Shown in pieces: positions 1 through 64,000 of a stretch of DNA of 64,000 bases. The notes beneath the pieces are model-generated. The model was not told the origin of the DNA and made no database searches. It saw only the letters and a program-made list of their open reading frames with translations. How positions within the stretch are numbered: position 1 is the first letter of the stretch; every line of letters starts with the position of its first letter. Source of the DNA: Streptomyces violaceusniger Tu 4113. GTDB taxonomy: Bacteria; Actinomycetota; Actinomycetes; Streptomycetales; Streptomycetaceae. The stretch is taken from assembly GCF_000147815.2 (NCBI RefSeq), contig NC_015957.1:2418001-2482000 (forward strand), given 5' to 3'. Both the position numbers and the translations under genes were made by a program.

Positions 1-722
1 GCGAGGCCGCGGTGCTGGCCCGCCGCAAGGGCGTACGGCTGCACACCCACGGCTCGGAGACGGTGGAGGAGGAGAAGTTCTGCCAGGAGCGGTTCGGGAT
101 GGGGCCGACCGACTACTTCGAGTCCACCGGCTGGCTGGGCGAGGACGTGTGGATGGCTCACTGCGTCCACATGAGCGACACCGACATCCAGACGTTCGCC
201 CGGACCGGCACCGGGGTGGCCCACTGCCCCTCGTCCAACGCCCGGCTCGCCGCCGGGATCGCCCGCGTCCCCGATCTGCTCGCCGCGGACGTACCGGTCG
301 GCCTCGGCGTGGACGGCACCGCCTCCAACGAATCCGGTGAGCTGCACACCGAACTGCGCAACGCGCTGCTGGTCAACCGGCTCGGCGGCCACCGCGAGAA
401 GGCGCTGAACGTCCGCCAGGCGCTGCGCCTCGGCACCTACGGCGGTGCGCGGGTGCTCGGCCGCCAGGACGAGATCGGCTCGCTGGAGCCGGGCAAACTG
501 GCCGACCTGGTGCTGTGGAAGCTGGACGGCCTTGGCCATTCGTCGATCGCCGACCCGGTCGCGGCCCTCGTCCTCGGCGCCCCCGCCCCGGTGACCCTGT
601 CGCTGGTGAACGGCGCCGCGGTGGTGGAGTCGGGGCGGCTGCTCACCGTGGACGAGGACGAGATCGCGCGGGAGGCGCGCGCCGAGGCGCGACGTCTGGC
701 CCGTATCGCGGCGGACGACTGA
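1..722 (+). CDS. 8-oxoguanine deaminase / amidohydrolase, 3' part
   Basis: This is the C-terminal part (about 240 residues) of an amidohydrolase of the TRZ/ATZ type; the start lies outside the window. Visible motifs are HTHGSETVEEEKF, AHCVHMSDTDI and GLGVDGTASNESG, which match the metal-site His, the substrate-side His and the Asp-containing loop of 8-oxoguanine deaminases and related hydroxyatrazine/guanine deaminases. The likely role is cytosolic hydrolytic deamination of an oxidised purine. The purine-degradation genes at 2.8-9.6 kb fit this. Substrate is inferred from family resemblance; guanine deaminase or another TRZ hydrolase is the main alternative. Confidence 0.75.
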   Translation, partial: EAAVLARRKGVRLHTHGSETVEEEKFCQERFGMGPTDYFESTGWLGEDVWMAHCVHMSDTDIQTFARTGTGVAHCPSSNARLAAGIARVPDLLAADVPVGLGVDGTASNESGELHTELRNALLVNRLGGHREKALNVRQALRLGTYGGARVLGRQDEIGSLEPGKLADLVLWKLDGLGHSSIADPVAALVLGAPAPVTLSLVNGAAVVESGRLLTVDEDEIAREARAEARRLARIAADD

Positions 723-807
723 ACGCGCGCGCCGATTCATCGGATGGGTCGCCGTGACGAGCCGCTTCTGACGGCCACCGGCGGCCCATCAGTACGTCCG
801 GGCCCCG

Positions 808-836
808 TTGACATCCCATCTTTACGGTTCTAGGTT
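808..836 (+). promoter_or_regulatory. sigma-70-type promoter of the fucosidase gene
   Basis: TTGACA (808-813), a 17-bp spacer and TAGGTT (831-836) match the vegetative consensus of Streptomyces (TTGAC.. and TAGRRT). It ends 56 bp before the chosen start of the fucosidase gene. Confidence 0.7.
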
Positions 837-892
837 GCCGTACGCGGCTGGCCAGCCCTCCTGTCCGACCACCCATGAGCACAGGAGCCGCC

Positions 893-2743
893 ATGCGCAC
901 GTCCAGACGACGGGCCGTCATCCCTCTCCGAGCGCTCAGCCTTCTGCTCGGCATGGTGCTGGCGACGATCCTCAGCGGCCCTTCCGCCGCCACCGCGGCG
1001 CCGGCGGCGCCGACGGCAGCGCGGGAGCCCGGACCCGGCACCGACTACGCGACCGACGATCCGTTCACCTCCGACCGCACCGGCTGGTGGCGGCAGGACC
1101 GCTTCGGAATGTTCATCCACTTCGGCGCCTACTCCCAGCTCGAGGGCCAATACCAGCGGGCGGACGGAACCGTCTGCCGCGACGCCGAGTGGATCAAGCG
1201 AAACTGCCAGATCCCGATGAGCGAGTACGAGGACGCCGCGCAGGACTTCAACCCCGCGTCCTTCGACGCCAAGGCCGTCGTGAAGGCGGCCAAGGACGCC
1301 GGGCAGCGCTATATCGTCATCACCTCCAAGCACCACGACGGATACGCGATGTGGCCGACCAAGCAGAACACCTGGAATCTGCGCGACCACTCCTCCTTCG
1401 ATCAACGGCGCGACATTCTGGCCGAGTTGAAGTCCGCCGCGGACGCCGCCGGGATCAAACTCGGCTTCTACTACTCGATCTGGGACTGGCACGACCCCGA
1501 CTTCGCCGACCCCGCCACTTTCCCCCGCTATGAGAAGCGGATGTACGCCCAGCTCAAGGAGCTGGTCGACAGCTACCATCCGGCGCTGCTCTGGTTCGAC
1601 GGGGAATGGGACGCGGACAACCCCACCAACACCTGGTCGGCGCAGGACGGCGAGCGGCTGCAGACGTATCTGCACGGGCTCGACCCCGATCTGATCACCA
1701 ACAACCGGGTCGGCAAACGCCGCGTGGTCGACGGCGACTACGGAACGCCCGAGCAGGAAATCCCGGACGCGCCCGTCGCCGGGCAGTTGTGGGAGAGCTG
1801 CATGACCCTCAACGGCCACTGGGGATTCGCCACATACGACCAGGACTGGAAGTCGCCCGCCACCCTCACCCGCAATCTCCTCGATATCGCGAGCCGCGGC
1901 GGCAATTACCTCCTCAATGTCGGCCCCGACAAACTGGGCCGCGTTCCCCAGCCCTCCGTCGACCGGCTGCGCGAGATCGGCTCCTGGCTGCGGACCTCCG
2001 GCCAGGGCCGCGCGGTGTACGGGGCCGGGGCCACCGGGCTGGTCGACGAGCCGTCCTGGGGCGCGGTGAGCCGGTCGGGCGACCGGCTGTACGCGTCCGT
2101 CACCTCCTGGCCCGCCGCGGGGCAGCCCCTCCACCTCACCGCCAGGGCGCCGTTCACGGTGACCGGCGCCCGGGTGCTGGGCAGCGGACAGCGGGTCGAG
2201 GTGGCCAAGGCGGGCGACGGTTTCGATCTCACCCCCTCCGGCGGACCGGCCGACCCCACCGCCTCGGTGATCGAGCTGACGGTGAAACCGGCCCCGGCCG
2301 CGCCCCAGGGCCGGGGCGAGGGGCTGCGGGAGGAGGTCTTCGCCAATGAGACCTTCACCGGGCCGCCGGCCGTCACCCGGACCGACCCGGCCGTCAACCA
2401 CATCTGGAGGTTTGCCGGCTCCCCGGCCGCCGATGTGCCCGCCGACCACTTCGGCGTCCGCTGGACCGGCTTCCTCCAGCCCCGCCACAGCGAGACGTAC
2501 ACGCTCACGACCGTTTCCGACGACACCGCGCGGGTGTGGATCGACGGCCGTCTGGTCATCGACAACACCACCCCGCATGAACCACAGGTCGACAAGGCGA
2601 CCGTCGCGCTGCGCGCCGGAGCCAAGCACGCCATCAAGATCGAGTACACCGAGCAGACCGGTGAGGCCCATATGAAGTTGCTGTGGTCCAGCCCCAGCGT
2701 GCCCCAGCAGATCGTGCCGCGCTCCCAGCTCTACACGTCGTAG
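893..2743 (+). CDS. Secreted alpha-L-fucosidase (GH29) with C-terminal PA14 domain
   Basis: 616 residues from ATG 893, chosen over ATG 875 because AGGAG (883-887) lies six bases upstream. A basic n-region and a hydrophobic stretch ending at an Ala-rich cleavage area (residues 1 to about 36) form a signal peptide. The GH29 catalytic domain follows: GMFIHFGAYS near residue 70, TSKHHDGYAMW, and LLWFDGEWD, whose Asp (residue 236, bases 1598-1600) is the expected nucleophile. A PA14 domain (about 480-612; WTGFLQPRHSETYT, VWIDGRLVID) probably binds carbohydrate. The enzyme should release terminal L-fucose outside the cell. No transporter or fucose catabolic gene adjoins it. Confidence 0.9.
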   Translation: MRTSRRRAVIPLRALSLLLGMVLATILSGPSAATAAPAAPTAAREPGPGTDYATDDPFTSDRTGWWRQDRFGMFIHFGAYSQLEGQYQRADGTVCRDAEWIKRNCQIPMSEYEDAAQDFNPASFDAKAVVKAAKDAGQRYIVITSKHHDGYAMWPTKQNTWNLRDHSSFDQRRDILAELKSAADAAGIKLGFYYSIWDWHDPDFADPATFPRYEKRMYAQLKELVDSYHPALLWFDGEWDADNPTNTWSAQDGERLQTYLHGLDPDLITNNRVGKRRVVDGDYGTPEQEIPDAPVAGQLWESCMTLNGHWGFATYDQDWKSPATLTRNLLDIASRGGNYLLNVGPDKLGRVPQPSVDRLREIGSWLRTSGQGRAVYGAGATGLVDEPSWGAVSRSGDRLYASVTSWPAAGQPLHLTARAPFTVTGARVLGSGQRVEVAKAGDGFDLTPSGGPADPTASVIELTVKPAPAAPQGRGEGLREEVFANETFTGPPAVTRTDPAVNHIWRFAGSPAADVPADHFGVRWTGFLQPRHSETYTLTTVSDDTARVWIDGRLVIDNTTPHEPQVDKATVALRAGAKHAIKIEYTEQTGEAHMKLLWSSPSVPQQIVPRSQLYTS

Positions 2744-2752
2744 CGGCAGCCG

Positions 2753-2786
2753 GGGCCCCGGACCGTACCCGTACGGTCCGGGGCCC
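2753..2786. terminator. Bidirectional terminator between convergent genes
   Basis: Perfect 16-bp inverted repeat, GGGCCCCGGACCGTAC (2753-2768) and its complement (2771-2786), with a 2-base gap, between the stops of the fucosidase (+) and malate synthase (-) genes. No U-tract, as is common in Streptomyces. Confidence 0.8.
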
Positions 2787-2806
2787 TCGCGGCCGAACGG
2801 ACCGGG

Positions 2807-4426
2807 TCAGCCCAGCAGTTCGTACGCGGGCAGCGTCAGGAACTCCGTGTAGTCCGCGTCCAGCGCGACCCTCAGCAGCAGATCGTGCGCCTGGCTCCAC
2901 CTGCCCGCGGCGAAGGCGTCCTCGCCGACCTCCTCGCGGATCGCCGCCAGCTCCTCGGCGGCGACCTTACGGACAAGATCGGCGGTGGCCTTCTCGCCGT
3001 TCTCGAAGACCACCCCCGCGTTGACCCACTGCCAGATCTGGGAGCGGGAGATCTCGGCGGTGGCCGCGTCCTCCATCAGGTTGAAGATCGCGACGGCGCC
3101 GAGGCCGCGCAGCCAAGCCTCGATATAGCGGGTGCCGACCTGCACGGCGTTGCGCAGGCCGTCATGCGTGGGCCTGGCGTCGAGCGACGCGACGTCGATC
3201 AGTTCGGCCGCGGTGACCCGGACGTCCTCGCGCAGCCGGTCCTTCTGGTGCGGCCGGTCGCCGAGGACCGCGTCGAAGGAGGCGCGGGCGACCGGGACCA
3301 GATCCGGATGGGCGACCCAGGAGCCGTCGAAACCGTCGCCTGCCTCACGGTCCTTGTCGGCCTTGACCTTGTCGAACGCGACCGTGTTGACCTCGGGGTC
3401 GCGGCGCGAGGGGATGAAGGCCGCCATGCCGCCGACCGCGTGCGCGCCGCGCTTGTGGCAGGTGCGGACGAGCAGTTCGGTGTAGGCGCGCATGAACGGG
3501 GCGGTCATCGTGATCGCGTTGCGGTCCGGCAGGACGAAACCGGGGCCGCCGTCGCGGAAGTTCTTGACGATGGAGAAGAGATAGTCCCAGCGGCCCGCGT
3601 TGAGCCCGGAGGCGTGGTCGCGGAGCTCGTAGAGGATCTCGTCCATCTCGTACGCCGCCGTGATCGTCTCGATCAGAACGGTGGCGCGGATCGTCCCTTG
3701 CGGAAGCGAGAGATGGTCCTGTGCGAAGACGAAGACGTCGTTCCAGAGGCGGGCCTCGAGATGCGACTCGGTCTTGGGGAGGTAGAAGTACGGCCCCTTG
3801 CCCTGGGCGAGCAGCCGGCGGGCGTTGTGGAAGAAGTACAGCCCGAAGTCGACGAGAGCGCCGGGGACGGGGCGGCCGTCGGCGGCCCGCAGATGGCGCT
3901 CGTCGAGATGCCAGCCGCGCGGCCGGGTGACGACGGTGGCCAGCACATCGTCGGGCCGCAGCGCGTAGCTCTTGCCCTCGGGGGAGGTGAAGTCGATCCG
4001 GCGCTCATAGGCGTCGATCAGATTGAGCTGGCCGCCGATCACATTCGCCCAGGTGGGGGCGGAGGCGTCCTCGAAGTCGGCGAGCCAGACCTTGGCGCCC
4101 GAGTTGAGGGCGTTGATGGTCATCTTGCGGTCGGTGGGCCCGGTGATCTCCACCCGCCGGTCCTCGAGAGCGGGCGGGGCGGGGGCGACGCGCCAGTCGG
4201 GGTCGTCGCGGATGTGGGCGGTCTCCGGGAGGAAGTCCAGGGTGCTGGTGCGGGCGATCTCGGCGCGGCGCTCCGCGCGGCGCGCGAGCAGCTCGTCCCG
4301 GCGCGGGGTGAAGCGGTGGTGGAGCTCGGCCAGGAAGGTCAGGGCCGCGTCGGTCAGCACCTCCCCCTGACGCTCCAGCGGTTCGGCGTCGACGATGGCC
4401 AGCGGGGAAGGCGCTGGTGCGGACAT
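2807..4426 (-). CDS. aceB: Malate synthase A
   Basis: 539 residues, the usual length for malate synthase A. It condenses glyoxylate with acetyl-CoA to malate. The family signature [14 protein letters not shown] is intact, as are [21 protein letters not shown] near residue 100 and [27 protein letters not shown] precedes the ATG. No isocitrate lyase gene is nearby. Instead the gene lies beside allantoinase, allantoicase and an IclR regulator, so its job here is probably to consume glyoxylate released from ureidoglycolate rather than to serve the glyoxylate shunt. It has its own promoter with a candidate operator in the spacer. Confidence 0.95.
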
Positions 4427-4484
4427 GGGCTGTCACTCCTTAGACGAGTCTCAGCGGGACGCTCGCAGTGATTTTGCCTTGTGG

Positions 4485-4513
4485 ATAATAAGTTTCTCAT
4501 GGTGGAAGTTCAA
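4485..4513 (-). promoter_or_regulatory. aceB promoter with operator-like palindrome in its spacer
   Basis: On the minus strand TTGAAC (4513-4508), 17 bp, TATTAT (4490-4485), a good sigma-70 promoter 59 bp upstream of the aceB start. The 15-bp sequence TTCCACCATGAGAAA fills 4507-4493, most of the spacer. It resembles TTCCGTTTCGCGGAA upstream of allB (7035-7049), so a repressor, probably the IclR protein at 5994-6785, could block RNA polymerase here. The promoter is clear; the operator is inferred. Confidence 0.6.
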
Positions 4514-4553
4514 TCTTCTGTTGCACGCCGCGTCCGTCGCCCCCCTCGATGTC

Positions 4554-5162
4554 TCATTCCAGCAGCGTCAAGTCCTCGGGGGTGTCGATGTCGTCCGTAC
4601 GGGCGATATCCGAGCAGTCGACGAGCGTGATCGCGGACTGATGCGCCCGCAGATAGGCGCGTGCCCCCCGGTCGCCCTCCGCACTCGCCGTGATATCCGC
4701 CCACCGGTCCGCGCCGAACAGCACCGGATGCCCCCGCTCCCCGCCGTACGCGGCCACCACCAGGGTCGACGGCGAGCGATACGCGGCCACCACCCGCGCC
4801 ACGGCCTCGGCGCCGATCCCCGGCTGGTCCACCAGCGCGATCAGCGCCGCCCCCGCCCCCGTACCGGCCAGTGAGCCGAGCCCGGCCCGCAGCGAGGAGC
4901 CCATGCCCTGCTCCCAGTCGGGATTGTCGACCAGGACGTATCCGGGCAGCCGGGCCCGTGCCCGTACGGTCTCGGCCGCGGCGCCCAGCACGATGTGCAC
5001 GGGCGCGCAGCCGCCCTCGCGCAGCGCCCGCGCGGCGTGCTCCACCAGCGGCCGCCCCCGATGCGTCAAAAGGGCTTTGGGGCGCCCGCCCAGCCGCCGG
5101 CCGCCCCCTGCCGCCAGCACGATCCCGGCGACCTGCGCGGAGTCATCCGTTGTGCGATCCAT
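4554..5162 (-). CDS. MobA-like / MocA-type nucleotidyltransferase
   Basis: 202 residues, one NTP-transferase domain. The nucleotide-binding motif LAAGGGRRLGGRPKALL is at residues 16-32 and NPDWEQGMGSSLRAGL near 80-95. The GMGSSL loop resembles that of enzymes that cytidylylate molybdopterin (MocA) for xanthine-dehydrogenase-type hydroxylases. That would fit the purine-degradation context, since xanthine dehydrogenase feeds urate to allantoin. No dehydrogenase gene is in the window, so the substrate is inferred. AGGG lies shortly before ATG 5162. It is separated from aceB by the aceB promoter and may be transcribed separately. Confidence 0.75.
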   Translation of the reverse strand: MDRTTDDSAQVAGIVLAAGGGRRLGGRPKALLTHRGRPLVEHAARALREGGCAPVHIVLGAAAETVRARARLPGYVLVDNPDWEQGMGSSLRAGLGSLAGTGAGAALIALVDQPGIGAEAVARVVAAYRSPSTLVVAAYGGERGHPVLFGADRWADITASAEGDRGARAYLRAHQSAITLVDCSDIARTDDIDTPEDLTLLE

Positions 5163-5435
5163 GGGCCCTGCTTACCGCACCTGGGGGCCGTGCGGGGGCT
5201 TCATCCCAGCCGGTCTGATTTTCGCTCTCCGTATAGCGCGTCGTGCACTGAGTGGCGTTAACTGATCCGCGGCCCCTTGTGTCCGAATCCACGCGAGGTG
5301 GAGGGTTGGGGCGGCCATGCGGGAAGGGGGCAGGCTGTGCGAGAGGGCGCGAGGGGGCGAAGGGCAGTGTTGGCCAACGATGGCGCGAGGCTCTGGGGTG
5401 AACCCGGTGCCTTGTCAGTGGAGGGCGCCGCAGTC

Positions 5436-5753
5436 GTGGAAGCCAGGCGAGTGGCGGGCACCGATGACGATCCGAGGGCGGCCGAGCTGCGCCGTGCCGT
5501 GGCCCGGCTCAGGCGTGATCTCGCCGCCCACCCGGCGGAACTACCGGACCGGGCGATCGCGGACGACGAGCTGGCCGCGCTCGATGCCATGGCCCGCACC
5601 GGCGCACCGGAGCTGCACCGCCTGCGCCGCTCGCTGCTGCTCATCGCGGGCGCGCTGGGCTCGGTCAGCGCGCTGGGCTCCGCCCTGACGGGCGTCCGCG
5701 CGGCGATCGACCAGTTCAACAACGTGCCGCAGCCGGGCAGAGGGCGAGACTGA
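5436..5753 (+). CDS. Conserved small hypothetical protein (DUF5955-like)
   Basis: The frame is open from 5277, but the region before 5436 reads like non-coding sequence. GTG 5436 has TGGAGGG (5419-5425) at a suitable distance and gives 105 residues. Residues 10-60 are charged and helical (AAELRRAVARLRRDL). A hydrophobic helix follows (LLLIAGALGSVSALGSALTGV), then DQFNNVPQ. It resembles a family of short Streptomyces proteins labelled DUF5955; I do not know a function. GTG 5418 or 5451 are alternative starts. It converges on the IclR gene. Confidence 0.6.
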   Translation: MEARRVAGTDDDPRAAELRRAVARLRRDLAAHPAELPDRAIADDELAALDAMARTGAPELHRLRRSLLLIAGALGSVSALGSALTGVRAAIDQFNNVPQPGRGRD

Positions 5754-5993
5754 GCCGGGGGAGCCCGTGGCCCGCCCGGTGGCGCCGCACGCCTCGGTGG
5801 CCCGCTTCCAGTGGCCCTTCGCCGGGCGATGGGACGCGTGCGTCGAGCGACGCCCGGCCGGTCGGCGGTGCTTCTGGCCGGGCTGACGCCGCACTCCGTC
5901 CCGTGCGCCCCGCGAAGGCCGTACCCGGCCCGTGCAGGCCATTCCTCATCGAGCCAAGCCGACCGGTGGTCCACCCGCCGGTCCCCTCCGCCG

Positions 5994-6785
5994 TCAGGCG
6001 GAACCCGTGCTGGCCAGCGCCCCCGACAGCTCGACCGCGACCTCCTTGAGGATCGGCACGATTCTCTGTGTGGCCTCGTCCGTCACCCGGCCCGCCGGGC
6101 CCGAGATGGAGATGGCCGCCGGTGCGGGGGAGTCGGGCACCGGGACCGCGAGGCAGCGCACGCCCATCTCCTGCTCGTTGTCGTCCACCGCGTAGCCCAG
6201 CTCGTGGACCTGCCGCAGCGCGTCGAGGAACCCGTCCGGCGAGGTGATCGTCTTCTCGGTCACCGCGGGCATGCCGGTACGGGCCAGCAGGGCGCGCACC
6301 TCCTCGGGGGGCGTGCTCGCCAGCAGCGCCTTGCCGACGCCCGTGGTGTGGGGCAGCACCCGCCGCCCGACCTCGGTGAACATCCGCATCGAGTGGCGTG
6401 AGGGCACCTGCGCCACGTACACCACCTCATCGCCGTCCAGCAGTGCCATGTTCGCGGTCTCGCCGGTCTCCTCCACCAGCCGCGCCAGATACGGCCGTGC
6501 CCAGGTGCCCAGCAGCCGGGCCGAGCTCTCGCCGAGCCGGATCAGCCGGGGCCCGAGGGCATAGCGGCGGTTGGGCTGCTGGCGGACATAGCCGCAGGCC
6601 ACCAGCGTGCGCATCAGCCGGTGAATGGTGGGCAGCGGCAGCCCGCTGCTGGTGGAGAGCTCGCTCAGCCCGACCTCGCCCCCGGCGTCGGCCATCCGCT
6701 CCAGCAGGTCGAAGGCGCGCTCCAGGGACTGGACGCCACCGGATCCTGCGGTGGTGGCGGCGGTCTTGGACTCGGCGGACGGCAC
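5994..6785 (-). CDS. allR: IclR-family regulator, probable repressor of allantoin genes
   Basis: 263 residues from GTG 6785, supported by GAAAGGAA about 8 bases upstream. An N-terminal winged helix (about residues 16-80: SLERAFDLLERM, GLSELSTSSGLPLPTIHRLMRTL) is followed by the IclR effector domain (about 95-255; GETANMALLDGDEVVYVAQ, TGVGKALLA, GVRCLAVPV). Such proteins usually bind a small acid and leave their operators. The position between aceB and allB, divergent from allB, matches AllR of other Streptomyces, for which glyoxylate or allantoin-pathway metabolites are plausible ligands. Candidate operators are at 4493-4507 and 7020-7049. Confidence 0.8.
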   Translation of the reverse strand: MPSAESKTAATTAGSGGVQSLERAFDLLERMADAGGEVGLSELSTSSGLPLPTIHRLMRTLVACGYVRQQPNRRYALGPRLIRLGESSARLLGTWARPYLARLVEETGETANMALLDGDEVVYVAQVPSRHSMRMFTEVGRRVLPHTTGVGKALLASTPPEEVRALLARTGMPAVTEKTITSPDGFLDALRQVHELGYAVDDNEQEMGVRCLAVPVPDSPAPAAISISGPAGRVTDEATQRIVPILKEVAVELSGALASTGSA

Positions 6786-7019
6786 GTCGGTGTTCCTTTC
6801 ACAGCGGTCGGCACCGGCCCGCATACGGTGACGATCCGCTGCCGACCGGCCACGGGCAGCCTACCGGTCCCCGGCGACCCTCACAGCGGCCTTGCACTGA
6901 CGGTCCGCGCCGGTCACAGCGGGTGTGCCGGACCGGCCAGGTGGGTGTGCCGGGCTGGTCAGGCGGGTGTGGAGCACCGGCCAGGGGGTCTTGACCGGGC
7001 CGTCCACCGAGTGAATCAT

Positions 7020-7049
7020 TCAACGAAAAGTTGATTCCGTTTCGCGGAA
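7020..7049. promoter_or_regulatory. Two abutting 15-bp palindromes upstream of allB
   Basis: TCAACGAAAAGTTGA (7020-7034) and TTCCGTTTCGCGGAA (7035-7049) each have 5-bp arms and a 5-bp centre and lie directly end to end. A weak promoter (TTGACC 6991-6996, AATCAT 7014-7019) ends at the first. Placement and size fit an IclR-type operator for the divergent allR/allB pair; binding is inferred. Confidence 0.5.
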
Positions 7050-7067
7050 GCGGAAGCGGAAGCGGAA
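7044..7067 (+). repeat. Hexanucleotide tandem repeat in allB leader
   Basis: Four near-copies of GCGGAA in a row, partly within the second palindrome and before the allB ribosome-binding site. Confidence 0.5.
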
Positions 7068-7097
7068 TCGGCGAGGGTGGAGGCGAGGAGGGTATCG

Positions 7098-8459
7098 GTG
7101 CCCGACGTGGAGCTGGTGCTGCGCTCGGCCAGGGTGGTCACACCGGACGGCCCGCGTGCGGCTTCCGTGTCCGTCGCCGACGGCCGCATCGTGGCCGTCG
7201 GGCCGTACGACACCCCGGACCCGGACGGCGCGAGGGTCGAGGACCTCGGCGACGAGGTCCTGCTCCCCGGCCTCGTCGACACCCACGTCCATGTCAACGA
7301 CCCCGGCCGCACCGCCTGGGAGGGGTTCGGCTCGGCCACCCGCGCCGCCGCGGCCGGCGGCGTCACCACCCTCGTCGACATGCCGCTCAACAGCGTCCCG
7401 CCGACCACCACCGTCCCGGCCCTGGAGGTCAAACGGGCCGTCGCCCGGCGGTCGGCCCATGTCGACATCGGGTTCTGGGGCGGCGCCGTGCCCGGGAACG
7501 CCCCCGAGCTGCGGCCGCTGCACGACGCGGGCGTCCTCGGCTTCAAGGCGTTTCTGCTCCCCTCCGGTGTGGACGAGTTTCCGCCGCTCGCCCCCGGCCA
7601 GCTCCGGACCGCCCTCCGCGAGATCGCGGGCTTCGGCGGACTGCTGATCGTCCACGCCGAGGATGCCCGCCTCATCGACGGCGCCCCACCGCCCACCGGC
7701 CCCCGCTACGCCGACTTCCTGGCCTCCCGCCCGCGCGCCGCCGAGAACGAGGCCATCGCGGGCCTCATCGCTCTCGCCCACGAGCTGGACGCCCGCGTCC
7801 ACGTCCTGCACCTCTCGTCCGCCGACGCGCTGCCGCTGATCGCCGACGCCCGCCGTAAGGGCGTCCGGATCACCGTGGAGACCTGCCCGCACTTCCTGAC
7901 CCTCACCGCCGAGGAAGTCCCCGACGGCGCCACGGAGTTCAAATGCTGTCCGCCCATAAGGGAGGCCGCCAACCAGGACGCGCTGTGGGCGGGCCTGGCG
8001 GCCGGGGAGATCGACTGCGTCGTCTCCGACCACTCGCCCTGTACGGCCGACCTCAAGGTGGACGACTTCGGGCGGGCCTGGGGCGGCATCTCCTCGCTCC
8101 AGCTCGGCCTCCCCGCCGTCTGGACGGCGGCCCGGCGGCGCGGCCACACCCTCCACGACGTGGCCCGCTGGATGTCCACCGGCCCCGCCGCGCTCGTCGG
8201 TCTCGACCGTAAGGGCGCCATCGAGGCCGGCCGCGACGCCGACTTCGCGGTCCTCGCCCCCGACGAGACCTTCACCGTCGACCCCGCCGCCCTCCACCAC
8301 CGCAACCAGGTCACCGCCTACGCGGGCAGAACACTCTTCGGCGTCGTACGGTCCACCTGGCTGCGCGGCCGGAAGATCGCCGACCATGGCGCGATCGCCG
8401 ACCGTGGCGCGACGAGCGAACCCACCGGCCGACTCCTGGAAAGGCAGCCCCGCACATGA
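7098..8459 (+). CDS. allB: Allantoinase
   Basis: 453 residues from GTG 7098, which has AGGAGGG (7086-7092) in front; GTG 7077 has none. It is a cyclic amidohydrolase that opens allantoin to allantoate. Visible metal-site elements: DTHVHVND (HxH), [11 protein letters not shown] (the Lys that is carbamylated in this family), [17 protein letters not shown] and VVSDHSPCT (Asp). [10 protein letters not shown] is characteristic of allantoinases. It overlaps the allantoicase gene by ATGA, so the two are translationally coupled, and both are probably controlled by the IclR protein encoded divergently. Confidence 0.93.
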
Positions 8460-9601
8460 CCGCGCCGATCCCCCGCTTCACCGGCGACGCCGCCCCGTAC
8501 GGCGGTGGCGATCCGTACGCCGACTACCGGACCGCCGACCTCCCCTTCACCCACCTCGTGGACCTGGCCGACCGGCGGCTCGGCGGAAGCGTGGTCGCGG
8601 CCAACGACGAGTTCTTCGCCGACCGCGAGAATCTGCTGAAGCCCGAACCCCCGCACTTCGACCCCGCCGCCTTCGGCCACAAGGGCAAGGTCATGGACGG
8701 CTGGGAGACCCGGCGGCGGCGCGGAGCCTCCGCCGACACCCCGCATCCGGCCGAGGACGACCACGACTGGGCCCTGATCCGCCTCGGCGCGCCCGGGATC
8801 GTCCACGGCATCGTCGTCGACACCGCCCACTTCCGCGGCAACTACCCGCGGGCGGTGAGCGTCGAGGCGACGGCGGTGGAGGGCACCCCGTCCCCCGAGG
8901 AACTCCTCGCCGACGACGTCGTATGGACGGAACTCGTCCCCCATACGCGGATCGGCGGCCACGCGGCCAACGGCTTCCCGGTCTCCGTGGGCCGCCGCTT
9001 CACCCACCTCCGCCTGGGGCAGCACCCCGACGGCGGCATCGCCCGCCTCCGCGTCCACGGCGAGGTCGCCCCCGACCCGGCGTGGCTCACCGCCCTCGGC
9101 ACCTTCGACGTGGTGGCGCTGGAACACGGCGGCGCGGCCGAGGACGCCTCCGACCGCTTCTACTCCCCGCCCGCCAACTCCATCCAGCCCGGCCGCTCCC
9201 ACAAGATGGACGAGGGCTGGGAGACTCGCCGCCGCCGCGACACGGGCCACGACTGGGTCCGCTACCGCCTCACCGCCCAGGCGTCGCTGCGCGCCGTGGA
9301 GATCGACACCGGCTGCTACAAGGGCAACGCACCGGGCTGGGCGGCGCTGTACGGCCTCGACGCCACCTCCGGCGCGGACCCGGCCGACCACACCTCCCCG
9401 TCCTGGACCGAACTCCTGCCCCGCACCCGCCTCCAGCCCGATACGGTCCACCGCTTCGTCCTCGACGCGGCCCCGCCGGTGACCCACGTCCGCATCGACA
9501 TCTACCCGGACGGCGGCGTCGCCCGGCTGCGGCTGCTCGGGACGCCGACCGAACACGGCGCGCAGCGGCTCGCCTCCCGCCATACGGAGCTGAGCGGCTA
9601 G
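8456..9601 (+). CDS. alc: Allantoicase
   Basis: 381 residues. It hydrolyses allantoate to ureidoglycolate and urea. The two-repeat structure of the family is plain: [15 protein letters not shown] near residue 80 and [15 protein letters not shown] near 248, each followed by HDW and a FRGNYPRA / YKGNAPGW segment. Ureidoglycolate breakdown gives glyoxylate, which malate synthase (2807-4426) can use. The TAG stop at 9599-9601 is part of the CTAG target duplication of the insertion element that begins at 9602; the reading frame is undamaged. Confidence 0.93.
9598..9601. repeat. Target-site duplication CTAG, left copy
   Basis: CTAG directly before the left terminal repeat, identical to 12195-12198. 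It contains the allantoicase stop codon. Confidence 0.85.
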
Positions 9602-9619
9602 AGCCTGTCTCGTCGATCA
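9602..9619 (+). repeat. Left terminal inverted repeat of the IS
   Basis: AGCCTGTCTCGTCGATCA, an exact 18-bp complement of 12177-12194. The transposase stop codon (9617-9619) lies inside it. Confidence 0.88.
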
Positions 9620-10548
9620 CGAGCGGAGCCAGATCAGGAGGGCGGCGGCCGTGACAGTGCCGAGGTAGACGTATCGGCGCTTGTCATAGCGGGTGGCGAC
9701 GGCTCGGAACTGCTTGATCTTGTTGATCGCTCGTTCGACCGTGTTCCTGGCTTTGTACCGGGTCTTGTCGAAGCCCGGTGGTCGGCCGCCGTCCGAACCT
9801 CTGCGCCGGCGGGCGGTTCTGGAGTCGCTCTTCTCCGGGATCACGTGTCGGATGCCGCGTCGTCGTAGGTAAGAGCGGATCAGGCTGTTGCTGTATGCCT
9901 TATCGGCGCCGACACTGTCCGGCAGTCGCCGCGGTCGGCCCGCGCCGAGCCGGGGAACGCGGATCTTGTCCATGACGGCCTCGAATTGTGTGCAGTCCGC
10001 TCGTTGCCCGGGCGTGAGGACCAGGGAGAGCGGACGGCATCGGCCGTCTGCGCTCAGGTGGATCTTCGTGGTCAGCCCACCGCGGGAACGACCGAGAGCT
10101 TCGTCGGCGGCGCCGCCTCCGCCAGGCACAGGCGTATGTGCACGCGCATGTGAACTGATCTTTGTGGGGCCCCCTTTGAGGTGCCAGGAGGTGCTGGTGG
10201 CGGATCTGTCGGGGCGCCGGCGGCGTGCTGATGGGCTCGAATGGAGGTGGAGTCGACGTTGATGTTCCAGTCGATCTCCCCCACTGTGTCGGCGACGGCC
10301 TGGACGTGCTGGAGCAGTCGTTCCCAGGTTCCGTCGGCCGACCAGAGCATGTGGCGTTTGTGAATGGTCTGCCACGGGCCGAAGCGAGCGGGCAGCTGAC
10401 GCCACTGACAGCCGGTGCTCAGGCGGTGGATGATTCCGTTGATCACCTGTCGGTGGTCCCGCCACCGGCCGCAGCGGTTGTCGCTCCTGGGCAGCAAAGG
10501 CTCCAGCACTGCCCACTCCTCATCGGTGAGATCCCCCCTGTTGAGCAC
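9617..10548 (-). CDS. IS5-family (IS427-like) transposase made by -1 frameshifting
   Basis: Two overlapping frames form one transposase. The first (GTG 10548 to 10072) begins LTDEEWAVLEPLLP and carries the first catalytic Asp in NVDSTSIRAHQHAAG. The second, ending at 9617, carries ALGRSRGGLTTKIHLSADG, the second Asp in VGADKAYSN and the Glu in ARNTVERAINKIKQF. The frames join at the slippery heptamer A AAG GGG (minus strand 10177-10171), where a -1 shift gives a continuous DDE protein of about 310 residues. Family members commonly use this mechanism, so the element may be active. A disabling mutation is the alternative reading of the frame change. Confidence 0.85.
10171..10177 (-). promoter_or_regulatory. 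Probable programmed -1 frameshift site
   Basis: AAAGGGG read A AAG GGG in the first transposase frame, fitting X XXY YYZ. The second frame becomes correct exactly here. A GC-rich stretch follows. Confidence 0.6.
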
Positions 10549-10564
10549 GCCCCTGGCCTCTCTT

Positions 10565-11422
10565 TCACGCGGCGTTCGCGTCCGCGAGTTGGTCGGTGAC
10601 AGTGCGGGGTTCCCGGCCCAGCAGCTCGGCGAGCAGCGGATCGACTCCCGCGAAGCGGCCTTGCCGGGCGGCCTGGAAGGTGGTGAGCGTCATCCGCGCC
10701 ATCGCCTCCGGAGTACCCGCGGCGACCTTGTCTGCGATCCAAGCCTCGTCGTCCATCGTGACGCGATTGATCTCACGGCCGGCGGTCTTCGAGGCCATGG
10801 CGGCGACGTCGTCGAACGTCACGGCCTGACGGGCGGTGAGCGTGACCGGGCCGTCGAAGGCCCGGTCACCGGCCAGGATGACCGCTGCCGCTTCGGCGAC
10901 ATCTGCCCGGTCGGTCCAGGAGACCGGTCCGTCGGCCGGGGCCGTGATCGTGCCGGTCTGCTGCCACGGGCCCAGCAGCCAGGCAAGGCTGTGGGCGTAG
11001 AAGCCGTTGCGCAGCGCCGTCCACGCAACACCCGAGTCGGCCAGAAGCTGCTCGGTGGCGGCGTGGTCGCGCGCCGGGTGGAAAGGACTGTCGGCGCTGG
11101 CGCCCTGGTGGCTGGTGTAAAGGATGCGCTGGGCTCCGGCTGCGACGGCGGCCTTGATGCCGACGCGGTGCAGCGCGACCGCATCGGCATGCGGATCGTT
11201 GGAGGAGACGAGCAGAACCTGCTCAGCGCCCTCGAAGGAGTGCCGCAGCGCCGCCGGGTCCTCGTAGGAACCCTGGCGTACCCGCACGCCGCGGTCGGCG
11301 AAGTGCTGCGCCTTGGCGACATCGCGGACGCTGACGCCGATCTGCTCCGCGGGCACGCGCTTGAGAAGGTGCTCGACGGTGGCGCCGTTCAGCGCGCCCG
11401 TCGCTCCGGTGACGACGATCAT
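10565..11422 (-). CDS. NmrA-like NAD(P)-binding oxidoreductase, IS passenger
   Basis: 285 residues from ATG 11422 with GAAAGGA upstream. The N-terminal Rossmann motif is VVTGATGALNGATVEHLL. Further features are the VLLVSSND strand, YTSHQGA and ALRNGFYAHSLAWLLGPW, as in NmrA/QOR2-type quinone oxidoreductase-like or redox-sensing proteins. No Y-x3-K active site of classical short-chain dehydrogenases is seen. It follows the TetR gene by 51 bp on the same strand, suggesting that TetR controls it. It is carried inside the insertion element; substrate unknown. Its stop is 16 bp from the transposase start. Confidence 0.8.
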   Translation of the reverse strand: MIVVTGATGALNGATVEHLLKRVPAEQIGVSVRDVAKAQHFADRGVRVRQGSYEDPAALRHSFEGAEQVLLVSSNDPHADAVALHRVGIKAAVAAGAQRILYTSHQGASADSPFHPARDHAATEQLLADSGVAWTALRNGFYAHSLAWLLGPWQQTGTITAPADGPVSWTDRADVAEAAAVILAGDRAFDGPVTLTARQAVTFDDVAAMASKTAGREINRVTMDDEAWIADKVAAGTPEAMARMTLTTFQAARQGRFAGVDPLLAELLGREPRTVTDQLADANAA

Positions 11423-11473
11423 GGAGGTGTTCCTTTCGTTCCCGCAGTGCGCCGGGCGCATGCGGGGCTGGTG

Positions 11474-12043
11474 TCAGTGACCGCGCAGGAGCGGCAGAAG
11501 GATGTCGTCCACGAGGTGCTCGATGAACGGTTCATCGCACGGCTCACCCGCGATCACGATGCGGTGGACGATCACGGCCGGTGCCACCTCGGCGAAGAGC
11601 TCGGCAGCCCGGGGAGACAGCTGTTCGCCGTGCCGGATCGCCTTGCGCAGCGGCTCGTCGGTCATCGCCGCCTCATCCCGACGCAGAATGCGACGCATCT
11701 CCTCCGCGAGCCGCGCGTCACTGCGCATCCCGGCGAACAGCGCCCCCAGCAGGCCGATCTCCTGCTCGGCGATCTGCCGAGCCAGCCAGCTGACGAGCCC
11801 GAGGAGATCTCCTCGAAGATCACCCGCCACAGGCCCGGGAGGCGTGGCCTGCGAGCGGTGCTCGACGGCCGCCGCGACCAGCGCGGCCTTGTCGCGATAG
11901 CGACGGTAGATCGTCGTCTTCGCCGCCCCGGAACGACTCGCGACCGCCTCCATGGACAGCTGCTCGTAGCCCACCTCGGTCAGCAGCGACAGCGTCGCGT
12001 CAAGAATGGTCAGGTCACGGCTAGTGTCGCGCGGCCGACCCAT
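11474..12043 (-). CDS. TetR-family regulator, IS passenger
   Basis: 189 residues from ATG 12043 (MGRPRDTSRDLTIL). The N-terminal DNA-binding domain holds ILDATLSLLTEVGYEQLSMEAVA and SGAAKTTIYRRYRDKAALV, the typical TetR helix-turn-helix at residues 10-55. The C-terminal part is a variable ligand domain ending LLPLLRGH. A perfect 14-bp inverted repeat sits 63 bp upstream and is the probable autoregulatory operator. The protein likely represses itself and the NmrA-like gene downstream. The open frame continues further upstream, but the TetR fold begins here. Confidence 0.85.
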   Translation of the reverse strand: MGRPRDTSRDLTILDATLSLLTEVGYEQLSMEAVASRSGAAKTTIYRRYRDKAALVAAAVEHRSQATPPGPVAGDLRGDLLGLVSWLARQIAEQEIGLLGALFAGMRSDARLAEEMRRILRRDEAAMTDEPLRKAIRHGEQLSPRAAELFAEVAPAVIVHRIVIAGEPCDEPFIEHLVDDILLPLLRGH

Positions 12044-12105
12044 GACGGGTGGCCGCGCTGTGCCGCCATTTCGTGAGCCACTCGATGCGCGTGCCACGCC
12101 TACTC

Positions 12106-12142
12106 CTACTTTCGATACGCTACGGTTTCGTATCGAAAGTAG
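12106..12142. promoter_or_regulatory. TetR operator candidate, perfect 14-bp inverted repeat
   Basis: CTACTTTCGATACG (12106-12119), a 9-base centre, and the exact complement (12129-12142). It lies between the TetR start and the right end of the IS, the only regulatory-looking sequence there. Confidence 0.7.
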
Positions 12143-12176
12143 CTCGGAATACGGTCTCCGGCAACTCGGGCTCGCT

Positions 12177-12194
12177 TGATCGACGAGACAGGCT
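12177..12194 (-). repeat. Right terminal inverted repeat of the IS
   Basis: TGATCGACGAGACAGGCT, the exact complement of 9602-9619. Confidence 0.88.
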
Positions 12195-12198
12195 CTAG
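12195..12198. repeat. Target-site duplication CTAG, right copy
   Basis: CTAG directly after the right terminal repeat. Bases 12195-12197 supply the stop codon of the MerR gene on the minus strand. Confidence 0.85.
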
Positions 12199-12992
12199 CT
12201 CCCTGCCCGACGGGCCTCCCGCACCCGCTCCACATAACCGACCAACTCGGCCATCCGCTCGCCGGGCCAGGGCAGTCGGCCGCTGAGCTCTTCGCGGTGG
12301 TCCTGCCACATGCGCCGGGCCGCCGCCTTGGTCTCCGCCCGGGCCCGCTCACCGCCGCCGTGGAAGGACTCGCCCACCGCGTCCCAGCGCCGCACAAGCT
12401 CCCGTACGTCCGCGTCATCCACCGGAGTCCCGGCCTCCATATGCTCCAGCAACGCCTCCACGAGCCCGGCCCACTCGCTCTTGGCCGCCTCGACCGCCTC
12501 GGGCCCAAGCGTGCTCCTGCGCCGGGCGAGCTCATCGCGTTGTTCCTGGGTGAAATAGCCGTCCAGCATCGACATCATCTCCAAGGCCGTCATGAACTGG
12601 TCCGGATCGGGTATCGACGCCCCGTCGAGCTGCCGCAGCATCCCGCGAATCCGCTCGCTGAGCTGCTGAATCCGCTCGGCCTGCGCGGTGAGCCGGTCCA
12701 ACTGCCCGGCGAGCGACGCACGCAGCGCCTCAGGACCGTCCGCGGAGGCCGCGAGCGCGTCGCCGATCTCCTCCAGGGACAGCCCCAACCCGCGCAACGC
12801 CCGCACCCGGTACAGGCGCCGCAGATCCTCCGCCGCATACCGACGGTGCCCGGCCCCGGTCCGCCCACTCGCCCGGACCAGCCCCACCTCGTCGTAATGC
12901 CGCAGCGCCCGCACGGTCACTCCACTCGCCCGCGCCAGCTCACCGATGCTCCACCGATCTCCGGTGGCGTCCTTTCCGATCACGCCGCCCAC
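12195..12992 (-). CDS. MerR-family regulator with TipAS-like domain
   Basis: 265 residues. The MerR DNA-binding domain occupies about 14-85 (WSIGELARASGVTVRALRHYDEVGLV, GHRRYAAEDLRRLYRVRALRGLGLSLEEIGDAL). A long helix follows (LDRLTAQAERIQQLSERIRGML), then an all-helical C-terminal domain of the TipAS type, which binds thiopeptide-like drugs in TipA. It should act as a drug- or stress-sensing transcription activator. No obvious target gene adjoins it. Its last codon and stop border the IS target duplication and are intact. GTG 12992 or the GTG three codons later could be the start. Confidence 0.85.
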   Translation of the reverse strand: MGGVIGKDATGDRWSIGELARASGVTVRALRHYDEVGLVRASGRTGAGHRRYAAEDLRRLYRVRALRGLGLSLEEIGDALAASADGPEALRASLAGQLDRLTAQAERIQQLSERIRGMLRQLDGASIPDPDQFMTALEMMSMLDGYFTQEQRDELARRRSTLGPEAVEAAKSEWAGLVEALLEHMEAGTPVDDADVRELVRRWDAVGESFHGGGERARAETKAAARRMWQDHREELSGRLPWPGERMAELVGYVERVREARRAGS

Positions 12993-13095
12993 GCTAGAAC
13001 CGGCCGCAACGAGAGGTTCAAGCCCTCAGGCACCACCCCGTTCCGGCGGATTCAACGAAGGTTCGCCGGGTGCCTCCGGCAGCCGCCTCCTCGGG

Positions 13096-13884
13096 TTACG
13101 CCTCGCGGTGGGGATCGTAGATGTATGGAGTCGTGGTGCTCAGAACGGTGAACCCGAGTCGTTGCAGGATGGGGCGGCTCTCGTCGGTGGCGTCGACTTG
13201 AAGGTAGCGGTAGCCGAGGTCGGCGGCGGTCCGAGCGCGGTGGGCGACCAGAGCACGGTAGATGCCCCGGCCTCGCCAGGCGGTCACGGTGCCGCCGCCC
13301 CACAGACCGGCGAAGTCGGTGCCCGGGTTCAGTTCCATCCGCGCCGCGCACACGGGCAGGTCGCCGGCCATCGCGACGACCATGCTGATGGTTTCGGAGC
13401 TCTGGGCGAGCTGGGTGAGCAGCCGCTGCCGCAGGCGGGCGCTGCTGACGCCGAAGGCCTGTTCGTGGACGGCCGCCACGAGGTCCACCCCGGCGGTGTC
13501 GGTCACCGGACGTAGGTGGACACCTTCGGGCAGTGCGGTGTCGGTGGGCAGGTCCCGGACCGGCGCGACCATCACTGCCTCCTGCGGCTCGGGCGTGAAC
13601 CCGGCCGACTTCAGCCGCCTCCCGAGGTCACCGGGTCGGTCGTGGGCGTATGCCTTCCATTCGAACTCGCGCCCAAGCGTGGCGAAGTACCGCATCTGGG
13701 CTCTGATCGCCGCATCCGCGGTGCTCTGGTCGAGGTCGGACCAGAGGACGCCGTTCCAGTCGTGATCCGCGCCGACCTGCCGCACGACGTCGCCGTCACG
13801 CTCGACACGGGTTCCGCGGCCGTCGGCGTGCGCGTCGCGCCTCAACTGGCGGTCGAACAAGGCAAGTACTTCTTCATGGTTCAT
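13096..13884 (-). CDS. GNAT-family N-acetyltransferase
   Basis: 262 residues from ATG 13884 (MNHEEVLALFDRQL) with GAGCGGA just upstream. An N-terminal GNAT-like region (residues 1-125) precedes a canonical GNAT domain (about 126-262). Motif A is GGGTVTAWRGRGIYRALVAH and motif B QVDATDESRPILQRLGF. It transfers an acetyl group from acetyl-CoA to an unknown amine. It is transcribed away from the XRE gene at 14042 across a 157-bp intergenic region. Two-domain GNATs of this shape are common in Streptomyces. Confidence 0.85.
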   Translation of the reverse strand: MNHEEVLALFDRQLRRDAHADGRGTRVERDGDVVRQVGADHDWNGVLWSDLDQSTADAAIRAQMRYFATLGREFEWKAYAHDRPGDLGRRLKSAGFTPEPQEAVMVAPVRDLPTDTALPEGVHLRPVTDTAGVDLVAAVHEQAFGVSSARLRQRLLTQLAQSSETISMVVAMAGDLPVCAARMELNPGTDFAGLWGGGTVTAWRGRGIYRALVAHRARTAADLGYRYLQVDATDESRPILQRLGFTVLSTTTPYIYDPHREA

Positions 13885-14041
13885 TCCGCTCACTCCAGCA
13901 TGGGGAGGGCAATCGCACCACTGGGTTTCTCCTGTTCCCCGCCGACGTGAATGATCATGTGGAACGTGAGAGGCGCTCGGCCGGGCTTGCCCAGCCAGAT
14001 GGATCAGAGGTAACGCCAGTCGAGTGGGGAAGACGCACACC

Positions 14042-15334
14042 ATGAGCGTGACCAAGATTCCCGGACCAGGTGCGAATGTGGCCGTCTGCCGTAAGGCGCG
14101 CGGCTTCAGCCAAGTTGCTCTTGCCCGGCGTGCGGGCGTGTCGGTTTCGCTGCTCAGCAAGATCGAGGTGGGCGACCGCGCACTGACCCAGGGCATTGCC
14201 GCCGCTCTTGCTCAGGCCATGGGTTTGACGCTGGATGAGCTGCTGGGCACGGCCCCCATCGAGCGCACCGACGAGAAGAGCCTTGCCACCCTCAATTACG
14301 TCATTCGGCGGTTCGACATCCCCGACACGCCGCCGTCACACCCTGAGGACCTTCCGCGCGAGCTGGCCGCACTGAACGAGCATCGCTATCGGACCGAGCT
14401 GTCGGCGGTGTTGCGGAAGCTCCCGGGCGTGCTGGCCGGCGTGACCAACTACGCGCACGCCACCCAGTCGCCCGACGCCTGGACCCGTGTCGCCGACACG
14501 TATTCGGTGGTCTACTGGCTGGCCGCCCGACACCGCTGGATGCACCTCGCCGAGCTGGCCGTCATGAAACAGCGGCTGGCCGCCGAGCGTGCGCACCCCA
14601 TCGCGGCCACGGTGGCCGCCCGGGACGAGGCCGGAGCCTTCCTGAACTCCGGAGACTTCGCAGGCGGGTTGGCCATTGTGGACCGCGCCGTTGTCGAGGC
14701 CGAGTCGAGCTTGCGAGGCCATGACCGCGCCTATGGCCTGGGTATCCTGCACCTGCGTGGGCTGACGCTGGCCGGTCGGATCAAGGACAAGGCAACCGCC
14801 GAACGGCACATAGCCGCAGCTTGGCAGGCGGCCGAGGAGTTCCCTGAGGACGTCGAGGACCATGGCATCCACTTCGGGCCCGAGAACACCGCTGTGCATG
14901 TCATTTCGACAGCCTCTGACATGGAGGACTACCGCGAGTCGCTCAACACGGCGGATGACCTGATCCGGGGTGGGGTGACGCTTCCGGCCACGCGCGTTGG
15001 CCCGCTGCACATGAACATCAGCAGGTCAAAGCTCGCCCTGGGGGACCGTGACGGGGCTCTCGAATCGCTCGCAGCGGCTTGGGACGTCGCGCCGGAGATG
15101 GCCCGTGTCCATCCGACCAGCCAAGAGCTGATGCGCGTGCTGACCTCGCTGCACCGCCGCAGCAACCCGCGCCTTACCCAAGCTGGCCAAGCGGGCGGGC
15201 GTGCCCTTCTGAACTATCGGGGGAGTTCCCGGTTTCGACGGTCGGCCACCGCCTGGTCGTCTGTCCTGGCAGCCATCTGGCCGGCCCGGCGCGCGTCCCG
15301 CTTCGGCGTGCTGCAGGCGATCAGTGCGCAGTAA
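14042..15334 (+). CDS. XRE-family regulator with TPR-like domain, frameshifted tail
   Basis: ATG 14042 is chosen over GTG 14024 because GGGGAAG precedes it. Residues 10-65 form an XRE helix-turn-helix (VAVCRKARGFSQVALARRAGVS, LLSKIEVGDRAL). The rest is helical and TPR-like, as in the many Streptomyces XRE proteins that sense small signals. The end is odd. Around 15176-15182 the run ACCCAAG appears to carry one extra C; without it the frame reads TKLAKRAGVPF and stops at 15210-15212, the normal end for this family. As written the protein gains about 50 low-complexity residues ending at 15334. Function probably survives. Confidence 0.75.
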   Translation: MSVTKIPGPGANVAVCRKARGFSQVALARRAGVSVSLLSKIEVGDRALTQGIAAALAQAMGLTLDELLGTAPIERTDEKSLATLNYVIRRFDIPDTPPSHPEDLPRELAALNEHRYRTELSAVLRKLPGVLAGVTNYAHATQSPDAWTRVADTYSVVYWLAARHRWMHLAELAVMKQRLAAERAHPIAATVAARDEAGAFLNSGDFAGGLAIVDRAVVEAESSLRGHDRAYGLGILHLRGLTLAGRIKDKATAERHIAAAWQAAEEFPEDVEDHGIHFGPENTAVHVISTASDMEDYRESLNTADDLIRGGVTLPATRVGPLHMNISRSKLALGDRDGALESLAAAWDVAPEMARVHPTSQELMRVLTSLHRRSNPRLTQAGQAGGRALLNYRGSSRFRRSATAWSSVLAAIWPARRASRFGVLQAISAQ

Positions 15335-15370
15335 CATCGCACAACATCCAACAAGGAAGGGCGAAACCAC

Positions 15371-15595
15371 GTGGTGGACATGAAAGCGGCCGCGCGCAAG
15401 GCCTTTGACGCATACGACCTCGATGCCGACGGGCAGATAACCGCCAAGGAATACCAGCAGGTCGTCGCCGAGCTGCGCGGCGAGCACCTCACCGACGAGC
15501 AGGCGCAACAATTCATCGACGTACTCGACATGGACGGCGACGGCACGATGTCGTTCGAGGAGTTCTGGGCCCCGATGCAGGGCGGCGCGGACTGA
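15371..15595 (+). CDS. Small EF-hand calcium-binding protein
   Basis: 74 residues with two EF-hand loops: DLDADGQITAKE (about residues 16-27) and DMDGDGTMSFEE (about 53-64). Both hold the D-x-D-x-D-G pattern and a Glu at position 12, so both should bind calcium. It has no signal peptide or membrane segment and resembles calmodulin-like half proteins (CalD/CabB type) of Streptomyces. AAGGAAGGG lies about ten bases before GTG 15371; ATG 15380 is an alternative start. It follows the XRE gene by 36 bp and may be cotranscribed. Confidence 0.85.
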   Translation: MVDMKAAARKAFDAYDLDADGQITAKEYQQVVAELRGEHLTDEQAQQFIDVLDMDGDGTMSFEEFWAPMQGGAD

Positions 15596-15996
15596 CCACG
15601 GGCATTCCGGTCACCCCGCGCGCGGCGCCGGGGCGGTGGCGGAGGCGCCAGCCTGGCGGCCTGAGGGCCAAGCGATGACAGTATTGGTGACCAAGGTGGC
15701 GAGCAACAGCACAGGCCCAAATACCGTTCTGTGAGGAGTAGTTCGCGCCGTCCGGTTGGCAGAACATCGGCCTGACCCTGGACGGTTGGGCGGTTGGACG
15801 GTTGGGCGGTCGTGGGCGTGGGCCCGGAGAACGGTGATGCCGCGTCACTGGAGAAGCTGACCGCCGACTATGAGCTTCCGGCCACCCGGACGCCCCCGTC
15901 GTGGCCCCTCCGTGGCTCTCGGAGATCCAGGGAGCGGCCAGTACCCGTCGGCATTCTTGCCCGGGACGCGCGGGGTGCCGCCCCTGGCGTGACCGC
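15596..15996. other. Gene-poor stretch with short GGGCGGTTG tandem repeats
   Basis: About 400 bp with no convincing coding frame on either strand. At roughly 15784-15812 TTGGGCGGTTGGACGG-like units repeat. Frames read across 15845-16246 on the minus strand are Pro/Arg-rich shadows of the remnant at 15997-16356. Confidence 0.5.
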
Positions 15997-16356
15997 TCAC
16001 CCTGTCGGCTTCGGGAACCCGATCGGGTTGGGGAAGCGCAGGGCTGCGGCGCAGGCGGTGCTCAGGGGGGTGAGGAGGCGGGTCAGGGTTGCCACCTGCT
16101 CGGGGGTCAGCGGGCGCCAGGGGCGTTCCGCCGCTTGGTCCGTAGCGGTCTCGGCCGTGCGGATCAGCTCGCGTCCGGCCTGCGTCGCGGTGCCGTCCGG
16201 GGTGAGCAGGTCGCGGTCGGTCAGGCGCCGTGTGGCGGCGTCCCACTCCTGGTCGGTCCAGCCGCGGTGGGGCTGGAGTTCGGTGCGGGGGAGGTCGACG
16301 GCGGAACGGAGGCCGATCCGGAGGAGACTGATCCCGACGGCGGGTTTCAGCCGGAC
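15997..16356 (-). pseudogene. C-terminal remnant of a SCO6745-family protein
   Basis: In the minus frame ending with TGA at 15997-15999 the translation reads VGISLLRIGLRSAV, then LQPHRGWTDQEWDAATRRL, TPDGTATQAGRELI and ALRFPNPIGFPKPTG. This is the C-terminal third of the SCO6745-type proteins of Streptomyces (about 280 residues, helix-turn-helix-like). There is no start codon and upstream homology is missing. The N-terminal 40 residues of the same family occur at 19181-19300 on the same strand, so this may be one gene that was split. Confidence 0.6.
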
Positions 16357-16434
16357 GTGTTGGCTGCCCGCATCTTCAGGACCTCCCGGCTGCGTACGAG
16401 TTCTTCATGCGCCACCGCGTACGGACTTATGTGA

Positions 16435-16680
16435 TCAGCCGTCTGTTCGAACCGGCGGCGCGTCTGCGTCCTGGGCAGGGATGACGGCCTCGAACTCCTG
16501 AAGTCCTCGGGGCTCGCTGGTCTCCCCGGCGGCTTCTGCTGCGGCCTTCAGCGGGCGGGCGACCAGTTCCGTAAAAGCCGGCGGGTCCGGGCCAGGTGCC
16601 GGGCGGCTGGTGTCGCGTACCAGCGGATGCAGCCGCGCGACCGGCAGCGCGTCCAGCCCGGCCGCGGAGTGCCAAGTCAA
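16435..16680 (-). other. Unrecognised coding remnant downstream of tetR
   Basis: A minus-strand frame reads TWHSAAGLDALPVARLHPLVR, then TSRPAPGPDPPAFTELVARPL. Composition and codon use look coding, but it has no ribosome-binding site, begins inside the end of the TetR gene and fades into Gly/Pro/Arg-rich sequence. I do not recognise the family. It may be another piece of the broken region between 15.6 and 19.3 kb. Confidence 0.3.
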
Positions 16681-17288
16681 CTTGACACTTCCTCCCGTCG
16701 CCGGTCATCGCCGGCCGTGGCGGGGATGGCGTTGTCGATGAGGACGGCGGCGATGGCGGCGGCGGTGGGGAAGGCGTCGGCGTTGAGGACCCGGGTGCGG
16801 GCCGCGGCGCCGTCGATGAGCAGCGCGAGCTGCTCGCCGAGCTGTTCAGGGTCGGCGGCGCCGGCTTCGCGGGCGGTGTCGGCGAGCCGCGCGGCGACGG
16901 CTTTCTTGTAGTCGCGTGCGTACTGGGATGCGGGGTGCTGGGGGTCGTGGAGTTCGACGGCGGCGGCGATGTAGGGGCACAGGGGGGTGGTGGGGGGGAC
17001 GTCGAAGGCGGCGAGGAGCCGTTCGCGGGGCGTGAGGTCGGTGCGGTCGAACACGCCGGACAGAACGGAGGGGTCGAACCGGCGCAGGTAATCGGCGACG
17101 AGTTCGTCCTTGCCGGTGAAGTGCTGGTAGGCCGTGCGCTTGGACACCTGGGCCGCCGCGCAAAGCTGGTCCATGCCGGTGCGGTTGATGCCCTGCTCGC
17201 GGAACAGTTGCTGGGACGCGCTGACGATGCGCTCGCGGGCGCCCCGGCCGCGGCGGCGGCCCGTGGGGCCCTTCTCCAACTCCGTCAT
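16677..17288 (-). CDS. TetR-family regulator, divergent from SDR-reductase genes
   Basis: 203 residues from ATG 17288. The helix-turn-helix region (about 15-65) contains RIVSASQQLFREQGINRTGMDQLCAAAQVSKRTAYQHFTGKDELV. The C-terminal domain (PTTPLCPYIAAAVELHDPQHPASQYARDYK) resembles TetR_C members that repress divergently transcribed oxidoreductases. The 144-bp gap to the SDR gene holds CGGTGTAC-type repeats and a palindrome that are likely operators. The ligand is unknown. Confidence 0.85.
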   Translation of the reverse strand: MTELEKGPTGRRRGRGARERIVSASQQLFREQGINRTGMDQLCAAAQVSKRTAYQHFTGKDELVADYLRRFDPSVLSGVFDRTDLTPRERLLAAFDVPPTTPLCPYIAAAVELHDPQHPASQYARDYKKAVAARLADTAREAGAADPEQLGEQLALLIDGAAARTRVLNADAFPTAAAIAAVLIDNAIPATAGDDRRREEVSS

Positions 17289-17372
17289 GGGTCCATGGTA
17301 CCCCAGCTTGGTAACGACCGGTGTACATAGTTTGCGCCCCGGCCGCCCGCCCAGTACCGTAAGCACACAGAG

Positions 17373-17389
17373 CGGTGTACTTAACACCG
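17373..17389. promoter_or_regulatory. TetR operator candidate upstream of SDR
   Basis: CGGTGTACTTAACACCG has perfect 6-bp arms and a 5-bp centre. A related sequence, CGGTGTACATA, occurs at 17319-17329 nearer the tetR start, so both divergent promoters may be covered. Confidence 0.55.
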
Positions 17390-17432
17390 TCACCCCAGGT
17401 ACACACGGCACCACCGACCCAAGGGAACGACT

Positions 17433-18167
17433 ATGGGAAAGCTTGACGGCAAGGTCGCGGTCATCACCGGCGGCACCACCGGCATGGCGCTGGCCGGCGC
17501 GAAGCTGTTCGTCGACGAGGGAGCGCACGTCTTCATCACCGGCCGCCGCCAGGAGGCCCTGGACGAGGCCGTGAGGCAGATCGGCCGCAACGTCACCGGC
17601 GTCCAGGGCGACGCCGCCGACCTGGACGACCTGGACCGTCTGTACGACACCGTCAAGCGGGAGAAGGGAAGCCTCGACGTGCTGTGGGCCAGCGCCGGCG
17701 GGGGCGAGCCCGCCCCGCTCGGCGAGATCACCGAGGCCCACTTCGACGCCGCGTTCTACCTCAACGCCCGCGGCACCCTGTTCACCGTCCAGAAGGCCCT
17801 CCCGCTCTTCAACGACGGCGGCTCCATCCTCATGACCGGCTCCAACGCCTCTCTCGGCGCCTTCCCCGGCTGGAGCGTCTACGCCGGCAGCAAGGCCGTC
17901 CAGCAGGCCTGGGCCCGCGTCTGGCTCAACGAGCTCAAGGACCGCCGCATCCGCGTCAACGTCCTGACCCCCGGCCAGGTCGCCACCGCCAAGCAGGAAG
18001 AACTCTTCGACGAGGCCACCAAGCGCCAGTTCGAGTCCCTCATCCCCCGCGGCCAGATGGGCCGCCCCGACGAAATCGCCACCGCCGCCCTCTTCCTCGC
18101 CTCCGACGACTCCAGCTACGTCAACGGCATGGAACTCGTCGCCGACGGCGGCACCACCGCCATCTGA
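17433..18167 (+). CDS. Short-chain dehydrogenase/reductase
   Basis: 244 residues, classical SDR length. The cofactor motif reads TGGTTGMA where TGxxxGIG is usual. The NAG-like segment is ASAGG, the active-site Ser is in MTGSNAS, and YAGSK gives the Tyr-x3-Lys pair. The tail LFLASDDSSYVNGMELVADGG is typical. An NAD(P)-dependent reduction or oxidation of an unknown alcohol/ketone is expected. AAGGGAA precedes the ATG. It is followed 32 bp later by an F420/NADP-type reductase, and both are probably controlled by the divergent TetR. Such cassettes often answer reactive carbonyl or quinone stress; that role is inferred. Confidence 0.88.
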   Translation: MGKLDGKVAVITGGTTGMALAGAKLFVDEGAHVFITGRRQEALDEAVRQIGRNVTGVQGDAADLDDLDRLYDTVKREKGSLDVLWASAGGGEPAPLGEITEAHFDAAFYLNARGTLFTVQKALPLFNDGGSILMTGSNASLGAFPGWSVYAGSKAVQQAWARVWLNELKDRRIRVNVLTPGQVATAKQEELFDEATKRQFESLIPRGQMGRPDEIATAALFLASDDSSYVNGMELVADGGTTAI

Positions 18168-18199
18168 ACCGAAGAACCACAACCAGGGCAGGACATCTC

Positions 18200-18823
18200 A
18201 TGAGCAACATCAGCATCATCGGCACCGGAAACATGGCCCGCACCATCGGCGCGCGGGCGGTGGCGGGCGGCAACACCGTCGAGGTCATGGGCCGCGATCA
18301 GTCCAAGGCGGCTGATCTGGCCAAGGCTCTCGGCGGCGGCGCCACGACGGGAGAATGGGGCACCGCCCCGGCCGGGGACATCGTCATCGTGGCCCTGTTG
18401 TACGACGGTGTCGTGCCGGTCGTCGCCCAGTACGGAGACGCTCTCGCGGGCAAGGTCATCGTCGACATCAGCAATCCCTTCAATGCCACGTTCGACGGGC
18501 TGGCCCACCGCGAGGAGACCTCGATCGCGCAGGAGGTCGCCAAGGCGGCCCCGGCCGGCGCCAGCGTGGTGAAGGCGTTCAACACCATCTTCCGTCATGT
18601 CCTGGAAAAGGGTCGGCCCGACGTCTTCATCGCCGGCGATAATGCGCAGGCCAAGGCAAGTGTGGAGGCGTTCATCGAGAGCCTCGGGCTGCGCCCGCTG
18701 GACGTCGGCGGCCTGAAAATGGCGCACTGGCTGGAAGGAGCGGGCGTGGTCACGGTGGGCCTCGCCAACCACGGGGTGGGGAACTTGGACTTCGCCCTCA
18801 GCATCACCGAACTTCCCGTCTGA
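18200..18823 (+). CDS. NADPH-dependent F420 reductase-like / NAD-binding protein
   Basis: 207 residues. It starts with the Rossmann motif ISIIGTGNMARTIGARAVAGG and continues with DIVIVALLYDGVVPV, GKVIVDISNPFN and VVKAFNTIF, the pattern of NADP:F420 oxidoreductase-fold proteins (NPD family). It probably carries hydride between NADPH and a deazaflavin or another substrate. It is the second gene of the SDR operon. The family annotation is firm; use of F420 is not shown by the sequence. Confidence 0.82.
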   Translation: MSNISIIGTGNMARTIGARAVAGGNTVEVMGRDQSKAADLAKALGGGATTGEWGTAPAGDIVIVALLYDGVVPVVAQYGDALAGKVIVDISNPFNATFDGLAHREETSIAQEVAKAAPAGASVVKAFNTIFRHVLEKGRPDVFIAGDNAQAKASVEAFIESLGLRPLDVGGLKMAHWLEGAGVVTVGLANHGVGNLDFALSITELPV

Positions 18824-18876
18824 GCAAACGGTTGACGGATCACCGAAAGGACTCGCCAATGCAGAGTCACCGCGGT

Positions 18877-19188
18877 GAAAGCGTCATCAAACTGCCGGCA
18901 GCCTGAGGCCACGATCCGGTCTACCTGCCCGGCGGCCGGCGGCTCGACTTTCTCACTCCGGCAGCGGCTGCGCAGGGCGCTGGCCAGCCGTTCCCGGTTC
19001 GTTTCTGTCGGGCATATTTCCTCGGCCGGCCACTGCGCCCACCGCTCTTCGTCAGCCTCGGTCGGGCCGCGGGTCCCGTACTCACTGCGGATCTGGGCAC
19101 GGTGGTACTTGATAGTCCGGCCAGTCCAGGAATAGCCGGCGAACAGGGCCGGATCGACCTGCACCAGCGATCCGAGATAGTCCACCGC
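18877..19188 (-). pseudogene. Tn3-family transposase N-terminal remnant
   Basis: The minus-strand frame reads VDYLGSLVQVDPALFAGYSW, TGRTIKYHRAQIRSEYGTR and AEEICPTETNRERLASALRSR. These match the N-terminal (DUF4158) region of Tn3-type transposases, which runs VDPALF..Y.W.GRTI.YHRAQIR. The start and the large catalytic part are absent. Its 5' edge joins the SCO6745-like N-terminus at about 19185, so the junction is probably a transposon breakpoint or recombination scar. Confidence 0.7.
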
Positions 19189-19300
19189 CGCCCTCGTACG
19201 CGGCCTCGGCCTCCGGTGCGAAGTACGCGACCGCGTGGATCGGCTCGAAGAGGGCCCACATCGTGCGGGCCGTCGTCGCAGCACTGGTGTTCATTGCCAT
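19181..19300 (-). pseudogene. N-terminal remnant of a SCO6745-family protein
   Basis: ATG 19300 with GAAGGGAGC upstream opens a frame reading MAMNTSAATTARTMWALFEP, then IHAVAYFAPEAEAAYEGGGG, which is the conserved N-terminus of SCO6745-like proteins. At about 19185 the homology stops and Tn3 transposase sequence begins in another frame. The C-terminal portion of this family is at 15997-16356, same strand, 2.8 kb away. Confidence 0.65.
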
Positions 19301-19513
19301 GCTCCCTTCAGCATCGCCCCCGGGGCCGGACCACGACCGGCATTGTGCCAAGCTCCCGGAACCCGGACATCCGGGTCGGACGTTGACCCGGATGTCTGGT
19401 TACGACATCACCTGACACCATCTGGCATCAACGGGTGCGACGGACGGGACGGACGCGAGCGATGCGACCGACACGAACCGACGTGCCTGATACGACCTTC
19501 GAGGAGATCGGCT

Positions 19514-20353
19514 GTGACCCTGCGGCAAGAGATCGTCGGCAACGCCATGCAGATGGCGGTCTGCACCCTGCAGCCGGGGCAGACCGTCTACTGCGAGGCC
19601 GGGAAGTTCCTGTTCAAGACGGCGAACGTGACGATGGAGACCCGGCTGTCCGGGCCCGGCGGGGGCGGCGGTCAGGCCGCCGGGGGCAGTGGCGGGAGCG
19701 CCGGGGGTGCCGGGGGCGGCGGGATGGGCGGGATGCTGCGCCAGGCCATGGGCACCGCCATGCAGGTGGGGCAGCGGGCGCTGGCCGGGGAGTCGCTGGC
19801 GTTCCAGTACTTCACCGCCACCGGCGGCGAGGGCACCGTCGGCTTCGCGGGGGTGCTGCCCGGTGAAATGCGGGCGCTGGAGCTGGACGGGGCACGGGCG
19901 TGGTTCGCGGAGAAGGACGCCTTCGTGGCGGCCGAATCCACCGTGGAGTTCGGGATCGCCTTCCAGGGCGGGAAGACCGGGCGCAGCGGCGGCGAGGGAT
20001 TCATCCTGGAGAAGTTCACCGGGCACGGCACCGTGATCATCTGTGGTGCGGGCAACTTCATCGACCTGAATCCGGCCGATTTCGGCGGCCGGATCGAGGT
20101 CGACACGGGCTGCATCGTGGCCTTCGAGGAAGGCATCCGCTACGGCGTGGAGCGCATCGGCGGGCTCAACCGCCAGGGGCTGATGAACGCGGTCTTCGGC
20201 GGCGAGGGGCTGTCGCTGGCCACGCTGGAGGGCAATGGGCGGGTGATCCTGCAGTCGCTCACCATCGAGGGGCTGGCGAACGCCCTGAAGAAGGCGCAGG
20301 GCGGCGACAAGCAGGGGCCGACGGGCGGGATGTTCTCCACCCACGCGGGGTGA
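19514..20353 (+). CDS. AIM24-family protein
   Basis: 279 residues from GTG 19514, preceded by GAGGAGATCG. It has the AIM24/TIGR00266 layout of beta-strand repeats: LQPGQTVYCEAGKFLFKTANV near residue 20, AESTVEFGIAFQGG, GEGFILEKFTGHGTVIICGAG and IEVDTGCIVAFEEGIRYGVE. A Gly/Ser/Ala-rich insert lies at about 45-75. Members form tryptophan-RNA-binding-like folds of unclear role; a mitochondrial homologue stabilises membrane complexes. No signal peptide is evident. Function here is unknown. Confidence 0.85.
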   Translation: MTLRQEIVGNAMQMAVCTLQPGQTVYCEAGKFLFKTANVTMETRLSGPGGGGGQAAGGSGGSAGGAGGGGMGGMLRQAMGTAMQVGQRALAGESLAFQYFTATGGEGTVGFAGVLPGEMRALELDGARAWFAEKDAFVAAESTVEFGIAFQGGKTGRSGGEGFILEKFTGHGTVIICGAGNFIDLNPADFGGRIEVDTGCIVAFEEGIRYGVERIGGLNRQGLMNAVFGGEGLSLATLEGNGRVILQSLTIEGLANALKKAQGGDKQGPTGGMFSTHAG

Positions 20354-20378
20354 CGCGCCCCTGGGCCTTGCCCCCCGC

Positions 20379-20582
20379 TTACCCGCCCGCGACGTAGAAG
20401 AGGAAGAAGAGGAAAGCGGCGATGAAGTGGACGCCCACGAGGTAGATGAAGACCCGGACCGTGAAGCTCATCGGCGCCCGGTCCTCCTCGTTGGGGCCGG
20501 TCCGGGCACGGGCCGGCGGGTCCGTCCGGGTGTCGCTCGCGCTCATCTGGTTCGCGGTCATGTCGTTCCCGTCCTCCTTCAT
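20379..20582 (-). CDS. Small single-span membrane protein (DUF6126-like)
   Basis: ATG 20582 overlaps the stop of the XRE gene by ATGA; an alternative ATG at 20561 has a stronger AAGGAGG in front. The product is 60-67 residues: a charged N-terminal half and one membrane helix at the end (FIYLVGVHFIAAFLFFLFYV). It is always read together with the upstream XRE-cupin regulator through the overlap, and this pairing recurs in Streptomyces. It may be a membrane partner or effector of the regulator; nothing in the sequence shows which. Confidence 0.7.
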   Translation of the reverse strand: MKEDGNDMTANQMSASDTRTDPPARARTGPNEEDRAPMSFTVRVFIYLVGVHFIAAFLFFLFYVAGG

Positions 20583-21256
20583 GGCGTACCGGGCCTTCCT
20601 CGGTGAGCGGCGTCGCCGAGGCACAGCTCGGCCGCGCCGCTCTGCAGCAGCGTGTGGACGAAGAGCAGATCCACGCCGCCGGGCGAGGCGGCGGCGATGC
20701 GGTGCGGGGTGAGCGAGTCGAAATGGGCCGCGTCGCCCGGGGAGAGGGTGTGTACGGTTTCGCCGAGGGTCAGCCGCAGCCGGCCCCCCAGCACGTAGAG
20801 CCACTCCTCGCCGGGGTGGACCCGCACCAGGCCCTCCTGGGCGCCGGAGCGCTCCGGCACATGCAGCCGCAGCGCCTGCATGGCCCGGCCGGAGCCGCCG
20901 GCCTGCCAGTAGGTCCAGCCGCCCGCCTCCTGCGCCTCCATGCGGTCGGCCCGCACGACCGGGTCCCGTTCCGAGGTCTCCTCGCCGAGCAGGTCGGATA
21001 CCGTGGTTCCGTAGGTACGGGCCAGGGTCAGCAGCATCGGGAGCGAGGGCTGGCGGCGGCCCGTCTCCAGCCGTGACAGATGCGCGGGTGAGAGCCCGAC
21101 GCGATGGGCGGCGGCCTCGAGCGTCAGACCGCTGCGCCGCCGCAGGTCGCGCAGGCGGGGAGCGACGGTGGGCAGCTCGGCGGACGGTCCGCCGGGGTGA
21201 CCGTCGGCCGGTCCGTCCGTGGGCCCCTCGTCGGGCCCGTGGGGGAGCGGGTGCAT
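20579..21256 (-). CDS. XRE-cupin transcriptional regulator
   Basis: 225 residues. A Pro/Gly-rich leader (1-28) precedes an XRE helix-turn-helix (about 30-90: LRDLRRRSGLTLEAAAHRVGLSPAHLSRLETGRRQPSLPML) and a cupin_2 barrel (about 120-200: VRVHPGEEWLYVLGGRLRLTLGETVHTLSPGDAAHFDSLTPHR). This is the PuuR-like layout, in which the cupin binds a small metabolite. It is coupled to the small membrane protein downstream. ATG 21256 has no strong ribosome-binding site, so a later start is possible. Confidence 0.88.
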   Translation of the reverse strand: MHPLPHGPDEGPTDGPADGHPGGPSAELPTVAPRLRDLRRRSGLTLEAAAHRVGLSPAHLSRLETGRRQPSLPMLLTLARTYGTTVSDLLGEETSERDPVVRADRMEAQEAGGWTYWQAGGSGRAMQALRLHVPERSGAQEGLVRVHPGEEWLYVLGGRLRLTLGETVHTLSPGDAAHFDSLTPHRIAAASPGGVDLLFVHTLLQSGAAELCLGDAAHRGRPGTP

Positions 21257-21439
21257 GTCTCCGGTATAACCAGACCTGACCTCTCGGGCAAAAGATTTGC
21301 CTGAGAGGCAATAAGCTGGCGATGCGGGCGGGAGGTTGCGCTTTCGTTACCTCCTCTGGCGCTTCGCGCAGTTCTTGTGAACTCCCGGCGAACGGCGGTC
21401 ACTTGGCATTGACACGACAGCGTCTACGCGCGTCATGCT

Positions 21440-21874
21440 ATGTCTATGACAATCCCCCCACGGATCGCTCGCATCGGTGCCCTCGGCGCCCTCGTCTCGA
21501 CGCTGATCATCGGCGGTACGGCCACGGCGGCCACCGCTGTGGCCCCGGCGGCCTCGCACACCGTTGTGTCGTCGCAGGTCATCGCGGCCGTCGGCGACAT
21601 CTGCTACTCGGATCTGCCGTCCCAGGCCCATGACACCCTGGACCTGATCGAGCAGGGTGGCCCCTACCCGTTCCCCCAGGACGGCAACGTCTTCCAGAAC
21701 CGTGAAGGCGTCCTTCCGTCCCAGTCCTCCGGTTACTACCACGAGTACACCGTGATCACCCCGGGCTCCGGCGACCGTGGCGCCCGGCGCATCGTCGCCG
21801 GTAAGCAGACGGACGAGGACTACTACACCTCGGACCACTACGCCTCGTTCGACCTGGTCGACCGCGGCTGCTGA
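21440..21874 (+). CDS. Secreted guanyl-specific ribonuclease (RNase Sa type)
   Basis: 144 residues: a signal peptide (about 1-33) and a mature part of about 100 residues that closely follows RNase Sa. Catalytic residues are recognisable: Glu in YYHEYTVITPG, Arg in RGARRIVAG, His in TSDHYASF. QDGNVFQNREGVLP forms the guanine-binding loop. The Cys in DICYSDLP and the final Cys can form the family disulfide. It should cleave single-stranded RNA after G outside the cell. TTGACA lies at 21409-21414 and there is no ribosome-binding site, so a leaderless start at ATG 21440 or 21446 is possible. No barstar-like inhibitor gene adjoins it. Confidence 0.93.
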   Translation: MSMTIPPRIARIGALGALVSTLIIGGTATAATAVAPAASHTVVSSQVIAAVGDICYSDLPSQAHDTLDLIEQGGPYPFPQDGNVFQNREGVLPSQSSGYYHEYTVITPGSGDRGARRIVAGKQTDEDYYTSDHYASFDLVDRGC

Positions 21875-21908
21875 CGCGGCCCGACCGAAGACCGCCACCC
21901 CCCGCAGC

Positions 21909-21941
21909 GCGGCCGCTGCCCCTCACCAGGGCAGCGGCCGC
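21909..21941 (+). terminator. Terminator after the RNase gene
   Basis: Perfect 13-bp arms GCGGCCGCTGCCC (21909-21921) and complement (21929-21941) around CTCACCA, 34 bp past the RNase stop. Confidence 0.75.
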
Positions 21942-22116
21942 AGTGCTGTCCGCGCCCGCCCTCAGCCCTGCCCTCGGCCCTGCCCTCAGACCCGCCCTCC
22001 GCCCCGCCGCCGCGCCACCGCAGTCCCGATAACGGTCACCGCCCCGGGAACCCCGCGCGGGTCATTGTCGTTGCTTCCCGATACCGTCTCGGTTAGCAGC
22101 GGACGTGCGGGGAGGC

Positions 22117-23085
22117 ATGGTGGCGAACGGTCCGGAAGTGGTCACGTGCGGGGAGGCGATGCTCCTGCTGCTCGCCGAGCCCGGGGTCCCGCTGGACCGG
22201 GCCGTGCATTTCCGCCGGTCGGTGGCGGGGGCCGAGTCCAATGTGGCCGTGGGCCTCGCCCGGCTCGGCCACGGCGTGCGCTGGCTCGGCCGGGTCGGCG
22301 CCGACCCCGCGGGGGAGGCGGTGCTGCGCGAGCTGCGCGCCGACTGTGTGGACGTCGCCCACGCGATCGTGGACGACCATGCCCCCACCGGGCTGCTGAT
22401 GCGGGACAGCCATGCGCACCGCGCCATCGATGTGCAGTACTACCGCATGGGATCCGCCGCCTCCCGGCTGACGCCCGAGCAGATACGCCCCGAGGCCCTC
22501 GAAGGCACCCGGCTGCTGCATCTGTCCGGGATCACACCGATGCTCTCGCCGACCGCGGCGGCCGCGAGCCGGCGGCTGGTGGAGCTGGCCCGTGCGGCCG
22601 GGGCCAAGGTGTCCTTCGATCCGAACGTACGGCACAAGCTGGGCGGCGCGGCGCAGTGGGCCCAGACGGCGGGTCCGTTGCTGCGCGACGCCGACATCGT
22701 CCTCGCGGGCGAGGACGAGTTGGAGCTGCTGACCGCCCAACCCGCCGACGAGGCCGCGCGGGAGCTGCTGCGCGGCGGCGCCGACGAGGTCGTGATCAAG
22801 CGCGCCGACCACTCCTCGACCGTCCTCACCGCGGACGGCGGCTGGGACCAGGCGCCCCACGCGGTGCCGGTCGTCGACCCGATCGGGGCCGGTGACGGCT
22901 TCGCGGCCGGCTATCTGTCGGCCCGCCTGCGCGGGCTGCACGAGCACCAGGCGCTCGCCGAGGCGGTGTGCGTGGCCGCCCTCGTCGTCCAGGCCGCCAC
23001 CGATACGGACGGGCTGCCCACCGCCGCCGCGCGGGACCGGGCGCTCGCCGAGCTGCCCAAGGGCGGGGACGCGGTATACCGCTGA
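22117..23085 (+). CDS. 2-keto-3-deoxygluconate kinase (PfkB family)
   Basis: About 322 residues. The PfkB fold shows GEAMLLLLAEPG at the start, VAGAESNVAVGLARLG (first signature) and VVDPIGAGDGFAAGYL (second signature with the catalytic Asp and anion hole). The D-P-I-G-A-G-D variant and AGAESN resemble KDG kinases, and the KDPG aldolase gene is next, so phosphorylation of 2-keto-3-deoxygluconate is the best call. The start is uncertain: GTG 22105, ATG 22117 (very close to GGGGAGG) and GTG 22120 are possible. Sugar-acid uptake genes are not adjacent. Confidence 0.8.
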   Translation: MVANGPEVVTCGEAMLLLLAEPGVPLDRAVHFRRSVAGAESNVAVGLARLGHGVRWLGRVGADPAGEAVLRELRADCVDVAHAIVDDHAPTGLLMRDSHAHRAIDVQYYRMGSAASRLTPEQIRPEALEGTRLLHLSGITPMLSPTAAAASRRLVELARAAGAKVSFDPNVRHKLGGAAQWAQTAGPLLRDADIVLAGEDELELLTAQPADEAARELLRGGADEVVIKRADHSSTVLTADGGWDQAPHAVPVVDPIGAGDGFAAGYLSARLRGLHEHQALAEAVCVAALVVQAATDTDGLPTAAARDRALAELPKGGDAVYR

Positions 23086-23294
23086 GCCGACCCGGACAGC
23101 GCAGGCAACACAGGCAACACCGATAACGGGGGCAGCGCGGACAGCGCCGGTAACACCGACAAGCCAGATATCGATCCACCAAGCGCATCACAGCACCGCA
23201 CATCGTCCACCGCACACTGAAATCGCCGCATATCCCGGAGGCAATCCGGGGCGGCATCGCCAGCAGCACTTGGGAGAGGAAGGCGGCGACCGCC

Positions 23295-23948
23295 GTGTAC
23301 CGCTGGGAGATCACCCGGGCCGCGCTCGCGCAGCGCGTTCTCGCCATCGTCCGTAGCGACAGCTACGACCACGCCCATGCCACGGCGGACAGTCTGCTCT
23401 CCGCCGGTATCACCAGCCTGGAGATCTCGCTGACCACGCCCTTCGCCCTGGAGGCGGTCACCACACTGATCCGGGAGGTCGGCGATGACGCGGTGATCGG
23501 CGCGGGCACGGTGCTCGACGCCGCCTCGGCCCGGATGGCGGTGGACGCGGGGGCCCGCTTCCTCGTCTCGCCGAGCCTGGACCCCGAGGTCATCCGCACC
23601 GGCCACCGCTACGGTCTGCCGGTCTTCCCCGGCGTGGCCACGCCCACCGAGGCGGTGCACGCGATGGAGCTGGGCGCGGACGCCCTGAAGCTCTTCCCCG
23701 CCTCCGCCTACGGGCCCCGATGGGTCAGCGACGTACGGGCCGCGCTGCCGCAGGCCGCCGTCGTCCCCACCGGCGGGGTGACGCCGGCCGAGGCCCCGGA
23801 CTGGATCGCGGCCGGGGCCGTCGCCTGCGGAATGGGCTCGGCGCTGTCCGAGGGCGACCGGGACACCGTGGGCAAGCGCGCCGCCGAGCTGCTGGCCCGT
23901 CTCGCGGATGTGGCACCACCGCTGGACTCGGCGCCAGAGCTGTACTGA
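23295..23948 (+). CDS. eda: KDPG / 2-keto-4-hydroxyglutarate aldolase
   Basis: 217 residues of the Eda class I aldolase family. It splits 2-keto-3-deoxy-6-phosphogluconate into pyruvate and glyceraldehyde 3-phosphate. The general base Glu is in LEISLTTPFAL, the Schiff-base Lys in ALKLFPASAYG, and the phosphate loop in PTGGVTP. GAGAGGAAGGCGG precedes GTG 23295. Together with the kinase 209 bp upstream it makes the lower part of a deoxy-gluconate pathway for uronic or gluconic acids. Confidence 0.9.
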   Translation: MYRWEITRAALAQRVLAIVRSDSYDHAHATADSLLSAGITSLEISLTTPFALEAVTTLIREVGDDAVIGAGTVLDAASARMAVDAGARFLVSPSLDPEVIRTGHRYGLPVFPGVATPTEAVHAMELGADALKLFPASAYGPRWVSDVRAALPQAAVVPTGGVTPAEAPDWIAAGAVACGMGSALSEGDRDTVGKRAAELLARLADVAPPLDSAPELY

Positions 23949-23956
23949 ACTGAACC

Positions 23957-24095
23957 GCTGTGCGCGGGCTGTACGGACGGCGGGGCGCGGGCTGTACTGA
24001 CCGCTGTGCGCGGGCCGTACGGACGGGAGCGCCCGGGTCGTACTGACCGCCGTGCGCGGGCCGTACGAATGGCGGTGCGTGGCCCGTACGCCCGC
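23957..24095. repeat. Degenerate tandem repeat after eda
   Basis: At least three imperfect units containing CTGTGCGCGGGCCGTACGG or a close variant, spaced about 45-50 bp. No gene is visible in 23949-24205. Confidence 0.6.
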
Positions 24096-24205
24096 GCATC
24101 CCAGCGGGCGGTCAACCGCTTCCCGTGGGGCGGGAGTTCTGCCACCCTGAGCGCGCTGTGATCATGCGGCTCGTACCGGCCGCCCGCTCGCGCCCAGGAG
24201 GTGCC

Positions 24206-25054
24206 GTGAGACGTACCGTCACGCTGTCCGCCCTCGCCGCCGTGCTCGCCGCCACCGCCGCCGGTTCGGCGCTGGCCGTCGGCTCCACGTCCAAGCCCGA
24301 GTCGCCGCGGGCGTCCGCCGCCGACCGCGCCCGGCCGCAGCGCGGCACCCTGCTCGACCGGGTGCCCGAGCGCGGGGTGCTGCGGGTGTGCACCACGGGC
24401 GACTACCGGCCTTTCAGCCATCGCGACCCCAAGTCCGGCGCCTACACCGGCATCGACATCAAGATGGCCGGGGACCTCGCCAAGAGCCTGGACGCCAAAC
24501 CGGCGTTCGTGCCCACCACCTGGGCCACCCTGGTGGACGACCTCGCCGCCGGACGCTGCGACGTGGGCATGGGCGGGGTGTCGGTGACCCTGGCCCGCGC
24601 CCGTAAGGCGTCCTTCAGCGAGCCGTATCTCACCGACGGCAAGACGCCGATCGTGCGCTGCGAGGACAAGGCCAGGTACCGCACGCTGGAGGACATCGAC
24701 CGGCCGGGCGTGCGGGTGGTGGTCAACCCGGGTGGCACCAATGAGGAGTTCGCCCGGGCGCATGTCAAACGGGCCACTCTCACCGTCCATCCGGACAACA
24801 CCACGATCTTCGACGAGATCATCGCGGGCCGCGCCGATGTGATGATGACGGACGCCAGCGAGACCCGCTACCAGTCCGCGATCCACCCGGAGCTGTGCGC
24901 GGTCCACCCCGACGAGCCGTTCTCCTTCTCCGAGAAGGCGTACGCCCTGCCGCGCGGCGATGCGCAGTTCACGGAGTACGTCGACCAGTGGGTCCATCTG
25001 GCCACCCACGACGGTACGTACAAGAAGTACGAGGACGAATGGTTGAGGCGGTGA
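24206..25054 (+). CDS. pheC: Secreted PheC-type cyclohexadienyl dehydratase
   Basis: GTG 24206 is chosen because CAGGAGGTGCC precedes it; the product (282 residues) then starts with a clean signal peptide (RRTVTLSALAAVLAATAAGS). The rest is a periplasmic-binding-protein fold. It matches exported cyclohexadienyl dehydratase better than a transporter receptor: TTGDYRPFSHRDP, MGGVSVTLARARKASFSEPY, VVVNPGGTNEEFAR, DVMMTDASETRYQS and HPELCAVHPDEPF. The reaction would convert prephenate or arogenate to phenylpyruvate or phenylalanine outside the membrane. There is no lipobox and no ABC transporter beside it. A polar amino-acid receptor is the alternative. Confidence 0.75.
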   Translation: MRRTVTLSALAAVLAATAAGSALAVGSTSKPESPRASAADRARPQRGTLLDRVPERGVLRVCTTGDYRPFSHRDPKSGAYTGIDIKMAGDLAKSLDAKPAFVPTTWATLVDDLAAGRCDVGMGGVSVTLARARKASFSEPYLTDGKTPIVRCEDKARYRTLEDIDRPGVRVVVNPGGTNEEFARAHVKRATLTVHPDNTTIFDEIIAGRADVMMTDASETRYQSAIHPELCAVHPDEPFSFSEKAYALPRGDAQFTEYVDQWVHLATHDGTYKKYEDEWLRR

Positions 25055-25185
25055 GGCGGTGAGGCGGTGAAGGCGTGAGGGCGGTGACGCGGCGGCGGAC
25101 GACCGACGGCTGAAAATCTGGGCATCGCCGTAGGACTCTTGCGTCCGCCGCCCTCCCATGGTGCCCGGAGCGGGAAGATGGCCCC

Positions 25186-25875
25186 ATGAGTCCCGCCCAG
25201 CCCTTGCGCCGCCGCTCGGACGCCGTTGCCAACCGCGCCGCCCTCCTCGACGCGGCCGAGCGGGTCCTGCTCCGCGATGGGCCCGCCGTGCCGTTGGACG
25301 TGGTGGCGCGCGAGGCCGGGGTCGGCATCGCCACGCTGTACCGGAACTTCGCCGACCGCGACGAGTTATACGCGGCCGTCGTCCACCGCGCCCACCAGCT
25401 CGTGGCCGACCTCGCCCAGGAGGCCGAGGCCGGCGCGGCGCCACCGCTGGACGCGCTGGCCGGTTTCCTGGACCGGCTCCTCGCCGAACGCAGCCATCTC
25501 GCCCTGCCGTTGCTCAGCGTCCCCGGCCCGCGTCCGCAGAACGGAGCCGCTCCCCTCGGCCCGTATCCGCAGAACGGGGCCGCCCCCCTCGGCCCGCGGA
25601 TCTCCCGGTCGTTGGACGCGGTCCTGAAGCGGGGCATCGACGACGGCTCGATCCGGCCCGATGCCACCGCCGCCGACCTCGTCGTCACCGTGGCGACGCT
25701 CGCCCGTGCCCAACTCCCGCCCGACGCCTGGGATCGAGCCGCCCGCCGCATCGCCGCGCTCGTCCTGGACGGGCTGCGCGCCCGCTCCGACACCGCCCCG
25801 CTCCCCGCCGGGCTCACCGGTGCCGAACTGGACCGGGCCATGACCCACAGCGGGGGTGACAGGGCCGCCTACTAG
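25186..25875 (+). CDS. TetR-family regulator with internal duplication
   Basis: 229 residues. The DNA-binding domain is at about 15-60 (NRAALLDAAERVLLRDGPAVPLDVVAREAG, GIATLYRNFADRDELYAAV). The ligand domain contains an in-frame duplication: QNGAAPLGP occurs twice in succession near residues 117-137 (bases 25533-25596), an insertion into a helical region that other TetR proteins lack. It is 131 bp after the pheC-like gene; no target is evident. Confidence 0.85.
   Translation: MSPAQPLRRRSDAVANRAALLDAAERVLLRDGPAVPLDVVAREAGVGIATLYRNFADRDELYAAVVHRAHQLVADLAQEAEAGAAPPLDALAGFLDRLLAERSHLALPLLSVPGPRPQNGAAPLGPYPQNGAAPLGPRISRSLDAVLKRGIDDGSIRPDATAADLVVTVATLARAQLPPDAWDRAARRIAALVLDGLRARSDTAPLPAGLTGAELDRAMTHSGGDRAAY
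25533..25596 (+). repeat. 33-bp duplication inside the tetR gene
   Basis: Two copies of a 33-bp unit beginning TCCGCAGAACGG and coding PQNGAAPLGP; they differ at a few third positions and one flanking codon. Confidence 0.75.
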
Positions 25876-26005
25876 CCTGTCGCCCGCAGCGGGATGCGCA
25901 TTTGCGCGAATTCGGGCGCGGCCCTTGCGCGGGTGCTACACGCTGACGGATGCCGGTTGTAATGGCCCGGACCGGTGAACGTTTCCTCGCATCCGGAGAG
26001 ACGAT

Positions 26006-26635
26006 ATGAGCAGTCCCCTCAGCCACCCCCTCGTGCGGACCTTTCTGGCCTCGGTCGAGCGGCGTACCGCGGCGCTTCCCGCCGCGTGGCGGGAGGAACT
26101 GCTCGAGGATCTGCGCGAGGAGATCGCGGCGGCGCTGGCGGACGACCGCACCGAGGATCCCGCCGCGGACGGCGGCCCGGCGATCAGCGATGAGCGCGTT
26201 CGGCGGGCGCTCGACTGGATCGGAACCCCGGAGGAGATCGCGGCGGACGCGCTGGCCGAGGAGTCCGGCAGCATTCCCCCCGAGCCGGAGAACCCCGGCG
26301 GCACCTGGCTGACGCTCGGCCTCGCCGTGCTGCCCGTGCCGCTGTGCCTGGTCCCGGGCGTGGGGATACCGCTGGGGCTGGTCGCCGCCTTCGGCGCGCT
26401 CGTCCGGCTGTGGCGGTCCGCGCCGTGGGCGCGGCGCGAGAAGCGGCAGGCCACCCTGTTCGTCCTGTCGCCGCTGGTGTCGGTGCCGGTGCTGGCGGCC
26501 GCCCTCTCCCTGGCGTTCGACGGGATCAGCGCCCCCGCGTTCGTGGCCTCCCTCCTGATAGCGCTCGCCCTGCCGGTGGCCGGCGCCATACGGCTGGCCC
26601 GGTCCGCCGCCCGGCTGCGCGAGCAGGCCCCGTAG
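26006..26635 (+). CDS. HAAS-domain membrane protein
   Basis: 209 residues with GGAGAG before the ATG. Residues 8-90 form a helical HAAS-like domain (FLASVERRTAALPAAWREELLEDLREEI, RVRRALDWIGTPEEIAADAL). Three or four membrane helices follow (WLTLGLAVLPVPLCLVPGVG, LGLVAAFGALVRLW, LFVLSPLVSVPVLAAALSL, ALALPVAGAIRLA). HAAS proteins usually pair with a PadR regulator or an effector; none is adjacent here. Function unknown. Confidence 0.75.
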   Translation: MSSPLSHPLVRTFLASVERRTAALPAAWREELLEDLREEIAAALADDRTEDPAADGGPAISDERVRRALDWIGTPEEIAADALAEESGSIPPEPENPGGTWLTLGLAVLPVPLCLVPGVGIPLGLVAAFGALVRLWRSAPWARREKRQATLFVLSPLVSVPVLAAALSLAFDGISAPAFVASLLIALALPVAGAIRLARSAARLREQAP

Positions 26636-26696
26636 GAGGCAGGACGGCCCCGTAGCTGACAGCGTTGTCGGCCCCGGTGGGTCGACTGTGCGTAGT

Positions 26697-26708
26697 TTGT
26701 CCGGACAA
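26697..26708. promoter_or_regulatory. GntR-type operator candidate
   Basis: TTGTCCGGACAA is a perfect 12-bp palindrome 55 bp before the GntR coding region. Its NyGT..ACrN ends fit the half-sites of GntR/HutC proteins, so autoregulation is likely. Confidence 0.6.
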
Positions 26709-26763
26709 TCGAACTTCACGACTTCCCGTCATGTGCTCATCCGGATACCCTCGCCCCGTGGCT

Positions 26764-27531
26764 ATGGAGGAAGAAGACTCTTCGGGCGGGGCCGAGGCGC
26801 TCCAGCTCAGCGTGGACCGCAGCAGTCCGGTCCCGCTGTATTTCCAGCTTTCCCAGCAGCTCGAGGCGGCGATCGAGCAGGGGCGGCTGGCGCCCGGCAG
26901 CCTGCTGGGCAATGAGATCGAGCTGGCCGGGCGGCTCGGGCTGTCCCGCCCCACCGTCCGGCAGGCCATTTCGTCGCTCGTCGACAAGGGGCTGCTGGTG
27001 CGCCGCCGGGGCGTGGGCACGCAGGTGGTGCACAGCCAGGTCAAGCGCCCGCTGGAGCTGAGCAGCCTCTACGACGACCTGGAGGCGGCCGGTCAGCGCC
27101 CCGCCACCCAGGTGCTGCGGAACACGACCGAGCTCGCGACCGCCCAGGTCGCCGCCGCGCTCGGCATCTCCGAGGGTGCCGAGGTGGTGCTGATCGAGCG
27201 GCTGCGGCTGGCGCACGGCGAGCCCATGGCCCATCTGCGCAACCACCTCCCCGTGGGCCTGCTCAAGCTGGACAGCGCCGAGCTGGAGGACACCGGGCTC
27301 TACCGGCTGATGCGCGCGGCCGGGATCACCCTGCACAGCGCCCGCCAGGCGGTCGGCGCCCGCGCGGCCACCGCCGAGGAGGGGGAGCAGCTCGGGGAGC
27401 CGGAGGGTGCGCCGCTGCTGACGATGGAGCGGACGACCTACGACGACACCGGCCGGGCCGTGGAGTTCGGCTCGCACACCTACCGGGCCTCGCGCTACGC
27501 CTTCGAGTTCCAGCTCCTCGTGCGCCCCTGA
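26764..27531 (+). CDS. GntR-family regulator (HutC subfamily)
   Basis: 255 residues from ATG 26764; GTG 26758 is also possible and no clear ribosome-binding site is visible. The winged helix is at about 15-85 (VPLYFQLSQQLEAAIEQGRLAPGSLL, LSRPTVRQAISSLVDKGLLVRRRGVGTQVV). The UTRA effector domain is at about 100-250 (EVVLIERLRLAHGEPMAHLRNHLP, LTMERTTYDDTGRAVEFGSHTYRASRYAFEF). It precedes a sugar ABC operon, which it probably represses until a sugar phosphate is bound. Confidence 0.88.
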   Translation: MEEEDSSGGAEALQLSVDRSSPVPLYFQLSQQLEAAIEQGRLAPGSLLGNEIELAGRLGLSRPTVRQAISSLVDKGLLVRRRGVGTQVVHSQVKRPLELSSLYDDLEAAGQRPATQVLRNTTELATAQVAAALGISEGAEVVLIERLRLAHGEPMAHLRNHLPVGLLKLDSAELEDTGLYRLMRAAGITLHSARQAVGARAATAEEGEQLGEPEGAPLLTMERTTYDDTGRAVEFGSHTYRASRYAFEFQLLVRP

Positions 27532-27576
27532 GCCCTTCCTCCCGCCGTACAAGCCCGTCGCACCCGGCCGCTGTTC

Positions 27577-27605
27577 TTGACGTGTCCCGTATCCGCCGCT
27601 ACAAG
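27577..27605 (+). promoter_or_regulatory. Promoter of the sugar ABC operon
   Basis: TTGACG (27577-27582), 17 bp, TACAAG (27600-27605), about 180 bp upstream of the binding-protein gene and just after the GntR stop. Confidence 0.55.
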
Positions 27606-27786
27606 TCCTCCAGCCGGACGGGCACCGGGCCCGCCACGGGTTTCACCGTACGCGGCGCCGCCGAGCACCCCGGAAGCCCCGGCGAGGGCCGGTGACGGAT
27701 ACTTGGCGGCGGCCGGGCCCGATCATGCCGGACCCGGCCGCGAAGGTGACAGCGGGACGAACACACAGTGAGAAGGGCGGGTCTTC

Positions 27787-28806
27787 GTGGCGAAGGTGCG
27801 GAGAGGGGCACGTGCGATGACCGCCGCCGTGCTGGCGGCGGTGCTGGGTACGGCGTTGGCGGGCTGCAGCAGTACGGGCGGCAAGCGTGCCGAGGAGCGG
27901 GCCGCGAGGGAGGCGGCCGCCGGGGGGCGGGCGGCGGTCAACACCCCGAAGTGGACCTTCGCGATGGTCACCCACTCCGGCGACGGCGACACCTTCTGGG
28001 ACATCGTCCAGAGCGGCGCCAAGCAGGCCGCGGTCAAGGACAACATCCGGTTCCTCTACGCCCACAACGAGGAGGGCAAGGAGCAGTCCCAGCTCGTCCA
28101 GTCCTACATCGACCAGAAGGTCGACGGTCTGATCGTCACCCTCGCCAAGCCCGACGCCATGAAGGCCGTGGTGAAGAAGGCGCGGAAGGCCGGGATACCG
28201 GTGATCACCGTCAACTCCGGCTCCGAGGTGTCCAAGGCGTTCGGCGCGCTCACCCACGTCGGCCAGGACGAGACCATCGCGGGCGAGGCGGTCGGCGACG
28301 AGCTCAACAAGCGGGGCCGCAAGAAGGCCCTGTGCGTGCTCCACGAGCAGGGCAACGTCGGCCATGAGCAGCGCTGCGACGGCGCGGCCAAGACCTTCGA
28401 CGGCAAGATGGAGAAGATCTACGTCGAGGGCACCAACATGCCCGATGTGCAGTCCTCGATCGAGGCCAAGCTCCAGTCGGACAAGGGCATCGACACCGTG
28501 CTCACCCTCGGCGCCCCCTTCGCGGACACCGCCGCCAAGGCCGCCGACCAGGCGGGCAGCAAGGCCGAGATCGACACCTTCGACCTCAACGCCAAGGTCG
28601 CCGCGGCGCTCCAGGACGGCACACTCGGCTTCGCCGTGGACCAGCAGCCGTATCTGCAGGGCTATGAGGCCGTGGATCTGCTGTGGCTCAACCGCTACAA
28701 CGCCGATGTGCTCGGCGGCGGCAAGCCGGTGCTGACCGGACCGCAGATCATCACCAAGGACGACGCCGCCGAGCTCGCGTCGTACACGAAGCGGGGCACC
28801 CGATGA
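27787..28806 (+). CDS. Sugar ABC transporter substrate-binding lipoprotein
   Basis: 339 residues. Signal peptide with lipobox LAGC (Cys near residue 26). A class I periplasmic-binding fold of the ribose/inositol type follows: AMVTHSGDGDTFWDIVQSGA, VDGLIVTLAKPDAM, IPVITVNSG, LTHVGQDETIAGEAVGDEL, DTVLTLGAPFADTAAKAA, DQQPYLQGYEAVDLLWL. The sugar is not evident. GTG start; its stop overlaps the permease ATG (ATGA). Confidence 0.9.
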   Translation: MAKVRRGARAMTAAVLAAVLGTALAGCSSTGGKRAEERAAREAAAGGRAAVNTPKWTFAMVTHSGDGDTFWDIVQSGAKQAAVKDNIRFLYAHNEEGKEQSQLVQSYIDQKVDGLIVTLAKPDAMKAVVKKARKAGIPVITVNSGSEVSKAFGALTHVGQDETIAGEAVGDELNKRGRKKALCVLHEQGNVGHEQRCDGAAKTFDGKMEKIYVEGTNMPDVQSSIEAKLQSDKGIDTVLTLGAPFADTAAKAADQAGSKAEIDTFDLNAKVAAALQDGTLGFAVDQQPYLQGYEAVDLLWLNRYNADVLGGGKPVLTGPQIITKDDAAELASYTKRGTR

Positions 28807-29852
28807 GCGCGGAGGCACCGCCCGTCGAAGAGCTCGCGAGCCGGCCGCCGGTGCGCGGCTCGCTGCCGCGCCGGCTCGCGGGGCGGCCGGAGCTGGGCGC
28901 GGTCGTCGGCGCCGTCGCCGTCTTCGTCTTCTTCTCGGTCGTCGCCGACGCCTTCCTCCAGTGGTCCAGCTTCAGCACCGTGCTGTACGCGTCCTCGACC
29001 ATCGGGATCATGGCGGTGCCGGTCGCGCTGCTGATGATCGGCGGGGAGTTCGATCTGTCGACCGGCGTCCTGGTGACCAGCTCGGCGCTGATCTCGTCGA
29101 TGTTCTCGTACCAGATGACGGCGAACGTATGGGTCGGCGCCGGGGTGTCCCTGCTGGCCACCCTCGCGATCGGCTTCTTCAACGGCTATCTGCTGGTCCG
29201 TACCAATCTGCCGAGCTTCATCATCACGCTCGGCACCTTTCTGATCCTCCAGGGCTGCAACCTCGGCTTCACCAAGCTGATCAGCGACACCGTCTCCACC
29301 AAGAGCATCGCCGACATGGAGGGCTTCCCCTCCGCCCATAAGGTCTTCGCCTCGCATCTGACCATCGGGGACGTCGAGGTGCAGATCACCGTCCTGTGGT
29401 GGTTCGCCCTGATCGCGCTCGCCACCTGGATCCTGCTGCGCACCCGCGCCGGGAACTGGATCTTCGCGGTGGGCGGCGCCAAGGAGGCGGCCCGCGCGGT
29501 CGGCGTACCGGTGGAGCGCACCAAGATCGGCCTCTATCTGGGCGTCGCGCTGGCCGCCTGGATCTCCGGCCAGCATCTGCTGTTCAACTACGACGTCGTC
29601 CAGTCCGGCGAGGGCGTGGGCAATGAGCTGCTCTACATCATCGCCGCCGTCATCGGCGGCTGCCTGCTGACCGGCGGCTACGGTTCGGCGGTCGGCGCGG
29701 CCGTCGGCGCGTTCATCTTCGGCATGACCAACAAGGGCATCGTCTACGCGCAGTGGGGCGCCGACTGGTTCAAGTTCTTCCTCGGGGCGATGCTGCTGCT
29801 CGCCACGCTGCTCAACTGGTGGGTCCGCAAGCGGGCGGAGGAGAGCAAATGA
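28803..29852 (+). CDS. Sugar ABC transporter permease (RbsC-like)
   Basis: 349 residues with eight to ten hydrophobic helices. It belongs to the ribose/xylose permease family, shown by MIGGEFDLSTGVLVTSSALI, LLVRTNLPSFIITLGTFLILQG and AAVIGGCLLTGGYGSAVGAAVGAFIFG. The N-terminal 35 residues are cytoplasmic. ATGA overlaps join it to the genes on either side, so one transcript is expected. Confidence 0.92.
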   Translation: MSAEAPPVEELASRPPVRGSLPRRLAGRPELGAVVGAVAVFVFFSVVADAFLQWSSFSTVLYASSTIGIMAVPVALLMIGGEFDLSTGVLVTSSALISSMFSYQMTANVWVGAGVSLLATLAIGFFNGYLLVRTNLPSFIITLGTFLILQGCNLGFTKLISDTVSTKSIADMEGFPSAHKVFASHLTIGDVEVQITVLWWFALIALATWILLRTRAGNWIFAVGGAKEAARAVGVPVERTKIGLYLGVALAAWISGQHLLFNYDVVQSGEGVGNELLYIIAAVIGGCLLTGGYGSAVGAAVGAFIFGMTNKGIVYAQWGADWFKFFLGAMLLLATLLNWWVRKRAEESK

Positions 29853-30688
29853 GTACGTCCCAGACATCTCGGGCGTCCCGAACGGCTCTGGTCGCGCTCA
29901 GCGACATCAGCAAGTACTACGGCAACGTCCAGGCCCTGGACGGCGTCTCCCTGGAGGTGCACGCCGGGGAGATCACCTGCGTCCTCGGGGACAACGGCGC
30001 GGGCAAGTCCACCCTCATCAAGATCGTCGCGGGGCTGCACCAGCACGACGGCGGCACCTTCGCCATCGAGGGGGAGGAGACCCGGCTCGGCTCCCCGCGC
30101 GAGGCCCTCGACCGCGGGATCGCCACGGTCTACCAGGACCTCGCCGTGGTCCCGATGATGCCGGTGTGGCGGAACTTCTTCCTCGGCTCCGAGATCCACA
30201 AGGGCCGCGGACCGCTCCGGCGCCTGGACGTGGAGGCGATGCGCGCCACGACCCACCGCGAACTGCTGCGCATGGGCATCGATCTGCGCGACGTCGACCA
30301 GCCCATCGGCACCCTCTCCGGCGGTCAGCGCCAGTGCGTGGCCATTGCCCGCGCCGTCCACTTCGGCGCGAAGGTGCTGATCCTGGACGAGCCGACGGCG
30401 GCGCTGGGCGTCAAGCAGTCCGGGGTCGTGCTCAAGTACGTCGCGGCCGCCCGGGACGCGGGCCTCGGCGTGGTCCTCATCACCCACAACCCGCACCACG
30501 CCTATCTCGTCGGCGACCGTTTCGTGCTGCTCAAGCGCGGCGCCATGGCGGGCAGCCACGCCAAGGACGAGATCGCGCTGGAGGAGCTCACCCGGCAGAT
30601 GGCGGGTGGCAGCGAGCTGGAACAGCTCAGCCATGAGCTGGCCCGCACCCCCGCCCCCGATCTCTCGGAAGGGGTCGCCAAGGGCTGA
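29849..30688 (+). CDS. Sugar ABC transporter ATPase with a single nucleotide-binding domain
   Basis: 279 residues. Walker A GDNGAGKST, signature LSGGQRQCVA and Walker B VLILDEPTAAL are intact, and the switch His is in LITHNPHHAYLVGD. RbsA-type partners normally have two fused domains of about 500 residues; here only one is present, so a homodimer should power the importer. Starts at ATG 29849 in ATGA overlap with the permease. Confidence 0.92.
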   Translation: MSTSQTSRASRTALVALSDISKYYGNVQALDGVSLEVHAGEITCVLGDNGAGKSTLIKIVAGLHQHDGGTFAIEGEETRLGSPREALDRGIATVYQDLAVVPMMPVWRNFFLGSEIHKGRGPLRRLDVEAMRATTHRELLRMGIDLRDVDQPIGTLSGGQRQCVAIARAVHFGAKVLILDEPTAALGVKQSGVVLKYVAAARDAGLGVVLITHNPHHAYLVGDRFVLLKRGAMAGSHAKDEIALEELTRQMAGGSELEQLSHELARTPAPDLSEGVAKG

Positions 30689-30914
30689 GCGGCCGGGCCG
30701 ACGGCCGTGTTCCGGCACCTCCGCGGGCCGCGGGCCGTAGGCTCACCATGCGGCGTGAGGCACGGGTGAGGCACAATCGCACGGCGGGCCCCACCCGCCA
30801 CGACCGACGCACCCGAGGCCGAGCGGCCTCCCGATACCCCCGCAGGGACGACGAACTCTTGCGAGCACGTACCCGCAGCGACCGCACCCCCCACACCGGC
30901 GAGGGGGCCGGCCG

Positions 30915-32069
30915 ATGAGCATCTACCGCGAACGAGTGCACCGGGGCTCGGCCCGGGCCACCGTATTGCGGACCGTCGGCACCCGTGAGCGCCGCTCGCA
31001 TCTCAGCGCGCCCCGGGTGCCCACGGTCGGCATCGACATCGGCGGCACCAAGGTGATGGCAGGGGTGGTCGACGCCGACGGCATCATCCTCGAGAAGCTG
31101 CGCACCGAGACCCCGGACAAGTCCAAGAGCCCCAAGGTCGTCGAGGACACCATCACCGAACTGGTGCTGGACCTCTCCGACCGGCACGATGTGCACGCCG
31201 TGGGCATCGGCGCCGCGGGCTGGGTGGACGCCGACCGCAACCGGGTGCTCTTCGCCCCGCATCTGTCCTGGCGCAACGAACCGCTGCGCGACCGGCTCGC
31301 GGAGCGGCTCGACGTCCCGGTCATGGTCGACAACGACGCCAACGCGGCCGCGTGGGCGGAGTGGCGGTTCGGCGCCGGACGCGGCGAGGACCATCTCGTC
31401 ATGATCACCCTCGGCACCGGAATCGGCGGCGCGATCCTGGAGGACGGCCAGGTCAAGCGCGGCAAGTACGGCGTCGCGGGGGAGTTCGGCCATATGCAGG
31501 TCGTCCCGGCCGGCCACCGCTGCCCCTGTGGCAACCGCGGCTGCTGGGAGCAGTACAGCTCCGGCAACGCCCTCGTCCGCGAGGCCCGCGAACTGGCCGC
31601 CGCCGAATCGCCGGTCGCCTACGGGATCACCGACCGGGTCGGCGGCAACATCCAGGAGATCACCGGGCCGCTGATCACCGAGCTGGCCCGGCAGGGCGAC
31701 GCCATGTGTGTCGAACTGCTCCAGGACATCGGCCAGTGGCTCGGCGTCGGCATCGCCAATCTCGCCGCCGCCCTCGACCCCTCCTGCTTCGTCATCGGCG
31801 GAGGCGTCAGCGCCGCCGACGACCTGCTGATCGGCCCCGCCCGGGACGCCTTCCGGCGCACCCTCACCGGCCGCGGGTACCGGCCGGAAGCCCGGATCGT
31901 CAAGGCGCAGTTGGGCCCCGAGGCCGGGATGGTCGGCGCCGCCGACCTCGCCCGGCTGGTGGCCCGCCGCTTCCGCCGCGCCAACCGCCGCCGCGTCGAG
32001 CGGTACGAGCGCGCCGGGTCCTCCTCCCCGCTGCGGCTGGCGCCGCGGGGTCAGGCAGGCCGCGAATGA
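30915..32069 (+). CDS. ROK-family sugar kinase (glucokinase-like)
   Basis: 384 residues. ATP-binding motif VGIDIGGTKVMAG near residue 37, catalytic Asp in VDNDANAAAWAEW, TLGTGIGGAIL, and the zinc motif CPCGNRGCWEQYSSG. It is close to Streptomyces GlkA over residues 35-350, but has a 36-residue N-terminal extension and a basic C-terminal tail (RRANRRRVERYERAG). It probably phosphorylates the sugar imported by the adjacent ABC transporter. It is 226 bp downstream of the ATPase and could have its own promoter. Its stop overlaps the next gene by ATGA. Confidence 0.88.
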   Translation: MSIYRERVHRGSARATVLRTVGTRERRSHLSAPRVPTVGIDIGGTKVMAGVVDADGIILEKLRTETPDKSKSPKVVEDTITELVLDLSDRHDVHAVGIGAAGWVDADRNRVLFAPHLSWRNEPLRDRLAERLDVPVMVDNDANAAAWAEWRFGAGRGEDHLVMITLGTGIGGAILEDGQVKRGKYGVAGEFGHMQVVPAGHRCPCGNRGCWEQYSSGNALVREARELAAAESPVAYGITDRVGGNIQEITGPLITELARQGDAMCVELLQDIGQWLGVGIANLAAALDPSCFVIGGGVSAADDLLIGPARDAFRRTLTGRGYRPEARIVKAQLGPEAGMVGAADLARLVARRFRRANRRRVERYERAGSSSPLRLAPRGQAGRE

Positions 32070-32755
32070 CCGCCGCCGAGCAGCGCCCCGGCGCCCCGAC
32101 GCCCCCCGCCGCCGACGGCAGGCACCCCGACGGGCCGACGTCCGGTGGGCCCACGTCCGGTGGGTCCGCGCCTGCTGGGCCCACGTCCGGTGGGTCCGCG
32201 CCTGGCGGGTCAATGTCCGGTGGGTCCACGCCCGGTGGCGGCCGCCCGTCCCGTCGCTGGCTCAGGGCCGTGATCGTCTTCCTGCTGATCGCGATCCCGG
32301 CGGGCTATCTGGTGATCTCCGCCATCCAGAGCCGCAACGGCGGTGAGGAGAAGGCGGAGGCGGCGTCGGCCAAGGGCCTCAGCGCGGGCTATCCGACCCG
32401 GGTGCAGCGGCGCATATACGACGTGCCGGTGCCGCCGCAGTCCAAGAAGGTCGGTTTCTACGAGACCAACTCCTGGAAGGTCAGCTCGCTGTACGTGCAG
32501 TTCGTCACGTCCAGCGACGGACTCGACTCCTTCCTGCACCGGATCGGCACCGGCCGCTCCGCCCTGGACAAGGGCAAGGTGACCATCACCGGCGCCCAGG
32601 CGAAGAAGGTCGGCTGGCAGGTCGGGGAGGCTGGTCACGACTGGGCCGGAATGGAGTTCAAGCAGAAGGATCCGCAACCCAAGTTGAGGATCACGGTCAA
32701 GTTCGACAATCCGGCGCATCCCAAGGTTTACGTGGTCTCCACAGTCACCCCGTAG
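32066..32755 (+). CDS. Membrane-anchored protein with Gly/Ser/Thr repeat leader
   Basis: 229 residues. The cytoplasmic N-terminus (about 1-60) consists of repeats such as GPTSGG and GSAPGG. One membrane helix follows (AVIVFLLIAIPAGYLVISAI), then an extracytoplasmic domain of about 150 residues (RVQRRIYDVPVPPQSKKVGF, FVTSSDGLDSFLHRIG, AGHDWAGMEFKQKD). I do not recognise the domain. ATGA coupling to the ROK kinase suggests a shared role with sugar uptake. The run of repeats is likely to vary in length between strains. Confidence 0.75.
   Translation: MTAAEQRPGAPTPPAADGRHPDGPTSGGPTSGGSAPAGPTSGGSAPGGSMSGGSTPGGGRPSRRWLRAVIVFLLIAIPAGYLVISAIQSRNGGEEKAEAASAKGLSAGYPTRVQRRIYDVPVPPQSKKVGFYETNSWKVSSLYVQFVTSSDGLDSFLHRIGTGRSALDKGKVTITGAQAKKVGWQVGEAGHDWAGMEFKQKDPQPKLRITVKFDNPAHPKVYVVSTVTP
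32136..32235 (+). repeat. 18-bp tandem coding repeat
   Basis: Five to six copies of an 18-bp unit around GTCCGGTGGGYCC, coding (G/S)(P/A)T/APSGG-type peptides in the membrane protein. Confidence 0.75.
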
Positions 32756-32779
32756 GTCCATCACATCCTGGGTGCATCA

Positions 32780-32824
32780 CGACGGCCCCGAGGACGGGCC
32801 CCCTGCTCGTCCTCGGGGCCGTCG
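32780..32824. terminator. Terminator after the ABC/ROK operon
   Basis: Perfect 17-bp arms at 32780-32796 and 32808-32824 (core ACGGCCCCGAGGACG) with an 11-base loop, 25 bp past the last gene of the operon. Confidence 0.85.
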
Positions 32825-33009
32825 CTGGGCACCACCTGGCATACCCTCAGCGCCGCTCTCACGCACCGCGCCACGCGATGCTCTCGTCCAGCCATCCCGC
32901 GTAGGTGCCGTCCGGCAGCAGCCGGCGCCCTCGCCGCCGCCCGCCGGGGCGCCGTTGCGCATGACCTCTGTCTCAGTCGGAAGCTCATCGGCGCCTGGCG
33001 ACCGCCCCC

Positions 33010-33126
33010 GTCGACCAGTACCTGCTGTCCCTGGTCGCCGTGATCGTCGCGGTCTCGCTTCTGCCGCCGGCGGCGGAGATACGGCGCTCCCGACGCGGTC
33101 AGCGGTCGTCCTCAGGGGCGCTCTGA
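33010..33126 (+). pseudogene. Possible C-terminal remnant of a second DedA gene
   Basis: The plus-strand frame reads VDQYLLSLVAVIVAVSLLPP, then AAEIRRSRRGQRSSSGAL and stop. It resembles the last membrane helix and tail of DedA proteins. It has no start and overlaps the 3' end of the intact dedA gene on the other strand. The rest of 32825-33098 shows no gene. Confidence 0.4.
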
Positions 33127-33791
33127 TCACGTGCGGTAGCGTCGGTCCGGCCACTCGCGGGGGCGTCACTCCGGCCGTCCACGGGAGCGTCGACACTGCG
33201 GCGTCGGCGCACGTGCCACACCGCCAGCGCGGCCACGACGGCTGCGGCCAGCGCCACGGCGACGCCCCTGCCAACCAGGCCCTCGACGCGGCTGTAGGCG
33301 GTGCCTGCGAAGTAGCCGAGCAGGGTGAAGCCGACGCCCCAGACCAGGCCACCCAGGGCGTTGAAGAGCAGGAAGCGGCGGTAGGGCATACGGGAGACGC
33401 CGGCCAGCGCGGGCATCATCGCGCGGAAGAACGCGATGAAACGGCCGAAGAAGACCGCCGCGGGGCCACGGCGGCGGATCAGCTCCTGCGCCCTGCCGAC
33501 GCGCGCGGCGTGGCGGCGCAGTGGGCGGGTGGCGAGGATGCGGGGACCAGCGTGGCGCCCGACCTCGTATCCGACGCTGTCGCCGACGATCGCGGCGAGG
33601 ACGACGGCCGGCGCGAGCCACCACACCTCGGCCCTGCCCTGACTGGCCAGGACGCCACCGATCACCACGGCGGTCTCGCCGGGCAGGACGAAGCCGAAGA
33701 ACAGGGCGTCCTCGGCGAAGACCAGGGCGGCCACGACCGCGTAGATCACCGGTCCGGACAGCCCGCCGAGCCAATCGGTGATGGCGTGCAT
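33099..33791 (-). CDS. DedA-family membrane protein
   Basis: 230 residues from ATG 33791, preceded by AAGGGAGGTGGGCGG. DedA features: EDALFFGFVLPGETAVVIGG, GDSVGYEVGRHAG, and the conserved FFGRFIAFFRAMMPALAGVSRMPYRRFL followed by ALGGLVWGVGFTLLGYFAG. A final membrane helix and a charged tail follow. DedA proteins include flippases that return undecaprenyl phosphate to the inner face, which fits the neighbouring PAP2 phosphatase and BlaI system. A BlaI-type box lies in the divergent promoter shared with PAP2. Confidence 0.9.
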   Translation of the reverse strand: MHAITDWLGGLSGPVIYAVVAALVFAEDALFFGFVLPGETAVVIGGVLASQGRAEVWWLAPAVVLAAIVGDSVGYEVGRHAGPRILATRPLRRHAARVGRAQELIRRRGPAAVFFGRFIAFFRAMMPALAGVSRMPYRRFLLFNALGGLVWGVGFTLLGYFAGTAYSRVEGLVGRGVAVALAAAVVAALAVWHVRRRRSVDAPVDGRSDAPASGRTDATARDQSAPEDDR

Positions 33792-33805
33792 CCGCCCACC
33801 TCCCT

Positions 33806-33830
33806 TTCGTCTCCGTCTCCGTCTCCGTCC
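33806..33830. repeat. Hexanucleotide repeat in dedA leader
   Basis: Four near-copies of CGTCTC directly upstream of the dedA ribosome-binding site. Confidence 0.5.
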
Positions 33831-33895
33831 ACTCTCCTGGATCTGCGCCGGGTTCTCGTCCCGGCCGCCGGCGGACAGCGGCGACACACGTAACT

Positions 33896-33908
33896 CTACA
33901 AGGTGTAG
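33896..33908. promoter_or_regulatory. BlaI box between dedA and PAP2
   Basis: CTACAAGGTGTAG has 5-bp arms around 3 bases and is followed by TAGA, as in BlaI/MecI operators (TACTACA..TGTAGTA). The same CTACA-N3-TGTAG core occurs twice upstream of blaI. Confidence 0.7.
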
Positions 33909-34024
33909 TAGATTCGATGGAGGTTGCCGTTCCGTCACCCGGGCGTCGTGAGTACGTCATCCGCTCGTCGTGCGGTGGCCTCTTTACGGCATCACCATGC
34001 CGACCGAGAAAGGGACGTCTCCTC

Positions 34025-34741
34025 ATGCCTCATGTGCGCCACTGGCCGCGCCTGTCCGTCCTGCTGTTCCTGGCCGCGATCGCCCTGGGCCTGGTCGCCG
34101 CGCACACCTCGCTGATCCAGCCGCACGACCTGGCCGCGGACCGCACGATCCAGACCGACACCCGCACCGGGTGGCTCAACTCGGTGATGCTGGGCGTCAG
34201 CTACGTAGCCTCGCCGGTCGGCGGCCTGGTGATGCTGGCGCTGTGGTGCGGGTGGCTTCTGTTCGTCCGGCACCGCCCGGTCTCCGCCGTGTCCACCTTC
34301 CTGGTGGTCGCGGTCGGCTGGAACGCCTCGGAGATCGGCAAGCTGGTCGTCGCCCGCAACCGGCCCCCGGCGGTCTACTCCCTGGACCCCGAGATCGGTT
34401 CGAACAGCTTCCCCAGCGGCCATGTCGCCTTCACCGTCTCGGCGGTGACCGCCGCGTACTTCCTGGCCCGCGGTTCCCACCGGCAGCGGCCCGTCGGCGT
34501 CGCGGCCGTCGTGATCGTGGCGGTCATTGCCTTCTCCCGCCTCTACATCGGGGCGCACTATCCCACCGACGTGCTCGGCTCCGTACTCATCAGCGGTGCG
34601 GCCATCCTCTGCCTCACCGGCCTGTGGCACGCCTGGCTACTGCCCCGCCTGCACCTGGTGCCGTATCTCGCGCTCTTCGGCCCGGTGCCCGGCCCGGCAG
34701 TCGTGGCGGGCGGCGAGCGACACGTCGAGCCGGTCGCCTGA
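34025..34741 (+). CDS. PAP2-family lipid phosphatase
   Basis: 238 residues with an N-terminal helix and about five more membrane helices. All three phosphatase motifs are present: KLVVARNRP, SNSFPSGHV and SRLYIGAHYPTD, giving the catalytic His residues and the phosphate-binding Arg/Lys. Candidate substrates are undecaprenyl pyrophosphate or phosphatidyl phosphates on the outer face. AAAGGGA precedes ATG 34025. The BlaI box 117 bp upstream suggests induction together with dedA. Its 3' end overlaps the convergent M56 gene by 105 bp. Confidence 0.92.
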   Translation: MPHVRHWPRLSVLLFLAAIALGLVAAHTSLIQPHDLAADRTIQTDTRTGWLNSVMLGVSYVASPVGGLVMLALWCGWLLFVRHRPVSAVSTFLVVAVGWNASEIGKLVVARNRPPAVYSLDPEIGSNSFPSGHVAFTVSAVTAAYFLARGSHRQRPVGVAAVVIVAVIAFSRLYIGAHYPTDVLGSVLISGAAILCLTGLWHAWLLPRLHLVPYLALFGPVPGPAVVAGGERHVEPVA

Positions 34742-35713
34742 CCGGGCGGCCGTCCGGGCGACTGTGCGATCGGTGAACGGCTCGTGCGGCCCGTGGTGAG
34801 CCGATGGGCAGTGCGGGTACATCGCGCTCGCGAACATCTCGTCCGTCTCCACGGCGGCCTCCACCAGGCTGCCGCAGCACAGTGCCAGCAGCAGGCCGCC
34901 CGCGATCAGCGGCAGGCGCCGGGGGCGGAGGGCCGGGGCGAGCAGGGCCTTGACCCGGCGCGGGACCGGACCACCGTCGGCGGCCAGCACCCCGCGGTGG
35001 CGGCGGTCGCCGTTGGCGGCGAGCGCCGCGCGGGCGACGGCGCGGGCGACCACCGCACGGTCACCGGTCGCGGCCGCGGCCTCCTCGTCCGCCCAGCGTT
35101 CCAGGACGAACGCGCCGGCCGTGGCGAGGGGACGCAGTAGCGGGTTCACGGCCGCCGCGAGGCGCCAGGCGATCTGGAAGGCGTGGTGGCGGTAGCGCAG
35201 ATGGGCGCGTTCGTGGGCCAGCAGGGCCTGGCGCTCCGCGCCGTCGAGGGCGCGCAGCATGCCGCTGGATACCACGATCCGGCCGGGGGTCCCGGGCAGC
35301 GCGTACGCCTCCGGCACCGGGTCGTCGATCACGGCGAGCTCACCGGCGGGCAGCCGCCTGCAGTGCCGCCGCGCCATCAGCAGGTCCCGCAGATGTCTGC
35401 GGGCGGCGATGCCGAAGCAGAGGGCGCTCCCGGTCAGGGCGAGGCCGCAGACCACGGCCACGGCCGACCGTACGGGGTTCTCGGCCCGCAGCGCGGTGAC
35501 GGACCAGGGTCCCTGCTCGGCGACCTCCGGTATCTGCCCGACCCGGGTGAACGCGAGCAGCGCCAGCGCCCCCACCCATCCCCCGGCCATGACCAGCACG
35601 GCGCAGGTCAGGGCCCAGGCCGCCGGGCGGGGCGGCAGGTGGCGCGCCGCCCAGGGGGCGAGCACGGCGAGCAGCGCGCTGACCACGAAGGGGATGTAGA
35701 CGCTGAACCGCAT
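34637..35713 (-). CDS. M56-family membrane metallopeptidase (BlaR1-like)
   Basis: 358 residues from ATG 35713; GTG 35722, which overlaps the blaI stop by GTGA, is also possible. The N-terminal half has about three membrane helices (FVVSALLAVLAPWAA, LTCAVLVMAGGWVGALALLAF, AVAVVCGLALTGSALCFG). The peptidase domain follows with YALPGTPGRIVVSSGML and the zinc motif HERAH, then a last helix (LPLIAGGLLLALCCGSLVEAA). There is no penicillin-sensing domain, so it lacks the BlaR1 sensor. It presumably cleaves BlaI on an envelope signal. The last 35 residues are encoded opposite the PAP2 gene and look like a read-through tail. Confidence 0.88.
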   Translation of the reverse strand: MRFSVYIPFVVSALLAVLAPWAARHLPPRPAAWALTCAVLVMAGGWVGALALLAFTRVGQIPEVAEQGPWSVTALRAENPVRSAVAVVCGLALTGSALCFGIAARRHLRDLLMARRHCRRLPAGELAVIDDPVPEAYALPGTPGRIVVSSGMLRALDGAERQALLAHERAHLRYRHHAFQIAWRLAAAVNPLLRPLATAGAFVLERWADEEAAAATGDRAVVARAVARAALAANGDRRHRGVLAADGGPVPRRVKALLAPALRPRRLPLIAGGLLLALCCGSLVEAAVETDEMFASAMYPHCPSAHHGPHEPFTDRTVARTAARSGDRLDVSLAARHDCRAGHRAEEREIRHQVQAGQ

Positions 35714-35718
35714 CCGCT

Positions 35719-36117
35719 TCACGGCTCCCTGTGCTCGCCGTGATCGCCCAGCAGCCGCTGCAGCAGCCGCTCGTCGTCCGCCGACAGCTCGTCGACGAAC
35801 CGCGACAGCACCGCCTCGCGGTCCGAGCCGTGCTCCAGGAGCGAGCGCATCTGCCCGGCTGTGTGGGTGGCCTCGTCCCGGGCCGGCGCGAAGGCGTAGC
35901 CGCGGGCCGCCTTGTGCCGGGTCACCAGGCCCTTGTCCAGCAGCCGGGACAGGATCGTCAGCACCGTGGTGTACGCCAGGTCGCCGGGCAGCCGCTCGTT
36001 GACCTGCGCCGCCGTCAGCGGGCCGTCCGCCGCCCACAGCGCCGCGAGCACGCCGCTCTCCAGCTCTCCGGGCGCCCGCCTGCGGCCGTCGGTTCCACCG
36101 CGGTCTTCGCCACCCAT
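35719..36117 (-). CDS. blaI: BlaI/MecI-family repressor
   Basis: 132 residues: a winged helix at about 15-85 (LESGVLAALWAADGPLTAAQVNERL, AYTTVLTILSRLLDKGLVTRHKAARGYAFAPA) and a C-terminal dimerisation/cleavage part (LLEHGSDREAVLSRFVDEL). GAGGAGTGTGACGG precedes the ATG. It is the first gene of an operon with the M56 peptidase. Two operators upstream and one at 33896-33908 suggest autoregulation plus control of dedA, PAP2 and the glycosyltransferase operon. No beta-lactamase gene is present. Confidence 0.92.
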   Translation of the reverse strand: MGGEDRGGTDGRRRAPGELESGVLAALWAADGPLTAAQVNERLPGDLAYTTVLTILSRLLDKGLVTRHKAARGYAFAPARDEATHTAGQMRSLLEHGSDREAVLSRFVDELSADDERLLQRLLGDHGEHREP

Positions 36118-36151
36118 CCGTCACACTCCTCGGCCGAGTTCCGATTCGCCG

Positions 36152-36196
36152 CCGGTAGCTCCGGTAGCTCCGGTAGCTCCGGTAGCTCCGGTAGCC
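36152..36196. repeat. Five 9-bp repeats in the blaI leader
   Basis: CCGGTAGCT repeated five times (last copy altered) between the blaI operators and its start codon. It may set the leader length or fold; copy number could vary. Confidence 0.85.
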
Positions 36197-36217
36197 ACTC
36201 GGCGGCCACCAAATCTA

Positions 36218-36230
36218 CTACCCCTTGTAG
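36218..36230. promoter_or_regulatory. BlaI box, proximal to blaI
   Basis: CTACCCCTTGTAG, a CTACA-N3-TGTAG box with one mismatch, preceded by TA and followed by AA. Confidence 0.6.
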
Positions 36231-36262
36231 AAGAGTGGCCGCATCGACCACTCCACGAACTA

Positions 36263-36275
36263 CTACATGTTGTAG
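36263..36275. promoter_or_regulatory. BlaI box, proximal to the glycosyltransferase gene
   Basis: CTACATGTTGTAG, perfect 5-bp arms; with flanks it reads TACTACATGTTGTAGAG, close to the classical BlaI operator. It lies 71 bp before the divergent glycosyltransferase start. Confidence 0.72.
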
Positions 36276-36346
36276 AGTTTGGCTTCCGCCCCGCGCCGTC
36301 CGAGCGCATGAGGTGCGCTCGTCGACGTCCTGGAGGCTGATCGCTC

Positions 36347-37831
36347 GTGTGGTACCACAGCGGCTCGGTGGAGCTGTCGTCCCTCGGCGGCCCGGCTGAC
36401 CTCTCGGAATTCCCGGGACTTTCGTCGCCCGGTGGCCCGGTGGACCCCGGCGCGACCGGCGGCGTCGTCCCGGGTGCCCGGCGAGCGGGCCCGGGCGGGC
36501 GGATCGTGATCATCTCCGCGAGTGTCGGGGCCGGGCACGACGGCGCCGCCGCCGAACTCGCCGACCGCCTCTGCGCCTCCGGCTACGCAGTGGACCGGCT
36601 CGACTTCCTCGACCTGCTGCCGGCCCGCCTCGGCCGGGCGATCAGCGCCGGCTACCACCGGATACTGACCCACGCGCCGGGCGCCTACCAGCGGATCTAC
36701 GCCGCCACCGAGCGCGCCGGGGGCAGCGGCCCGGGGGCGCGCGCCCTGCTGCGCAGCGCGGAGCGGCGGACCCTTCAGGCGCTGCGCGCGGACACCCGAG
36801 CGGTGGTGTCCACCTACTTCGGCGCCAGCCAGGTCCTCGGAGCACTGCGGCTCAGAGGCCGGCTCGCCGTCCCGGCAATCACCTACCTCACCGACTTCTC
36901 CGTGCACCCCCTCTGGGTCGCCGCGGGCGTCGACTTCCACCTCGCCGCCCACGACATACCCGCCGCGCAGGCCCGCGCCCGCGGTGCCGCCCGCGTCCTG
37001 GCGACCGGGCCGGTCGTGGCCCCGCGCTTCAAGCCCGCCACCGACCGGGAGCGGCAGCAGGCACGCGCCCGCTTCGGACTGCCCCCGACGGCGCCGCTGG
37101 CCCTGCTGGTCGCCGGGTCCTGGGGCGTCGGCCCCATCCAGCAGGTGGCCTGCGAGATCCGGGCCACCGGCGCCGCGGTGCCGGTGGTGGTCTGCGGTCG
37201 CAACGAAACCCTGGCCGGGCGGCTGCGGGCGGCCGGCATCGAGCACGCCTACGGCTGGGTGAAGGACATGCCCGGCCTCATGCACGCCGCCGACGTCCTC
37301 GTCCAGAACGCGGGCGGGCTCACCTCGCTGGAAGCGTTCGCCGCCGGTCTGCCGGTGGCCAGCTACGGCTGCATACCCGGCCACGGCCATACCAACGCCG
37401 CCGCCCTGCACGACGCGGGCCTCGCCACCTGGGTACGCGAACCCGCCGACCTCAAGCCGGTCTTGACCGAGCTGCTGGACGGCCCGCTCGGCGAGAGCCG
37501 GCGCGCCGCCGGTCTCGCGCTGTTCGCCACCGCCCCGGACAGCGGACCGGTGGCGGCCATCCTCCGGGCGTGCGGCGCCGCCGCCCCAGATGCCGGCGAC
37601 ACTCCGCCGCCGTCCCGCCGCCTGTCCGTCCGGCGCAGCCGCCGCGCCGCACGACGGCTCGTCGTCACCGGCGCCCTGGCCACCGCGCTGTGGGGCACCG
37701 CCGTGGGCACCGGCATCGCCGCCACGCACAGCGGCGGCAGCGTCCGGCAGGTCATCGGCCACAGCCTTGACCACGGGGGCCACCGCCCGGACCTCGCCGC
37801 CCTGGCCTCGTCGGTGGAGGACCTGTTCTGA
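36347..37831 (+). CDS. MGDG-synthase-like glycosyltransferase with C-terminal membrane helix
   Basis: 494 residues; TGGAGG ten bases before GTG 36347 supports the start. Residues 45-210 match the MGDG-synthase N-terminal domain (IVIISASVGAGHDGAAAELADRL, SAGYHRILTHAPGAYQRIYA, AITYLTDFSVHPLWVAAGVD). The GT-B C-terminal domain follows (LLVAGSWGVGPIQQV, VCGRNETLAGRL, WVKDMPGLMHAADVLVQNAGGLTSLEAFAAGLPVASYG). A basic linker and one membrane helix (VVTGALATALWGTAVGTGI) close the protein. It probably glycosylates a lipid or lipid-linked acceptor at the inner face. Control by BlaI is inferred from the box upstream. Confidence 0.82.
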   Translation: MWYHSGSVELSSLGGPADLSEFPGLSSPGGPVDPGATGGVVPGARRAGPGGRIVIISASVGAGHDGAAAELADRLCASGYAVDRLDFLDLLPARLGRAISAGYHRILTHAPGAYQRIYAATERAGGSGPGARALLRSAERRTLQALRADTRAVVSTYFGASQVLGALRLRGRLAVPAITYLTDFSVHPLWVAAGVDFHLAAHDIPAAQARARGAARVLATGPVVAPRFKPATDRERQQARARFGLPPTAPLALLVAGSWGVGPIQQVACEIRATGAAVPVVVCGRNETLAGRLRAAGIEHAYGWVKDMPGLMHAADVLVQNAGGLTSLEAFAAGLPVASYGCIPGHGHTNAAALHDAGLATWVREPADLKPVLTELLDGPLGESRRAAGLALFATAPDSGPVAAILRACGAAAPDAGDTPPPSRRLSVRRSRRAARRLVVTGALATALWGTAVGTGIAATHSGGSVRQVIGHSLDHGGHRPDLAALASSVEDLF

Positions 37832-37917
37832 TGACCACGCCCCATACGCCCCGTCTTGCCCGCAGAGCCCATACCGCCGTCTGCCCGGCCTTGTCGGGGC
37901 AGGACCTGCTCCGATGA
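37831..37917 (+). CDS. 28-residue coupling ORF between glycosyltransferase and deacetylase
   Basis: ATG 37831 overlaps the glycosyltransferase stop by one base (TGATG) and the stop TGA 37915-37917 overlaps the deacetylase start (ATGA). Its beginning, MTTPHTPRLARRAH, resembles the deacetylase N-terminus MTTARLARTSRA, and the block GACCTG.TC.GATGACCAC occurs at both starts, so it looks like a duplicated 5' end. It could pass ribosomes on to the deacetylase. The peptide itself has no recognisable function. Confidence 0.4.
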   Translation: MTTPHTPRLARRAHTAVCPALSGQDLLR

Positions 37918-38723
37918 CCACAGCCCGCCTCGCCCGTACGAGCCGTGCTCTCGCCTGTGCCGCGCTGCCCGCGCTCGCTATCGCGTACGCCGCCCCGGTC
38001 GTCTACACCTTCGGGCCGCTGCGCAACCGCCTCATGCCGCGCCTGTCCGGACGCGGCCGCGCCGACCACGTCGCCCTGACCTTCGACGACGGTCCCGACC
38101 CGCTGTCCACCCCGTTCTTCCTGCGCCTGCTGGAGGAGCGCGGGATCCGCGCCACCTTCTTCCTGCTGGGCTCCGCCGCCTCCCGTACGCCGGGCCTGGT
38201 AAGGGAGATGGCCGCCGCCGGGCACGAGATCGCCATCCACGGCTGGGCGCACCGGCCGCTGCTGCTGCGCGGCCCGCGCTCCACCTACGACGATCTCGCT
38301 CGCGCCCGCGACAGCGTCGGCGACATCACCGGACGGCCGCCGCTGCTCTTCCGGCCGCCGTACGGGGTGATGACCACCGGCGCGCACCTGTCCGCCCGCC
38401 GCCTCGGCCTCACCCCCATGCTGTGGACCTGCTGGGGCGAGGACTGGACCTCCCGGGCGACCCCGGACTCCGTCCACCGCACCGTCACGGCCGACCTCGA
38501 CGGCGGCGGCACGATCCTCCTCCACGACTCCGACTGCACCTCCGCCCCCGGCTCCTGGCACAACACCCTCGGCGCACTGCCCCGCCTCCTGGACACCTGC
38601 GAGGAGTACGGCCTGCGCGTCGGCCCGCTGAGCGACCACGGCATACGAGCCTCCCCCACGACGCCCTGGCCGGTCCTGCGGCCAGTACACCGACCGGCCG
38701 CTTCCCGCCGCGCGGGCCGCTGA
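37914..38723 (+). CDS. Polysaccharide deacetylase (NodB domain), membrane anchored
   Basis: 269 residues. An N-terminal hydrophobic helix (LACAALPALAIAYAAPVVYTF) acts as anchor or signal. The NodB domain shows all family motifs: LTFDDGPDPLSTP (catalytic and metal Asp), EIAIHGWAHRPL (H-x3-H metal site), FRPPYGVM, and LLHDSD near the end. It should remove acetyl groups from an envelope glycan outside the membrane. It is cotranscribed with the glycosyltransferase, so the pair probably builds or edits one glycolipid or glycan under BlaI control. Confidence 0.9.
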   Translation: MTTARLARTSRALACAALPALAIAYAAPVVYTFGPLRNRLMPRLSGRGRADHVALTFDDGPDPLSTPFFLRLLEERGIRATFFLLGSAASRTPGLVREMAAAGHEIAIHGWAHRPLLLRGPRSTYDDLARARDSVGDITGRPPLLFRPPYGVMTTGAHLSARRLGLTPMLWTCWGEDWTSRATPDSVHRTVTADLDGGGTILLHDSDCTSAPGSWHNTLGALPRLLDTCEEYGLRVGPLSDHGIRASPTTPWPVLRPVHRPAASRRAGR

Positions 38724-38893
38724 TCCGGCTGGACACCATGTCCGTCACCACCGGTTCCGCGCCCCGGCCACCCGGTCGACCAGCCTGCGACCTCCGGCGT
38801 CACCCGCCCCGACAGACCCACGGTGCGCACCGCCGTGCCATCCCATCGCGGCGCACACGTCTCGTAGACGAAGGAAAGGCAGGAGCCGGCCCA

Positions 38894-38950
38894 GTGGAGA
38901 TCTCCTTCCTGATCCACGACGTCTACGGGATCGGCAGCACCATTCGCGCG
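38894..38950 (+). pseudogene. N-terminal remnant of a family 4 glycosyltransferase
   Basis: GTG 38894 with AGGCAGGAG upstream opens EISFLIHDVYGIGSTIRA, the conserved start of Streptomyces GT4-type proteins (EISFL.HDVYGIGGTIR). After 19 codons the homology ends abruptly at a junction with an M56 fragment on the opposite strand. Confidence 0.6.
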
Positions 38951-39205
38951 TTCGATGGCGCAGGTGACGGCGGTGGCGAGCGGGCGTAGCAGGGGGTAGG
39001 CGGCAGCGCCCAGTTGGGCCAGGGCGACGAAGGCGTGGTGGTGGGCCGCGAGGTGGGCGCGTTCGTGGGCGAGCAGGATGTCGTGCTCGGTGGCGTCCAG
39101 TCCAGGGTGTGGAGCATCCCGGTGGAGACGACGACACGGCCGGGCAGTCCGGGCAGGGCGAAGGCGTCCGTCCGGGGCCTCGTGGTCGACGATGACGCAC
39201 CCAGC
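38948..39205 (-). pseudogene. M56 peptidase fragment with two small duplications
   Basis: The minus strand reads VIVDHEAPD, DAFALPGLPGRVVVSTGMLHTLD and DATEHDILLAHERAHLAAHHH, then LLRPLATAVTCAIER, the central M56 domain with HExxH intact. The frame breaks twice, at a GGAC duplication (about 39170) and a TGGAC duplication (about 39100); removing these 4 and 5 bases restores one frame. Both ends of the gene are missing. It is related to, but not a copy of, the M56 gene at 34637-35713. Confidence 0.7.
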
Positions 39206-39279
39206 CGCGTGGGCTTCTTCCAGGAAGCCTCCCTGGCCCACGAGACCGCCCGCGCCCTGCGCGACATGGGTAGCCGCTG

Positions 39280-39420
39280 GACGCGGAGATCCACTTCCAG
39301 CGCAGCGTCGCCACCCGCCGCCAGCGATACGCCCGCACCCACAGCGTGACCCTCGGCTACCTCGGCGCCGTCCAGGTCCAACAGGGACGCTTCGACGAGG
39401 CGACCCGCCAGGTTCGCCCC
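39280..39420 (+). pseudogene. C-terminal remnant of a TPR-type XRE regulator
   Basis: The plus strand reads DAEIHFQRSVATRRQRYART, then HSVTLGYLGAVQVQQGRFDEAT. This TPR segment is typical of Streptomyces XRE/TPR regulators. Start and end are both missing. It completes a scar of three unrelated fragments within 550 bp (38894-39420). Confidence 0.6.
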
Positions 39421-39460
39421 GGCGATGTGAGATTCCGTGATACATGAGAGGGTCGGACGG

Positions 39461-40753
39461 GTGAGCGAGACACCACCGAACACCCTGCAATACCGCCTTG
39501 ACGGGCCGGCAGACGCACCTGTCCTGGCCTTGGGTCCCTCACTGGGTACCACATGGCACATGTGGGACCGCCAGATACCCGAGCTCTCCCGCCACTGGCG
39601 CGTCCTCCGCTTCGACCTGCCCGGCCACGGCGGCGCGCCCGCCCATCCGGCCCCGTCCGTGGCCGAGCTCGCCGCCCGGCTGCTGGCCACCCTCGACGAG
39701 CTCGAGGTCGAGCGCTTCGGCTACGCGGGCTGTTCGATCGGCGGGGCCATCGGCGCCGAACTCGCCCTCCGACATCCCCATAGAGTGGGCTCACTCGCCC
39801 TCGTCTCCGCCTCCCCGCGCTTCGGCACCGCCGACTCCTTCCGGCAGCGCGGCGTCGTGGTCCGCACCAACGGCCTCGACCCGATCGCCCGCGCCACCCC
39901 CGAGCGCTGGTTCACGCCCGCCTTCGCCGCCTCGCAGCCCGCCATCGTCGACTGGGCCGTCCAGATGGTCCGCACCACCGACCCCGGCTGCTACATCGCC
40001 GCCTGCGAGGCCCTCGCCGCCTTCGACATCCGCGCCGAACTGGGCCGGATCGGCATCCCCACCCTCGTGGTGGCCGGCGCCGACGACCAGGTCACCCCGG
40101 CCGCCGACGCCCGCGTCATGGTCGCCGGCATCGCCGACGCCCGGCTCGCGCTCGTCCCCGGCGCCTCCCATCTCACCCCCGTCGAACAGCCGATGGCCGT
40201 CACCGATCTGCTGGTGCGCCACTTCTCCAGCTCCTGGCAGTCCCCGGACCACCCGACCGGGATGACCGCGATCCCCGCGCCCCCGGTCAAGCCCGTGCTC
40301 TCCCCGGTACCGCCCGGCGCCGAGCTCGTCGAATACGGCCACAATGTGCCCGAGCCGCTGCTGGACGCCCGCTCCGACGCGTACGACCAGGGCATCAAGG
40401 TGCGCCGCGAGGTGCTCGGCGACGCCCATGTGGACCGCGCGCAGTCCCTGACCGACGAGTTCACCGGCGACTTCCAGGACTTCATCACCCGCTACGCGTG
40501 GGGCGAGGTGTGGACCCGGCCCGGAATCGACCGGCGCACCCGCAGCGTGGTCACCCTCACCGCCCTCGCCGCCCGCGGCCACCTCGACGAACTCGCCTTC
40601 CACACCCGCGCCGCGCTGCGCAACGGGCTGACCCCCACCGAGATCAAGGAGGTGCTGCTGCACACCGGCGTCTACTGCGGGGTGCCGACCGCCAACTCTG
40701 CCTTCGCCGTGGCCCAGCGGATCATCCGCGAGGAGACAAGCCCGGAGGGCTGA
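39461..40753 (+). CDS. pcaL: Bifunctional 3-oxoadipate enol-lactonase / 4-carboxymuconolactone decarboxylase
   Basis: 430 residues from GTG 39461, with GAGAGGG eight bases upstream. Residues 8-265 are an alpha/beta hydrolase (PcaD) with nucleophile Ser in AGCSIGGAIG, a later Asp in VVAGADDQVTP and His in GASHLTP. Residues 305-425 are a carboxymuconolactone decarboxylase (PcaC: GIKVRREVLGDAHVDRAQ, ALAARGHLDELAFHTRAAL). The fusion performs two consecutive steps of the protocatechuate branch of the beta-ketoadipate pathway. No other pca gene is in the window, so it appears alone next to a rearrangement scar. Confidence 0.9.
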   Translation: MSETPPNTLQYRLDGPADAPVLALGPSLGTTWHMWDRQIPELSRHWRVLRFDLPGHGGAPAHPAPSVAELAARLLATLDELEVERFGYAGCSIGGAIGAELALRHPHRVGSLALVSASPRFGTADSFRQRGVVVRTNGLDPIARATPERWFTPAFAASQPAIVDWAVQMVRTTDPGCYIAACEALAAFDIRAELGRIGIPTLVVAGADDQVTPAADARVMVAGIADARLALVPGASHLTPVEQPMAVTDLLVRHFSSSWQSPDHPTGMTAIPAPPVKPVLSPVPPGAELVEYGHNVPEPLLDARSDAYDQGIKVRREVLGDAHVDRAQSLTDEFTGDFQDFITRYAWGEVWTRPGIDRRTRSVVTLTALAARGHLDELAFHTRAALRNGLTPTEIKEVLLHTGVYCGVPTANSAFAVAQRIIREETSPEG

Positions 40754-40850
40754 GCGCTCCGCTGGAAGTGCCCCGACATGCCGTCGATCGTCTGCGGCGC
40801 CGTCGTGGCCGAGCGCGCCCACGCGGCGGAACCGCCCATCGACACAGTCC

Positions 40851-40869
40851 CGCGCCCCTTCAGGGCGCG
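40851..40869. terminator. Hairpin between pcaL and the MBL-fold gene
   Basis: CGCGCCC (40851-40857) and GGGCGCG (40863-40869) around a 5-base loop, about 100 bp past pcaL. Confidence 0.4.
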
Positions 40870-40946
40870 TTCGAACCGCAGCCGACTTCCGCCGATCTGC
40901 TGAGTGCCGATCCGCTTAGCACGGCCACGGGGCCCGCGGGAGCACA

Positions 40947-41603
40947 ATGATCTCCATGAAGCTCACCAAGAAGGGCCATGCCTGCGTCCGGATCGAGAAG
41001 GACGGGCAGGCGCTCGTCATCGACCCCGGGACCTTCAGCGAAGAGGACGCCGCGGTCGGCGCGGACGCGATCCTGGTCACCCACGAGCACTTCGACCACT
41101 TCAACGAGGAGCGGCTGCGCACGGCGCTCGACGCCAACCCCGCCGCCCACATCTGGACGCTCTCCAGCGTCTCCGGCCAGATCTCGGCGGCGTTCCCCGG
41201 GCGGGTGCACACCGTCGGCGAGGGCGACACCTTCACCGCCGCCGGATTCGACCTCGAGGTGCACGGCCAGTTGCACGCCGTCATCCACCCCGACATCCCG
41301 CAGATCACCAATGTGGGCTACCTCGTGGACGGCACGCTCTTCCACCCCGGCGACGCGCTCACCGTCCCCGTCGGACGGCAGGTGGACACGCTGATGCTGC
41401 CGGTGCACGCCCCCTGGAACAAGCTCGCCGAGGTCCTCGACTACGTCCGCGCGGTCGACCCGCGCCGGGCCGTCGACATCCACGACGCCCTGCTGTCCGA
41501 CCTCGCGCACATGGTCTACGGCCGCATGCTCGGCCCCGAGGGACCGGGCACGGGCGGCGCCGAGCACCTGCGGCTGACGCCGGGCGAATCCCTCACCCTC
41601 TGA
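40947..41603 (+). CDS. MBL-fold metallohydrolase
   Basis: 218 residues. The metal motif is THEHFDHFN (HxHxDH); a His lies in LHAVIHPDIPQ and the bridging Asp in FHPGDAL. It belongs to the compact L-ascorbate-lactonase-like (UlaG/YtnP-type) group without a detectable second domain. Substrate unknown. GGGAG lies four bases before ATG 40947; ATG 40956 is an alternative. It is followed by exonuclease III on the same strand, 99 bp away. Confidence 0.85.
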   Translation: MISMKLTKKGHACVRIEKDGQALVIDPGTFSEEDAAVGADAILVTHEHFDHFNEERLRTALDANPAAHIWTLSSVSGQISAAFPGRVHTVGEGDTFTAAGFDLEVHGQLHAVIHPDIPQITNVGYLVDGTLFHPGDALTVPVGRQVDTLMLPVHAPWNKLAEVLDYVRAVDPRRAVDIHDALLSDLAHMVYGRMLGPEGPGTGGAEHLRLTPGESLTL

Positions 41604-41702
41604 GGACCGGGGTCCGGCGACCGGTGAGGGCCGGACTCGGCCGAGACCGGCGCCCTGTGCGGGCCGGGGGGGCTGTCATAGCCGGGATGTAGGTTGTCCC
41701 CT

Positions 41703-42482
41703 ATGCGCATCGCGACCTGGAACGTCAATTCGATCACCGCCCGGCTGCCCCGGCTGCTCGCCTGGCTGGAGAGCAGTGGCACGGACGTCCTGTGCGTCCA
41801 GGAGACCAAGTGCGCCGAGTCCGCCTTTCCGTACGAGCCGCTGCGCGAGCTCGGCTACGAGGCCGCGGTCAACGCCACCGGGCGGTGGAACGGAGTGGCG
41901 CTGGTCTCCAAGGCCGGTCTCACGGACGTCACCGTGGGCCTCCCCGGCGGCCCGGACTACGACGGCGACCAGGAGCCGCGGGCGATAGGCGCCACCTGCG
42001 GCCCGGTCCGCCTCTGGTCGGTCTATGTGCCCAACGGCCGGGAGATCGGCCACCCCCACTACGACTACAAGCTGCGCTGGCTGGAGGCACTGCGCACGGC
42101 CGTCGCCGGAGACGCGGCAGGTGACCGCCCCTTCGCGGTCCTGGGCGACTTCAATGTGGCGCCGACCGACGAGGACGTCTGGGACCGGTCCGCCTTCGAC
42201 GGGCTGACCCATGTGACCGACCTGGAGCGCGAGGCCCTGGCGGCGCTGCGCGAGGCCGGGCTGTCGGATGTGGTGCCCCGGCCGCTGAAGTACGACCGCC
42301 CCTTCACCTACTGGGACTACCGCGAGCTGGGCTTCCCCAAGAACCGCGGTATGCGGATCGACCTGGTCTACGGCAACGAGGTGTTCGCCAAGGCGGTCGG
42401 CGACGCGTATGTGGACCGCGAGGAGCGCAAGGGCAAGGGCGCCTCCGACCACGCCCCGGTCGTCGTCGACCTGGAGGTGTGA
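41703..42482 (+). CDS. xth: Exodeoxyribonuclease III
   Basis: 259 residues from ATG 41703. It is an AP endonuclease / 3'-5' exonuclease used in base-excision repair. All motifs are present: MRIATWNVNSITARLP, VQETK (metal Glu), WNGVALVSK, GDFNVAPTDEDVWD, MRIDLVYG and SDHAPVV (catalytic Asp-His). No typical ribosome-binding site is seen, so translation may begin on a short or leaderless transcript. Length is normal for the family. Confidence 0.93.
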   Translation: MRIATWNVNSITARLPRLLAWLESSGTDVLCVQETKCAESAFPYEPLRELGYEAAVNATGRWNGVALVSKAGLTDVTVGLPGGPDYDGDQEPRAIGATCGPVRLWSVYVPNGREIGHPHYDYKLRWLEALRTAVAGDAAGDRPFAVLGDFNVAPTDEDVWDRSAFDGLTHVTDLEREALAALREAGLSDVVPRPLKYDRPFTYWDYRELGFPKNRGMRIDLVYGNEVFAKAVGDAYVDREERKGKGASDHAPVVVDLEV

Positions 42483-42539
42483 CCCCAGGGGCGTGCTGTA
42501 CGGGGAGCCCCCATACGCGGGAGCCCCCGAGGCGCCCGC

Positions 42540-44366
42540 TTACGCCACCAGCTTCCGCAGGTCGATCGACTCCGCCATCGCCCGCAACCCCGCGTCCCCC
42601 GGGTGCAGATGGTCCCCGCTGTCGTAGGCGGGCAGGATCCGCGCCGGATGCTCGGGGTCCCGCACCACCGCGTCGAAGTCCAGTACGTCGTCGAACGCCC
42701 CGCCGCTGTCCCGCAGGAAGGCGTTGACGGCCGAGCGCCGCGCGTCCGCGTCCGCCGTGCACAGCGACTCGCCCTCGCACGGGGCGATGGTCGCCCCGAC
42801 CACCCGCAGCCCGCGCTCATGCATACGCGCCGCGAGCGACCGCAGCCCCGCGATCAGCTCCTCGGCCGAGCTGCCCCAGCGCAGATCGTTGATGCCCTGG
42901 AAGACGACGACCGTACGGGCCCCGGTCTGGGCGAGCACATCCCGCTCCAGCCGGTGCTGTGCGCTGACCCCGCCGGTGTCCGTGGAGACGCCCTCGCCCG
43001 GATAGCGGTCGGCGACCACGCGGTTGGCGGAGATGCCCGCGTTGAGCACGCCGTACGCCGGGATCTCGGACTGGCCGCGCAGCCGGCGCGAGAGCACATC
43101 GGGCCAGCGGCGGTTGGCGTCATTGGTGGACTTGGTGCCGTCGGTGATCGAGTCGCCGAGCGCCACCACCGAACCCGGCCCGCCCCGCACATCGACCCCG
43201 GTCAGAAACGGCCAGGTGGTGAGGGTGCCGGTATAGGACTCGGCGCCCGGCTCACCGGTCCGGTCACCGCTGCCCGCCGCGCTCAGATACGACCGCTGGG
43301 TGGCCTGGCTGTGCACCGGCACCGCCGCGACCGGACCCGGCAGATGGATGCTCACCAGCAGATTGACGTCCGCCGGAACCGGGAAGTCCACCGGATCGCT
43401 GAACACCTGCGCCCCCGCGGGGACCGAGGTCCCGGGCCGCCCGCCGAAGGTCAGCGGCACCGGTGCGCCCTGCGCCGCCGCGCCGCCCGCCTGGAGCGCG
43501 ACCGTCGCATGGCCGATCTCCACGGGAGATGCGGCGAAGGTGTTCTCCAGCCGGACCCGGGCCCTCGGCCCGCCCGCGCTGGTGTGCACCACCAGTCGCA
43601 GCGTCTGATCGGTCCACGGCCCGACCTTGGTGTACCCGGCGGTGCTCGCCGCCCAGCTCCCGGTCCAGCCGTCCGTGGGCTGCCGCAGCGACGCGGCGAA
43701 GACATGGAGATCGGCCGCCGCGCCCGGATCCCTCGGCAGCACCACCGACGCGACATCCCGGCCGCGCTCCAGCGGCACCGTCACCGCGTACAGCCGGGCC
43801 GTCTCCTGCCGCTGCCCGGCGGCGGTGTTGAGATGGGGGAGCCCGACGGCCTTGGTGGCGGCGGGGCCCGCCCGCCAGTCCGGCGCGCTCAGCGTGTAGG
43901 GACGGCTCGACCCGTCCCGGTAGCGCACCGTTCCGACACCGCCCGCCCCCGCGCCGGGCCCGTCCGGTGAACTGCTCGCCACCAGGAAGGTCACCGCCTC
44001 GCCCCGCCCGCGCAGCCGCACCGCCTGTCCATCGGCGATCACGTTGTCGGGCCGTGCCCCCGCGCTCCGCGGCCAGGTCAGCCTCGCGGCGTCCAGGGCG
44101 ATGCCGCGCCCCGGGGTCCAGCCGGCGGCCCGCAGATCCTGTGCGGAGAGCGAGGCGCCCGCACCGTCGAAGTCGGCGTCACCCGGCCGGGCGTCATCGC
44201 TGACCGCCCTGTTGTCGAAAAGCCGCTCCAAAGGGAGCGGCTTCTGGGTCGGCCGGGTCGCCTGGGTCGGCACGCCGGCCGGTGCGGCGGAGGAGGGCGC
44301 GAGGAGTGCGAGAGTGACACCTCCCGCGACGATCCCGGCGGCTGTCCAGGGTCTCGCGACGCGCAT
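42540..44366 (-). CDS. Secreted SGNH/GDSL hydrolase
   Basis: 608 residues from ATG 44366, with GAGAGGGGAC upstream. Signal peptide at 1-27 (WTAAGIVAGGVTLALLAPSSAA). A beta-rich region follows (about 90-330; NPCBM/NEW3-like, NVIADGQAVRLRG), and a SGNH domain occupies about 400-605: VVALGDSITDG (nucleophile Ser), AGISANR (Gly), FQGINDL (Asn) and DHLHPGDAG (Asp, His). It acts as an extracellular esterase or lipase on an unknown acyl ester. It converges on exonuclease III with 57 bp between the stops. Confidence 0.9.
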   Translation of the reverse strand: MRVARPWTAAGIVAGGVTLALLAPSSAAPAGVPTQATRPTQKPLPLERLFDNRAVSDDARPGDADFDGAGASLSAQDLRAAGWTPGRGIALDAARLTWPRSAGARPDNVIADGQAVRLRGRGEAVTFLVASSSPDGPGAGAGGVGTVRYRDGSSRPYTLSAPDWRAGPAATKAVGLPHLNTAAGQRQETARLYAVTVPLERGRDVASVVLPRDPGAAADLHVFAASLRQPTDGWTGSWAASTAGYTKVGPWTDQTLRLVVHTSAGGPRARVRLENTFAASPVEIGHATVALQAGGAAAQGAPVPLTFGGRPGTSVPAGAQVFSDPVDFPVPADVNLLVSIHLPGPVAAVPVHSQATQRSYLSAAGSGDRTGEPGAESYTGTLTTWPFLTGVDVRGGPGSVVALGDSITDGTKSTNDANRRWPDVLSRRLRGQSEIPAYGVLNAGISANRVVADRYPGEGVSTDTGGVSAQHRLERDVLAQTGARTVVVFQGINDLRWGSSAEELIAGLRSLAARMHERGLRVVGATIAPCEGESLCTADADARRSAVNAFLRDSGGAFDDVLDFDAVVRDPEHPARILPAYDSGDHLHPGDAGLRAMAESIDLRKLVA

Positions 44367-44572
44367 AAGTGTCCCCTCTCGCAACCCACCTGACCGGTGA
44401 TTCGACAGGCGCGGGAAGAACGTAGAAAGGCGGGTGGGTGTCGTCAAGACAAGCAACGGGTCACGTCTCGCGTCGCGTCGCGCCGCTTTCGCGCCGCCCA
44501 ACAAGCATCGGGTCACAGCTCACACCGCGCGCCCTGTGGTGCGCCGGTGGTCAGGATGCCACGCTGAGTCGT

Positions 44573-45013
44573 ATGAACATCTCCTTCTTGGGCAACTGGC
44601 GCAAGCGACGCGGCCCCGCCTCGGGCACGGCCCTGATGGGCGCCCAGGAGGAGGACCCCCAGGGCGTCGCCCAACTGCTCTCCGAATGCGAGCTGCTGCG
44701 CGCGCGGGCCGCCTCCGCGGGCATCGGACTTGATGACTCGACAGCCTCCCTGGAGGCGCTGGACCAGATGGCGCCGCGCTGGCGCGACGACCCGGACGAG
44801 CTCCCCTGGCTCGGTAACGACGCCGGTCTCTACCTCGGCACGGTCATCGTCCGCACCGTCCCCGGGGCCGTCTGGCAGGTGTGGCCCAACGGCCGGCCCG
44901 TCGTGATGCTGGCCTCGGGCCGGGAGGTCGACGTCGTGGAGGCCGGTCAGCAGTGGGCCGCCGACGGCGCCCCCGAACTCTCCCGGTGCTACGCCGAGGT
45001 CGCCGAGGCGTAG
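44573..45013 (+). CDS. Conserved hypothetical protein (DUF6278-like)
   Basis: 146 residues from ATG 44573. It begins MNISFLGNWRKRRG. The helical middle reads VAQLLSECELLRARAASAGI. The C-terminal half is beta-rich (GLYLGTVIVRTVPGAVWQVWPNGRPVVMLASGREVDVV). It has no signal or membrane segment. The family is conserved in Streptomyces without known function. It is divergent from the SGNH gene and ends before a dispersed hairpin repeat. Confidence 0.75.
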   Translation: MNISFLGNWRKRRGPASGTALMGAQEEDPQGVAQLLSECELLRARAASAGIGLDDSTASLEALDQMAPRWRDDPDELPWLGNDAGLYLGTVIVRTVPGAVWQVWPNGRPVVMLASGREVDVVEAGQQWAADGAPELSRCYAEVAEA

Positions 45014-45068
45014 GGGGTCCGGCGGATCGTGACGCCTGCGGCGGGCTGTTCCCCGCCCCTTCCCTCAA

Positions 45069-45149
45069 CTGGGGCTCCGCCCCAGACCCCGGGGTAATCG
45101 AGCCCCTCCGGCGTTTGAGGAGCGGGGTTCGGGGCGGAGCCCTGGCGGG
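45069..45149. repeat. Dispersed Streptomyces intergenic hairpin repeat
   Basis: CTGGGGCTCCGCCCCAG (45069-45085) forms a hairpin by itself, and its GGGCTCCGCCCC also pairs with GGGGCGGAGCCC near 45133-45144. In between is the familiar segment TCCGGCGTTTGAGGAGCGGGG. Sequences of this design recur between genes across Streptomyces and may stop transcription after the upstream gene. Confidence 0.75.
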
Positions 45150-45274
45150 GCCGACACCCCGTAGGCCCTGTCGGGCGGTATCCGCCCATCAGCGCGTGTC
45201 CGTACCCCAAGCTCCGCAGTTGTCTGGATAGCTTGCGCTGACCGGGACGCAGCGGAAGGTGGGTGGGGCCGGGT

Positions 45275-46021
45275 ATGGCCGTCGGCGAGCCGTTGATCGA
45301 GCTGCACGGCGTCAACAAGCACTTCGGCGCGCTGCACGTTCTGCGGGACATCGATCTGACCGTCGGGCGCGGCGAAGTGGTCGTGGTCATCGGCCCCTCC
45401 GGCGGCGGCAAGTCCACCCTGATCCGGACCATCAACCGGCTGGAGACCGTCCAGTCCGGCTCCATCGTCGTCGACGGCCGGCCGCTGCCCGACGAGGGCA
45501 AGGAGCTGGCGCGGCTGCGGGCCGAGGTGGGCATGGTCTTCCAGTCGTTCAACCTCTTCGGGCACCGGACCGTGGTGGCCAATGTGATGCTCGGTCAGAC
45601 CAAGGTCCGCCGCCGCGGGAAGCAGGACGCCGAGCGGCGCGCGCTCGACCTGCTGGACCGGGTGGGACTCGCCGACCAGGCCGGGAAGTTCCCCGCCCAG
45701 CTCTCCGGCGGCCAGCAGCAGCGGGTGGCCATCGCCCGCGCGCTGGCGATGGATCCGCAGGTGATGCTCTTCGACGAGCCGACCTCCGCCCTCGACCCGG
45801 AGATGATCAACGAGGTGCTGGAGGTGATGCGCCGGCTCGCCGAGGAAGGGATGACGATGGTCGTCGTCACCCACGAGATGGGCTTCGCCCGCTCCGCCGC
45901 GAACCGGGTGGTCTTCATGGCCGACGGCCGGATCGTCGAGGACCGTCCGCCGGAGGAGTTCTTCAGGGCCCCGGAGAGCGAGCGGGCCAAGGACTTCCTG
46001 TCCAAGATCCTCAAGCACTGA
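45275..46021 (+). CDS. Polar amino-acid ABC transporter ATPase (GluA-like)
   Basis: 248 residues from ATG 45275. Walker [32 protein letters not shown] (Q-loop), signature [17 protein letters not shown], Walker [14 protein letters not shown], and [16 protein letters not shown] with the switch His. It belongs to the glutamate/glutamine transporter ATPases and is the first gene of a four-gene cluster in the order ATPase, binding protein, permease, permease, as in gluABCD. The amino acid is inferred from this order. Confidence 0.9.
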
Positions 46022-46028
46022 GCCGGTG

Positions 46029-46952
46029 ATGACGGACATGAGGCGTCTGCGCCGCGCGACCGCCGCCCTCGCCACGGCCCTGACCCTGCTGCTCACGGTC
46101 GGCTGCGGCAAGGAGGGCAGCCCGCCCGCCAAGGGACCCCGGGCCGAGAAGCTGCCCACCTACAAGGTGGCGACCGGCTTCCGGCTGCCCTCCTCGCCCA
46201 CCTGGCGCCGGGCCGAGCACCGCGGCCATCTCACCGTCGGGGTCAAGGAGGACCAGCCCTATCTGGGCGAGCGGGACCCGGCCACCGGCCGCTACTCGGG
46301 TTTCGACATCGAGATCGCCCGCATGATGTCCGCCTCCCTCGGCTTCGCCCCGAAGACCATCCGGTTCCAGACCATCGCCTCCGCCAACCGCGAGACCGCG
46401 CTCCAGAGCGGCCAGATCGACTACTACGTCGGCACCTACACCATCAATCCGCTGCGCAAACGGCTGGTCGGCTTCGCCGGGCCGTACTTCATGGCCGGCC
46501 AGTCGCTGCTGGTGCGCACCGACGAGAACGACATCCACGGCCCCGCCGACCTCGCGGGCAGAACGGTCTGCTCGGTGGCCGGCTCGACCCCGCTGCAGCG
46601 CATCCAGACCGACTACCCCAAGGCCCACGCGGTCGCGTACGACACGTACTCGGTGTGCGTGGACAACCTGCTCAGCTTCCAGGTCGACGCGGTGACCACC
46701 GACAACACCATCCTGCTCGGCTACGCGGCCAAGGCCCCCGAGGAGCTGAAGGTCGTGGGCCGGCCCTTCTCCAAGGAGCCGTACGGCATCGGCGTGCCCA
46801 AGCGGGACAACGCGCTGCGCTTCGCGCTGGACGACGCGATCCAGGTCCATGAGCGCAACGGCGACTGGAAGAAGGCGTACGAGGCGACCCTCGGCCTCTC
46901 CGGTGTGCCCGCCCCCAAGCCGCCCCCCATCGACCGCTACCGCACCGGCTGA
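46029..46952 (+). CDS. Polar amino-acid-binding lipoprotein (GluB-like)
   Basis: 307 residues. Signal peptide with lipobox LTVGC (Cys near residue 25). The SBP_bac_3 fold follows: LTVGVKEDQPYLGERDPATG, YSGFDIEIARMMSASLGF, QSGQIDYYVGTYTINPLRKR, GRTVCSVAGSTPL, YGIGVPKRDNALR. ATG 46029 starts 8 bp after the ATPase stop; GTG 46026 is an alternative. It captures the amino acid outside the membrane for the two permeases downstream. Confidence 0.9.
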   Translation: MTDMRRLRRATAALATALTLLLTVGCGKEGSPPAKGPRAEKLPTYKVATGFRLPSSPTWRRAEHRGHLTVGVKEDQPYLGERDPATGRYSGFDIEIARMMSASLGFAPKTIRFQTIASANRETALQSGQIDYYVGTYTINPLRKRLVGFAGPYFMAGQSLLVRTDENDIHGPADLAGRTVCSVAGSTPLQRIQTDYPKAHAVAYDTYSVCVDNLLSFQVDAVTTDNTILLGYAAKAPEELKVVGRPFSKEPYGIGVPKRDNALRFALDDAIQVHERNGDWKKAYEATLGLSGVPAPKPPPIDRYRTG

Positions 46953-46962
46953 AGGCCCTCCC

Positions 46963-47607
46963 ATGGACGTGCTCACCCAGAACTTCTCGCTCTACGGCAA
47001 GGGCTTCCTCGGCACCGTGGAGCTGACCGTCTACGCCTCGCTGCTCGCCCTGGCACTCGGCATCCTGATGGCCGCCTTCCGGGTGGCGCCGGTCGCCTCG
47101 CTGCGCGCGTTCGGCACCGCCTGGGTGACGGTGCTCCGCAATACCCCGCTGACGCTGCTGTTCTTCGCGGTGATGCTGGGGCTGCCGCGCTTCGGTCTTG
47201 TGCTGCCGTTCACGGTCTTCGCGGTGATCGCGCTCGGCTGCTACACCTCGGCGTTCATCTGCGAGGCGGTCCGCGCGGGCATCAACACGGTGCCGGTGGG
47301 GCAGGGCGAGGCGGCCCGCGGCCTGGGCATGACGTTCGACCAGACGCTGAGCGCGGTGGTGCTGCCGCAGGCGTTCCGATCGGTCATCCCGCCGATCGGG
47401 TCGACCCTGATCGCGCTCGCCAAGAACTCGGCCATCGCCGGGTCGTTCAGCGTCACCGAACTGCTCGGCACCTACAAACCCCTCAATGAGCGGGGGTACA
47501 GCGTCATCTGGTCCTTCGTCTGGATCGCCGCCGGGTATCTGATCATCACCCTCGCCATCAGCGCGATCTTCGCCCTCCTGGAGCGGCGCTGGGGGGTGCA
47601 GCGATGA
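46963..47607 (+). CDS. Amino-acid ABC transporter permease (GluC-like)
   Basis: 214 residues with about five membrane helices. The His/Glu/Gln permease pattern begins FLGTVELTVYASLLALALGIL, and the EAA loop is EAARGLGMTFDQTLSAVVLPQAFRSVIPP. ATG 46963 lies 10 bp after the binding-protein gene and the stop overlaps gluD by ATGA. Confidence 0.9.
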   Translation: MDVLTQNFSLYGKGFLGTVELTVYASLLALALGILMAAFRVAPVASLRAFGTAWVTVLRNTPLTLLFFAVMLGLPRFGLVLPFTVFAVIALGCYTSAFICEAVRAGINTVPVGQGEAARGLGMTFDQTLSAVVLPQAFRSVIPPIGSTLIALAKNSAIAGSFSVTELLGTYKPLNERGYSVIWSFVWIAAGYLIITLAISAIFALLERRWGVQR

Positions 47608-48473
47608 CCGCCCCCTCGACCACCGCCCTCTACGACGTCCCCGGGCCCCACACCCGGCGCCGGCACCGGATCTACGCGCTGGCCGGGACGGCCGTGCTGC
47701 TGGCCCTGCTCGGCTGGGTCGTCTATCTCCTCATCCACACCGGCCAGTTCGCCTACCGCAAGTGGATGCCGTTCGAGTACAAGGGCATCCAGGAGCTGCT
47801 GCTGAACGGGCTCGCGGGCACCCTCAAGGCGTTCGGCATCGCCGCGGTCCTCTCGCTCGCCCTCGGCGGGGTGCTCGCCGCCGGGCGGCTCTCCGAGCAT
47901 CGCCCGGTGCGCTGGGTGGCCACGCTGCTGGTGGAGTTCTTCCGGGCGATGCCCGTCCTGGTGATGATCTTCTTCGTCTTCGTGGCGCTGAAGGTCCAGC
48001 CGCTGCCCGCCCTCGTCACCGGGCTGACGCTGTACAACGGCTCGGTGCTGGCCGAGGTGTTCCGGGCCGGGGTGAACTCGGTGGACCGCGGCCAGCGCGA
48101 GGCGGCGTACTCGCTCGGCCTGCGGAAGACCCAGGTCATGACGTCCGTGCTGGTGCCGCAGGGGGTGCGGGCGATGCTGCCTGCCATCATCAGCCAACTG
48201 GTGGTGGCCCTGAAGGACACCTCGCTCGGTTTTCTCATCACCTATGAGGAGTTTCTGCACGCCGGAAAGCTGATCGCGTCCAATCTCGACTACGACCTGC
48301 CGTTCATCCCGGTGGTCATGGTGATCTCACCCATCTACATCGGGATGTGCATGCTGCTGTCATGGTTCGCCAACTGGGTGGCCAAGCGGGAGCGGCGCAG
48401 TGTGAAGACCCGCCAGGTCGAGGTCGCCGCCGCCGAACCGGCCGCCCCGATGCCGGGGGACACCCGCGGCTGA
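47604..48473 (+). CDS. Amino-acid ABC transporter permease (GluD-like)
   Basis: 289 residues. An extended N-terminal segment with one helix (IYALAGTAVLLALLGWVVYLL) precedes the transport core (LLNGLAGTLKAFGIAAVLSLALGGVLAAGRL) and the EAA loop REAAYSLGLRKTQVMTSVLVPQGVRAMLPA. It forms the channel as heterodimer with the preceding permease. It is the last gene of the operon and converges on the S15-type hydrolase 22 bp away. Confidence 0.9.
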   Translation: MTAPSTTALYDVPGPHTRRRHRIYALAGTAVLLALLGWVVYLLIHTGQFAYRKWMPFEYKGIQELLLNGLAGTLKAFGIAAVLSLALGGVLAAGRLSEHRPVRWVATLLVEFFRAMPVLVMIFFVFVALKVQPLPALVTGLTLYNGSVLAEVFRAGVNSVDRGQREAAYSLGLRKTQVMTSVLVPQGVRAMLPAIISQLVVALKDTSLGFLITYEEFLHAGKLIASNLDYDLPFIPVVMVISPIYIGMCMLLSWFANWVAKRERRSVKTRQVEVAAAEPAAPMPGDTRG

Positions 48474-48495
48474 GCCGGGGCGGCCGGACGGTGCC

Positions 48496-50109
48496 TCAAT
48501 CGCGGACCGGGACCGTGAGGTAGGACGGATCGGCGGCCGGGGACGAGAAGGTGAGATGGGCGCCGTCGGGGTTGTGCTCGAGGTAGAGCGGGTCGACGGT
48601 GTCGACGACCAGCGCCAGCCGATGGCCCGCCGGGACGTCGTACGCCGTGGAGAACAGCTCCAGGTCCACTCCGAAGGGCGTGCCCGGGGTGCGGTCGTGG
48701 AAGGTGACCGGGGCGTTGGTGATGAGCTTGCCGATGCCCAGCGGGCCCACGTCGTAGAGATACGCGACCGCCGTACCGTCCGAGCGGTCGGTGGTCACGG
48801 TGGTGTGGAGCTTCACGGTGCCGCGGACGCGCTGCTCGCGCGCCGAGGCTCCGGTCTGCCAGACCGCCGCGCGGGACCGGGGCAGCAGCGGGATCGAGGC
48901 CAGCGGCGGGACCTTCAGGAACTGGTCGAGGGCGCCGCTCAGCAGCACCGTCCCGGCGTTGGCACCGGAGTCGTGGTTGGCGGTGATCTTCTCGGTGGTG
49001 GCGAGCGGGACGCGGCGGTGCCCGGAGGGGACGGCCGACCAGCTCGGGTAGCCCTCGTAGTCGTCGCCGCCCGCCGTACGGGACATCAGTTGCACCGGCG
49101 CTTGCGTGTCGATGCCGTTGCGCTCGCCCTTGAGGTAGCGGTCCAGCCATTGCCTGGCGTGGCTCCAGGTGGTGTTGGGCAGTCCGAGCAGGCCGGTGAG
49201 CTCGGCGGTGGCGTGGTCGCCGGGCCGCAGCTCCAGCCGCTTGGGGCCGGTGAGCTTCTCGAAGAAGTCGGCGTAGCTGTTGGGCGGGAAGATCGAGTCG
49301 CCCCAGGAGTTGCCCAGCATGATGGCCGCGCCATTGGCGTTGATCCGGTCGAGCTGGGCGGCGGCGGACCGCTTCTTGCCCCAGGCGATCAGGTCCGGCT
49401 CCTTGGCGAGGTCGGAGGAGAAGAAGTCGTCGAGGATCTGCCGGAGTTCATCGCTGGGCCGGCCGGTCAGCTCCCCGGCCCCGGCGAGCAGCCCGGCGGC
49501 CTGGGCGTGCTGGGTGCGCCCGCTGTAGATCGAGCCGACCAGGTCCGCCCAGCCGCTCATGGCCACCACGGCCTTGATCCGCGGGTCGGCACCGGCCGCG
49601 AGCAGGCTGATCCCGGCGCCGTAGGAGAGCCCGGCCATGCCGATGTGGTCGGGGTCGGCGGGGGTGTTGGCCAGCGCCCAGTCGATGACCTTGGACGCGT
49701 CGGCGATATCGGGCGGCCCGGCCGTCTCGATCTTCCCGCCGGACTGCCAGAAGCCTCGGGAGTTGTAGGTGAGCACCACATACCCGGCTTCGGCGAGCTT
49801 CTTGGCCTGGGCGAGATATTCGACCTGGGGCAGGGACCAACTGGTGGGCAGGACGACGAGGGGCAGGCGGCGGGAGGCGTCGGCGTCCGCGGGGGCCACG
49901 ACGTTGGCGGCCAGCTTCACGCCGCCGTCGCCGGGGATGTCGACGAACCGTATGGAGACGCCCGAGGAGGCGGAGGCGGTCGTGGCGGCGGGCGGGGTCG
50001 GTGCCGCGGCTTGGACGGAGGGGGCGAGGCCGAAGGCCGTGCCGGCCAGGACGGTCACCGAGACGGCGGCGGCCATGGTGGGGCGCAGGGCTTTGCGGGC
50101 AGGGGTCAC
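48496..50109 (-). CDS. Secreted S15-type / CocE-like serine hydrolase
   Basis: 537 residues from GTG 50109 with CAGGAG upstream. Signal peptide at about 1-34. The alpha/beta hydrolase domain has GLSYGAGISLL with the nucleophile Ser, YVVLTYNSRGFWQSGG and a catalytic-Asp/His region (RPGDHATAEL). A helical cap lies at about 200-270. The C-terminal beta-sandwich (about 380-535) resembles the X-Pro dipeptidyl-peptidase C-terminal domain. An extracellular peptidase or ester hydrolase is expected; the exact substrate is open. Confidence 0.85.
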   Translation of the reverse strand: MTPARKALRPTMAAAVSVTVLAGTAFGLAPSVQAAAPTPPAATTASASSGVSIRFVDIPGDGGVKLAANVVAPADADASRRLPLVVLPTSWSLPQVEYLAQAKKLAEAGYVVLTYNSRGFWQSGGKIETAGPPDIADASKVIDWALANTPADPDHIGMAGLSYGAGISLLAAGADPRIKAVVAMSGWADLVGSIYSGRTQHAQAAGLLAGAGELTGRPSDELRQILDDFFSSDLAKEPDLIAWGKKRSAAAQLDRINANGAAIMLGNSWGDSIFPPNSYADFFEKLTGPKRLELRPGDHATAELTGLLGLPNTTWSHARQWLDRYLKGERNGIDTQAPVQLMSRTAGGDDYEGYPSWSAVPSGHRRVPLATTEKITANHDSGANAGTVLLSGALDQFLKVPPLASIPLLPRSRAAVWQTGASAREQRVRGTVKLHTTVTTDRSDGTAVAYLYDVGPLGIGKLITNAPVTFHDRTPGTPFGVDLELFSTAYDVPAGHRLALVVDTVDPLYLEHNPDGAHLTFSSPAADPSYLTVPVRD

Positions 50110-50163
50110 TGTGGCTCCTGGTGGGGGTGCCGTGGGGGCAGGGGAGCACCGGTGCTGGTGACC

Positions 50164-50539
50164 TGACGGTAACTCGGGGGTTTACCGGCGGTAATAGCGC
50201 GGTAAGTTACGCCTGGGTAACGATAGAGGCCGTGGTCGGCTGCCGGGGCCGGCCCGGCCCGGGGCGCTATCCGGGGGCCGGATCCGCAAGGGTCCGGCCC
50301 CGCCTATGCGGAGCCCCTTACGCCGTTATGTTGTGGCTTCGCGTTGAGCCCGGCCCGCGCTGAATCCCGCTCGTCGCTGCATACCGCCCGCGGCTGAAGT
50401 GCTGGCCCCGGGTCTTGACTCCCGCGCGGAGTGCCGCCCGCGGTTGGCGTCGCTCGCGCGCGATCCCCGCCTGTGGCTGAGCCCCGGGTCCTGGCCGAGC
50501 CCCCGGCTCCGCGCCGAGTCCCGGTCGGCCCGCGGCCGT
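50164..50539. other. Intergenic region with degenerate repeats and a hairpin
   Basis: About 375 bp without a credible gene. A hairpin, GGGGCCGGA (50274-50282) and TCCGGCCCC (50293-50301), may end transcription of the minus-strand TetR/DUF6204 pair. Roughly 50340-50530 consists of imperfect GC-rich units containing CGCTGA or GGCTGAG followed by C-rich sequence. Confidence 0.45.
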
Positions 50540-50848
50540 TCAGCCCCGCTTGCCCTTGCGGCGGATCTTGATGTCCGGCATGTCCGTCACCCCGACCCGC
50601 AGGATCCGATGGGGGTGACCATGCGCGGTCAGCACCGCGATGGCCCGTTCGGTCGCCTCGTGTTCGCCGTCGTCCGGCTCCTCCGCCGGAACCTGGCAGC
50701 GGAAGGTGAACGCCGAAAGGCTCTGGTCACAGGTGAAGGTGCCCGCCTCGGTGAAGCCCACCTGGAAGGAGCCGACCGCGGTGCGCAGCGCCTCGCGCTC
50801 GTCCTTGCCCAGCTCCTCGAAGGCCCCGCGGATGGTCACTCGGAACAC
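50540..50848 (-). CDS. Conserved hypothetical protein (DUF6204-like)
   Basis: 102 residues from GTG 50848, preceded by GGGAGGAG. It begins FRVTIRGAFEELGKDEREAL, continues QVGFTEAGTFTCDQSLSAFTFRCQVPAE and ends in a basic tail (IKIRRKGKRG). It resembles the DUF6204 family, small proteins found next to TetR regulators in Streptomyces. The gene begins 13 bp inside the end of the tetR gene, so the two are coupled. Function unknown. Confidence 0.75.
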   Translation of the reverse strand: MFRVTIRGAFEELGKDEREALRTAVGSFQVGFTEAGTFTCDQSLSAFTFRCQVPAEEPDDGEHEATERAIAVLTAHGHPHRILRVGVTDMPDIKIRRKGKRG

Positions 50849-51489
50849 GGTCGCTCCTCCCGTACGGCGTAGCCGAGCATCGGCGCGCCGAGCATCTCCT
50901 CGATGGCGTCGAGGAGTTCCGTCACGGCCTTGGCGATGGCGTCGGGGCGCTCGCCCGCCGTGACGCGTCGGCCGATCTCGCCGAAGATGAGTGAGTGATA
51001 GCCGCTGATCTGGGCGGCCACCACACGCGGCAGCGGATCCTCGGGCGCCGTGCCGGTCTCCTCGGCGAGCACGGCGGTCAGTTCGCCGTTCATCCGGTGG
51101 CCGAGCTCTTCCAGCCGGGCGACCAGCGTGGGGGCGGCCCGCATCATCGCGAAGAACGGGCCGAAGCCCTCGGTCAGCCCCAGTGAGCGATCGCGGCGCT
51201 CCACCTCCTCGCGCAGCCGGTCCAGCACCGCCTGGGCGGCGGACCGGCCGGGCGGGCGCTCGCGCACGATGTCGGCGAGCCGCCGCGGGGACGCCTGGTC
51301 GGGCGGCAGGACCAGATCCTCCTTGGCCGGGAAGTAGTTGTAGACGGTGTTGACGGACACCTCCGCGGCCTCGGCGACCTCGGCGACCGTGACCCGGTCG
51401 AAGCCCCGCTCCAGGAACAGGCCGGTGGCCACGTCCGCGATCCGTCGGTGCGTACGGCGCTTGTGCCGTTCCCGCAGTCCTTCGCTCAT
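50836..51489 (-). CDS. TetR-family regulator of the divergent ABC exporter
   Basis: 217 residues from ATG 51489 (MSEGLRERHKRRTHRRIADVA). The helix-turn-helix spans about 10-55 (TGLFLERGFDRVTVAEVAEAAEVSVNTVYNYFPAKEDLV). The C-terminal ligand domain is variable. It is divergent from a DrrAB-like exporter across 91 bp that carry two related operator-like sites, so it probably represses the exporter until a drug or metabolite binds. Confidence 0.88.
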   Translation of the reverse strand: MSEGLRERHKRRTHRRIADVATGLFLERGFDRVTVAEVAEAAEVSVNTVYNYFPAKEDLVLPPDQASPRRLADIVRERPPGRSAAQAVLDRLREEVERRDRSLGLTEGFGPFFAMMRAAPTLVARLEELGHRMNGELTAVLAEETGTAPEDPLPRVVAAQISGYHSLIFGEIGRRVTAGERPDAIAKAVTELLDAIEEMLGAPMLGYAVREERPCSE

Positions 51490-51507
51490 GGCCGTCAGTG
51501 TATCCCG

Positions 51508-51554
51508 TTGCAAATTTGCGCTTGCCTCTAAGTTTTAAGTCCATTGCAAGTTTG
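51508..51554. promoter_or_regulatory. Two TetR operator candidates between tetR and the exporter
   Basis: TTGCAAATTTGCG (51508-51520, containing the palindrome GCAAATTTGC) and TTGCAAGTTTGGG (beginning 51544) are near-identical sites in the divergent promoter region. Confidence 0.55.
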
Positions 51555-51580
51555 GGGCCCGTTGTGCTCTCATCGAGGGC

Positions 51581-52360
51581 ATGTCCTCATCCGTCATCCG
51601 CGTTCGCGGCCTCACCCGGACCTTCGTGCTGGGCAGCGGCCCCGTGTATGCCGTCCGCGGCATCGATCTGACCGTCGGTCGCGGCGAGATCCTCGGCTTC
51701 CTGGGCCCCAACGGAGCCGGTAAGACCACGACCCTGCGCATGCTCACCACCCTGCTGCCGCCCAGCGGAGGCGAGGCCGAGATCGCCGGCCGCGATCTGC
51801 TCCGCGATCCGGCGGGCGTGCGCCGGCGGATCGGCTATGTGGCCCAGTCGGGCGGCCTGGACCCCGCGTGTTCCGTACGCGAGGAGCTGGTCACCCAGGG
51901 CCGGTTGCATCTGATGTCCCGGGGCGCGGCGGCCGGGCGCGCCGATGAACTCGCCGGTGAGCTCGGCCTGTCGGGGCTCATGGACCGCCCGACCGCCGCC
52001 CTCTCCGGCGGTCAGCGCCGCCGGGTGGAGATCGCGCTGGGCCTGGTCAACCGGCCCGAGGTGCTCTTCCTCGATGAGCCCACCACCGGTCTCGACCCCG
52101 GCAGCCGGGTCGAGCTGTGGGACCTGGTGCGGCGCGTCCGCGCCGAGCACGGCACCACGGTCTTCCTCACCACCCACTACCTGGACGAGGCCGATGCCCT
52201 CGCCGACCGGATCGCGGTCGTGGACGCCGGGCGGATCGTCGCCGAGGGCACCTCCGCCGAGCTCAAGAGCCGCCATGCGGGCGATCCGGCCGCCAGCCTC
52301 CAGGACGCCTTCCTCGCCATCACCGGCCGGTCCACGGCCGATGAGCCACTCGCCATCTGA
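51581..52360 (+). CDS. ABC exporter ATPase (DrrA-like)
   Basis: 259 residues. Walker A GPNGAGKTT, YVAQSGGLDPACSVREEL (Q-loop), signature LSGGQRRRVEIALGL, Walker B VLFLDEPTTGLDP, and LTTHYLDEADALADRI. This is the pattern of daunorubicin-resistance-type exporters. It works with the ABC-2 permease 101 bp downstream to expel a drug or lipid. Its expression is probably set by the divergent TetR. No antibiotic biosynthesis gene is nearby. Confidence 0.92.
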   Translation: MSSSVIRVRGLTRTFVLGSGPVYAVRGIDLTVGRGEILGFLGPNGAGKTTTLRMLTTLLPPSGGEAEIAGRDLLRDPAGVRRRIGYVAQSGGLDPACSVREELVTQGRLHLMSRGAAAGRADELAGELGLSGLMDRPTAALSGGQRRRVEIALGLVNRPEVLFLDEPTTGLDPGSRVELWDLVRRVRAEHGTTVFLTTHYLDEADALADRIAVVDAGRIVAEGTSAELKSRHAGDPAASLQDAFLAITGRSTADEPLAI

Positions 52361-52432
52361 GCCGTCCGATCCATCTGAGCTGTCTAAGCCATCCGAGCTA
52401 TCTGAGCCGTCTGAGCCGTCTGAGCAATCCGA
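52361..52432 (+). repeat. Tandem 9-10-bp repeat between exporter genes
   Basis: About eight imperfect units of the form CATCTGAGC / CGTCTGAGC separate the ATPase and permease genes. Confidence 0.75.
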
Positions 52433-52461
52433 CGCCGCACCCGACCACCCAAGGCCCTCTC

Positions 52462-53214
52462 ATGACTCTTCTCGCCCATACGGGCATCGTCTTCGGCCGC
52501 TGTCTGCGCTCGACGCTTCGCTCGAAGACCAATCTCTTCTTCGGGATGCTGCAGCCGCTGCTCCTGCTCGCCCTCTTCGGCCCGCTGCTGACCGGACTCG
52601 ACATGGGCGTCAGCGGATCGTCCTGGCAGACGCTGGTCCCCGGTGTGCTCGTCCAGCTCGCCCTGCTCGGCGGGTCGTACGTCGGACTCGGACTGCTGAT
52701 GGACCGCAACCTCGGCGTTCTGGACCGGATGCGGGTCACCCCGGTCAGCCCGCTGGCGCTGCTGCTCGGCCGCACCCTGCGCGATGTCGTCCAGCTCGTG
52801 GCCCAGTCGGTGCTGCTGGTGCTGCTCGGCCTGGCCTTCGGGCTGCGTGCCCCGCTCCCCGGCGTGCTGATCGGCCTGCTGTTCGTGGCCGTGCTCGCGG
52901 CGGCGCTGTCCGCGCTCTCCTACGGGCTGGCCATGAACGTCCGTACATCCCCGGAGTTCGCCGCCATCGCCAACACGGCGGCCATGCCGCTGATGCTGCT
53001 CTCCGGCCTGCTGCTGCCGATGGCCCTGGCTCCCGGATGGCTGGAGGGCGCCTCGCGCGCGGTGCCGTTCCGCTACACGGTCGACGCGGTGCGCCAGGTG
53101 TTCCTGGGGCACTACGCGAACACCACGGTCGCCGTCGGGGCGGCCGTCACCCTCGCCCTGGCGGCGCTGTGTCTGATGGGCGGGGCGCGCCTGTTCGGCC
53201 GGGTCCGCGGCTGA
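52462..53214 (+). CDS. ABC-2 type exporter permease (DrrB-like)
   Basis: 250 residues, six membrane helices. ABC-2 features: FFGMLQPLLLLALFGPLL, MDRNLGVLDRMRVTPVSPLALLLGRTLRDVVQ, TAAMPLMLLSGLLLPMALAPGWL and RYTVDAVRQVFLG. It pairs with the ATPase upstream; the two share an operon despite the repeat-filled spacer. Confidence 0.9.
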   Translation: MTLLAHTGIVFGRCLRSTLRSKTNLFFGMLQPLLLLALFGPLLTGLDMGVSGSSWQTLVPGVLVQLALLGGSYVGLGLLMDRNLGVLDRMRVTPVSPLALLLGRTLRDVVQLVAQSVLLVLLGLAFGLRAPLPGVLIGLLFVAVLAAALSALSYGLAMNVRTSPEFAAIANTAAMPLMLLSGLLLPMALAPGWLEGASRAVPFRYTVDAVRQVFLGHYANTTVAVGAAVTLALAALCLMGGARLFGRVRG

Positions 53215-53227
53215 GCCGGTCGTCCTT

Positions 53228-53281
53228 GGCCGACTCAGCCACCCTTGGCTGGGCTCAGCCGCCCTTGGCTGGGCTCAGTCG
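53228..53281. repeat. Short tandem repeat after the exporter
   Basis: Two adjoining copies of CCTTGGCTGGGCTCAG with a third diverged unit; each can form a small hairpin, so the array may act as a terminator between convergent genes. Confidence 0.5.
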
Positions 53282-54030
53282 TCCTTCGCGGCCGCCTTCG
53301 CGGCGGCGCGGGGGCCCGCCGGAGTGGTCGCCGGTTTGGTCACATCCGCGACCAGCTCCACCAGGTCCGGGCCGTACGCCTGGGAGTTGACCACCTTCAG
53401 CAGCAGACAGAACGAGCCCTGGGCGCCGTACTTCCGGGCCAGCCGGGCGCGGTTGCGGACGAGATGGCGGACGGCGGCACGATGGGTGACCGGCCGCTGA
53501 CCTGCCGCCAGGAACACCGGCCGGCTGTCCTCGCCCGCCGTCAGCCGGGCCAGCAGCACATACTCGACCGTGCCCGGCTCCGGGCGGTAGTGCGTACCGG
53601 CGATGGTGAACATCCCCCGGTCCGTGCCGGAGTCGTCCCCCGGGTGCACGGTGACGCCCGGCAGTAGATTGGTCATATGGGCGGCGAGCCTGCGGTGCGC
53701 GGTCGGATCGCCGACGCAGAACTCGGTGCGCGCGCCGAAGCCCTGCAGCCCCGTGTCATGCGGGGCGACCTCGGTATGCGCCCCGCAGTTCTCCACGATC
53801 GCCGCGAGACCGAGCAGCGCGAGCGCGTCATGGCGGGGGATGCTCCAGTGGGCCGAGGTGCTGTCCCGGTGGGTGACCAGCACGCACTCCGAACCGTCCG
53901 GCAGACCGAAGAAGCGCTGCTCGCGGGCGCGCTTGCGGCGCCCGAACGCCGAGTGCACGGCCCAGCCGGCAGCCAGGCCCACGATCAGGGCCGCCGCGGA
54001 GGCGATCAGGTCCTGCAGGGTGTCTGTCAT
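53275..54030 (-). CDS. Membrane-anchored protein of unknown function
   Basis: 251 residues from ATG 54030. One N-terminal helix (LIASAAALIVGLAAGWAVHSA) is followed by a basic stretch (RRKRAREQR). The domain behind it reads FGLPDGSECVLVTHRDSTSA, GVTVHPGDDSGTDRGMFTIA, GTVEYVLLARLTAGEDSRPV and LVRNRARLARKYGAQGSFCLLLKVV. The C-terminus is Ala/Lys-rich. I do not recognise the family, though the protein looks conserved in Streptomyces. It is transcribed away from the gamma-glutamyltransferase gene. Confidence 0.75.
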   Translation of the reverse strand: MTDTLQDLIASAAALIVGLAAGWAVHSAFGRRKRAREQRFFGLPDGSECVLVTHRDSTSAHWSIPRHDALALLGLAAIVENCGAHTEVAPHDTGLQGFGARTEFCVGDPTAHRRLAAHMTNLLPGVTVHPGDDSGTDRGMFTIAGTHYRPEPGTVEYVLLARLTAGEDSRPVFLAAGQRPVTHRAAVRHLVRNRARLARKYGAQGSFCLLLKVVNSQAYGPDLVELVADVTKPATTPAGPRAAAKAAAKDD

Positions 54031-54201
54031 GGCCGCGCATCGTAGCGGCCGATCGGGTACGCGTTCGAGCGTACGGGTGAACGAACGCGGGCACGGACAC
54101 ATGTACGGATGGCGGGACGGACCGGCGATCTACTACCCCTGTCGTGGGCATGAGGCTCGCGGGTAGGCTCCGCTCCCTGTCGTTTCGCTTGGAGGTCACG
54201 G

Positions 54202-56091
54202 ATGGGGCACGCCGTACGACCAGCCGCATCGTCAACCACGTCCACCACTCGCGCCTCCGCCGCGGCGGCCGTCCGGCGCCGACTGCCCGCGCTGGCGGCC
54301 GCGGCCGGAATGGTCGCGGTGCTGGGCGTCGTCCCGGCCGGAGCCGCCGGGCAGGAGCGGGACGACACCGCGAAGCCCGCTCCCGCCAAGACGCCCGTGG
54401 CCGTCGGCTACGGCGGCGCGGTCTCCAGCGTGGACGCCGACGCCTCGGCGGCCGGGATCGATGTGCTGCGGCACGGGGGCAACGCGGTGGACGCGGCGGT
54501 CGCGACCGCCGCCGCGCTCGGGGTCACCGAGCCGTACTCGTCGGGTGTCGGCGGCGGTGGTTACTTCGTCTACTACAACGCCAAGCGGCACAAGGTCTCC
54601 ACGCTCGACGGCCGCGAGACCGCGCCTCGCAGCGCGGACGAGAAGCTCTTCCTCGGCAAGGACGGCAAACCGCTGCCGTTCGCCGACGCCGTCACCAGCG
54701 GGCTGAGCATCGGCACCCCCGGCACCCCCGCCACCTGGAACGACGCGCTGAAGAACTGGGGCACCCGCTCGCTGGGGCAGGTGCTCAGGCCCGCCGAGCG
54801 GCTGGCCCGCGACGGCTTCACCGTCGACAGCACCTTCCGGCAGCAGACCGCCGACAACCAGGCCCGCTTCAAGGACTTCCCGGCCACCGCCAAGCTCTTC
54901 CTGCCCGGCGGCGAGCTCCCGGCGGTCGGCTCGACCTTCCGCAACCCCGACCTCGCCCGTACGTACGCGCTGCTGGCCAAGAAGGGCGTCGGCGCCGTCT
55001 ACAAGGGCGAGCTGGGCCGCGGCATCGTCGACACCGTGCGCAAGCCGCCCGTCGACCCGAAGGCGCAGCGCGTCGTGCGCGCGGGCGATCTGACGGCCGA
55101 GGACCTGCGGGCCTACGGAACGAAGCGGCAGGCCCCGACCCGGACCGCCTACCGCGGTCTGGACGTGTACGGCATGGCGCCCTCGTCCTCCGGCGGGACC
55201 AGCGTCGCCGAGGCGCTCAACATCCTGGAGAAGACCGACCTCTCCAAGCTCAGCGACCTCGAGTATCTGCACCGCTATATCGAGGCCAGCCGGATCGCCT
55301 TCGCCGACCGGGGCCGCTGGGTCGGCGACCCGGCCGCCGAGGACGTCCCCACCAAGGGGCTCACCTCGCAGCGGTTCGCCGACTCCCGGGCCTGCCTGAT
55401 CAAGGACGACGCGGTGCTCAAGAGCCCCGTACCGCCCGGCGACCCGAACAGCCCGGCCGCGCCCGGCTCCTGCGACACCCGCGGCCACGCCGCCCCGACC
55501 ACGTACGAGGGCGAGAACACCACGCATCTCACGGTCGCCGACAAGTGGGGCAATGTCGTGGCCTACACCCTCACCATCGAGCAGACCGGCGGCAGCGGGA
55601 TCACCGTCCCCGGCCGTGGCTTCCTGCTCAACAACGAGCTGACCGACTTCTCCTTCGCGCCCGCCGACCCCGCCGTCCACGACCCGAACCTGCCGGGCCC
55701 GGGGAAGCGGCCGCGCTCCTCCATGTCGCCGACGATCGTGCTGGACGGCCACAAGCCGGTGCTGGCGCTGGGCTCCCCGGGCGGGGCGACCATCATCACC
55801 ACCGTGCTGCAGACCCTGCTGAACCATCTCGACCGGGGCATGCCGCTGGTCGACGCGATCGCCGCACCGCGCGCCAGCCAGCGCAACGCGGCCCAGACGG
55901 AGCTGGAACCGGGGCTGTGGAACGGCCCCGAGCGCGCCAAGCTGGAGGCGCTCGGCCACTCCTTCAAGCAGAACCCCGAGATCGGGGCGGCGACCGGTGT
56001 GCAGCGGCTGTCCGGCGGACGGTGGCTGGCGGCGGCCGAGACTGAACGGCGGGGCGGCGGCTCGGCGATGGTGGTCAGCCCGAAGCGCTGA
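54202..56091 (+). CDS. ggt: Secreted gamma-glutamyltransferase
   Basis: 629 residues; a long signal peptide (about 1-48) ends in AGAAGQ. The single-chain precursor cuts itself in GENTTHLTVADKWGN, releasing the catalytic Thr. Substrate loops are visible: GYGGAVSSVDADASAAGIDVL, RHGGNAVDAAVATAAALGVTEPYSSGVGGGGYF, TLDGRETAP and RPRSSMSPTIVLDG, plus GSPGGATIITTVLQ. It hydrolyses or transfers gamma-glutamyl groups from glutathione-like compounds outside the cell. It is a single-gene unit closed by a strong terminator. Confidence 0.93.
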   Translation: MGHAVRPAASSTTSTTRASAAAAVRRRLPALAAAAGMVAVLGVVPAGAAGQERDDTAKPAPAKTPVAVGYGGAVSSVDADASAAGIDVLRHGGNAVDAAVATAAALGVTEPYSSGVGGGGYFVYYNAKRHKVSTLDGRETAPRSADEKLFLGKDGKPLPFADAVTSGLSIGTPGTPATWNDALKNWGTRSLGQVLRPAERLARDGFTVDSTFRQQTADNQARFKDFPATAKLFLPGGELPAVGSTFRNPDLARTYALLAKKGVGAVYKGELGRGIVDTVRKPPVDPKAQRVVRAGDLTAEDLRAYGTKRQAPTRTAYRGLDVYGMAPSSSGGTSVAEALNILEKTDLSKLSDLEYLHRYIEASRIAFADRGRWVGDPAAEDVPTKGLTSQRFADSRACLIKDDAVLKSPVPPGDPNSPAAPGSCDTRGHAAPTTYEGENTTHLTVADKWGNVVAYTLTIEQTGGSGITVPGRGFLLNNELTDFSFAPADPAVHDPNLPGPGKRPRSSMSPTIVLDGHKPVLALGSPGGATIITTVLQTLLNHLDRGMPLVDAIAAPRASQRNAAQTELEPGLWNGPERAKLEALGHSFKQNPEIGAATGVQRLSGGRWLAAAETERRGGGSAMVVSPKR

Positions 56092-56106
56092 TCCGACGCG
56101 GTGGGT

Positions 56107-56140
56107 CGGCGGGCTCCTGGTGCGATCCAGGAGCCCGCCG
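56107..56140. terminator. Bidirectional terminator between ggt and isochorismatase gene
   Basis: Perfect 14-bp arms CGGCGGGCTCCTGG (56107-56120) and complement (56127-56140) around a 6-base loop, between convergent genes. Confidence 0.85.
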
Positions 56141-56180
56141 CCCAGGCTCCAGCTCTGCGGCTTCTCTGCCCAGCGGCTTC

Positions 56181-56738
56181 TCAGCCCAGCAGGCCGATGA
56201 TCGCGTCGGTGGAGTCGGTCTCCCCGAGCCGGGGGAAGATCTTCTCGACGCTGTTGCGGTGCGCCTCGGCGTCCATGTCGGTCATGGCGTCGGTCGCCAG
56301 GGTTACGTGATACCCGTGCGCGTACGCGCCACGGGCCGTGGACTCCACACCGATGCTGGTGGCGATGCCGCCGAGCACCACTTGGGTCACCCCGCGGCGG
56401 CGGAGCTGGAGGTCGAGGTCGGTGCCGTGGAAGGCGCCCCAGGTGTGCTTGGTGACCACGACGTCGCCGTCCTCGTGGCCGAGTTCCGGCACGAGGTCGG
56501 CGAAGTCGGCCGGGAACTGCCCGCCTCCGCCGCCCCGCTGCGCCTCGGTGCGGCCCGGCGCCCCGGCCACGACCCGGACGAGGACGACCGGCAGCCCGCG
56601 CTTGCGGAACGCGCCCGCCAGCCGGGCGCCGCGCTCGATGACCTCGGCGGTGGGGTGGACGGTGGGCAGTCCGGTGATGCCCTTCTGGAGGTCGACGAGG
56701 ACCAGGGCGGTGTCGGGGTCGAGCGTGGTGGCGGGCAT
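56181..56738 (-). CDS. Isochorismatase-family hydrolase
   Basis: 185 residues from ATG 56738 with CAGGAGGCACC upstream. Cysteine-hydrolase fold: ALVLVDLQKGI (catalytic Asp), KHTWGAFHGTDLDLQLRRRG (Lys) and VVLGGIATSIGVESTARGAYAHGYHVTLATDAM. The usual catalytic Cys position in this last motif (G..T..CV..TA) is filled by Gly-Val (SIGVESTA), so the nucleophile may be missing and activity should be doubted or differ. It is the third gene after marR and an MFS exporter. Confidence 0.85.
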   Translation of the reverse strand: MPATTLDPDTALVLVDLQKGITGLPTVHPTAEVIERGARLAGAFRKRGLPVVLVRVVAGAPGRTEAQRGGGGGQFPADFADLVPELGHEDGDVVVTKHTWGAFHGTDLDLQLRRRGVTQVVLGGIATSIGVESTARGAYAHGYHVTLATDAMTDMDAEAHRNSVEKIFPRLGETDSTDAIIGLLG

Positions 56739-56753
56739 GGTGCCTCCTGGGGT

Positions 56754-56797
56754 GGGTCTGCGGGTCTGCGGGTCTGCGGGTCTGCGGGTCTGTGGGT
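56754..56797. repeat. 9-bp tandem repeat upstream of the isochorismatase gene
   Basis: Five copies of GGGTCTGCG or a one-base variant, between the MFS stop and the isochorismatase ribosome-binding site. Confidence 0.8.
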
Positions 56798-56818
56798 CGT
56801 ATGGGGGAAGGGGGGTGG

Positions 56819-58309
56819 TCAGGTGCGGGTACGGGCGCGGGCGCGCAGGGCCCGGTCGGTGGCGGTCAGCAGCAGCACCGCGAGGCTGAGCGCACCCGCC
56901 ACCATGGCGATGCCGTGCAGCCCGGCGGCGGTCGCCCGCTGTCCGTAGAAGAGCCCGATCAGCCCGGCGGCGGTGATCGCGCCGAGGTACTGCGAGGTGC
57001 GCTGCAGCCCGGCCGCCGCGCCGACGCTCTCGCGCGGGGCCTGGGTGTAGACGGCGGCCTGGTTGCCGGTCGAGGACAGCCCCTGCGGCAGCCCGAAGAG
57101 GACCGCGGCCAGCAGCAGCGCGAGCAGCGGGGTGGACTCGTCGGCGAGGAGCAGTACCCCGCTCCCCGCGGCGAGCAGGACGGCCGCAAGGACGAGCGGT
57201 GCGTAGATGCCCTTCGTACGGGCGCCGAGCAGTGAGCACACGGCGGCCGCGCCCGACATGGGCAGCATGATCAGACCGGCCCGGGAGGCGGAGTAGCCGT
57301 GCCCCTCCTCCAGCCACTGTGCGTACCCGTACATGACCATGTAGATGACCAGGTACGCCGTGCCGTGGCGGAGGTAGGTGAGGGCGAGGGAGCGGTTGCG
57401 GCCGATCATCCGCAGATCGATGAAGGGGCGGGGACGGCGCAACTGCCACCAGGTCAGGGCGGCCGCGAGGACCAGGACGACGGGCAGCAGCGCCCAGTTG
57501 GGCCGCTCCAGGTCCATCAGGAAGATCATGAGGGTGGTGAGGGTGCCGGTGAACAGCGCGATCCCGAGCGGATCGAAGGCCGCGCCCGCCGTCCGCGCCC
57601 CGGCGTTCTCGCCGTCCGCGCTCGCCATACGGGTCCTGGGGAGCCAGAGCAGCGCGAGGGCGATGCCGATGAGGGCCAGCGGCACATTGACCGCGAAGAT
57701 CGCCCGCCATCCGGCCGTCGCGGTGAGCACCCCGCCCAGCACCGGCCCGACCGCCGCGCTGCCGAGCGCGGCGAGCGAGAGCCGGCCGAGCACGGGGCGC
57801 GGTGTCTCGCGTCCGGTGGCGACGGACTGGGCGCGCAGCAGCGCCATCGCCGCGGGGTACGCCGCGGACGTACCGATGCCGAGCAGCACCCGCGAGGCGA
57901 TCAGCCAGCCGAACGCGGGCGCCAGCGCGCCCACGATCCCGGCGGCGCACACCACGAGCAGCCCGCAGAGGAAGACCCGGCGCGGCCCCAGCAGATCGGC
58001 GAGCCGGCCCATCGCGGGCTGCCCCACGGCGCTGGCGAGGTAGAGGGAGGCGACCAGCCAGGCGGTCTGGGCGGAGCCGACGCCGAAGTCCTGGCCGATG
58101 GCCACCAGTCCGGTGGCGATCATCGTGGAGTTGACGGGGTTGAGGACCGAGCCGATGAGCAGCGGGGCCATCAGCCGGGGGCCGAAGGGGTCGGCGGAGT
58201 CGGTGGGCGTGGTGGCCGCGGCGGGGTCGGCGGGGTTGCCCAGGACCGGGTTCGCGCCCGCCGTCCCCGTCGTCGGGGGTATGGCGGGCTTGCCCGCGGT
58301 GTCGGTCAT
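56819..58309 (-). CDS. MFS drug exporter (EmrB/QacA type)
   Basis: 496 residues, enough for 12-14 membrane helices. Proton-drug antiporter features: NPVNSTMIATGLVAIGQDFG (helix 1), motif A GRLADLLGPRRVFLCG, and motif C-like LGSAAVGPVLGGVLTA followed by GWRAIFAVNVPLALI, which is typical of DHA2 exporters. The start overlaps marR by ATGA, so MarR and exporter are coproduced and probably form a drug-inducible unit. Confidence 0.9.
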   Translation of the reverse strand: MTDTAGKPAIPPTTGTAGANPVLGNPADPAAATTPTDSADPFGPRLMAPLLIGSVLNPVNSTMIATGLVAIGQDFGVGSAQTAWLVASLYLASAVGQPAMGRLADLLGPRRVFLCGLLVVCAAGIVGALAPAFGWLIASRVLLGIGTSAAYPAAMALLRAQSVATGRETPRPVLGRLSLAALGSAAVGPVLGGVLTATAGWRAIFAVNVPLALIGIALALLWLPRTRMASADGENAGARTAGAAFDPLGIALFTGTLTTLMIFLMDLERPNWALLPVVLVLAAALTWWQLRRPRPFIDLRMIGRNRSLALTYLRHGTAYLVIYMVMYGYAQWLEEGHGYSASRAGLIMLPMSGAAAVCSLLGARTKGIYAPLVLAAVLLAAGSGVLLLADESTPLLALLLAAVLFGLPQGLSSTGNQAAVYTQAPRESVGAAAGLQRTSQYLGAITAAGLIGLFYGQRATAAGLHGIAMVAGALSLAVLLLTATDRALRARARTRT

Positions 58310-58803
58310 TCCTGGACCAGCCGTTTGAGGAGTTCGGTGGCCTCGGCGAGGGTTCGGCGCTCATCGGCGTCGAGACGGGTGTCGATCGCGTCGAGCAGCC
58401 AGCTCTGCTTGGCCTGCCGTACGGATGTGATCGCCTCCCGCCCCCGCTCGGTGATCGAGAAGACCACCTGCCGCCCATCGGTGGGATGCGGGGCCCGCTC
58501 CACCAGCGTCTGCTCCTCCAGCGCGGCCAGGATCATGCGCATCGACTGCGGCCGCACCAGCTCGGCGCGGGCCAGCGCGGCGGTGGTGGTCGGCCCCTCG
58601 GTGTAGAGCCGGCTGATGACCGCGCGCTGGGAGGGGGTGAGCGCCCCGTGCGAGGAGGCCGCCCGCATACGGCGCATGAGCTGACTGACGACCGCGGCGA
58701 GGTCGACGGCGATCCGCTCCTCGGCCCGCGGGCCGGTCTCTGTACGGGGCCCGGTTTCTGGCCGGTGGGCGGGCTCGGTGGGCGGATGATCGGGCGTGGC
58801 CAT
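58306..58803 (-). CDS. MarR-family regulator
   Basis: 165 residues; a Pro-rich leader (1-28) then a MarR winged helix: VVSQLMRRMRAASSHGALTPSQRAVISRLYTEG, ELVRPQSMRMILAALEEQTLVERAPHPTDGRQVVFSITERG. A nearly perfect 26-bp palindrome 21 bp before its start is the likely autoregulatory operator. It presumably represses itself, the MFS exporter and possibly the isochorismatase gene until a phenolic or drug-like ligand binds. Confidence 0.9.
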   Translation of the reverse strand: MATPDHPPTEPAHRPETGPRTETGPRAEERIAVDLAAVVSQLMRRMRAASSHGALTPSQRAVISRLYTEGPTTTAALARAELVRPQSMRMILAALEEQTLVERAPHPTDGRQVVFSITERGREAITSVRQAKQSWLLDAIDTRLDADERRTLAEATELLKRLVQE

Positions 58804-58823
58804 GCCCTCACCCTAGGAGTTCA

Positions 58824-58849
58824 ACAGACAAACTTGCAAGTTTGCCTGT
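58824..58849. promoter_or_regulatory. MarR operator candidate
   Basis: CAAACTTGCAAGTTTG (58829-58844) is a perfect 16-bp palindrome; with ACAG and CTGT outside it spans 26 bp with one mismatched pair. It lies just upstream of marR. Confidence 0.7.
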
Positions 58850-58966
58850 CGTGTGCGGAGCAGGAAAAGCGCTCGTAGCGCAGCCGTAACCGATTCCGTA
58901 ACACGCAGGGTGTCGAATGCGTGGCCTTGGGCCGTGCATCGTCCGAGGGGGAGGGGAGCGGAGGCC

Positions 58967-60814
58967 ATGGCGAGCGGGCAACTCCCGGCCGAGGTCGAGG
59001 AGTTCGCGAGTTATCTGCGGGCGCTGACGAGGCGGCTGGACGCGGGGACGGGCTGGTACGGCGTCTTCGCCCTGCGCGACCCCGAGGGACTGCGGGCCTG
59101 CCTCGACGGCCTCGAGGTGCCGCCGTGGGACGTCGTCCAATCCCTGCTGCAGGACCTCTCCACCCAGCGCGGCGCCGGGCCCGCGCAGGAGGCGGCGGCC
59201 CGCGCCGCGACCCTCTACCGTGCCTCGGTCGCGGCCCACGACGCCGGACCCGGCAGTCGCGAGGCACTCCAGGACCGCCTGGACGGCATGCTCCGCGAAC
59301 AGCGGAACGCCGCCCGTCGCGAACGCGACCTCCAGGCGGCGGTGTCCGCCGCCGAGGGCGCGGCCGACCGCGAACGCCTCGGCGCGGAGCTGGCCTGGGC
59401 CCACGATGACTGGCGTCGCGCGACGGCCCGCACCGAAGAACTCCACGCCCGCCTCACCGCCCTCACGCCTCGCCCCTCCCAGCCACCGCCCCCGCAGCCC
59501 GGACCCCCCACCCCCGCGGCGCCCCCACCAGCGGGCCCCACCCCAACCGCACAGGCCCCGGCGCCCCGGCCGACAGCCCCGACGGGCCCCACGCCGACCG
59601 CGCCTGCCCCGGCGCCCCGGCCGTTGGCCCCGACGACGGGGCCCACGCCGCCGGACACCTCCGCGTCCGCTGTGGGTTCGGGCGCGGACGCGTCTGCCGA
59701 GCCGCCCGCGCAGGGCTTGCGGCCCGCGCCGCCAGCGTCCACCCCGGCGCCTTGGCCGGCGGCCCCGGCGGCGGGGCCCACGCCGCCGGGCACCTCCGTG
59801 GGTGCCCCCGCGCCTGCCCCCGCGCCTGCTGCGGGTTCCGCGCGACCTGTACCGCGTGGGGCGTGGTTTGCCGGGGTGGAGGAGGTGGGCGCGGCGCCCG
59901 GGCCGTCGGTCTCGGAGGCCGCGGTGGAGGCCACGCCGCCGGACACCCCCGCGCTCGGTGTGGCTTCGGGTGCGGACGTGGCTTTCGAAGTCCCCGTGCA
60001 GGGCCGGGAGCCCGTGCCGCCCGCGCCCGCCTCTGCCTCCCCTCGGCTGCGCGGGGCGCGGTTCGCCGGGGCCGGAGGCGGGGGCACGGCGGCGTTGCTG
60101 CCGTCCTCACCTGCCCCGCCCCCGGCGGAGAGCGGAACGGAGCTCCCCGCGACCCCGCGCGGTGCCCGGTTCGCCGGGGCGTACGACGGCGAGGGCGGCG
60201 GCAAGCGCCGTAAGCGGGACAAGGCGGCGGACGATGGGCGGCGGCTTGCCCGGGAGGCGGCGGAGCGCGCCGCCGCGCGACGTGCGGCACAGGAGGCCGT
60301 CGCGCGGGTCGGCCGACTCCGGGTGGCGGGCCGATCCGGCGAGGCCCATGCCGTGCTGTGCGAGGCCGCCGCCTGGCCCGCCCCACGGTTGCCCGTCCTC
60401 GCGGAGGAACTGGAGCGCGCCGGACTCGGGGCCGATGTGTCCACGCTGCTGTGGGAAATGGCGTGTCTGCCGCCCGGACGGCTCGCAGCAGCCGCCGAAG
60501 CGCTGGTCGCGGCGGACCGCGAGGCCGACGGCGAGCGGCTGTTACGGCAGAGCGTCTCGCGACCCGTCCCCGAGGTGGCCCACACCGCCCAGGCGCTCCT
60601 CGCGGCGGGCGTCCCTCGCAGGGCGGCGTTTCTGCTGGAGGCGCTGGTACGGGCCCGCACGCCGGAGGAGGCGGCACGGGCGGCGGCGGAGGACCCCGCC
60701 ACGTTGGTGCCCCTGCTGCTCGATGCTGCCGCAGGTGTGTCCTCCAGCAGTTACCACGATCTCGCCCATGCGCTGCGCGCCGCGGGGCTGCCGGGCGTAC
60801 CCGGTCTCGCCTGA
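58967..60814 (+). CDS. Large Ala/Pro-rich protein with coiled coil and repeated RGARFAG motif
   Basis: 615 residues from ATG 58967 (GGAGCGGAGGCC upstream). Four parts: a conserved helical head (1-95; EFASYLRALTRRLDAGTGWYGVFALRDPEGLRACLDG); a charged coiled coil (about 95-165); a Pro/Ala/Thr-rich linker (about 165-425) holding PRGAWFAG, LRGARFAG and PRGARFAG; and a helical C-terminal domain (about 430-615) of TPR/HEAT-like hairpins (LRVAGRSGEAHAVLCEAAAW, GLGADVSTLLWEMACLPPGR). It has no signal peptide. It looks like a scaffold, and the RGARFAG motif may be a docking site. I know no function. Confidence 0.75.
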   Translation: MASGQLPAEVEEFASYLRALTRRLDAGTGWYGVFALRDPEGLRACLDGLEVPPWDVVQSLLQDLSTQRGAGPAQEAAARAATLYRASVAAHDAGPGSREALQDRLDGMLREQRNAARRERDLQAAVSAAEGAADRERLGAELAWAHDDWRRATARTEELHARLTALTPRPSQPPPPQPGPPTPAAPPPAGPTPTAQAPAPRPTAPTGPTPTAPAPAPRPLAPTTGPTPPDTSASAVGSGADASAEPPAQGLRPAPPASTPAPWPAAPAAGPTPPGTSVGAPAPAPAPAAGSARPVPRGAWFAGVEEVGAAPGPSVSEAAVEATPPDTPALGVASGADVAFEVPVQGREPVPPAPASASPRLRGARFAGAGGGGTAALLPSSPAPPPAESGTELPATPRGARFAGAYDGEGGGKRRKRDKAADDGRRLAREAAERAAARRAAQEAVARVGRLRVAGRSGEAHAVLCEAAAWPAPRLPVLAEELERAGLGADVSTLLWEMACLPPGRLAAAAEALVAADREADGERLLRQSVSRPVPEVAHTAQALLAAGVPRRAAFLLEALVRARTPEEAARAAAEDPATLVPLLLDAAAGVSSSSYHDLAHALRAAGLPGVPGLA

Positions 60815-61074
60815 GCATGAGCCTTGAGTCCCGAGTGGCGCTCGTTCGGGCTAGACGGGTGGTTCGGGCTGTTCGGGGTGGCCGGCCGGGTGGTTCGGGT
60901 TGGTCGGCTTGGTTGGGTGCGGCGCCGTTTCGCGCCGAAGGCGCGAGCTGAAACCCGCACCCATCCACCCACCCCGCAACCCGATAAAACAGGAAACGTG
61001 ATCGTCTTCGTTGAGTAACGGCGGCGGTATTGCCAGAGTGGTCAGTGCGCTCTTACGTTCTTCAGAGCCGGATT

Positions 61075-61086
61075 CTACGTGCGTAG
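61075..61086. promoter_or_regulatory. Palindrome upstream of the pyrimidine-degradation operon
   Basis: CTACGTGCGTAG has perfect 5-bp arms, with TT and AC outside, 22 bp before the first gene. It is a possible operator; nothing else in 60815-61107 stands out apart from GGTTCGGG-type short repeats. Confidence 0.35.
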
Positions 61087-61107
61087 ACACAGGTTGAGGA
61101 GCTCATC

Positions 61108-61950
61108 ATGGCCAACCTCGTACGTGCCGCTCTCGTCCAGGCCACCTGGACCGGCGATACCGAATCGATGATCGCGAAGCATGAGGAGTACGCCCGGCAG
61201 GCGGCCGCGCAGGGCGCCAAGGTGATTGGCTTCCAGGAGGTGTTCAACGCGCCCTACTTCTGCCAGGTGCAGGAGGCGGAGCATTACCGGTGGGCGGAGC
61301 CGGTACCGGATGGGCCGACCGTGCAGCGGATGCGGGAGCTGGCGCGGGAGACCGGCATGGTGATCGTGGTGCCGGTCTTCGAGCTCGAGCAGTCGGGTTT
61401 CTACTACAACACCGCGGCTGTGATCGACGCGGACGGCAGCTATCTGGGCAAGTACCGCAAGCACCACATCCCGCAGGTCAAGGGGTTCTGGGAGAAGTAC
61501 TACTTCAAGCCGGGGAACGTGGGCTGGCCGGTGTTCGACACCGCCGTGGGCAAGGTCGGGGTGTACATCTGCTACGACCGCCACTTCCCCGAGGGCTGGC
61601 GTGCGCTGGGCCTGGCCGGGGCGCAACTGGTCTACAACCCCTCGGCCACCTCCCGTGGGCTGTCGGCCTACCTCTGGCAGCTCGAACAGCCCGCCGCGGC
61701 CGTCGCCAATGAGTACTTCATCGCCGCGATCAACCGCGTCGGCACCGAGGAGTACGGCGACAACGACTTCTACGGCACCAGCTACTTCGTCGATCCGCGC
61801 GGCCAGTTCGTCGGCGATGCGGCCAGTGACAAGGAGGAGGAGCTGATCATCCGCGACCTCGACTTCGGCCTGATCGACGAGGTGCGGCAGCAGTGGGCGT
61901 TCTACCGCGACCGGCGCCCCGACGCCTACGAGGGGCTGGTGAAGCCATGA
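61108..61950 (+). CDS. N-carbamoyl-beta-alanine amidohydrolase (nitrilase superfamily)
   Basis: 280 residues; GAGGAG precedes the ATG. The nitrilase catalytic triad is complete: Glu44 (GFQEVF), Lys118 (YRKHHIPQ) and Cys155 (YICYDRHFPE). Other family segments are FNAPYFCQVQE, YNPSATSRGLSAYLWQLEQPAAAVANEYF and NDFYGTSYFVDPRG. These match beta-ureidopropionases, which cut N-carbamoyl-beta-alanine to beta-alanine, CO2 and ammonia. A dihydropyrimidinase gene two positions downstream supports this role in uracil/thymine breakdown. Confidence 0.9.
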   Translation: MANLVRAALVQATWTGDTESMIAKHEEYARQAAAQGAKVIGFQEVFNAPYFCQVQEAEHYRWAEPVPDGPTVQRMRELARETGMVIVVPVFELEQSGFYYNTAAVIDADGSYLGKYRKHHIPQVKGFWEKYYFKPGNVGWPVFDTAVGKVGVYICYDRHFPEGWRALGLAGAQLVYNPSATSRGLSAYLWQLEQPAAAVANEYFIAAINRVGTEEYGDNDFYGTSYFVDPRGQFVGDAASDKEEELIIRDLDFGLIDEVRQQWAFYRDRRPDAYEGLVKP

Positions 61951-61988
61951 GCGGCAGGGATGCCGTGAGCGGTAGGGATGCCGTGAGC
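61947..61988 (+). repeat. 21-bp (18+) tandem repeat at aminotransferase 5' end
   Basis: AGCGGCAGGGATGCCGTG and AGCGGTAGGGATGCCGTG follow each other, coding SGRDAV twice, then AGCGGCAGC. Confidence 0.7.
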
Positions 61989-63338
61989 GGCAGCAGCAGC
62001 GCAACGAGCGGCGGCGATGCCAACCGCGGCACCCACGCGGCCCTGCACACCCGGCACCAAGCCGTGCTCCCCGACTGGCTCGCCGTCTACTACCAGCGCC
62101 CCATCGAGATCACCCACGGCGAGGGCCGCCATGTCTGGGACGCCGAGGGCAACCGCTACCTCGACTTCTTCGGCGGCATCCTCACCACCATGACCGCGCA
62201 CGCCCTCCCCGAGGTCACCAAGGCCATCAGCGAGCAGGCGGGCCGGATCCTGCACACCTCCACGCTCTACCTCGACCGGCCCATGGTCGACCTGGCCGAG
62301 CGGGTCGCCACCCTGTCCGGCATCCCGGACGCGCGGGTCTTCTTCACCACCTCCGGCACCGAGGCCAATGACACGGCCCTGCTGCTCGCCACCACCTATC
62401 GCCGCTCCAACCAGATCCTGGCGATGCGCAACAGCTACCACGGCCGTTCGTTCTCGGCCGTCGGCATCACCGGCAATCGCGGCTGGTCGCCGACCAGCCT
62501 GTCCCCGCTGCAGACGCTGTATGTGCATGGCGGGGTGCGCACCCGGGGGCCGTTCGCCGGGCTGTCCGACGGGGAGTTCATCAAGGCGTGCGTCGCCGAT
62601 CTCGAGGACGTCCTCGGCCAGGCGCACGGCAATGTCGCCGCGCTGATCGCCGAGCCGGTCCAGGGCGTCGGCGGTTTCACCTCGCCGCCCGACGGGCTGT
62701 TCGCCGCCTTCCGCGAGGTGCTCGACCGGCACGGCATCCTGTGGATCACCGATGAGGTGCAGACCGGCTGGGGCCGCACCGGTGACCACTTCTGGGGCTG
62801 GCAGGCGCACGACCGCTCCGGGCCGCCCGACATCCTCACCTTCGCCAAGGGCATCGGCAACGGCATGTCGATCGGCGGTGTCGTCGCCCGCGCCGAGGTC
62901 ATGAACTGCCTGGGCGCCAACTCCATCTCCACCTTCGGCGGCAGTCCCATCACGATGGCCGCCGGTCTGGCCAACCTCACCCACCTGGTCGAACACGATC
63001 TGCAGGGCAACGCCCGCCGGGTCGGCGGGCTGCTGATCGAGCGGCTGCGCGCCGCCTGCGCCGGTCTGGACACCGTGCGCGAGGTCCGCGGCCGGGGGCT
63101 GATGATCGGCATCGAGCTGGTCGAACCGGGCACCGGCGCCCCGTACCCCGAGGGCGCGTCCGCCGTTCTGGAGGCCGCCCGGGAGGGCGGGCTGCTCATC
63201 GGCAAGGGCGGCGGGCACAACAGCAGCGTGCTGCGGATCGCCCCGCCGCTCAGCCTCACCGTCGCCGAGGCCGAGGAGGGCGCGGAGATCCTCGAGGCCG
63301 CTCTCAAGACCACCCGGTCCGGAAGGAGCGTGAGCTGA
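61947..63338 (+). CDS. Class III aminotransferase, probably beta-alanine transaminase
   Basis: 463 residues from ATG 61947, coupled by ATGA to the amidohydrolase. The PLP enzyme shows VFFTTSGTEANDTALLLATTYR, SYHGRSFSAVGITG, ILWITDEVQTGWGRTG (Asp) and ILTFAKGIGNGMSIGGVVA with the Schiff-base Lys. By context it should convert beta-alanine or 3-aminoisobutyrate to the semialdehyde. The first 14 residues (SGRDAV twice) come from a 21-bp tandem repeat with extra in-frame GTG codons, so the true start could be slightly later. Confidence 0.9.
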   Translation: MSGRDAVSGRDAVSGSSSATSGGDANRGTHAALHTRHQAVLPDWLAVYYQRPIEITHGEGRHVWDAEGNRYLDFFGGILTTMTAHALPEVTKAISEQAGRILHTSTLYLDRPMVDLAERVATLSGIPDARVFFTTSGTEANDTALLLATTYRRSNQILAMRNSYHGRSFSAVGITGNRGWSPTSLSPLQTLYVHGGVRTRGPFAGLSDGEFIKACVADLEDVLGQAHGNVAALIAEPVQGVGGFTSPPDGLFAAFREVLDRHGILWITDEVQTGWGRTGDHFWGWQAHDRSGPPDILTFAKGIGNGMSIGGVVARAEVMNCLGANSISTFGGSPITMAAGLANLTHLVEHDLQGNARRVGGLLIERLRAACAGLDTVREVRGRGLMIGIELVEPGTGAPYPEGASAVLEAAREGGLLIGKGGGHNSSVLRIAPPLSLTVAEAEEGAEILEAALKTTRSGRSVS

Positions 63339-64000
63339 TGTCCCGTACCGTGATCCGCGGCGGTCTGGTCGTCACCGCCGCCGAGGAGACCTTGGCCGAT
63401 GTGCTGATCGAGGACGGGAAGGTCGCCGCCCTCGCCTCGTCCGGCAGCGCGTACGCCGAGGGCTGGACGGCCGACCGTACGATCGACGCCACCGGCAAGT
63501 ACGTCATCCCGGGCGGGGTCGACGGGCACACCCATATGGAGATGCCGTTCGGCGGCACCTACGCCGCCGACACCTTCGAGACCGGCACCCGGGCGGCGGC
63601 CTGGGGCGGCACCACCACCATCGTGGACTTCGCCATCCAGACGGTGGGCCACGCCCTGCGCGAGGGGCTGGACGCCTGGGACCTGAAGGCGCGGGGCAAC
63701 TGCGCCATCGACTACGGCTTCCACATGATCCTCTCCGATGTGAACGAGAGCGCGCTCAAGGAGATGGATCTCCTGGTGGGGGAGGGCGTGACCAGCTTCA
63801 AGCTGTTCATGGCCTATCCGGGGGTCTTCTACAGCGACGACGGACAGATCCTGCGGGCCATGCAGCGCGCCTCCGCCAACGCCGGGCTGATCATGATGCA
63901 CGCCGAGAACGGCATCGCGATCGACGTCCTGGTGGAACAGGCCCTGGCCGAGGGCAGGACCGACCCCCGCTATCACGGTGAGGTCCGCAAGGCGCTGCTG
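63338..64000 (+). CDS. hydA: Dihydropyrimidinase / D-hydantoinase, 5' part
   Basis: ATG 63338 overlaps the aminotransferase stop by one base (TGATG); 221 residues are in the window and the gene continues. It is a zinc cyclic amidohydrolase: DGHTHMEMPFGGTYAADTFE (HxH), TSFKLFMAYPGVFYSDDGQI (carbamylated Lys) and MMHAENGIAI (His). The RGGLVVTAAEETLADVLIEDG start is typical. It opens dihydrouracil or dihydrothymine to the N-carbamoyl amino acid, the substrate of the first gene of this operon. Confidence 0.92.
   Translation, partial: MSRTVIRGGLVVTAAEETLADVLIEDGKVAALASSGSAYAEGWTADRTIDATGKYVIPGGVDGHTHMEMPFGGTYAADTFETGTRAAAWGGTTTIVDFAIQTVGHALREGLDAWDLKARGNCAIDYGFHMILSDVNESALKEMDLLVGEGVTSFKLFMAYPGVFYSDDGQILRAMQRASANAGLIMMHAENGIAIDVLVEQALAEGRTDPRYHGEVRKALL

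Follow-up and report, generated by a model that had tools for sequence, protein, structure and literature searches.

The window analysed here, a 64,000-nt stretch of the genome of Streptomyces violaceusniger Tu 4113 (NC_015957.1, positions 2,418,001 to 2,482,000), contains a transposase gene together with a tetR and an nmrA gene, enclosed by inverted repeats between an allantoicase gene and a convergent MerR-family gene. The locus raises the question whether the tetR-nmrA pair is a resident neighbour of an insertion sequence or is carried by it. Sequence comparisons indicate that the segment 9602-12194 is very probably a passenger-bearing insertion sequence (transporter IS, tIS) of the IS5 family, with transposase, nmrA and tetR moving as a 2.6-kb unit.

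Ends and target site

The left terminal inverted repeat, AGCCTGTCTCGTCGATCA, is located at 9602-9619 on the forward strand (19 bp with the neighbouring G at 9601), and its innermost three bases form the stop codon of the transposase. The right repeat (12177-12194, reverse strand) is its perfect complement. Both are flanked by CTAG, which on the left (9598-9601; target YTAR) includes the stop codon of allantoicase and on the right (12195-12198) that of the MerR-family gene. A repeat-finding tool assigned 23 nt instead of 18 to the inverted ends (9597-9619 and 12177-12199) because CTAG is itself palindromic. The window holds eight CTAG sites, and the pair of the element is its only CTAG-flanked 18-bp inverted pair with at least 12 matches and at most 8 kb apart. 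The complete 11.1-Mb genome contains 19 matches to the end pattern TAGNNNNTGTCNNNNCGATC and 0 to its reversed control; 18 of the 19 matches form nine element-like pairs, the window element among them, and the pairing of ends is therefore far beyond chance. Ends 4.26 kb apart were considered as a second passenger element of this genome and rejected, as they enclose a simple copy that is enlarged by a nested insert of about 3.2 kb. This insert is bounded by the 6-bp repeat AATCGT and contains IstA/IstB-like ORFs; we take it to be of the IS21 type.

A scan of the window stretch for ends gave the outer two only, and no end relic was detectable at the inner junction beside orfA (p 0.62). Perfect 18-bp repeats, the lack of an internal copy, and a transposase and TetR/NmrA pair on one strand had all been claimed in an earlier note on this DNA, and each was found as described. 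Its claim of a CTAG duplication holds in so far as CTAG stands on both sides, but variation of the flanks among related elements favours a 2-bp duplication. Seven of 38 elements are unequal between their two sides in the outermost flank base but retain TAG before and CTA after the element, which makes a duplication of TA (2 bp; target YTAR) likelier than one of CTAG. The window element alone is compatible with both. Under the TA model the limits of the element are 9601-12195, otherwise 9602-12194.

Transposase

Transposase, nmrA and tetR are all encoded on the reverse strand between the ends of the element (9602-12194). The transposase (9617-10548) consists of two overlapping frames. The first, orfA (10072-10548, GTG start), affiliates with DUF4096 and the N-terminal part of NF033580; the second, orfB (9617-10177), contains the DDE_Tnp_1 domain and is presumably reached via a frameshift. 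The AAAGGGGG run at 10170-10177 (reverse strand) is the presumed slippery site for a programmed frameshift, and an (A)AAAGG run is located at the corresponding place in 37 of the 38 related elements. The two frames score 136.8 and 154.2 bits against NF033580 (transpos_IS5_3; cut-off 110 bits), which places the transposase in the IS5 family. In the accessible part of PMC3281130, IS427-type IS5 elements such as IS1248 and ISPpa2 have overlapping frames, a frameshift motif, ends of 13-21 bp and mostly 2-bp duplications. The window transposase shares the two overlapping frames and the frameshift motif, with a predicted fused product, and by this resemblance the element is tentatively placed in the IS427 group. 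The elements tabulated in that part of the source measure 832-865 bp, whereas the window element spans 2.6 kb and includes two extra genes (PMC3281130). The frameshifted DDE transposase would act on the two outer ends and thereby insert transposase, nmrA and tetR together, as a 2.6-kb unit, at YTAR sites.

Passenger genes and their regulation

The tetR passenger (11474-12043, reverse strand; precise start codon uncertain) encodes a TetR-family regulator with TetR_N and TetR_C_11 domains. The nmrA passenger (10565-11422, reverse strand) encodes an NAD(P)-binding, quinone-reductase-like oxidoreductase, for which YtfG and triphenylmethane reductase were the best PDB sequence matches. Judged from their families, TetR would probably sense, and NmrA probably reduce, quinone- or dye-like electrophiles. 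The dN/dS of tetR and nmrA was 0.11-0.17 against eight Streptomycetaceae copies (L059-L066), and both genes look selected. Two IS-free copies, L065 and L026, have a possibly broken nmrA, with only 221 and 179 of 285 residues aligned, respectively.

Ahead of tetR lies an operator-like palindrome, CTACTTTCGATACG-N9-CGTATCGAAAGTAG (12106-12142, reverse strand), which recurred with 0-2 changes in 19 of the 20 regions examined upstream of tetR genes. Of these 19 regions, 18 also have a TTG 25-27 nt ahead of the palindrome. The proposed promoter, TTGCCG-N17-TACTTT (12136-12164, reverse strand), overlaps the operator, and TetR would probably bind the palindrome over its own promoter. Self-regulation of tetR is suggested by the conservation of this region. 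Since orfA begins 16 bp past the end of nmrA, we infer a single tetR-nmrA-transposase transcript, which bound TetR would probably repress; TetR control over the transposase is inferred likewise.

Other copies of the cassette and the insertion locus

S. beijiangensis has another complete element (2564 bp; ends GGCCTGTCTCC[T/C]CGATCA), which agrees with the window element in ends, gene order and genes; CTAG stands on both sides, and the flanks are unrelated. This one complete insertion, obtained in a search for the same ends and cargo, supports the proposal of the earlier note that the IS moves tetR-nmrA as a unit. Partial copies are present in S. spinosisporus, S. griseorubiginosus and Streptantibioticus ferralitis; the transposase is incomplete in all three, that is, in three of the five IS-linked cassettes. 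The nmrA-orfA junction is alike in four of the five. Past the cassette, the right end is complete in S. beijiangensis, and S. spinosisporus also has it, flanked by CCAG; the sites are unrelated. The five carrier transposases cluster weakly (support 60/28).

In six of the 11 cassette loci the tetR-nmrA pair is IS-free. These actinobacterial pairs share both genes, their order and the operator/promoter region with the window cassette, but no transposase was found alongside and their flanks vary from genome to genome. A single clade of IS-linked cassettes was rejected (AU p 4.9e-48); together with the IS-free cassettes, this means that the linkage seen today arose or was broken on more than one occasion. 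Past the IS-free cassette L065/L054 lies a weak end-like remnant, which matches at 14 of 18 bases and lacks TA. Relatives of TetR alone adjoin another gene, as in L036, where we take the neighbour to be a Zn-type oxidoreductase-like ORF.

Within 1.5 kb of the allantoicase genes of 29 relatives (30 loci including that of the window), no tetR, nmrA or transposase was found. The contrary case of the earlier note, the pair at this locus in strains lacking the IS, was thus absent from all 29. The MerR neighbour is likewise absent within 1.5 kb in the same 29 relatives, so that these loci include no exact empty site, and a search of 245 other Streptomyces genomes with the MerR side gave no match at E 1e-60. 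A second copy of the tetR-nmrA unit was not found in the genome of S. violaceusniger itself. Phage records gave no match to the element at E 1e-5, and 277 plasmid records matched it, none covering 80% of the unit.

Passenger carriage in the IS lineage

Of 46 loci examined in a survey of the lineage, both ends were located in 38 elements, including that of the window. The remaining eight were left out: L122 with 7.3 kb between ends, L126, L128, L153, L157 and L172 with at least one end undetected or beyond the contig, L166 with incomplete sequence, and L009 as identical kin of L002. A few transposase matches, e.g. second copies in the genomes G153 and G540, lie outside the survey. Passenger-bearing forms had been described beforehand as uncommon; in this lineage they are not, as 25 of the 38 elements carry one-sided extra DNA beside the transposase. 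These 25 include L165, yet with no convincing gene, and L131, whose transposase is interrupted by another, presumably IS110-like, ORF. L129 (one ORF only, which we take to be IS110-like) and L168 (extra DNA on both sides, with presumably IS3-like ORFs) are among the 38 and outside the 25, and L135 and L163 were scored as bare, though the outer end is also present.

The passengers comprise MFS, NUDIX, GNAT, alpha/beta-hydrolase, S66 peptidase, RidA plus TetR, YxiG-like, DUF6283 and other kinds, and several short ORFs without a family match. In all five kinds of upstream passenger, the ORF adjoining the transposase reads towards it. Another passenger-bearing element is present as exact 1305-bp copies at two unrelated sites of one genome, each with CTAG flanks, and passenger and IS therefore move together. 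The YxiG-like passenger is retained in five elements from five genomes; its carriers as one clade gave an AU p of 0.039, which casts doubt on one gain with no subsequent loss.

Relics of inner ends were sought at 24 junctions. L119 retains a decayed inner right end and L164 an inner-end relic, in each case equalled by 0 of 300 controls; the other four YxiG elements gave p 0.12-1.0. The relic in L121 (p 0.017) is not significant for 24 tests, and at the other junctions tested relics were indistinguishable from chance. Relics recognised by eye in L127 and L130 failed the control test (p 0.27 and 0.54). L131 has a near-intact inner end without CTAG, and at the outer end of L124 lies a 96-bp stretch of another IS copy, 77% identical to the left end of the window element. 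In most passenger-bearing elements, an inner-end relic or second-copy remnant is not separable from chance. The Streptomycetaceae lineage has acquired passengers repeatedly on one side of the transposase; as these few intermediates suggest, an outer second end would most likely take over in such cases while the inner one decays.

Alternative explanations

The IS could instead have landed beside a resident, immobile tetR-nmrA pair, the second end being a chance match or the remnant of an unrelated IS. The IS-free state of six of the 11 loci agrees with this, but the right end matches the left one perfectly over 18 bp and adjoins TA/CTAG, it recurs past the cassette at the unrelated sites in S. 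beijiangensis and S. spinosisporus (CCAG), and the pair is missing from the allantoicase loci of all 29 relatives. With the second complete insertion contradicting it as well, we consider this explanation very improbable. A composite origin, in which two IS copies flanked the genes, one decayed to its end and the 2.6-kb remnant moved as a composite transposon and not as a tIS, would account for the second-copy sequence in L124 and the mixed end types in L129. Against it, the window element has one transposase and no second copy beside it, and for 24 of the 25 scored passenger elements, the window element included, similarity to an IS end inside the outer end stays within the maximum reached by shuffled sequences (L161 and L167 lie above the 95% mark). 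Such a history may describe the origin of the element rather than its present mode of movement, and as a full explanation it is improbable.

The passengers might also be neutral hitchhikers, trapped by chance and without benefit, with a tetR that does not regulate the transposase. Their highly varied kinds and the several short ORFs without family speak for this view, which we hold to be rather unlikely given the low dN/dS of tetR and nmrA, the conserved operator and the retention of the YxiG-like passenger in five genomes.

Comparison with known elements and significance

The window element, a passenger-bearing IS, is of a known kind, the tIS, and the new part is its IS5-family form. Like other tIS, it combines IS-like ends and a transposase with passenger genes unrelated to transposition, and the whole unit recurs with the same ends at a second site, in S. 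beijiangensis. In the accessible parts of the sources, tIS are named for IS1595 and other families, with examples from IS1595, IS1380, IS481 and IS6 (PMC7986276, PMC11891212), and regulators are among the known passengers, as in ISNha5 (PMC11891212). None of the examples named there is from the IS5 family. In the lineage of the window element, passengers are frequent. In the literature searched, mostly outside subscription journals and partly accessible (including PMC9330008, PMC7371123, PMC3129680 and PMC3004938), no passenger-bearing IS5-family element of Streptomyces was recognisable.

It is conceivable, if doubtful, that the lineage is a general gene-capturing device, in which one end repeatedly moves outward past an adjacent gene, the inner end decays and a single-gene transposon results. 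With an upstream passenger, the transposase would then come under the promoter of that passenger, here the TetR switch, and transposition would be chemically triggered. The intermediates make the transition from IS to transposon directly testable, and a simple end pattern detects both bare and passenger-bearing elements of the lineage at a low noise level, 18 of its 19 matches in 11.1 Mb forming nine pairs. Such units are missed when the transposase and the adjacent gene are annotated separately. The findings suggest that ordinary genes for transport, acetyltransferases, hydrolases and regulators may be mobilised in Streptomyces by very small elements, with no need for a plasmid, integron or composite transposon.

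Structure and insertion site of the element

Perfect 18-bp inverted repeats delimit positions 9602-12194 of the window, with CTAG outside each. All its genes lie on the minus strand: first in the direction of transcription is a TetR-family regulator, next an NmrA-type NAD(P)-binding protein and last an IS5-family transposase. Re-examination thereby recovered the arrangement described in the earlier note, namely perfect ends with CTAG on both sides around a transposase and a TetR/NmrA pair on one strand. The transposase is split into two overlapping frames (orfA and orfB), with a AAAGGGGG run in the overlap. Two genes converge on the insertion site, an allantoicase gene (8456-9601, plus strand) and a MerR-family gene (12195-12992, minus strand), whose stop codons overlap in the target CTAG, now at either border of 9598-12198. 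Because both stop codons sit in the flanking CTAG, the two proteins are unchanged by the insertion.

Loaded and bare elements of the lineage

Searches with the transposase DNA covered 392, 394 and 296 genomes (overlapping samples), and the best two candidates per genome were scored. Ends were sought at 46 loci (40 search regions, the window, L053 of S. beijiangensis, two plasmid loci and two own-genome copies) and both were assigned at 38. These represent best hits and were not drawn at random from IS5 elements. Elements loaded with extra DNA beside the transposase (25) outnumbered bare ones (11) among these 38, and 37 of the 38 carry an (A)AAAGG run at the position of the frame overlap. The window clade comprises 15 elements with ends of the type G..CTGTCTC..CGATCA and variants thereof: 13 contain a non-transposase ORF, L129 contains a nested IS-like ORF only, and L154 is bare (975 bp). 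The sister clade comprises 23 elements, whose ends are of the GACTTGTCCGG.CGATCA type; 12 of them carry one-sided extra DNA, including L165, whose extra DNA holds no convincing gene; ten are bare (about 1 kb) and L168 belongs to neither group. At least six changes between the bare and loaded states are required on the tree, unassigned rows being left out.

The own genome (11.1 Mb) contains eight related IS copies with 73% identity to the window transposase, mutually identical in the compared stretch; seven are simple (about 1 kb) and one has a nested insert. At L204 (about 1051-4298; own genome, near G000:C3:5.2 Mb), an IS copy is interrupted by an insert of ~3.2 kb bounded by AATCGT repeats. 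This insert contains a 163-aa ORF and ORFs which we take to be IstA/IstB-like, and it resembles an IS21-type element carrying its own passenger.

The flanks of the 38 elements were tallied. CTAG is present on both sides in 25, or 26 if the start of L135 is moved by one base. Seven elements keep the left TAG and the right CTA with an unequal outermost base (left TTAG in L058, L137 and L168; right CTAA in L120, L123, L155 and L002), and five deviate otherwise (L124, L154, L159, L169 and L170). The seven variants are as expected from a 2-bp TA duplication within a YTAR target, the IS proper ending in G and C. CTAG does lie beside both ends, as previously noted, but the flanks of these seven make a duplication of TA more likely than one of the 4-bp unit; those of the window element alone fit either. 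Most IS427-type elements tabulated in PMC3281130 have 2-bp duplications.

Passenger genes

A Pfam scan with Pfam's cut-off assigned TetR and NmrA in the window (with a homologous pair in L053), MFS in two elements, GNAT in three, NUDIX, Abhydrolase, Peptidase_S66, DUF6283, and RidA together with a divergent TetR_C_33 protein. One scanned element also gave a YxiG-like protein, and four others hold an ORF similar to it. PemK-like (E 0.005) and colicin-immunity-like (E 0.0006) matches fell below the cut-off, and passenger ORFs of 74, 87, 199 and 159 aa matched no Pfam family. Each of the 25 loaded elements has its extra DNA on a single side of the transposase. It lies upstream in ten, with five passenger kinds, where the adjoining ORF is always codirectional with the transposase, and downstream in 15, with ORFs in both orientations. 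The YxiG-like passenger occupies the same IS side in five genomes (L134, L164, L167, L170 and L171); bare L137 and L163 are nested among its carriers in the tree, which would reflect either loss or repeated gain. At L122 (22-7348, genome G307), several metabolic-looking ORFs separate a lineage transposase from a possible left end 6.3 kb away; the stretch may be a related element that carries several genes.

Distribution and history of the tetR-nmrA cassette

A cassette-only nucleotide search of 295 Streptomyces genomes matched, besides the window, five genomes over at least 1,550 bp (79-88% identity). A protein-pattern scan, with one genome per species, gave 30 loci: nine with both genes, ten whose DNA match is confined to the tetR part, and 11 weaker. 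The nine two-gene loci, L026 (genome G011) and the window formed a set of eleven, from which the 11 weaker loci were left out. Five of the eleven are IS-linked. Besides the window, with both ends and CTAG flanks, these are S. beijiangensis (L053 = L064), S. spinosisporus (right end, CCAG flank, partial transposase), S. griseorubiginosus and Streptantibioticus ferralitis (partial transposase each). The S. beijiangensis copy is complete, with both ends and CTAG, and is thus the further insertion with the same cargo that the earlier note proposed to look for. At the other six loci no transposase was found alongside; one of them, L065, retains a weak end-like remnant past the cassette (14/18 bases). 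When the flanks were compared among the eleven loci (over 1.5 kb per side for L026), the few matches were short or weak, and therefore the cassette location differs in every genome examined.

IS-linked and IS-free copies are interleaved in the cassette tree, and a single IS-linked clade was rejected (AU p 4.9e-48). In the transposase tree, one branch separates the five carriers from the other 42 rows, with weak support (60/28), and the nmrA-orfA junction is similar among the window, L059, L061 and L064. The simplest reading of these sequences would be one old capture followed by several transposase losses; alternatively, the cassette may have been captured repeatedly. Against L059-L066, the dN/dS of tetR and nmrA is 0.11-0.17; comparison with L068 and L026, which are more distant, gives 0.13-0.28. 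Since nmrA matches span just 221 and 179 of 285 residues in L065 and L026, respectively, the gene may be broken there.

Joint movement and a proposed route of passenger gain

In genome G245, one element carrying the 87-aa passenger occurs in two exact copies of 1305 bp; their sites are unrelated, and CTAG surrounds each. Two exact 1820-bp copies in G370 are weaker evidence of joint movement because their surroundings have a repeat in common. A copy pair in G150 was discounted, as it lies inside a 12-kb duplicated stretch.

Passengers could be gained if a second end past a neighbouring gene took over from the original one, which would then lie internally, between transposase and passenger, and be lost. 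In L119 an inner end survives in decayed form between the transposase and the NUDIX gene (0/300 controls score as well), and L131 has a near-intact one without flanking CTAG. At its outer end, L124 carries 96 bp from another copy of the IS, 77% identical to the left end of the window element (alignment score 41, shuffle maximum 22). None of the other 24 of 25 loaded elements exceeded the shuffle maximum in this comparison; L161 and L167 exceed the 95% mark. We infer that L119, L131 and L124 fit such a takeover, most elements bearing no trace of it. At L135 (4578-7578, genome G267), CTAG-flanked outer ends enclose the IS and two ORFs, presumably MerR-like and serine-hydrolase-like, with an inner left end nearby that is one base short; this is possibly a fresh capture.

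Regulation and possible function of the cassette

The palindrome TTTCGATACG-N9-CGTA[TG]CGAAA lies upstream of tetR with 0-2 changes in 19 of 20 regions; in the remaining one, that of L066, no such pattern was found. In 18 of those 19, TTG precedes it by 25-27 nt on the tetR-sense strand. A putative promoter on that strand (-35 TTGCCG, 12164-12159; 17 bp; -10 TACTTT, 12141-12136) would place its -10 within the palindrome. Relatives of the window TetR occur in other actinobacteria (L067, L069-L077); the promoter check covered all of them but L077, and the operator is conserved in these nine. As nmrA ends 16 bp before orfA, the transposase is likely co-transcribed with it. The solved structures nearest to NmrA by sequence are YtfG and triphenylmethane reductase. 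At L036, on the same TetR branch, the regulator adjoins, instead of nmrA, an ORF that we assume to be oxidoreductase-like. From these two affiliations, our best guess is that the pair may sense and reduce quinone- or dye-like compounds.

Comparison with known transporter ISs

Transporter ISs, whose ends enclose a transposase and genes unrelated to transposition, are defined or mentioned in passages of PMC9330008, PMC7986276, PMC3129680 and PMC11891212, where the examples named belong to the IS1595, IS1380, IS481 and IS6 families. No IS5-family representative from Streptomyces was recognisable in the literature searched, which did not include ISfinder and most subscription papers. We therefore regard the element in the window as a transporter IS of the IS5 family, which differs from the examples named there in belonging to this family and to a lineage in which, among the 38 elements sampled, loaded forms outnumber bare ones.
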